A stretch of 22,469 nucleotides of DNA. Source: Candidatus Iainarchaeum sp. (GTDB lineage Archaea; B1Sed10-29; WALL01; JAGHAM01). Location of the stretch: the NCBI GenBank assembly GCA_021161465.1, contig JAGHAM010000006.1:1-22469 (forward strand), in the 5' to 3' direction. Every line of letters starts with the position of its first letter. Within the stretch, counting starts at the first letter, position 1. The notes beneath the pieces are model-generated. The model worked only from the letters and a program-made list of their open reading frames with translations. It did not search any database and had not been told where the DNA came from. This document shows, one piece after another, positions 1 through 22,469 of the stretch. A program made the position numbers and the translations under genes.

Positions 1-323
1 CAACTGGCAGACTCGCCAGAGTTTAGTGTGTCTGGTGGGCAGGTACCATTTCCAGCCGTATTGTTGGCTGCAAGCCCGCCACTCCAGTCAGTTTCGAGGG
101 AGTTAGCAGCTATCTTTTTCCCTGGCGGGCTCTCATTTGTCACTATGATTGTTGTATTCCCACTCGTAGCGCATGATGGCACTTCAACGGAAATCGTGGC
201 AAAGTTCTCCTGTGTATCCTGCTGGCTGGTCCTGCCAGAAATCCACCAGTAGACGCCCATAGCAGAGATTACAGCAAGTGAGATAAGCAATACAGTAGAC
301 ACTACTGGTGCAATCCCTTTCAT
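1..323 (-). CDS. type IV pilin-like protein (partial, 3' end outside window)
   Basis: This reading frame starts at ATG 323 and stays open to the window edge (107 codons visible). The N-terminus reads MKGIAPVVSTVLLISLAVIS: a basic stub, a Gly before the hydrophobic segment, and one long hydrophobic helix. This is the class III signal peptide of archaeal type IV pilins, normally cut by a prepilin peptidase (PibD/EppA) just after the Gly. The visible ectodomain is polar, with Cys residues and N-glycosylation sequons (NTT, NES, NNT, NGT). It lies 12 bp downstream of a second pilin gene in the same orientation, so the two are probably co-transcribed. Family assignment rests on the N-terminal signature only; whether it is a structural or minor pilin is unknown. 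Confidence 0.75.
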   Translation of the reverse strand, partial: MKGIAPVVSTVLLISLAVISAMGVYWWISGRTSQQDTQENFATISVEVPSCATSGNTTIIVTNESPPGKKIAANSLETDWSGGLAANNTAGNGTCPPDTLNSGESAS

Positions 324-335
324 TCTTCACAACCT

Positions 336-722
336 TCAGCAGTTGAAAGATGCCGTTGTTACACCATTACCCCAAACCGTTCCGCTTGTGCCTGTGGTTA
401 AGCTGGTGTTAAGTGTGGTTGCAGTGACACTTATGGTGCCTTGTTCTGATATCGCAGAGTGTGTCAAGCTTGTGGTTGTAGTCCCAACGGTCACGTTTAG
501 CGTGTTGATGGGTATGGTCCTAGTTCCAGTATTCTGGATGTATATTGTCCCGTTTGTTGTTGAGCTTGCACCCATGCATACTGCACTTATCCCAATAGGC
601 ATATTGGGTGTGTTACCAACATTTGTAAGCCTGGGTATGGAGAAGTATAATCCAACCGCAGCTATAACTGCTATTGCTATCAGTAAGACAACAGCAACTA
701 TTGGAGATATTCCTTTTTTCAT
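336..722 (-). CDS. type IV pilin-like protein
   Basis: A 128-residue protein with the archaeal pilin N-terminus MKKGISPIVAVVLLIAIAVI: KKG, then the probable prepilin-peptidase cut, then a roughly 22-residue hydrophobic helix that would build the filament core. The rest is rich in Thr, Ser, Asn and Gly, typical of beta-rich, glycosylated pilin heads. Two Cys (about residue 49 and the last residue) could form a disulfide. The start is supported by an AAGGTGGT ribosome-binding site just upstream of ATG 722, and a TATA-like CTTTTTAAC lies near 757-767. It is followed 12 bp later by the truncated pilin gene at the window edge. Whether the product makes an adhesive pilus or another surface filament cannot be told from sequence. 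Confidence 0.8.
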   Translation of the reverse strand: MKKGISPIVAVVLLIAIAVIAAVGLYFSIPRLTNVGNTPNMPIGISAVCMGASSTTNGTIYIQNTGTRTIPINTLNVTVGTTTTSLTHSAISEQGTISVTATTLNTSLTTGTSGTVWGNGVTTASFNC

Positions 723-776
723 ATTACCACCTTGGTTTTTAGTAATGAATATGTAGTTAAAAAGGCTTTCGGTGAT

Positions 777-1505
777 TTAAAGTAAGTTTGTCTCAGGCTT
801 TTTCATCTTTGCGATTCTCCTCAAGGATTCCTCAAGCTCATCAACCTTGCCTGATATGTCAGTTAGTTGTTCCTTGGCTTCGGGATGCCCTATTTCCCCC
901 TGTGTTGCCGCTCTGTGCAGGCTATCTACCTTGCTTGATAACTCAGTGGCTTGTTGCTTTATTGGTTCGGTGTGCCTGGGCAGGATGCCTTTTGATTCCA
1001 AAGTGTTTAGCTCTGTTAGTATATTAGAAACACCAATCCGTATATCATCAATCTCCCTTAGGTAGGATGGCTTTTCTACAGCCTCCATCAAAGCGTTTAT
1101 CTTTTCGTTTAGGTCGTTGTATCTCCTTGTTTGCTCTTCCTCAAACTTTTTAAGCTCATCGCCTGATGAGGCTCCCTGTGAAGATTTCTCAACTAGCTCC
1201 TTAATGCTTGTAAGGACCTCAAGTGAATGTGCCTGAGACTCAGCTATGGTCAAAACTACCTTTTCAAGCTCATCCTCATTGTCTTCTTCAGTTGTTGAAA
1301 GCAGAACATCTATCAGGTAATCAAATTTTTCCATGACTTTCTTACTTTCATCAAGGTATTTCTGGAGTAAGGAGTCCATGGTTTGCGGAGCAACAGTCTT
1401 TTTTGCTGGCTTCTGCTTGGACAGATATGCTTCCAGCTTGGCTAGCTCTGACTTTAATTTCTCCTGGTCCTTTTTCAACCCCGTTATCGTTGCTTTCCTA
1501 GGCAT
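777..1505 (-). CDS. coiled-coil protein of unknown function
   Basis: A 242-residue, highly charged, soluble protein with no membrane segment. A basic N-terminus (MPRKATITGLKKDQEKLKSE) is followed by long heptad-like stretches: residues about 8-30, 45-65, 75-105, 118-145 and 175-235 carry regularly spaced Leu/Ile among Glu/Lys. This suggests several antiparallel or parallel helices. ATG 1505 is preceded by GGTGAAGG, and a TATA-like ATTTAAATAC lies about 30 nt upstream. It is upstream of, and in the same direction as, two pilin genes. A cytoplasmic or membrane-associated helper of the filament machinery is possible, but nothing in the protein itself shows that. I recognise no family. Confidence 0.7.
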   Translation of the reverse strand: MPRKATITGLKKDQEKLKSELAKLEAYLSKQKPAKKTVAPQTMDSLLQKYLDESKKVMEKFDYLIDVLLSTTEEDNEDELEKVVLTIAESQAHSLEVLTSIKELVEKSSQGASSGDELKKFEEEQTRRYNDLNEKINALMEAVEKPSYLREIDDIRIGVSNILTELNTLESKGILPRHTEPIKQQATELSSKVDSLHRAATQGEIGHPEAKEQLTDISGKVDELEESLRRIAKMKKPETNLL

Positions 1506-1550
1506 ATACCTTCACCAATAATTTATACTAAGGGTATTTAAATCTGATTG

Positions 1551-2705
1551 TTATCTGCCGAGCTGAGAGTGTGCTCTGCCGAGGTGTTTTGCTGCAAGTG
1601 CTGCTACCAGTGATAATTCCCCTGCCAGGATTGCGGATGCCATAACTTCAGCAAGCTTATCAGCATTAGCGCCTGCTGGCTTGCCCCCACCCCTTAATCC
1701 CATTATGTCAAGGGCTTCTGACTGGGTTTCACGCTGGGTTCCTCCACCAACAGTGGCTACCTTAAGGCATGGCACGGTAACGCTTGCATGAATGTCATTG
1801 CCCTTCTTTTCTATCAGTGTGAATCCCATGGAGCCGCTAACCACCTGTGCAGGGTCCTGCCCAGTGGCTATGTACATGGCTGCAACAATATTAGCAAAGT
1901 GTGCATTGAAGCCATAGCTCCCAGCCTGTGCAGAGCCAACTAAATTCTTCCTGTAATTCACTTCAATCATCGCATCTGGAGTTGTCTTTAGGACTTCCCT
2001 CACGACCTTTTCTGGTATCACACATTCAGCGATGACGCGCCTTCCCCTTCCCTCAATCATGTTCAGGGCTGACGGTTTCTTGTCGATGCACATATTTCCA
2101 CTGGTTGCAAGCCATTTTGCTCCAGTATTCTCCTCTATGTATTTACATACCTTCTCAACACCTATGGTTATCATGTTCATGCCCATGGCGTCACCTGTGA
2201 AGCACTCGAATCGCGTGTACAAGTTCCTGCCAACAACCCAGGAACGGACCTTCAGTAGCTTGAGGAATGGGTCTTCTTCCATGAGCTTCTTTATCTCATC
2301 AAAGCTCTTGTCAATCCACATGGCAGCTTCCACGGCCTTAGACGCGCTTTCGCATGAGAACACTGGAGCCCTGGTCATCCTATTATCGACCACAGTTGCT
2401 TTGGCTCCTCCAGAAAGATTGATGGTTTTGCATCCCCGGTTGACTGAGGCCACCAGCGCGCCCTCTGTTGTAGCCAGTGGGATGATGTACTCTTTGCCGT
2501 TAACCTTTAGTGGTCCTGCAACACCCAGAGGCACCTGGGTGACACCAATCATATTCTCAATATTTTTCTTTACTGTTTCTTCCTCATCAATAGAATAGTG
2601 ACTTATGTGTGTCAGCTTCGCGCCGCTCATCTTTTCAACGGCTTTTATCCGCTCTTTCACAGCTTTGTCAACAGGCATAGTCTTGTCAAACTCATGGAAG
2701 TCCAC
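1551..2705 (-). CDS. hmgA: 3-hydroxy-3-methylglutaryl-CoA reductase, class I
   Basis: The enzyme reduces HMG-CoA to mevalonate with NADPH, the committed step of the mevalonate route to archaeal isoprenoid lipids. The 384-residue protein holds the expected motifs: ENMIG with PLGVAGPL (residues 50-67), TTEGALVASVNRG (79-91, catalytic Glu81), DAMGMN (172-177, NADPH site), DKKPS (208-212, catalytic Lys209), GQDPAQ (282-287, catalytic Asp284), ATVGGGTQRE (317-326) and a C-terminal HLGRAH whose second His (379) matches the catalytic His of class I enzymes. Eukaryotic membrane domains are absent, as expected. Translation probably starts at GTG 2705, which has a strong GAGGTGA at 2712-2718 upstream. 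A TATA-like element lies at 2739-2748. It looks intact and is monocistronic or first in its unit. Confidence 0.96.
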   Translation of the reverse strand: MDFHEFDKTMPVDKAVKERIKAVEKMSGAKLTHISHYSIDEEETVKKNIENMIGVTQVPLGVAGPLKVNGKEYIIPLATTEGALVASVNRGCKTINLSGGAKATVVDNRMTRAPVFSCESASKAVEAAMWIDKSFDEIKKLMEEDPFLKLLKVRSWVVGRNLYTRFECFTGDAMGMNMITIGVEKVCKYIEENTGAKWLATSGNMCIDKKPSALNMIEGRGRRVIAECVIPEKVVREVLKTTPDAMIEVNYRKNLVGSAQAGSYGFNAHFANIVAAMYIATGQDPAQVVSGSMGFTLIEKKGNDIHASVTVPCLKVATVGGGTQRETQSEALDIMGLRGGGKPAGANADKLAEVMASAILAGELSLVAALAAKHLGRAHSQLGR

Positions 2706-2738
2706 TTTAATTCACCTCTTACCGTTTTACTACACTGG

Positions 2739-2748
2739 AATATTAAAT
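2739..2748 (-). promoter_or_regulatory. TATA-like box of HMG-CoA reductase gene
   Basis: On the minus strand the sequence reads ATTTAATATT, centred 38 nt upstream of GTG 2705. A start of transcription about 26 nt downstream would give a leader of roughly 12 nt that still includes the GAGGTGA ribosome-binding site. Confidence 0.45.
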
Positions 2749-2768
2749 GCTTTTGCTATACAGAAAGC

Positions 2769-2776
2769 TTTAATAT
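2769..2776 (+). promoter_or_regulatory. TATA-like box of the Lon-type protease/BFN operon
   Basis: TTTAATAT is centred about 27 nt upstream of ATG 2800, and no Shine-Dalgarno sequence lies between them. The spacing implies a leaderless transcript starting at or next to the start codon. Confidence 0.45.
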
Positions 2777-2799
2777 GAAAAAGGTTTTTATTAACAAGC

Positions 2800-3498
2800 A
2801 TGAAAAGAGCAATATTGCTGACTTTACTGTTTCTATTTACGGTTGGATTAGTCGTTGGCTTCGGCGCTGGGTTCTTCTACCCACATACACAGGAGATTAC
2901 AGAGCCAACAGCAGTACACATGTTCCTCCCTGCTGTTAGGGCAAATGGCTCGGGCATACTGGCCAAGCTGACGGTGCTCGTTAAACCAGGGACAGGGCAG
3001 ATTCTCGTTAACATAAATGATGTTTTAGCAGGTTTTGAAACCCAAAACTCTGCAAGGACTGCTGCAAAAGTTGCTTCTAACTTTACAGGGAAAAGCTTGG
3101 ATAATGTTGATGTCATCTACTCAATAGACGCAAATGCCTCTAGCATAGATGGACCATCGGCAGGGGCTGCAATGACCATGGCAACCATCGCAGCTTTGAA
3201 GGCTGTCCAGCTGAACAAGTCTATCATAATGACTGGTGCGATAAGAGATGATGGCAGTATTGGCCCGGCTTCCGGCTTGGAAGGGAAGATTAAGGCTGCA
3301 GAGGGCGCGGGGCTGAAACTTTTCCTATTGCCAGCTGGCGAGTCGGTAAACAACACATTTGAAAAGCAAACACACTGCGATGATACTGGCCCAATGCACT
3401 ACTGCACGATAGACTACAAGAGTGACACCAGAGCGTTCAACATAACTGTCAAAGAAGTATCGAACGTTGGTGAGGCATGGAGGTATTTCGGTGAGTAA
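2800..3498 (+). CDS. membrane-anchored Lon-type (S16) serine protease domain protein
   Basis: A 232-residue protein: an N-terminal basic stub and one membrane segment (residues about 4-26), then a stand-alone Lon proteolytic domain. The Ser-Lys dyad is visible: DGPSAGAAMTMA holds Ser120, and the strand-turn MTGAIRDDGSIGPASGLEGK ends at Lys163, matching Lon's catalytic Lys. There is no AAA+ ATPase module and no PDZ domain. Met-Lys-Arg before the helix and no charge cluster after it predict an outward-facing catalytic domain. Cys193 and Cys202 could form a disulfide, and several Asn-X-Ser/Thr sites are present, consistent with that topology. The stop overlaps the start of the next gene by 8 bp, so the two are translationally coupled. 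The substrate is unknown. Confidence 0.85.
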   Translation: MKRAILLTLLFLFTVGLVVGFGAGFFYPHTQEITEPTAVHMFLPAVRANGSGILAKLTVLVKPGTGQILVNINDVLAGFETQNSARTAAKVASNFTGKSLDNVDVIYSIDANASSIDGPSAGAAMTMATIAALKAVQLNKSIIMTGAIRDDGSIGPASGLEGKIKAAEGAGLKLFLLPAGESVNNTFEKQTHCDDTGPMHYCTIDYKSDTRAFNITVKEVSNVGEAWRYFGE

Positions 3499-4009
3499 GT
3501 TTGTCAGAGCTATTCTAATTGTTGGTGCCCTCTTATGTGTGCTTGCTGTGGCTGGTCTTTACATGAAGCAGGTCAATCCAAAATCATCTCAAAATAACAG
3601 TGTCCAGGTCCATGTTGGGTGGAACACTACCGGGTTCTCAAGGGCAAGTGCTAGTGTGGAGAATGGCAAAATCATTCTCTCTTCAGGCTGTTACCATCTG
3701 GCTTTATTCGCTGATGCCAGGCAGCTGGACTCCATATCAAAGGGCATACGTGGTGAGATAGGGGATAGGCCGTTCGCCCACCAGCTAATGTCAGACTCTT
3801 TCGAGTTTTTTGGTGTCAAAGTAGTTATGGTGAAGATAACCAAGATTGAGAACAACATTTATTACGCCCGTATAATCTTGAGGCGGAATAATGATGTTCT
3901 GGATATAGACTCAAAGCCAAGCGATGCAATAGCGCTTGCAGTTAGAGCAGGTGCCCCAATTTATGTTAGCAACTCTTTGCTTAGGACACATGGAGAAAAA
4001 GTTTGCTGA
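3491..4009 (+). CDS. membrane-anchored BFN/DUF151 (bifunctional nuclease) domain protein
   Basis: A 172-residue protein with one N-terminal membrane segment (residues about 4-24) and a C-terminal BFN/DUF151 domain (about 65-165). The family signature KPSDAIALAVRAGAPIYVS is near the C-terminus. BFN proteins have been associated with nuclease activity and stress responses in plants and bacteria, and are usually soluble; a membrane anchor is less usual. The start is set at GTG 3491 because GGAGGT (3479-3484) lies 6 nt upstream; a longer frame from TTG 3467 lacks a ribosome site. The GTG lies inside the last codons of the Lon-type protease gene, so the two products are probably made together. Topology by the positive-inside rule is N-in, C-out. 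Nuclease activity is untested. Confidence 0.8.
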   Translation: MSKFVRAILIVGALLCVLAVAGLYMKQVNPKSSQNNSVQVHVGWNTTGFSRASASVENGKIILSSGCYHLALFADARQLDSISKGIRGEIGDRPFAHQLMSDSFEFFGVKVVMVKITKIENNIYYARIILRRNNDVLDIDSKPSDAIALAVRAGAPIYVSNSLLRTHGEKVC

Positions 4010-4012
4010 AAT

Positions 4013-4135
4013 GGCTGACAGCGAACCACCATTCCCGAACGCTCTCGCAGTTCAGTACCAGATGGAACGCAGAGGGGCTTGACTTCCGGGTTCGGGATGT
4101 TACCGGGTATGTCCCCCTCGCTATGGCCGTCAGCC
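4013..4135 (-). rRNA. rrf: 5S ribosomal RNA
   Basis: On the minus strand the segment begins GGCTGACGGCCATAGCGAGG and ends GGTTCGCTGTCAGCC. The ends pair (GGCTGAC with GTCAGCC) to form helix I, and the internal CCCGAAC and GAACTGCGAGAGCG segments match loops and helices of archaeal 5S. The length of about 123 nt is normal. No 16S or 23S gene is adjacent, so this copy is unlinked from an rRNA operon in this window. Its ends are taken from the helix I pairing and could be off by one or two bases. Confidence 0.95.
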
Positions 4136-4157
4136 GTGGAATATTCTGAATTAGTCC

Positions 4158-4167
4158 ATATATAAAT
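4158..4167 (-). promoter_or_regulatory. TATA box of the 5S rRNA gene
   Basis: Minus-strand ATTTATATAT is centred about 27 nt upstream of the 5S 5' end (4135), the expected archaeal TATA distance. It lies between the stop codon of the TBP-like gene and 5S, so 5S has its own promoter. Confidence 0.65.
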
Positions 4168-4176
4168 CTAACGCCG

Positions 4177-4443
4177 TTATTTCATAAACTTCTTTATCTG
4201 GCTAACTGCCTTCTCAACGGCTCTATAAACATCTTTCTCACTCTTTGCCCCTGTGCATATCATCTTCCCGTTTTTGAACAGCAAGAGGGATGTCTTTGGC
4301 TCTTCCAGCTTAAGTATGGCTCCTGGAAACTGCTCGGGTTCATATTCAACATTGTCTCTTGCCTTTGCTATTGCATATAAATCTAATTCAACATTGAGAT
4401 TTGCTGATGCGAGTATATTTTCAATCCTAAAATTCACTTCCAT
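4177..4443 (-). CDS. single-repeat TATA-binding protein homologue (half TBP)
   Basis: An 88-residue protein that matches one of the two direct repeats of archaeal TBP from end to end: RIENILASANLNVELDL, VEYEPEQFPGAILKLEEPKT, LLLFKNGKMICTGAKSEKD, then a closing helix. The Phe of EQFPG and of LLFKNGK, which in TBP insert into the DNA minor groove, are both kept. Archaeal TBPs are normally about 180 residues with two repeats, but here TAA follows directly after the first. Only about 40 bp separate it from 5S, too little for a lost second half. ATG 4443 is preferred because AAAGGTG lies 7 nt upstream; TTG at 4449 would put it only 1-2 nt away. A homodimer, or pairing with another half, could rebuild a saddle. 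It could replace TBP or be an accessory paralogue. Confidence 0.85.
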   Translation of the reverse strand: MEVNFRIENILASANLNVELDLYAIAKARDNVEYEPEQFPGAILKLEEPKTSLLLFKNGKMICTGAKSEKDVYRAVEKAVSQIKKFMK

Positions 4444-4481
4444 ATCCAAACACCTTTAAAAACTATTAAGAGGAACATGCT

Positions 4482-4811
4482 TTATAAACCTAATGTGAAC
4501 ACCCACTTGACAAAGACACCAACCAGGTTCACACACAGTTTAACTGAGCTTACTGCAAGGTCTGGCCTACCCATGATGAGCCCAACGAAGAATAGCAGTA
4601 TGAAACCATTTATCCAGTCTTCCTTCCTGGACCAGCCAATGCCAGTAGTGAATCCGGTTATCCTTGTCAACACACCAAATATAAGATAAAACGCGCCAAG
4701 TAAGGCGACGTATGGCAATACAACGGGAATTAAGCCTGGGAAGTAGTAATATCCCACTGCTGCGGCAACGAAGCCAAGCATCAGTATGTAATATATCTCA
4801 TCCGAATTCAT
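4482..4811 (-). CDS. small multi-pass membrane protein, unknown function
   Basis: A 109-residue hydrophobic protein with about three membrane segments (residues about 7-22, 26-46 and 66-105, the last possibly two helices). ATG 4811 is chosen over the longer frame starting at 4862, because GGGAG lies 5-6 nt upstream of 4811 and the longer N-terminus would run through an AT-rich promoter-like region. A short conserved-looking loop GWSRKEDW (residues 58-65) sits between helices. I recognise no family. It faces away from the eL21 gene, with the two promoters back to back between 4811 and 4915. Confidence 0.6.
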   Translation of the reverse strand: MNSDEIYYILMLGFVAAAVGYYYFPGLIPVVLPYVALLGAFYLIFGVLTRITGFTTGIGWSRKEDWINGFILLFFVGLIMGRPDLAVSSVKLCVNLVGVFVKWVFTLGL

Positions 4812-4842
4812 TTTAGCTCCCTGCAAATATTTTTGATAAAAC

Positions 4843-4855
4843 TTATTTAAATATT
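4843..4855 (-). promoter_or_regulatory. TATA-like box for the small membrane protein gene
   Basis: Minus-strand AATATTTAAATAA is centred 38 nt upstream of ATG 4811. The predicted leader would be about 11 nt and would contain the GGGAG ribosome site, which supports the shorter start. Confidence 0.4.
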
Positions 4856-4874
4856 TTTGCATTTACCCCTATCG

Positions 4875-4886
4875 TATTTAAATATA
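4875..4886 (+). promoter_or_regulatory. TATA box of the eL21-rpo4-DUF655 operon
   Basis: TATTTAAATATA is centred 35 nt upstream of ATG 4915, implying a leader of only a few nucleotides. No Shine-Dalgarno motif is visible before the eL21 start. Confidence 0.55.
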
Positions 4887-4914
4887 GATATGTGCATAAG
4901 ATACACGAAGTCTT

Positions 4915-5190
4915 ATGCAAAAGAGTAAGGGTAAACTTAGAGGTCATGGTAGGAAACTTAGAAGGCCAGTTAGGAAAACTGGGATAACTAAGCATTTGCA
5001 GGAGTTTAAAGTAGGTGAAAAAGTCTGCATAGACATCGATTCTTCTCGCCGTCCTGTTGCACCCCTCCCAAAGTTCCAGGGCAGAATGGGGGAAATTGAG
5101 GGGAAGCAGGGCACTGCTTACAAGGTTAAGATAAAAGATGGTGGGCTTACAAAAACCTTGCTTGTCGATTCAGTGCATTTAAAGAGGTGA
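4915..5190 (+). CDS. rpl21e: ribosomal protein eL21
   Basis: A component of the large ribosomal subunit found in archaea and eukaryotes. The 91-residue protein is highly basic at the N-terminus (MQKSKGKLRGHGRKLRRPVR), followed by the SH3-like core with FKVGEKVCIDID, FQGRMGEIEGKQGTAYKVKI and the C-terminal SVHLKR. Length and motif order match archaeal eL21. It is the first gene of a tight operon: its stop is 6 bp from the rpo4 start, and the ribosome site for rpo4 (GAGGTGA) overlaps its last codons. eL21 followed by RpoF and DUF655 is a conserved archaeal gene order, which supports all three assignments. Confidence 0.95.
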   Translation: MQKSKGKLRGHGRKLRRPVRKTGITKHLQEFKVGEKVCIDIDSSRRPVAPLPKFQGRMGEIEGKQGTAYKVKIKDGGLTKTLLVDSVHLKR

Positions 5191-5196
5191 ACCAAA

Positions 5197-5535
5197 GTGA
5201 TAGGAAGGGAATTAATAAAGCGTTCAGATGTGAGTTTAGGTCAGGTAAAATCAATCCTTGAGAAAAGAAAGAAAGAGGGGGAACTTTCATACGAGCAGAA
5301 AGTAACCTATGAGTATGCAAGGTCTCAAGGCAAGATAGGCCCAAGAAAAGCCCAGGAGCTTATAGCTAAGCTTATGGAAATTCCTTCAATCGATGAGCGT
5401 CTGGCAGTTATGATTGTTGATAATCCACCAAAGGACAAAGAAGACATTACTTTATTTTTTGAAAGGAAAAGGAATCGACCGACGGATGCCGAAGTAAAAA
5501 AGATACTCGATCTGATTGCAGAGTACACAGCTTAG
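5197..5535 (+). CDS. rpoF: DNA-directed RNA polymerase subunit Rpo4 (RpoF)
   Basis: A subunit of the polymerase stalk, where it pairs with Rpo7/RpoE; homologue of eukaryotic Rpb4. The 112-residue protein shows the usual organisation: an N-terminal part (about 1-40) that contacts Rpo7, then the HRDC-like helical domain with SYEQKVTYEYARSQGKI (about 31-47) and PSIDERLAVMIVDNPPKDKE (about 64-83), and a C-terminal TDAEVKKILDLIAEY. The start is GTG 5197, with GAGGTGA about 5 nt upstream, inside the end of the eL21 gene. The downstream DUF655 gene follows after 13 bp. Confidence 0.93.
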   Translation: MIGRELIKRSDVSLGQVKSILEKRKKEGELSYEQKVTYEYARSQGKIGPRKAQELIAKLMEIPSIDERLAVMIVDNPPKDKEDITLFFERKRNRPTDAEVKKILDLIAEYTA

Positions 5536-5548
5536 GGGGTTTCTTCCA

Positions 5549-6103
5549 ATGAAAGAGGAAAATGCTATAGTATTGGATTACTTGTCGAGAGGATACTCCT
5601 TCTCATACACAGGTGAACCTATAGCGCAGGCCATTGGAACGAACTATTTTACTCTGCTTGAGCTGGTCCCAAGGGAGGCCGTGTCCCTCAGTCTTGGCCA
5701 GGAAGTTTACATTGGACCGGATGAGAGAAAAGAGGTGAAGTTCATAAGGGGGAGATTACCCTATGATAGACTCACCAACACAGCAAAAATGGAACTCCCA
5801 CGCTCTGTTGAGGAGATAGTGATTAAAAACGAGGAGAGGTTCGTTGATTTCTTTAACAAGGCTGGCCCGATTTCAATTAGAAAGCACTCCCTTGAGCTAA
5901 TCCCAAGCATCGGCAAAGAGCATGCAAGGCACATCTTAGAAGAAAGGAATAAAAAGCCATTTGAAAGTTTCAAGGACATATCTGAGAGAGTAAAGCTTAT
6001 GCCTGACCCTGCAAGGGTAATCAAAGAAAGGGTGCTCGAAGAGCTGCAGGGGGACTCAAAGTACTTCTTGTTTACGATACCCCCAAAGCGGAAGGTTATG
6101 TAG
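5549..6103 (+). CDS. DUF655 family protein, OB-fold plus helix-hairpin-helix
   Basis: A 184-residue protein of the archaeal DUF655 family, whose genes usually follow rpoF. The N-terminal part (residues 1-95) contains the beta-rich segment LGQEVYIGPDERKEVKFIRG, expected for an OB-like fold. The C-terminal part (about 105-170) holds a helix-hairpin-helix signature, LELIPSIGKEHARHILEERN, with FESFKDISERV behind it, suggesting nucleic-acid binding. ATG 5549 is chosen because GGGGGT (5535-5540) lies 8 nt upstream; a longer frame from 5516 would overlap rpoF. A role in RNA handling or in translation-transcription coupling is often assumed from its neighbours, but no function is established that I know of. 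Confidence 0.88.
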   Translation: MKEENAIVLDYLSRGYSFSYTGEPIAQAIGTNYFTLLELVPREAVSLSLGQEVYIGPDERKEVKFIRGRLPYDRLTNTAKMELPRSVEEIVIKNEERFVDFFNKAGPISIRKHSLELIPSIGKEHARHILEERNKKPFESFKDISERVKLMPDPARVIKERVLEELQGDSKYFLFTIPPKRKVM

Positions 6104-6125
6104 CACTCTAGTGCTGCAACGTTGC
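6102..6125. repeat. two adjacent short palindromes
   Basis: AGCACT-CT-AGTGCT (6102-6115) and GCAACGTTGC (6116-6125) fill most of the 34-bp gap between the DUF655 gene and the archaeosine fusion gene. They could be a processing or binding site; chance is also possible for elements this short. Confidence 0.35.
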
Positions 6126-6137
6126 TGAGGAAGGTTT

Positions 6138-7382
6138 ATGGTAAAGAGGATGGTTCTTGAATCTGGACAGTGCGAGCATGCAAAATGCATATTCTGTGGG
6201 TATTCTAAAGAGCGCGTCCCTGTGAACGTGCAACGGCTGAAAGTAAAACTTGATAAGGAGTTGCTTGATTTCAGCGATGATGAGCTGAGGGTTTACTCAA
6301 GCGGTTCTTTCTTTGATGATAAGCAGTTTCCCCCGGAATTCAGGAAGTATTTTGCTGAGAAGTGCAGGCAAAAAGGTGTTTCAAAACTTGTTCTGGAGTC
6401 AGTGCCAAAATTCATAACAGCAAAAACTCTGGCGGATTTTGATGGGATAAATCTGCACGTCGCCGTTGGGCTTGAGGTAGCTGATAACGAAGTTCTGCTA
6501 AAATTAAACAAGGGCTTCACCGTTGAGGATTATGTTCGGGCAGCTGAGACTATCCATCAGAGCGGTGCAAAACTTCGCACATACCTTCTTGCAAACCCTC
6601 CTTTTGTTGATGACATTAAGAAAAGCCTTTACGAGAGCGTTGAGTTTGCGAAGAAATATTCCGATTCCATAGTTGTAATTAACCTGCTCCCTCATTACAT
6701 GGCTCCACTCCTTGATATGTGGCTGGATGGCAGGTGGAATTTCCTGTCGAGGGAGGAATTCCACGAGCTTACTAAAGACCTTAAAGGCGTTGAGCTTGAT
6801 GAGGAGACATTCCATTTCGTGCCAAGGTTCCCTCCAGAGAAAAAGAGGTTCTGGAAGGGTGTTGGTGGAGAGTTCCTTGATAACCCACAATATCATGTCT
6901 GGCAGGATTACATAGCGCGGTGGTATCATGTTCCCGAAGGCAAGACAACAGTGCTGTTTTTGCCGTGCTCTTACAAGAAACCCTATTCAAGGTCAAAAAC
7001 CCATACGGCTATATACCACATACTGAAGCAAATTCCAGGAGGCAACAACGTTCACAGAGTAGTTATCTCCTCCCCGGGAGTAATCCCGTTCGAGTTCAAC
7101 AACAACTACCCCTTCAATGCTTATGACTGGGATGAAAGCCTTGAAACCCCGAAGATAAAGAGGGAGTACATAAAGGTAAACCAGAAGAGAATCAAAGCAT
7201 ATCTGAAGAATCATAAATACAAGCGCTATCTTTGTTTCTTTAAGCACTCGAGTGAATCCTACCAGGCACTTAAGCAGGCCTGCGACAGTCTTGGCATAAA
7301 GCTAGTGAATTGCATGGGCGCAGGAGACACGGTTCATTCCCATGAAGCTCTGAAAGGGCTCGAGGATTGCCTTAAAGGCTAG
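6138..7382 (+). CDS. archaeosine synthesis fusion: RaSEA-type radical SAM domain plus ArcS-type DUF5591 domain
   Basis: A 414-residue two-domain protein. Residues 1-240 resemble RaSEA, the radical SAM lyase that splits the lysine adduct on preQ0-tRNA to give archaeosine (G+). Visible motifs are the [4Fe-4S] set C12-x4-C17-x2-C20 followed by GY, VYSSGSFFDDKQFPPE, LVLESVPKFI, GLEVADNEVLLKLNKGFTVE and LLANPPFV. Residues about 265-410 resemble the DUF5591 domain of ArcS, which attaches lysine to preQ0: LFLPCSYKKPYSRSKTH and VISSPGVIPFEF followed by an aromatic-rich NYPFNAYDWD. The inactive TGT-like and PUA domains of full ArcS are missing. In the family literature these are two separate proteins, so one chain may carry out both steps. 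The N-terminus is short (11 residues before C12), and an upstream in-frame stop at 6126 rules out extension. Confidence 0.82.
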   Translation: MVKRMVLESGQCEHAKCIFCGYSKERVPVNVQRLKVKLDKELLDFSDDELRVYSSGSFFDDKQFPPEFRKYFAEKCRQKGVSKLVLESVPKFITAKTLADFDGINLHVAVGLEVADNEVLLKLNKGFTVEDYVRAAETIHQSGAKLRTYLLANPPFVDDIKKSLYESVEFAKKYSDSIVVINLLPHYMAPLLDMWLDGRWNFLSREEFHELTKDLKGVELDEETFHFVPRFPPEKKRFWKGVGGEFLDNPQYHVWQDYIARWYHVPEGKTTVLFLPCSYKKPYSRSKTHTAIYHILKQIPGGNNVHRVVISSPGVIPFEFNNNYPFNAYDWDESLETPKIKREYIKVNQKRIKAYLKNHKYKRYLCFFKHSSESYQALKQACDSLGIKLVNCMGAGDTVHSHEALKGLEDCLKG

Positions 7383-7445
7383 ACTAGCCACCTTTGTTGC
7401 ATGGTGTGGATGTCACTATTGGTGAAAACCTTTGTTACGGGAGAG

Positions 7446-7658
7446 CTAGACGAGCTCCTTTGTCACATAATGTGTGATTACAAGTATAACCAAGCCTAAG
7501 AACAGCGAGAACCACAGGCTTAACTGATAGTCGTTAGGGAACAGGTACTCGTCCATCAATCCCCAGACGCCCCTCCAAAAAGATATCACTGCAAAAGCAA
7601 TTATGATGGCAAACAAGGTTTGATGTTTTGATTCCATTTTACTTATTTCATTGAACAT
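7446..7658 (-). CDS. small two-helix membrane protein
   Basis: A 70-residue protein with two membrane segments (residues about 13-30 and 45-65) joined by a short loop, RGVWGLMDEYLFPNDY. The loop pattern of Arg, Trp-Gly-Leu-Met-Asp and Tyr-Leu-Phe-Pro recurs, as I recall it, in small archaeal membrane proteins of unknown function. ATG 7658 has AAGGT upstream; an internal ATG (7637) is possible. It is convergent with the archaeosine fusion gene and lies 39 bp downstream of a larger membrane protein gene in the same direction, so the two may form a unit. Confidence 0.6.
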   Translation of the reverse strand: MFNEISKMESKHQTLFAIIIAFAVISFWRGVWGLMDEYLFPNDYQLSLWFSLFLGLVILVITHYVTKELV

Positions 7659-7697
7659 GATGGATACCTTAATACAGCATACTTAAAAACTTTTTCG

Positions 7698-8525
7698 CTA
7701 CCTGTACCTGTCCAGGACCATGTGGTAATTCTTAGCTGTGGTCAACTTTGATATAATGTAGTCGCCTGTGAACTTTGAGGCTTCCCAGAGGAGAAGTGCC
7801 ATGAAGCTTGCAGCCAGTGGCACTCCTGCAACAGCCAGTGCCCCCATACCCACTAGCTCTATCACACCAACACCATCAAACGTGAAGGGAGTCATGGATA
7901 GCAGCTCCAATAAACCTATAATGAAGAACAGCCCAAGTGCGCTTGTTTGGATTCCAAAACCAGCGAGCAACAGCCACAAACAAAGAACCGATGAGGCCCA
8001 CGCGCCGAACATCAGCACACCTGCTCTTGTTATTGCACCTTTGAAGTGCTCGAAGAATCCAACCAGCGCTACAATCTTTGATATCACAAGCAGGAAGATT
8101 GTTGCAAGCACTATCCAGAGCCCAAGCAGTTCAACTCTTGGGAACACTATGAAAATCAGCCCGCAAAGTGCAGCTATTGCCTTAAGTCCAAGTTCTATCA
8201 GCTTGAACACCACAAGGATTGCCTTCCCCATGGTTTTTGAAATTCCTGTGTATATCCATGACGCCATCTTCTGAACAAGCTGCTCGCTTCCAGATATGGT
8301 TATGTTTGGAAGCACCTGGACATACTCCAGGCTTCCCTCTGCACTTTTCTTAACCAGGAAGTTGCTCTTTGAGTAGTCCATGACAGTTGCTATTACCCCA
8401 AACAGTATCCCGGGTACAAGCAGCAGAAGGTTTGCATCCCGCAGAACCTCTAATGGATTGTTAGTTATGGCTATGGATAGGGCGGCTAAGAGCAATAAGA
8501 TACTGGCAAGCTTGTCGCGTTCCAT
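7698..8525 (-). CDS. multi-pass membrane protein, weakly like the LPG synthase TM/UPF0104 family
   Basis: A 275-residue protein with about seven hydrophobic segments (residues about 6-20, 30-48, 103-125, 130-155, 168-190, 195-215, 225-250). Near the C-terminus, MTPFTFDGVGVIELVGMGAL followed by a hydrophobic stretch resembles the Pro-Gly-Gly-[LV]-Gly-x-x-Glu segment of the UPF0104/YbhN/MprF-type flippase-like family. Family members are usually 300-340 residues, so this would be a short or diverged member. ATG 8525 is preceded by GGGGG. It is divergent from the gene at 8578, with only 52 bp between start codons. The assignment is tentative; lipid or polyprenol-linked substrates would fit the family. 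Confidence 0.6.
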   Translation of the reverse strand: MERDKLASILLLLAALSIAITNNPLEVLRDANLLLLVPGILFGVIATVMDYSKSNFLVKKSAEGSLEYVQVLPNITISGSEQLVQKMASWIYTGISKTMGKAILVVFKLIELGLKAIAALCGLIFIVFPRVELLGLWIVLATIFLLVISKIVALVGFFEHFKGAITRAGVLMFGAWASSVLCLWLLLAGFGIQTSALGLFFIIGLLELLSMTPFTFDGVGVIELVGMGALAVAGVPLAASFMALLLWEASKFTGDYIISKLTTAKNYHMVLDRYR

Positions 8526-8545
8526 GCTATTCCCCCATCCTGATA

Positions 8546-8555
8546 GTTTTTTAAG
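8546..8555 (+). promoter_or_regulatory. TATA-like box for the UBA-like/TM protein gene
   Basis: GTTTTTTAAG is centred about 27 nt upstream of ATG 8578, the distance expected for a leaderless archaeal transcript. Confidence 0.4.
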
Positions 8556-8577
8556 TCATAGGGAGTTAAATAAACCA

Positions 8578-9213
8578 ATGGTTGAGGAGAATCTTATTAA
8601 ATGGGCCAGACAACGGGTAAACAAAGGATTTTCCAAAGAACAAATAACACAAGAACTTAAGAAAGCGGGCTATTCGGACAAGGAGATAGCCCATGCCCTA
8701 ACCAGCCTTGAAACCCAGGTGGGAGATTCAAAACAAGAGAATCTGGGGTTCATGAGGCAGCACATAACAGGAATCGCGCTTTTGCTGGTCATAATTCTGC
8801 TTATTGTGGGCATTGTGATAATCTACAAGCAGGTTGAGGAAAGGATTAGGGATATCACAACGCCTGTGAACCCCCTGTCTAAAATAATTAAGGAAGAGGT
8901 GAGAAGTTTAGAGGAGGAAGGAACTCCTGCATCGACACGTGAAGTTGTTTTGATACCTGGTGACCTGTTTGATGCAAAATCTATCTCAGATGCTGTTGGT
9001 GCCCCTGTCGCGCTTTGCTTTGCCAATGAGTCTCTACCAGCCTGTGCAATTGAGGCAGACCCTTGCCCTGACGAGTTTTGCTTTAAAGCAGGCGGTTACT
9101 TCTCCAGGGTGAATGAAAGTGCAATTAGTGTCATGAGGGAGGTACACGGCGAGCTAAAGGTTACAAGGGTGTGCGGGCTTGTCTTTGTGGGATTCAAACC
9201 AACTGACCAGTAA
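8578..9213 (+). CDS. membrane protein with cytoplasmic UBA-like helices and a Cys-rich ectodomain
   Basis: A 211-residue protein. Residues 4-40 form a small helical module: WARQRVNKGFSKEQITQELK, then AGYSDKEIAHAL, a pattern that looks like a UBA/SHOCT-type helix bundle. One membrane segment follows at about 63-83. The rest (84-211) is predicted to be outside and contains five Cys (in CFANESLPAC, PCPDEFC and RVCG), enough for two disulfides. The start is ATG 8578. The reading frame continues further upstream, but that part overlaps the divergent gene, and the leaderless promoter at 8546-8555 fits 8578. The function is not recognised. A receptor-like or envelope role is only a guess from topology. 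Confidence 0.7.
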   Translation: MVEENLIKWARQRVNKGFSKEQITQELKKAGYSDKEIAHALTSLETQVGDSKQENLGFMRQHITGIALLLVIILLIVGIVIIYKQVEERIRDITTPVNPLSKIIKEEVRSLEEEGTPASTREVVLIPGDLFDAKSISDAVGAPVALCFANESLPACAIEADPCPDEFCFKAGGYFSRVNESAISVMREVHGELKVTRVCGLVFVGFKPTDQ

Positions 9214-9214
9214 A

Positions 9215-9225
9215 CTTTTTAAGTT
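9215..9225 (+). promoter_or_regulatory. TATA-like box for the DedA/VTT gene
   Basis: CTTTTTAAGTT is centred about 24 nt upstream of ATG 9244, with no ribosome-binding site between. A leaderless transcript is likely. Confidence 0.4.
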
Positions 9226-9243
9226 AATCTGAGATGTTTAGGC

Positions 9244-9840
9244 ATGATTGATGTTCCAGCAATCACAACTTATCTGATAACAAACTATGGACTGCTTGGA
9301 GTATTTGTCATATCTCTTGTTGGCAATGCAACAATATTCTTTCCCGTCCCTACATACCTACTGGTTTATGCTCTTGGCGCAAAGATGAATCCCCTACTCC
9401 TAGGGTTGTTTGCTGGGACAGGGGCAGCCATAGGTGAGTTAACAAGCTATGTAGTTGGCTACGGCATAGAGAAAGGCGCGCGTGTCAAAAAGAGAAAGTT
9501 CAGGCGGCGCTATGTGGGCATAAGAAACTTATTCAAAAAGTACGGCTTTTGGATAATACCAATATTTGCTGCCACACCTTTACCCATGGATGCAGTTGGC
9601 CTGATGGCAGGCTTTTTGAATTACCCTTTAAGGAAGTTTTTCCTTGGTTGTTTGCTTGGGAAGATTGCTGTCCATTTGGTCATTGCATATGCAGGATTCA
9701 GGTCGTATGAGTTCATCAAACAATTCTTTGGTGGCAACCAGAGCCACATATGGCTGGCATTTGGCATATTGCTGGTTGCACTGCTTCTAGCCTGGATGTT
9801 CTACGCTTCCAGGAATGTGAACGAAGAAAACTTTAAATAA
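9244..9840 (+). CDS. DedA/VTT-domain membrane protein
   Basis: A 198-residue integral membrane protein of the DedA/VTT superfamily, members of which are implicated in moving polyprenyl-phosphate carriers or lipids across membranes. Seen here: a re-entrant-type segment with NATIFFPVPTYLLVYALG (about 27-44), GTGAAIGELTSYVVGYGIEKG (59-79), with the Gly-x3-Gly-x4-Tyr-x2-Gly pattern, and YGFWIIPIFAATPLPMDAVG (101-120). The last matches the family's [FY]-G-x-W/R...P-x-P segment, and further helices follow at about 130-150 and 169-188. The usual Arg of the F-x-R-x-x-P motif is not obvious, as ATPLP stands in its place. The next gene starts 30 bp downstream in the same direction. Confidence 0.85.
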   Translation: MIDVPAITTYLITNYGLLGVFVISLVGNATIFFPVPTYLLVYALGAKMNPLLLGLFAGTGAAIGELTSYVVGYGIEKGARVKKRKFRRRYVGIRNLFKKYGFWIIPIFAATPLPMDAVGLMAGFLNYPLRKFFLGCLLGKIAVHLVIAYAGFRSYEFIKQFFGGNQSHIWLAFGILLVALLLAWMFYASRNVNEENFK

Positions 9841-9869
9841 GGTATATGAGATTATTACCCGGTGTTCCT

Positions 9870-10757
9870 ATGTTTGAGACCTTCTCAAGAAGTTGGGATA
9901 TAATGAAGATAACCCTGTCAGTTGTTAAGAAGGACAAGGAGATACTTATATTCCCCATTCTCTCAGTGATTTTTTCGATAATATTTTTTGTTTTGATGGT
10001 TGTGCCCTTCTTCATGGTTGGCCTGCTTGAAGCTATTGGCCTTGACAAGCTCTCACTCGTGGTTTATTTCGCAGTGATATTCCTGCTTTATTTCGGGGTT
10101 AGTTTCATTGCCACATTCTTTAACGTCGGTGTGGTTTACATAGCTAAACGAAGGTTTGAAGGTGGAGATGCCTCTTTTGGAGAGGCGTTGAGTTTTTGTT
10201 TCTCAAAAGTTCACTTGATTGTAGTATGGTCTCTTGTTTCAGCCACTGTTGGTCTGGTTCTCAGAATGATTGAAAGTGCCGGTGGTAAGAAGGGAAACGC
10301 TGGAAGGATAATAAGCGGTATAATATCCAGTATAATAGGTATGGTCTGGAGTATTATCACAATATTTGTCGTGCCTGCGATGGTGTTCAACGATGTTGGA
10401 CCATTTAAGGCCATAAAACTTTCAATAGATACCATAAAGAAAACATGGGGTGAGAGCCTGATTAGACATTATGGGTTAGGGTTTGCTCAGGCTGTTGTGA
10501 TAGTGCCAATAGTGCTGTTTTGCATAGCTTTGGCAGTTGTTGGTTCAGCCATAAATCCTTTGTTCTCCATTGTTGCGATTTTATTGCTGGTTGGGCTTAT
10601 GATCCCAGTAGGCGTTTTTTTCAGTGCACTCAACACAGTGTTTAATACAGCTTTGTTCTGGTATGCAACTACTGGTCAGGTTCCAGCGGAATACCCACCA
10701 GAAACCCTACAAAATGCATTCGTGCCGAGGCAGAAGCCAGTGATACCGGGTTTCTAA
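9870..10757 (+). CDS. DUF6159-like multi-pass membrane protein
   Basis: A 295-residue membrane protein with about six hydrophobic helices (residues about 27-55, 63-90, 110-130, 150-175, 200-230, 235-265). The N-terminus, FETFSRSWDIMKITLSVVKK and then DKEILIFPILS, is the typical opening of the DUF6159 family (F-x2-S-W-x2-[MK]...D-K-E-[IL]-[LI]-x-F-P-[IL]-[IL]-S). ATG 9870 is preferred over the upstream ATG 9846 because it matches the family start and has GGTG just ahead. Family function is unknown. It lies directly after the DedA gene and is probably co-transcribed, so a membrane-biogenesis role is plausible but unproven. Confidence 0.75.
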   Translation: MFETFSRSWDIMKITLSVVKKDKEILIFPILSVIFSIIFFVLMVVPFFMVGLLEAIGLDKLSLVVYFAVIFLLYFGVSFIATFFNVGVVYIAKRRFEGGDASFGEALSFCFSKVHLIVVWSLVSATVGLVLRMIESAGGKKGNAGRIISGIISSIIGMVWSIITIFVVPAMVFNDVGPFKAIKLSIDTIKKTWGESLIRHYGLGFAQAVVIVPIVLFCIALAVVGSAINPLFSIVAILLLVGLMIPVGVFFSALNTVFNTALFWYATTGQVPAEYPPETLQNAFVPRQKPVIPGF

Positions 10758-10806
10758 AGGCCGAACTAGCGGGGAGATGGCTTAATAATCAGTATTAAAA
10801 CATAGT

Positions 10807-10935
10807 CTATAACTCAGCTAATTCTTCATAGAATTTCTTGTTCTCAATCAGATGCCTTTCTACAATTTTGGAGATATCTTTCCACTCAGCAAATTTGTAA
10901 ATTCTCCTTTTTCCCGTAGTCTTGACTTTCTTCAT
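10807..10935 (-). CDS. 42-residue basic helical protein downstream of the Doc-like gene
   Basis: A very small gene: MKKVKTTGKRRIYKFAEWKD at the N-terminus, then a helical ISKIVERHLIENKKFYEEL tail. ATG 10935 is chosen because AGGAG at 10945-10949 lies 9 nt upstream; ATGs at 10941 and 10944 would be too close to it. The ribosome site lies within the last codons of the Doc-like gene, and the two genes touch, so they look translationally coupled. Placement next to a toxin-family gene suggests an antitoxin or a regulator. However, classical Phd antitoxin genes come before doc and are about 70-80 residues long, and no Phd or AbrB domain is visible. The coding status rests on frame, coupling and ribosome site only. 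Confidence 0.55.
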   Translation of the reverse strand: MKKVKTTGKRRIYKFAEWKDISKIVERHLIENKKFYEELAEL

Positions 10936-10940
10936 CTTCA

Positions 10941-11300
10941 TCATCTCCTGGTATGATTTGCAATCCATTCCACGATATCATCTATTCCCGTACGTGGTTT
11001 TACGCTCCAAACAACAACGTTGAATTTAGATGTTTCACCAACTTCTAGTTTCTTTCCATTGGTTTCGAGCAAGGTAATAGCTGCTTCATATGCGGTCCTC
11101 TTGTTTCCATCTACAAACGGGTGCCTTCTTGCTATCTCCATCAGCATCGTTGCTACTTTCCTGTTTATCCCGCGAGTTGTACCGACCTTGAAGACAATGT
11201 ATTCCAGCTCTGCCTCACTTCTCACGCCCGCCTTGCTGAATTTTTGGTTTATCTTTATTAGGGCTTCTTTGGAGAGGGAATCCACCCTCACTTTAACCAT
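10941..11300 (-). CDS. Doc/Fic-family (death-on-curing) toxin-like protein
   Basis: A 119-residue protein with the Doc form of the Fic motif, HPFVDGNKRTAYEAA (residues 60-74; His60, Asp64, Asn66, Lys67, Arg68). Doc of phage P1 transfers phosphate to EF-Tu and stops translation; true Fic enzymes have GNGR and AMPylate. The GNKR form here points to the Doc side. Upstream, LEYIVFKVG corresponds to the beta flap that holds the target. No inhibitory [ST]-x3-E-[GN] helix is visible within the protein. A TATA-like TATTTAATT at 11323-11331 is centred 27 nt from ATG 11300, so it has its own leaderless promoter. A coupled 42-residue gene follows. The chromosomal target and toxicity in this archaeon are unknown. 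Confidence 0.85.
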   Translation of the reverse strand: MVKVRVDSLSKEALIKINQKFSKAGVRSEAELEYIVFKVGTTRGINRKVATMLMEIARRHPFVDGNKRTAYEAAITLLETNGKKLEVGETSKFNVVVWSVKPRTGIDDIVEWIANHTRR

Positions 11301-11322
11301 GCTTAAATTTTGTAATTTACAG

Positions 11323-11331
11323 AATTAAATA
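11323..11331 (-). promoter_or_regulatory. TATA-like box of the Doc-like gene
   Basis: Minus-strand TATTTAATT is centred 27 nt upstream of ATG 11300. It lies between the tRNA-Asn 3' end and the Doc-like gene, so that gene need not depend on read-through from the tRNA. Confidence 0.45.
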
Positions 11332-11368
11332 CATAATGGAATTTCAATGACCAAGTAATGTAGAGAAA

Positions 11369-11480
11369 CGCCCAGGGACGGATTTGAACCGACGACCTCG
11401 TGGTGTCTTCCCGCATATTCCTAACGCTCATTTAATAGCGGTTAACAGCCACGCGCTCTTCCGAGCTAAGCTACCTGGGC
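11369..11480 (-). tRNA. tRNA-Asn (GTT) with a 38-nt intron
   Basis: Minus strand: the acceptor stem GCCCAGG pairs with CCTGGGC, with discriminator G (usual for Asn) and no encoded CCA. D arm: GCTTAGCTCGGAAGAGC. Anticodon stem CGTGG pairs with CCACG around loop CTGTTAA, giving anticodon GTT at 11444-11446. Variable loop is AGGTC. The T arm is GTCGG-TTCAAAT-CCGTC, with one mismatch. The intron, 11405-11442 (38 nt), lies between tRNA positions 37 and 38, the standard archaeal site. Within it CCGC near the 5' end pairs with GCGG near the 3' end, as expected for the central helix of a bulge-helix-bulge cut by the splicing endonuclease. Spliced length is 74 nt. A TATA-like element at 11508-11516 lies within the end of the upstream HTH gene. 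Confidence 0.93.
11405..11442 (-). other. tRNA-Asn intron
   Basis: 38 nt inserted after position 37 of tRNA-Asn. The shift by one nucleotide is ambiguous because an A stands on both sides. CCGC/GCGG complementarity near the ends supports a relaxed bulge-helix-bulge structure. Confidence 0.85.
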
Positions 11481-11491
11481 GCGGCGCAGAA

Positions 11492-11881
11492 TTAAGGATT
11501 ATTCTTCTTTAAATAATAGTATACTGTCCTTATTGGTATCTTCATCTGCTTTGAGATGTCCTTGACAGACATACCTCTTTCCTTTCTTTCGAAAACTTCC
11601 TGAACAATGGATGAAGAATATTTAGTTGGCCTGCCAACTCTTATCCCATGCTTGTCCAGACTTACCCCATGCTTGTCGAGCACCTCAAATGCTCTTGTGG
11701 ATGTTTGCTTGAGGAGGCTTGGTGGACAGTAAATTTTTCTTATAGCAGGGGCATTCTCCAGAATCCTATTTATAATCTCAACTGAAGGTCTTGTATTTAT
11801 ATAAATATCCTCTACACTATTGTCTAAGCTATCTATCTCCCTTAAAAGTTCTTCTTTGTTGCTAACCTGTATTATTCTCAT
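11492..11881 (-). CDS. helix-turn-helix protein with DUF1699-like N-terminus
   Basis: A 129-residue protein. The C-terminal 45 residues, RVGRPTKYSSSIVQEVFERK and then GMSVKDISKQMKIPIRTVYYYLKK, form a helix-turn-helix like that at the end of Hin-type resolvases and many small archaeal regulators. The N-terminal 75 residues contain NTRPSVEIINRILENAPAIR and IYCPPSLLKQTS, which resemble the archaeal DUF1699 family (R-P-S...cP.l..I..P.S...t.S). No catalytic Ser of a resolvase is present, so it is a regulator rather than a recombinase. LDKHGVS-LDKHGIR (about residues 68-81) is a 7-residue tandem repeat mirrored in the DNA. GAGGGGG precedes ATG 11881. The tRNA-Asn promoter lies in its last codons. 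Target genes are unknown. Confidence 0.75.
   Translation of the reverse strand: MRIIQVSNKEELLREIDSLDNSVEDIYINTRPSVEIINRILENAPAIRKIYCPPSLLKQTSTRAFEVLDKHGVSLDKHGIRVGRPTKYSSSIVQEVFERKERGMSVKDISKQMKIPIRTVYYYLKKNNP
11508..11516 (-). promoter_or_regulatory. TATA-like box of tRNA-Asn, inside the HTH gene
   Basis: Minus-strand ATTATTTAAAG-like sequence centred about 32 nt upstream of the tRNA 5' end. It coincides with the final codons of the HTH gene (for YYYLKK), so it is also explained by coding sequence; co-transcription is the alternative. Confidence 0.35.
11645..11680. repeat. imperfect 21-bp tandem duplication in the HTH gene
   Basis: CCCATGCTTGTC occurs at 11645 and again at 11666, an offset of 21 bp, producing the LDKHG-x2 repeat in the protein without changing frame. 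Confidence 0.7.
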
Positions 11882-11932
11882 CTTACCCCCTCTCTTAAAA
11901 TTTATGCAGTTCTAATTTATTAATCTTTTCGT

Positions 11933-13018
11933 TTATGGCAGGAAATCTTTAGACCCTATCTTATCTGGAAGGTATGTATTTGTTATAAACCTTAAACCTT
12001 TTGATGAAAGGGCTTCTAACTCTGCCTTGTAACCCTTCTTTATCATTATCTTTATCTCTTTCTGCCATTCCTCGTGCTTGAACCATGGATACTTAAGCAG
12101 CTCTTTGGCCCTCTTTATATCCATATCTTTTGCTTTTATAGTGTATCCTTCAAGCCCGTATTTCTCTATATCAGTCATTGTTAGCCCTAGGAACCTGGCA
12201 TTTGAGGTCCCCAGCTTGTTGCTGACGTGTGCTAAGTTCATAGAGCCCCATTTTATCACAGAATATATATACCATCCATAAGCATCACAATCAGTAAACA
12301 CATACAGAGGCACGTTGTGTTCGATGGAAAGCCTGTTTGCTAATCTTCTTACTCCCCTGGCAGCCTGTCCTTGCGAGGTTATCAGTATGCAGTTTTCGTG
12401 TTTCCAGAACTTATCCTCGTGCAATCGCTCAAATGCTGCGTTTTTCTCAATGAGGAGTATGTATTTTGCATCAACTTCCTTGAATTTTATGTCCTCTACG
12501 TTTGATGGTATGCTCCAGCCGCCAGAACCCAGCTTGCTCCAATCAACAGTGTCTCCTCTGTCTTCAATTACAACGTTGCCTACAACCCTCCCTCTCACAT
12601 CTGCGTTCAGGTGCAACTCTTCCCTGAGCACATCCAGAGCAGTTTCAAGGTCAACAACAATTGGGTCACTTTCAGTGTGTTGGTCTTCGAAGGTGTTTTC
12701 CTTGGTGCCGGGTATGGTTCTCTTTAGGGCATAGTACATATCTCTTAGTGAGGTGTGCAGGTTCTTGCTGAGAAGGTCCTTGTTTATCCATGCGGCCACA
12801 AGCAGTGTCTGCATGAATTTCCTGGAATGCGCAACGTTCATGAAGTTTCTCTTGGATACACTCGAGCCAAGCTCAAGCTGCTCCTTAACTTCGTTGAATT
12901 TTATGTTTGACAGAGTTCTAACCGGGATTTCTATGGTTGGGCTCCTGCCTGCCTCTAGCTCGGCTAATACTTCCTTTCCTAACCCTTGCAGGTTCTCCAT
13001 GACTTTTTCCCTTTCCAT
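11933..13018 (-). CDS. top6A: DNA topoisomerase VI subunit A
   Basis: The DNA-cutting subunit of topoisomerase VI (homologue of Spo11), which acts with Top6B to pass duplexes and relax or decatenate DNA. The 361-residue protein has the winged-helix/CAP part with catalytic Tyr in SLRDMYYALK (Tyr96 by comparison with Spo11). The Toprim metal site comprises LLIEKNAAFERL (Glu191) and FTDCDAYGW (Asp243, Asp245). The start is ATG 13018: GGAGG lies about 7 nt upstream inside the Top6B terminus, whereas the longer frame begins with TTG at 13036 and would overlap that site. The Top6B stop and this ATG are separated by 1 bp, so the two subunits are translationally coupled. Length and motifs are complete. 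Confidence 0.96.
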   Translation of the reverse strand: MEREKVMENLQGLGKEVLAELEAGRSPTIEIPVRTLSNIKFNEVKEQLELGSSVSKRNFMNVAHSRKFMQTLLVAAWINKDLLSKNLHTSLRDMYYALKRTIPGTKENTFEDQHTESDPIVVDLETALDVLREELHLNADVRGRVVGNVVIEDRGDTVDWSKLGSGGWSIPSNVEDIKFKEVDAKYILLIEKNAAFERLHEDKFWKHENCILITSQGQAARGVRRLANRLSIEHNVPLYVFTDCDAYGWYIYSVIKWGSMNLAHVSNKLGTSNARFLGLTMTDIEKYGLEGYTIKAKDMDIKRAKELLKYPWFKHEEWQKEIKIMIKKGYKAELEALSSKGLRFITNTYLPDKIGSKDFLP

Positions 13019-13019
13019 T

Positions 13020-14753
13020 TTAATCTTCCTCCTCAATTACTTCATCTGACTCCTCATCACCTTCAGGAGTTTTAGGCAGAACCTCTTCACCCTCCTGTTT
13101 TTCTGGTTCTTCCTCTGGTTCAGGCCCTTCTGGCTTCTCTTCCTCATCAGGCTTAGGCTCTTTGGGTTCAGGCCCTCCCTCTGGTTCTTTTTCAGGTTCT
13201 TCGCCATCAAGTAGGACATCACCGTATTTCTTATTGATTATATGCATTAACATAAGTTCAACTTCCTGTTTCTTCTTACCTGTCAGATCCTCTATTGCAT
13301 GGGCTATTTCTGGAACATACCTAACCAGAGTGAGCTTCCTGTTTCTCCTCTCATGCTTCTTGTGCTTTGCTGATATGTACCTCTTTATCTCCCTCGCGCA
13401 TTCCATCAAGGCTAGGCTTATCTCCTTTACAACCTCTTCCTCGTCTGCTATCGCGGTTTTCCCTGCAGATGTGTAAGGGATGTATGTAGAGGTCATGTTT
13501 ACGAAGACAGTCAGTGGCGTGTTCTCAACATCCTTGAAGTTATATCTCTTCCAATCAATGTTGTTTACAACTTTTGTTATCACGCACGAGCCAGCATCAA
13601 ACAGCAGGGGCGCCCTGTTTGCAAATCGCATTATCTCAGCTCTGGTCCCACCATTAATTACCCTGCCTGCTTTGCCGCCGTAAGCAAGGGCGGCTTCTAT
13701 AACAAAAGGCACGCCACCCCTGTATGTGGCTGGTGCCCTGGTCTTTATTGAGTAGAATTCCGGTTCGAGAACATTGATTATTGCTTCTCTTATCTGCTTT
13801 TCACCGATTGGTTTCAGTTCTTTTGTGCTTGGTGCCAGGAAGTTTGTTTGCTCTATGGCACCTATGATTTTTTCAGCTTCTTCCCATTTCAGTGAGTCAG
13901 GTTTCCTGTTGAAGTCAAGGCCTGATTTTGTTTCAATTTCCTTCGCCTTGGATGTGCTCATTCTGTCAAAGGTCTTTACCAAAAAAGTTCTTATCGTCCG
14001 CTCTTTTGAGTGTATGGCATAACTTATGAGGTCATCAACATCCAGCCCCTTTGGGTGGGGCTTTCCAGGTGTTGGACGCGCTGGTAACACAGAAACTGCC
14101 CTTTCATAGACAAATCTCTGGTTGTCAGGGTCAACAAAGATAATCTTTGCATGCGGGTTGGCTACGGCCGTCCGCCTTAAATATTCACCTGGACCGTATT
14201 CTCCCCTAGTGAATGCAACGTTCTTGAACTCAGCCGTCACTTTGGTTCCTCTAAAGTCCTGCTCGTACTCTTTTTCATTGCTTATGCTGGGCTGATTCCT
14301 TCTTACATCTATCATAATGTCGGCTTCGTATACAATACCCCTGCCTGTGGACGTTACAACATGGGTCGGCTTGCCACTTGTTATCTGTGCGAACATGGTG
14401 CACCCTGTACAGCCAATACCCTGCTGTCCTCTTTGCTGTATGAACCTGTGAAACTTTGTTCCTGCAAGCATTTTCGCGAATACATTCCCTATATGCTTCT
14501 TCGGTATCCCTGGGCCATTGTCTGATACACTAACACGGTAATGGTCGTTTCCAAGCTGGGTTATTACTACTTCAAGCTCTGGCAGTATGCCTGCCTCCTC
14601 ACAAGCATCAAGGCTGTTTGTGACATACTCATGCACTATGGTCGTGAGCGACCTGATTTTTCCTGAATACCCAAGCATCTGTCTGTTCTTCTTGAAAAAC
14701 TCAGCAACACTATGTTCTTTAAACTCTTTGAATATCTCGTCTGCAGACCCCAT
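13020..14753 (-). CDS. top6B: DNA topoisomerase VI subunit B with long acidic tail
   Basis: The ATPase subunit of topoisomerase VI. The 577-residue protein has a GHKL fold: N-box VHEYVTNSLDACEE (Asn46, Asp49), DNGPGIP (from Asp78), and lid/G-rich RGQQGIGCTGC (108-118). These are followed by the H2TH region (about 230-300), and a transducer domain containing the basic KHKKHERRNRKL. The last 65 or so residues are unusual: almost only Glu, Pro, Asp, Lys and Gly, ending EEVLPKTPEGDEESDEVIEE. The M. mazei enzyme has an Ig-like C-terminal domain, whereas here a disordered tail takes that place. ATG 14753 lies 1 bp after the KH-protein stop. The order RIO1, KH, Top6B, Top6A is known from other archaea. 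Confidence 0.96.
   Translation of the reverse strand: MGSADEIFKEFKEHSVAEFFKKNRQMLGYSGKIRSLTTIVHEYVTNSLDACEEAGILPELEVVITQLGNDHYRVSVSDNGPGIPKKHIGNVFAKMLAGTKFHRFIQQRGQQGIGCTGCTMFAQITSGKPTHVVTSTGRGIVYEADIMIDVRRNQPSISNEKEYEQDFRGTKVTAEFKNVAFTRGEYGPGEYLRRTAVANPHAKIIFVDPDNQRFVYERAVSVLPARPTPGKPHPKGLDVDDLISYAIHSKERTIRTFLVKTFDRMSTSKAKEIETKSGLDFNRKPDSLKWEEAEKIIGAIEQTNFLAPSTKELKPIGEKQIREAIINVLEPEFYSIKTRAPATYRGGVPFVIEAALAYGGKAGRVINGGTRAEIMRFANRAPLLFDAGSCVITKVVNNIDWKRYNFKDVENTPLTVFVNMTSTYIPYTSAGKTAIADEEEVVKEISLALMECAREIKRYISAKHKKHERRNRKLTLVRYVPEIAHAIEDLTGKKKQEVELMLMHIINKKYGDVLLDGEEPEKEPEGGPEPKEPKPDEEEKPEGPEPEEEPEKQEGEEVLPKTPEGDEESDEVIEEED
13100..13205. repeat. low-complexity coding repeat for the Top6B tail
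   Basis: Imperfect copies of units such as GGTTCAGGCCC and CCTCTGGTTC recur here. They encode the repeated Gly-Pro-Glu-Pro and Glu-Glu-Pro-Glu stretches of the Top6B tail and look like slippage-type expansion within the frame. Confidence 0.6.
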
Positions 14754-14754
14754 C

Positions 14755-15285
14755 TTACCACTTCCTCTTTTGCTCTACATATTTGTAAACTCTTCCATGC
14801 GGAGAACCTGTGATTAGCTTCCCTATTGCGTGAGCAGCAATTTCAACGTCTTCAAGGTTTCCGATTATCCCAATAGCGTCTTCATAAACGCTTATGTATG
14901 TTCCAGTTATCTTTTCAAGGTAGTTCCTTGCTTTCCCTCTGGTACCTATGACCCTTGCTTTTTGCCTGGATTTTTGCTTCTCATTGTTCATTAGTTCATC
15001 CAGGTCAATCACTTTCAGGTAGTATTCATCTCTAAGCAGTTTGAATGCTTTCTCCGGAGAGAAACCAATAGAGATGGCTTTTATAACACTCTTCACCTTT
15101 AAAATGTTTTCTGGATTTGTCTTCTCAGTTCTTTCTAGAGTAATTTCTCCTGTTTTACTGTTTATCTCTATCTTTACGTCCGTCTTTTGCTCTAAATGCT
15201 CTTTCACCTTCCCGTTTTCTCCAATCAAGACGCCTATCCTGTCTTTAGAGATAAATAAGTAATCCTCGTAGCCCATTTCTTTCAC
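14755..15285 (-). CDS. KH-domain RNA-binding protein of the Dim2/Pno1 (Krr1) type
   Basis: A 176-residue protein with two KH domains. KH1 (about 8-70) has the GxxG loop in VLIGENGKVKEHLEQKT; KH2 (about 85-160) has RVIGTRGKARNYLEKITGTY. The linker with ISIGFSPEKAFKLLRDEYYL is characteristic of archaeal Dim2/Pno1-like proteins, which bind the 3' end region of small-subunit rRNA and are partners of the RIO kinases in eukaryotes. The adjacent RIO1 kinase gene supports this role. The start is uncertain: GTG 15285 or ATG 15276, neither with a strong ribosome site; the domain begins soon after either. The stop is 1 bp before the Top6B ATG. Confidence 0.9.
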   Translation of the reverse strand: MKEMGYEDYLFISKDRIGVLIGENGKVKEHLEQKTDVKIEINSKTGEITLERTEKTNPENILKVKSVIKAISIGFSPEKAFKLLRDEYYLKVIDLDELMNNEKQKSRQKARVIGTRGKARNYLEKITGTYISVYEDAIGIIGNLEDVEIAAHAIGKLITGSPHGRVYKYVEQKRKW

Positions 15286-15338
15286 TAAGCTTGTATTCTT
15301 TAATCTTTAAAAAGCTATCGCCTTTGGAATTCCGAGAA

Positions 15339-15357
15339 ACCCGCTTATAAAGCGGGT
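15339..15357 (-). terminator. hairpin directly after the RIO1 stop codon
   Basis: ACCCGCTT-3 nt-AAGCGGGT forms a perfect 8-bp stem starting 2 nt after the RIO1 TAA, followed on the minus strand by TTTCTC. It may end or process the RIO1 mRNA before the KH/Top6 genes. The T-run is short, so a 3'-end stabiliser or attenuator is as likely as a terminator. Confidence 0.45.
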
Positions 15358-15358
15358 C

Positions 15359-16060
15359 TTATGAGGTTATGTAATCAAAAATATCTTTTTCATCGGTTTT
15401 TACACCTATTTTTTTGAAATATCTACAAATGTTACTTACGTCCCTCCTTAAGAATTCTGTTGCTTTCGGATGACTGGTAGGCACACTCTGACCCATATCT
15501 ATCATCCATAGTTTGTTCTTCCACACTAGGATGTTGTATTCGCTGAGGTCTGCATGCACGATACCTGCCCGGTGCAACCTCTTGATATCCTCTATGATTT
15601 CCTGGAGTGCTTTTTCGTAGTCCGGGAGCTTGGCTAGCCTCAGGGAAGGGGCCGCATCATCTCCACCTATGAACTCCATAACCAAGACGTTGTTTAGCAC
15701 GGCAAAAGGCTCTGGTACACTACAGCCAGCGTTGAAGGCAGTTTGGAGATTCCTGAATTCCTTTCTGCACCATATTGTGATAAGTTTTCTCCTGCTTCTG
15801 GTCAGCTCGGTGAATCGCCTATCTCCCTCAATATATTCCCACATATTTCTAAAGCTGGTGGTTTCATATCTATAGATTTTGCAAGCCCGCGGGTTTCCTT
15901 CCAACAGTGCCCTGTACACGTCTGCTTCTTTCCCAGTTGAGATTATATGCTCAAGCCCGTCCATCTCGCCTTTCCTGATTAGCTTCCATATAGTGTCCAC
16001 TGTAGGTTTGTCAAATACGCTTTTGTAAATCTTGGTTCTTTCCTTGAGCTTGTTTTGCAT
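15359..16060 (-). CDS. rio1: RIO1-type serine/threonine protein kinase
   Basis: An atypical kinase/ATPase of the RIO1 family; in eukaryotes it acts late in 40S maturation, and archaeal members are thought to act in ribosome biogenesis too. The 233-residue protein shows the RIO nucleotide loop STGKEADVYRA (41-51), catalytic Lys in ACKIYRYET (Lys61), the hinge region VMEFIG (127-132), the catalytic loop IVHADLSEYNIL (Asp171, Asn176), and the metal-binding WMIDMGQSV (Asp188). It lacks the N-terminal winged helix of RIO2, which fixes the subfamily. ATG 16060 opens the group RIO1, KH, Top6B, Top6A. The eIF1A gene that often precedes it in archaea is not here; a NifX-family gene lies upstream instead. 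Confidence 0.95.
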   Translation of the reverse strand: MQNKLKERTKIYKSVFDKPTVDTIWKLIRKGEMDGLEHIISTGKEADVYRALLEGNPRACKIYRYETTSFRNMWEYIEGDRRFTELTRSRRKLITIWCRKEFRNLQTAFNAGCSVPEPFAVLNNVLVMEFIGGDDAAPSLRLAKLPDYEKALQEIIEDIKRLHRAGIVHADLSEYNILVWKNKLWMIDMGQSVPTSHPKATEFLRRDVSNICRYFKKIGVKTDEKDIFDYITS

Positions 16061-16102
16061 GGTATCTTTATCTTTTTGAAGCTTTAAAATACTAGATTCT
16101 AT

Positions 16103-16504
16103 CTATCCTAAATAGATTATGTCTTTGTCAATGCCTATCGGCTTGGCTAGTTCTTGTTTTATCTCATCAATATGGTCTAAAAGCAGTTTTAAGCTTTTCT
16201 CTACGTTTTTGTCCCTGGAGATGACAGGTACAAACCTCTTTTTTATCCTGATGATGTTTGGACCCATTGCAAAGGCGACTAGGGCGTCAATGTCCTTTAA
16301 TAGTTCAGAGACGGACTGTGCCTTGTTGGGGTCGCCGTGCATCCTCTCCTCAACACTCGTATTCTTTCTCTCTTCAACTTTTTTCAGTTCTAACGTGTCG
16401 AGATTCAACTCGTATATCAAGTAGAATCTTGCAGAACCAAAATGCTCATCAGTAAAGTGAGTTCCATCATCCGTGCCAACCGCAATTTTTATGGTATTGC
16501 TCAT
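16103..16504 (-). CDS. NifX/dinitrogenase iron-molybdenum cofactor family protein
   Basis: A 133-residue protein with the family's opening KIAVGTDDGTHFTDEHFGSA and the later DIDALVAFAMGPNIIRIKKR followed by a conserved-type PVISRDKNVEKSL segment. This is an RNase H-like fold that in NifX/NifY/NifB carries iron-sulfur or Fe-Mo precursor clusters. Small stand-alone members are common in archaea and anaerobes without nitrogen fixation, and their role is unresolved. The start codon overlaps the stop of the ferredoxin gene (ATGA at 16501-16504), so they are translationally coupled and probably act together in iron-sulfur handling. No nif gene is present in the window. Confidence 0.85.
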   Translation of the reverse strand: MSNTIKIAVGTDDGTHFTDEHFGSARFYLIYELNLDTLELKKVEERKNTSVEERMHGDPNKAQSVSELLKDIDALVAFAMGPNIIRIKKRFVPVISRDKNVEKSLKLLLDHIDEIKQELAKPIGIDKDIIYLG

Positions 16505-16803
16505 CTAGAACCCCCTCTCCTCCGGCCGTAACCCATACCTCTACCATATCTATGACCTCTACCAACTCCATACCCAAGCCCTCTTCTGGGGGTACTATTA
16601 GGATTTGTTTCATCACCTTTGGCGGGAGCTTTCTCCTCGCTAGATATTATGGCTTTCATGGGGCATGAACTTACTGCCAGTTGAACGCATTTAGCATTTG
16701 CATCTTTAACTTTGGCTTTTCCACCTACGACTTCAAAACCATCTGGGCACATATTCTGGCAGATACCACACCCTACACATTTAGATTCATCTATTTTCAA
16801 CAT
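16501..16803 (-). CDS. ferredoxin with Arg-Gly-rich C-terminal tail
   Basis: A 100-residue protein. Residues 1-55 form a one-cluster ferredoxin of the Pyrococcus type: KCVGCGICQNMCPDGF with Cys9, 12, 15, 19, then Cys39 and Cys47 in SSCPMKAI. Cys9, 12, 15 and 47 would bind one [4Fe-4S] cluster; Cys19 and Cys39 match the disulfide pair seen in that family. From about residue 70 a tail rich in Arg, Gly and Tyr follows (RRGLGYGVGRGHRYGRGMGY and more), like the Gly-Arg extensions on small proteins that neighbour NifX-family genes. A ribosome site (AAGGGATTG) precedes ATG 16803. The downstream NifX-family gene overlaps by 4 bp. Electron donor and acceptor are unknown. Confidence 0.88.
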   Translation of the reverse strand: MLKIDESKCVGCGICQNMCPDGFEVVGGKAKVKDANAKCVQLAVSSCPMKAIISSEEKAPAKGDETNPNSTPRRGLGYGVGRGHRYGRGMGYGRRRGGSR

Positions 16804-16914
16804 TTCAATCCCTTCTCTGAGAATGGGGTTCTATTGGAACTTTTGACCATAAAAATAGGAGGGTATGGGAAGTAGAGACCAATTTCAAGGCAACCCTCTC
16901 TAGCTGGCGAAAGC

Positions 16915-16924
16915 TTTATAAATA
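16915..16924 (+). promoter_or_regulatory. TATA box of the small zinc-ribbon gene
   Basis: TTTATAAATA preceded by a purine-rich CGAAAGC (BRE-like) is centred 26 nt upstream of ATG 16946, with no ribosome site: a clear leaderless promoter. Confidence 0.65.
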
Positions 16925-16945
16925 ACGTATGCAATAATTTTACAC

Positions 16946-17137
16946 ATGGCAGGTATGGGAATGGGTCCACCCTATTGGTATGTTTGTAACTTCTGCAATA
17001 CTGAGTACCATCAAACCAGCAATCCCGGTGTTTGCAAGGTTTGTGGAAGGAAGGATTTCAGGATAGTTAGCTCAAAGGCCAGGCAGGGAGCAAAGTGGGG
17101 TGCACCAATAATAATCAAGAAGCATACCGAGGAGTGA
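16946..17137 (+). CDS. small zinc-ribbon/rubredoxin-like protein
   Basis: A 63-residue protein with two Cys pairs, YVCNFCNTEY (Cys14, Cys17) and GVCKVCGRKD (Cys30, Cys33), which would bind one zinc or iron. The N-terminus is Gly-Met rich (MAGMGMGPPYW), and the C-terminus is basic. The short spacing of 12 residues between pairs fits a zinc ribbon better than a true rubredoxin, which has C-P-x-C-G knuckles and about 29 residues between. The strong leaderless promoter supports its reality despite the small size. It is convergent with the Nudix gene and divergent from the ferredoxin pair. Its role, redox or nucleic-acid binding, cannot be decided. Confidence 0.75.
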   Translation: MAGMGMGPPYWYVCNFCNTEYHQTSNPGVCKVCGRKDFRIVSSKARQGAKWGAPIIIKKHTEE

Positions 17138-17162
17138 GCTAAGACCCCTCCAGGCAAACTAT

Positions 17163-17588
17163 CTACTGTTCGGTATCTTTCTTATAAGCATTGATAATTC
17201 CCTCATGGTCAAAGGCAAGCTTTGGCAATTCATCGAGGGGGAACAGCCCAACTTCTATAGCCTCACTTGAGTTTTTGGCAGGCTCGTTTAAAGCTTTGCA
17301 TTTGAAGCACACAGTCACTGTCCTGCCTCTGGGGTCTCTGTCTAAAGCAGAGAACACACCAGCAAGCTTCTCAACTTTGCAGCGCGCTCCAGTTTCCTCA
17401 AGAACTTCTCTGACAATTGCGTCCTCCACAGTCTCGTCCATGTCAACCATGCCGCCTGGCAGGGCCCACGAGCCAGCAAAGGGTGGATATTTTCGCCTAA
17501 CCAGAACCAGCTTGCCGTTCCAGAATAATATAGCATCCACTGTAAGTCTGAACTCTTTTCCGCCAACAATGCACTTTATGTCTGTCAT
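17163..17588 (-). CDS. Nudix hydrolase
   Basis: A 141-residue Nudix-fold hydrolase of nucleoside-diphosphate-linked compounds. The Nudix box is complete at residues 46-68, GMVDMDETVEDAIVREVLEE followed by TGA, with the metal-binding Glu cluster REVLEE. FAGSWALPGG just before the box and the preceding LVRRKYPP resemble ADP-ribose pyrophosphatase and MutT-like members, but substrate cannot be read from this. The gene lies 12 bp after a small lipoprotein gene and in the same direction as the secreted giant, so all three may share a transcript; a functional link between them is not evident. Confidence 0.92.
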   Translation of the reverse strand: MTDIKCIVGGKEFRLTVDAILFWNGKLVLVRRKYPPFAGSWALPGGMVDMDETVEDAIVREVLEETGARCKVEKLAGVFSALDRDPRGRTVTVCFKCKALNEPAKNSSEAIEVGLFPLDELPKLAFDHEGIINAYKKDTEQ

Positions 17589-17600
17589 AATACTCTTATT

Positions 17601-17795
17601 TCAAAAGGGGAATTCTGGTGGCTCACTGCTGTTGTTCAATTCATCTGCGGTTGGCATTGGTACATTAATCGGCTGCTCTGTATAGTTTGTGTGATTTGTA
17701 TAGTTCTCTGATTGCAGAGGCAGTGGTGTTGGCTCTACGCATCCTGCTAGGATTGCTATCCCTACGACCAGGAGTATCAAAATAGCTTTAATCAT
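17601..17795 (-). CDS. small secreted lipoprotein
   Basis: A 64-residue protein with a lipoprotein-type signal peptide: MIKAILILLVVGIAILAGCV, lipobox ILAGC with Cys19 as the lipidated residue. The mature part (about 45 residues) is Pro, Asn and Thr rich, with several N-glycosylation sequons (NYT, NHT, NYT, NSS), and no domain is recognised. ATG 17795 is 1 bp after the stop of the secreted giant, with GGAGGTG inside the end of that gene, so it is translationally coupled. It may anchor or accompany the giant at the cell surface. This is inference from coupling only. Confidence 0.75.
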   Translation of the reverse strand: MIKAILILLVVGIAILAGCVEPTPLPLQSENYTNHTNYTEQPINVPMPTADELNNSSEPPEFPF

Positions 17796-17796
17796 C

Positions 17797-20700
17797 TTAG
17801 TACACCTCCTTTATTGCTCCTCCTCCACTACCCCCACCGCTTGTTTTCTCTTCCGGGAACGATGGTGGAACTAGTGGAATTTTCTCACTTAGTTTGCAAA
17901 TGTTGTTTGTCTTGATTAACAAGGCATTTCCGTAAAGCTTCTCACTTATTGGTCCTTCCAATCTTACCCATCTCCTTTCTGGTGTTGAGTAAAAGTATGT
18001 TGAAACTACATCACAGTTTCCAAGGTCTTTTACCCACTTCCCAACCATATCTGGGACTACTGGGACAAAATTCCAGCCTGGAGTCAGTTCATCAAGTTCA
18101 TCCAACAAAGTTGGTGCTTTAATCTTTGCTGTGATGTGACACGTGCCTGTAGCGTAAACCCAATAGCCTTTACCTATTTCTGGGTATTTGATGGAATGGA
18201 ATGTGTTGTTTTCTTTGCCATACTCAAATACTCTCCACTGATGGGTGTCGCATTCTCCCCTAGTGCTGACATCGCTAAGCTGCCCCGGGAGGGAGAACAA
18301 GTTCCAGCCTTTGTGAATTGTGAATGTTATACCACTTGCTTGTTTTTTGCAACAGCAGTGAGTGGTCAATGGTTCAATTGGTGTGGTTGGTGGTGCCTGA
18401 AGCAGTTCTTCATTAGATGGTTTTGATTCACCCACCACCCAGGCGCTTGAGTAGTCATTGTAGCAATGTGGTATGTATACCTTAATGTATCTGAATTTTC
18501 CAGGTATATGGATGGTGTCAGAGTAAATTGTTTTTGGGTGCCAGGTTTCCTGAGTGACGCCCTTGTTGAGAACTTCTATCCAGTTTTGCCCATCGGTAGA
18601 GTAATACACAGTCATGTTAGTGGTACATCCCTGGGCCCAACCAGGTTTGTACTCAATTTTAACGTCTCTATCAGAAAATACATTACCTAAATCATGTACA
18701 TGGGTATGTGTATAACAGCAACAACAGTCTTTTATATATCCCTTCTTTCCGGGTGGCCAACCGCACTCCATAGCTGCACTTTGTGGTTCTGACCACCCAC
18801 CACCGTAGTTGCATTTATCATAGCCTGGTGTTGATTTGGTGATTCCCACCACCGCAGAAGTTATGGGTTTTGTAGCTCTCAAGACTGGTGCCATGCTACA
18901 GAATTTTGTACCAAGGTCTTTCTCTCCTACCTCACACTTTGGAGCACAGCTACCGAATGTGTAGCCTTCCTTATTGCAAGCTTCTTGGCATGAAACCCCT
19001 GGCACTTCTTTTGTTATTACAAATGTGGCGTATTTTTCATTTATGCTTTTCAGTGTTATCTTCACACCGAACACTTTTATAGATTCTCCCTCTGCTAGAT
19101 TGTATCTCCTGTAAAATCTCTCCTTCACTTTTTCTATCTCTATTGCTCTTGAGATTTTTCCAACTTCATCTGTCATATTTGTGACGAACTTCTTTATTGG
19201 AGTTAATATCTTGATACCTTGGGTAACTTGCTCAGGTTGTCGAGTTTCCTTCGTGATTACATCACTTGTCACCATACCTGTTACTGGAATTGCTCTTACA
19301 GCTTCCAATCCTTTGGGTTTGACTGCGGTTGTGTTAAGTGCAACAACCATTCCTGGGTTTTCTTGTATTATGGTTGGCCTTTCAAGTGTTGGCCATACTG
19401 TTATGGAGGCTACAAACTTTATCCTCTTTGGGATTTCCTCGGAAGATGGGTTCCCATCCTTGAGGGGCACTATGACCGGTAGTTTCCTTATGGAGTCAAG
19501 CCTCATTACCAACACGCGATAGTCAACAAGTCTGGCTCTCTGTTCTTCTTCCAGGTTGAAGGGCTTATCAAGCCTAACAGGAATTTCAGAGCCTTCCGTG
19601 TTAACCATGAATGCTGCCCATGTGGTACCTTTAATACTGTTAATCCCCAGGAGCTTGAGCGTTGTTCCAAACACGTTTTTCGTTTCGCCTGTGCTAATTC
19701 TTACAGTCTCTTCTTCGCCACCTGATTGAATCGTAAAGATAGCAAAGCTTTTCCCACCAGGGATGGAAGGGACTGCAACATCTTTCAAGGTCAGTTTTAT
19801 GTTCTTGTAATCAACTACAGAAGCGCACCCGCCTACCTTTAATCTGGAGATTTGGTTGGTTCTGATAGCCAGGCATGGCACTGGACCAGGTTCTTCACCT
19901 ACCCTCACGCTAGAGTATGTATTGTAGCACTTTGGAACTTCAACTTTGATATACCTGAAGTCAGTAACACCATGGATTGTTGTCACGTAGGGTTTCCGTG
20001 ACTCTTGGTCTCCTGGTAATCCACCTATGGATGTTGAGATTACATCCATTCTTTTGATTTCTTGCCAGTTTTGATTGTCTGTGGATTTATAGATTATAGC
20101 CTGTGTTTTACAGCCATCCTCAGAACCAGGTCTGACTGTTACGTAAAGTGTTGCAGGCCCCTTTATTGGTGCCTTGAAATCATGAACGTGTGCTATTTGA
20201 TACCATCCACAACAGTCTGGTAATCCACTCTTGCAGTAACTGGGATCAGTGGAATAATTCTTGTCACCTATTGAGTACCCCAAACCATTGTCACAACTCT
20301 CAAATACTAGTGGCTTTTCTTCGTTCACTACAGAAAACGGTGCATTGCTTTCATCTCTTGCCCAAAGTGTTCCATCAGTGACTGTTATCTCTATCTTGTA
20401 CCTGCCATTGGGCACCTGGCTCGTGTCCCAAAGATAGCTACCTACGTTCTTGACATGCGTTGCTATTGATATACTTGGTCCACATACTAGTTTACAGACA
20501 CTAGCTTCTGCTGGGGATTGGGTGGTTGTGTGTACTGGGCACACTGTTCTGCATGGCTGGTAGTATATCCCAACATCATCTAAGATTTCCCCATCAGGGT
20601 CATAAGCTTTCCATGAAATCTTCTGAGCCCCTCTAAGCTCCTCTCCACCATTTGGGGATACCACTGTTATGTGAGGTGGTCTGTTTGTTGCGTTTGTTGC

Positions 20701-21990
20701 ATTAGTCACGTTAACGTAAACTTCACATGGTTCTTTCATCTTATTGTTGTTTTCATTAGTTTCCACTATGTCATTGAATGGGTCCACCACTACTGAAAGT
20801 TTGTGTTGTCCTGGAGTTGTTGTGTACCACTCAAGGTAACTGGTTAAGTTTGTGTTTGGTTTCTGGTCATAGACGGGAGTTATCCATACGATTTCATCGT
20901 TGTCGTAAAGTGCTATCTTGTATGTTAGAGGTGTTGTCTCTTCTGTTTTTTGATACACCTCCACAGGGATTTCATATCTTCCCCCAACAGTTACTTTTGG
21001 TGGACAACTAACTCTCTCTAATATTAAATCAGAAGACACAGTCATGTTTTCTTTTACGTATATGGGTAATGCATAAGAGTTGTTTAATCCATCGTTATCA
21101 GTTGTGGTCAACACTACTGCATAGGTTCCAGAAGAATTGTAAGTGTGTTCAATCCTGCCGGGACGACCTTTTTTCTCTGCAATGGTTCCGTCTCCAAAGC
21201 TTACTCTATAGTATGATATATAACCATCTGAATCATAGGAGTCTGACGCATCAAACCTGCATGCACTTCTAGCATAGCACTCACCCATCATTGTTATAAG
21301 TGATTTTGGTGGTTGGTTATGTCCTTCGGTGCAAACATTGTTATTACAGCTTTGTCCTTCCTCGCAGTCTTGATCAGACCAGCAGAATCCATGGCCTATA
21401 CAACCGTTCTCTGGGGAGAGTATGCACGTCCAAGTTCCAGACTTACTACAGTCACACCATTGCACTTTAAAACCATCTGGGCAGGTGTAAGATTTTGTGT
21501 CTCCAGGAGCACATTGGTGACTGCAGTCATCGTCTTCTGTTGAAGTGCATCCAGCTGGACAACAGCCATCCCCACTTATACATATCGTTATTGGGACATG
21601 AGTGCAATTGTTGTTTATGCACATATCTGCAGTGCATGGATTATTATCATCGCAATTAATTGGTTCATAAAAGCAAGACCCGTTGGCGCAGATGTCTGTT
21701 GTACACCCATTACCATCATCACAATCCAAGCTGGTTGTACATGTGTCATTCGCAGTTTGGTTCCCTGCACAGTCTGAATCCGTTTGTGATGTGCACTCAC
21801 TTGGACAACAACCGTCACCCGGCATGCAAACAGTAATTTGTTGATGGGTGCATGACCCCATTATACAGGCATCCAATGTGCACGGGTTTCCATCATCGCA
21901 CTCGCTGTTGGCGTGACATTGTGCACTGGCCACACTAATCGCCATCAGTGAAAACAAAAGGATAAACAACGGAAGAATCTTAGAATTCAT
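17797..21990 (-). CDS. large secreted multidomain Cys-rich surface protein
   Basis: A 1397-residue protein with a signal peptide (residues 1-24, ending ASAQ). Domains by eye: Cys-rich repeats of the CDDGNPCTLDAC and GDGCCPSECTS types (25-155); a second Cys region (155-225); a PKD-like domain with FGDGT (about 230-315); a CARDB-like domain (323-430); an Ig-like SPNGGEELRG domain (440-560); a discoidin-like domain (563-697); three small beta units (703-997); a Cys cluster (1000-1033); a second discoidin-like domain (1060-1187); and a C-terminal GWNLFSLP/GKGYWVY region (1228-1380). Both discoidin-like units carry a DCC...HVHD motif. No C-terminal membrane helix or obvious sorting tail is present. 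ATG 21990 (GGTGG upstream) is preferred over GTG 22002. Likely roles are surface adhesion or sugar binding; no enzyme signature is seen. Domain names are by resemblance. Confidence 0.85.
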   Translation of the reverse strand: MNSKILPLFILLFSLMAISVASAQCHANSECDDGNPCTLDACIMGSCTHQQITVCMPGDGCCPSECTSQTDSDCAGNQTANDTCTTSLDCDDGNGCTTDICANGSCFYEPINCDDNNPCTADMCINNNCTHVPITICISGDGCCPAGCTSTEDDDCSHQCAPGDTKSYTCPDGFKVQWCDCSKSGTWTCILSPENGCIGHGFCWSDQDCEEGQSCNNNVCTEGHNQPPKSLITMMGECYARSACRFDASDSYDSDGYISYYRVSFGDGTIAEKKGRPGRIEHTYNSSGTYAVVLTTTDNDGLNNSYALPIYVKENMTVSSDLILERVSCPPKVTVGGRYEIPVEVYQKTEETTPLTYKIALYDNDEIVWITPVYDQKPNTNLTSYLEWYTTTPGQHKLSVVVDPFNDIVETNENNNKMKEPCEVYVNVTNATNATNRPPHITVVSPNGGEELRGAQKISWKAYDPDGEILDDVGIYYQPCRTVCPVHTTTQSPAEASVCKLVCGPSISIATHVKNVGSYLWDTSQVPNGRYKIEITVTDGTLWARDESNAPFSVVNEEKPLVFESCDNGLGYSIGDKNYSTDPSYCKSGLPDCCGWYQIAHVHDFKAPIKGPATLYVTVRPGSEDGCKTQAIIYKSTDNQNWQEIKRMDVISTSIGGLPGDQESRKPYVTTIHGVTDFRYIKVEVPKCYNTYSSVRVGEEPGPVPCLAIRTNQISRLKVGGCASVVDYKNIKLTLKDVAVPSIPGGKSFAIFTIQSGGEEETVRISTGETKNVFGTTLKLLGINSIKGTTWAAFMVNTEGSEIPVRLDKPFNLEEEQRARLVDYRVLVMRLDSIRKLPVIVPLKDGNPSSEEIPKRIKFVASITVWPTLERPTIIQENPGMVVALNTTAVKPKGLEAVRAIPVTGMVTSDVITKETRQPEQVTQGIKILTPIKKFVTNMTDEVGKISRAIEIEKVKERFYRRYNLAEGESIKVFGVKITLKSINEKYATFVITKEVPGVSCQEACNKEGYTFGSCAPKCEVGEKDLGTKFCSMAPVLRATKPITSAVVGITKSTPGYDKCNYGGGWSEPQSAAMECGWPPGKKGYIKDCCCCYTHTHVHDLGNVFSDRDVKIEYKPGWAQGCTTNMTVYYSTDGQNWIEVLNKGVTQETWHPKTIYSDTIHIPGKFRYIKVYIPHCYNDYSSAWVVGESKPSNEELLQAPPTTPIEPLTTHCCCKKQASGITFTIHKGWNLFSLPGQLSDVSTRGECDTHQWRVFEYGKENNTFHSIKYPEIGKGYWVYATGTCHITAKIKAPTLLDELDELTPGWNFVPVVPDMVGKWVKDLGNCDVVSTYFYSTPERRWVRLEGPISEKLYGNALLIKTNNICKLSEKIPLVPPSFPEEKTSGGGSGGGAIKEVY

Positions 21991-22017
21991 TTCAACCACC
22001 ACTTCATATTATGCATA

Positions 22018-22030
22018 TGGAATTTAAATG
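22018..22030 (-). promoter_or_regulatory. TATA-like box of the secreted-protein operon
   Basis: Minus-strand CATTTAAATTCC lies about 33-35 nt upstream of ATG 21990; the predicted short leader would include the GGTGG ribosome site. Confidence 0.45.
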
Positions 22031-22100
22031 TTTCCCTTTTTTGTTAGCGTGTTTCCTAATCTCAGCTCCTTCGATACACCAAAAATTTCTTCCTAAAAGG

Positions 22101-22116
22101 GGTTGTTCCCACAACC
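22101..22116. repeat. inverted repeat upstream of the radical SAM gene
   Basis: GGTTGT-TCCC-ACAACC, with A-rich and T-rich flanks that extend the pairing, sits just upstream of the TATA-like stretch at 22117-22130. It could be an operator or a terminator, or may be chance. Confidence 0.35.
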
Positions 22117-22130
22117 TTTTTTAATTAAAA
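22117..22130 (+). promoter_or_regulatory. TATA-like element of the radical SAM gene
   Basis: TTTTTTAATTAAAA is centred about 25 nt upstream of ATG 22148, with no ribosome-binding site between them; a leaderless transcript is likely. Confidence 0.4.
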
Positions 22131-22147
22131 CGTATTAAGCCTTCATT

Positions 22148-22469
22148 ATGCAAGTTCGTCTGTGGAAGTTTGTCCCGCTAAGCCCAAATGCGTTCACTGG
22201 CCATATGGCTGCTGTGGTTTACTTCTGCGGCTGCAACTGGAGGTGCCCCTACTGCAATGTCCCAGGAGCTCTTGACCCAGCAAAGTGCAAGGAAACCCTT
22301 ACGAGTGATGTGTTCACAGAGCTTGTCCATGCCAGGGAGTTCATAGACGCTGTTGTGTTCACTGGTGGGGAGCCAACCTTACAGAGCAAGGCTCTTATAA
22401 CTCTTTGCGAGCTTGCTAAAGGGGAAGGCCTGTCAACGAAGGTCCATACAAATGGTTCAAGGCCATGGG
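22148..22469 (+). CDS. radical SAM activating-enzyme-like protein (partial, 3' end outside window)
   Basis: The first 107 codons are open from ATG 22148 to the window end. FCGCNWRCPYCNVPGAL carries the radical SAM triad C-x3-C-x2-C, and FTGGEPTLQ is the GGE motif that helps bind S-adenosylmethionine. VHTNGSRP follows, as in glycyl-radical activating enzymes. The opening segment WKFVPLSPNAFTGHMAAVVY fits the NrdG/PflA-like archaeal group annotated as anaerobic ribonucleotide-reductase activating proteins. The exact substrate cannot be fixed without the missing C-terminal half and its neighbours. It is divergent from the secreted-protein operon. Confidence 0.85.
   Translation, partial: MQVRLWKFVPLSPNAFTGHMAAVVYFCGCNWRCPYCNVPGALDPAKCKETLTSDVFTELVHAREFIDAVVFTGGEPTLQSKALITLCELAKGEGLSTKVHTNGSRPW

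Follow-up and report, generated by a model that had tools for sequence, protein, structure and literature searches.

The fused gene and its surroundings

In the window, that is, the whole stretch of 22,469 nucleotides that was analysed, a forward-strand open reading frame encodes a protein of 414 amino acids in which a radical SAM core is followed by a DUF5591 domain in a single frame. The coordinates of its features are listed in Table 1. The initial annotation had described RaSEA-like and DUF5591 motifs lying in one frame, and all of the quoted motifs were found in this reading frame, including GLEVADNEV at residues 111-119 of the N-terminal half and VISSPGVIPFEF, the second motif quoted for the DUF5591 half.

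Table 1. Positions in the window of the fused gene, its domains and motifs, and the genes upstream of it.
Feature	Position	Strand	Evidence or remark
rpl21e, rpoF (Rpb4) and DUF655/HHH genes	4915..6103	+	upstream of and co-directional with the fusion
Fused radical SAM / DUF5591 protein, candidate one-chain archaeosine synthase	6138..7382	+	motifs, Pfam, NCBIfam, orthologues, AlphaFold2
RaSEA-like radical SAM core, residues ~1-235	6138..6842	+	top fold match queuine lyase 6p78
C12-x4-C17-x2-C20 (then GY), predicted 4Fe-4S ligands	6171..6197	+	invariant in 28 orthologues
SGSFFDD, residues 55-61 (SSGSFFDD 54-61)	6300..6320	+	SGSF common to canonical RaSEA
GLE, residues 111-113	6468..6476	+	invariant, common to canonical RaSEA
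DUF5591 domain (ArcS catalytic core), residues 255-411	6900..7370	+	AF0587 (2q07) fold
PCSYKKPYSRSKTH, residues 276-289	6963..7004	+	DUF5591 signature PC..KPY..S..H, also in ArcS
SSPGVIPFEF block of DUF5591	7068..7097	+	

In the Pfam scan, Radical_SAM matched residues 12-145 with 30.2 bits (cut-off 29.5), and DUF5591 (PF17884) matched residues 255-411 with 78.6 bits, above the gathering cut-off of 26. Among the NCBIfam profiles, that of RaSEA (TIGR01210) was aligned over positions 18-205 of 313 with an E-value of 4.9e-34 and a score of 118 bits, which does not reach its cut-off of 212 bits, and that of ArcS (NF040592) was aligned over positions 280-431 of 575 with an E-value of 3.1e-19, far under its full-length cut-off. 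The identities first given to the two halves were thus borne out by the profile searches. That is, the C-terminal half scored three times the DUF5591 cut-off, and the N-terminal half matched RaSEA. Twenty-eight orthologues were aligned end to end, and about 45 invariant residues are spread across both halves. The AlphaFold2 model of the full chain had a mean pLDDT of 93.7 and a pTM of 0.88, and fair confidence can therefore be given to the predicted placement of one domain against the other.

The fusion starts 34 nt past the end of the DUF655/HHH gene (5552-6103), which has the same direction, and because of this short distance it is probably co-transcribed with rpl21e, rpoF and DUF655. Several relatives also have this cluster ahead of the fusion, and in one genome (G001) a lactate/malate dehydrogenase-like gene lies between the two. 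Elsewhere the window encodes a small Fic-family protein (10941-11300) adjoining a DUF1699/HTH gene and a topoisomerase VI A/B pair, a predicted surface protein of 1401 aa with PKD, CARDB and F5/8 type C domains (17797-22002), and the start of another radical SAM gene, of the type with a single 4Fe-4S cluster, which is cut by the window end (22148-22468).

Distribution of the fusion and its partner genes

The fusion profile matched over its full length in 45 of the 393 archaeal genomes searched. With four less complete genomes, at least 49 genomes possess the fusion, and they belong to 37 genera and 22 families. Where other genomes gave matches, their RaSEA-type (~340 aa) and DUF5591 proteins are mostly separate. 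By whole-genome searches, fusions with 36-62% identity were seen throughout the phylum of the window and outside it, and a scan of named genomes gave twelve fusion loci, whose records carry the labels Altiarchaeota, Diapherotrites and Micrarchaeota or belong to unnamed archaea. Such labels disagree within one order, and the window fits best as that of a DPANN-type archaeon close to Diapherotrites.

In all 49 genomes the fusion is the only convincing DUF5591 protein. Only one further match exceeded the cut-off, namely a weak one of 27 bits in G110, which falls within that genome's own TGT frame. Exactly one DUF5591 was present in 16 of the 19 genomes of the window's phylum, and none was found in G005, G007 and G015. 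RaSEA was searched for in 35 fusion genomes, and no separate copy with a full score was found; the other matches were mostly weak and of the size of Elp3, and a stronger one occurred in G359, but this genome has 8% contamination. In the window's own genome (G000), a draft of 40 contigs that is 93% complete, profile searches found neither a separate ArcS nor a separate RaSEA. This genome has one DUF5591 gene and one TGT gene, which is ArcTGT, and these counts speak for the reading of the gene as a fused synthase. The matches of the ArcS profile NF040592 on contig C3 of this genome were considered as ArcS and rejected, as they belong to ArcTGT with its PUA domain.

This ArcTGT (G000:C3:12341-13270, in a frame of 556 aa) matched TIGR00432 with 461 bits (cut-off 350) and has TGT_C2 and PUA domains; it is located on another contig than the fusion. 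A TGT gene was found in 46 of the 49 fusion genomes, its identity as ArcTGT being checked in two of the 46 (G000 and G329), and only G030 has two. The three genomes without a TGT match are all incomplete or contaminated. In seven genomes from four families (G030, G052, G072, G044, G161, G281 and G329), the fusion and TGT are arranged head to head on opposite strands, and 85-93 bp separate their matches. A distance of no more than 3 kb was seen in another six, namely G213, G191 and four members of family f51. Adjacency of the fusion and ArcTGT genes was seen across six families, and for a genome size near 1 Mb we estimate the chance of any single pairing within 3 kb at <1%. In family f51, a gene for a multi-pass membrane protein, which weakly matches the drug/metabolite transporter type, is placed between ArcTGT and the fusion (L146:6466-7335, L147:5329-6198).

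As to the supply of preQ0, QueF was found in none of the 33 genomes searched, nor in G000. QueC was also not found in the 93% complete G000, in which only weak PP-loop matches were obtained, and is retained in Altiarchaeota-type genomes. G000 has one Vut_1/YhhQ-type transporter gene (G000:C28:6832-7317); Vut_1 is presumably the same as the YhhQ/COG1738 family. Since this gene is present and QueC is absent, import of preQ0 is likely in the window's organism, which probably salvages it from outside. Proteins of the YhhQ/COG1738 family have been reported as transporters of preQ0 or preQ1 (PMC7694415). Most genomes of the window's phylum lack both QueC and the Vut_1/YhhQ-type transporter.

The two halves also occur unfused, as overlapping neighbour genes, in two archaea. 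In G040 (L130:376-2983), a RaSEA gene (361 aa) overlaps a stand-alone DUF5591 gene (216 aa), and a Vut_1 (YhhQ-type) transporter gene lies directly upstream of the pair. In G324 (L138:1573-2999), a radical SAM gene of 253 aa overlaps a DUF5591 gene of 235 aa, and a Vut_1 gene is located about 2.5 kb away. These pairs may be related to the fused form by fusion or by fission. A protein on contig C126 of G040, considered as an ArcS with a broken motif, was rejected, since it is actually an ArcTGT with a degenerate DUF5591-like C-terminal domain. At L131:937-2577 of G040, an ArcTGT (TIGR00432, 576 bits) carries a DUF5591-like C-terminal domain with LPSSERRPF in place of LPCSxxKPY. In another genome, G047, a stand-alone DUF5591 protein and a full-length ArcS-type protein of 714 aa with an intact signature are both encoded (L139:1468-2163; G047:C1:30465-30932).

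Comparison of the two halves with known enzymes

The radical SAM half shares with canonical RaSEA (TIGR01210) a radical SAM core that retains the cluster cysteines (C-x4-C-x2-C), SGSF, GLE and further core residues. In contrast, the N-terminal extension of RaSEA is gone, and the C-terminal cysteine module, which reads NCxxC..CxC in most canonical RaSEAs, is absent from all of the fusions aligned. Only the part of the profile given above was aligned. Because this module is missing, the lyase step may need another component.

Among solved structures, the top fold match of residues 1-227 was queuine lyase with SAM and queuine (6p78; Z 18.8, rmsd 3.0, 205 residues aligned), and viperin and Elp3 ranked behind it. 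The sequence profile of the fusion also matched 6p78, with an E-value of 9e-13. Queuine lyase resembles the N-terminal half in being a radical SAM lyase that acts on a 7-deazaguanine and has a short barrel. However, the identity is 22% over the aligned part, queuine lyase has no DUF5591 domain, and the solved complex contains queuine as a free base, not tRNA.

Residues 253-414 matched the fold of AF0587 of Archaeoglobus (2q07; Z 15.6, rmsd 2.2, 136 residues aligned), a DUF5591 protein of unknown function, and the sequence profile matched it with an E-value of 2e-13. AF0587 shares the DUF5591 fold and signature with the fusion but has no radical SAM domain. The signature PC..KPY..S..H is identical in the fusion and in ArcS. 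The TGT-like N-terminal domain of ArcS is absent, that is, Pfam and NCBIfam show only radical SAM before DUF5591; no C-terminal PUA was matched in the Pfam scan, and the chain ends after DUF5591. The minimal form without these ArcS domains, which the initial annotation had proposed, was in this way confirmed. That annotation did not include the loss of the RaSEA cysteine module, the position of DUF5591 off the ArcS branch, the wide distribution of the fusion, or its closeness to ArcTGT in other genomes.

In the maximum-likelihood tree of DUF5591, which is unrooted and in which several non-fused rows are long branches, the fused and stand-alone domains were split from the ArcS-type domains with a support of 100/98, and the tree fits one origin of the fused form (81/75). 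Since its DUF5591 domain is off the ArcS branch, the fusion does not seem to be simply a trimmed ArcS.

The known system closest to these features is the euryarchaeal complex of ArcS (alpha) and RaSEA (beta), described as archaeosine synthase by Yokogawa et al. 2019, as cited in PMC11298593. Both systems combine the DUF5591 lysine-transfer core carrying the signature with the RaSEA radical SAM core, both have ArcTGT as the pathway partner, and in both the two parts act, or would act, together. In the complex, however, these are two proteins, whereas here they form one chain, which lacks the TGT-like domain, PUA and the RaSEA cysteine module and whose DUF5591 domain is on a separate branch.

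Proposed reaction and its alternatives

In T. kodakarensis, ArcS moves lysine to preQ0 in tRNA, RaSEA turns the resulting preQ0-Lys into archaeosine, and the two proteins form a complex (PMC11298593). From its motifs, conservation and gene content, we judge that the gene in the window most likely encodes a minimal single-chain archaeosine synthase, which would attach lysine to preQ0 at position 15 of tRNA and then cleave the product to archaeosine. The reactions may proceed in the following order. ArcTGT, encoded elsewhere in the genome, would put preQ0, which probably enters through the YhhQ/Vut_1-type transporter, at position 15. The DUF5591 half would then add lysine to the nitrile of preQ0 to give preQ0-Lys. 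Using SAM and the 4Fe-4S cluster, the radical SAM half would produce a 5'-deoxyadenosyl radical, which would cut the carbon-nitrogen bond of the lysine so that archaeosine remains. One body would thus carry both sites, as the separate ArcS and RaSEA achieve by forming a complex, and the intermediate may be channelled between them. With the TGT-like and PUA domains of ArcS gone, tRNA recognition would probably depend on contact with ArcTGT, or on simple recognition of the modified nucleotide. It was reported that ArcS of T. kodakarensis accepts even the preQ0 nucleoside and that the D-arm speeds the reaction (PMC11298593). Thus, a full tRNA-binding platform seems to be unnecessary for lysine transfer.

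Other explanations should be weighed against this one. The draft state of the genome, with its 40 contigs, is the only point in favour of a chance or assembly join of unrelated genes, or of a decaying gene. Dozens of genomes from other species show the same junction, with the fusion at full length, 36-62% identity and no stop inside. We therefore excluded such a join, and regard this explanation as a whole as vanishingly improbable. Another explanation is that only one half is competent. That is, DUF5591 would make preQ0-Lys as the final modification, and the short radical SAM half, which lacks the RaSEA cysteine module and stays under the RaSEA cut-off, would be impaired or serve as a scaffold. 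However, 28 orthologues show no variation in the three cluster cysteines, SGS, GLE or further core residues, the barrel with which queuine lyase functions is similarly short at about 230 residues, and there was no other full-score RaSEA in the fusion genomes searched. We think on these grounds that a single competent half is very unlikely.

It is also conceivable that a paralogous DUF5591-radical SAM pair carries out a related but different reaction, with an amine donor other than lysine, or on a substrate other than G15 of tRNA, such as free preQ0 or another 7-deazaguanine. As the DUF5591 domain lies outside the ArcS branch (100/98), another amine donor might be used. A different reaction is also favoured by the N-terminal half, which is more like queuine lyase than any other solved structure, and by G047, which holds a stand-alone DUF5591 beside a full-length ArcS with an intact motif. 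In contrast, the fusion strictly takes the place of ArcS and RaSEA in the genomes that carry it, which together with the ArcTGT adjacency in six families points to archaeosine, and the signature is the same as that of ArcS. Taken together, a different reaction appears very unlikely, and archaeosine synthesis by a single chain is the reading that we prefer. The balance is even as to whether the protein represents a separate lineage of archaeosine synthase and not a trimmed ArcS. Such a lineage would consist of a DUF5591-radical SAM enzyme in one chain, sometimes split into two genes, which has no tRNA-binding domains of its own, relies on ArcTGT and supports preQ0 salvage in archaea with reduced genomes.

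Archaeosine is a widespread modification of archaeal tRNA, and the route through ArcS and RaSEA was reportedly elucidated only in 2019. Neither the pathway nor the two domain families are new. In the open literature searched, which did not take in the 2019 discovery paper, we did not find a description of the fusion, nor of its breadth, the position of its DUF5591 on a branch of its own, the lack of the RaSEA module or the ArcTGT and transporter neighbourhoods. If our proposal is true, a protein of 414 residues with both sites would be the minimal machinery for both archaeosine steps, and a compact target for solving how preQ0-Lys passes from the transferase site to the radical SAM site. It would also explain how archaeosine could be completed in small-genome archaea without ArcS, RaSEA and QueF, and genomes that are now scored as lacking an archaeosine synthase could be re-annotated.
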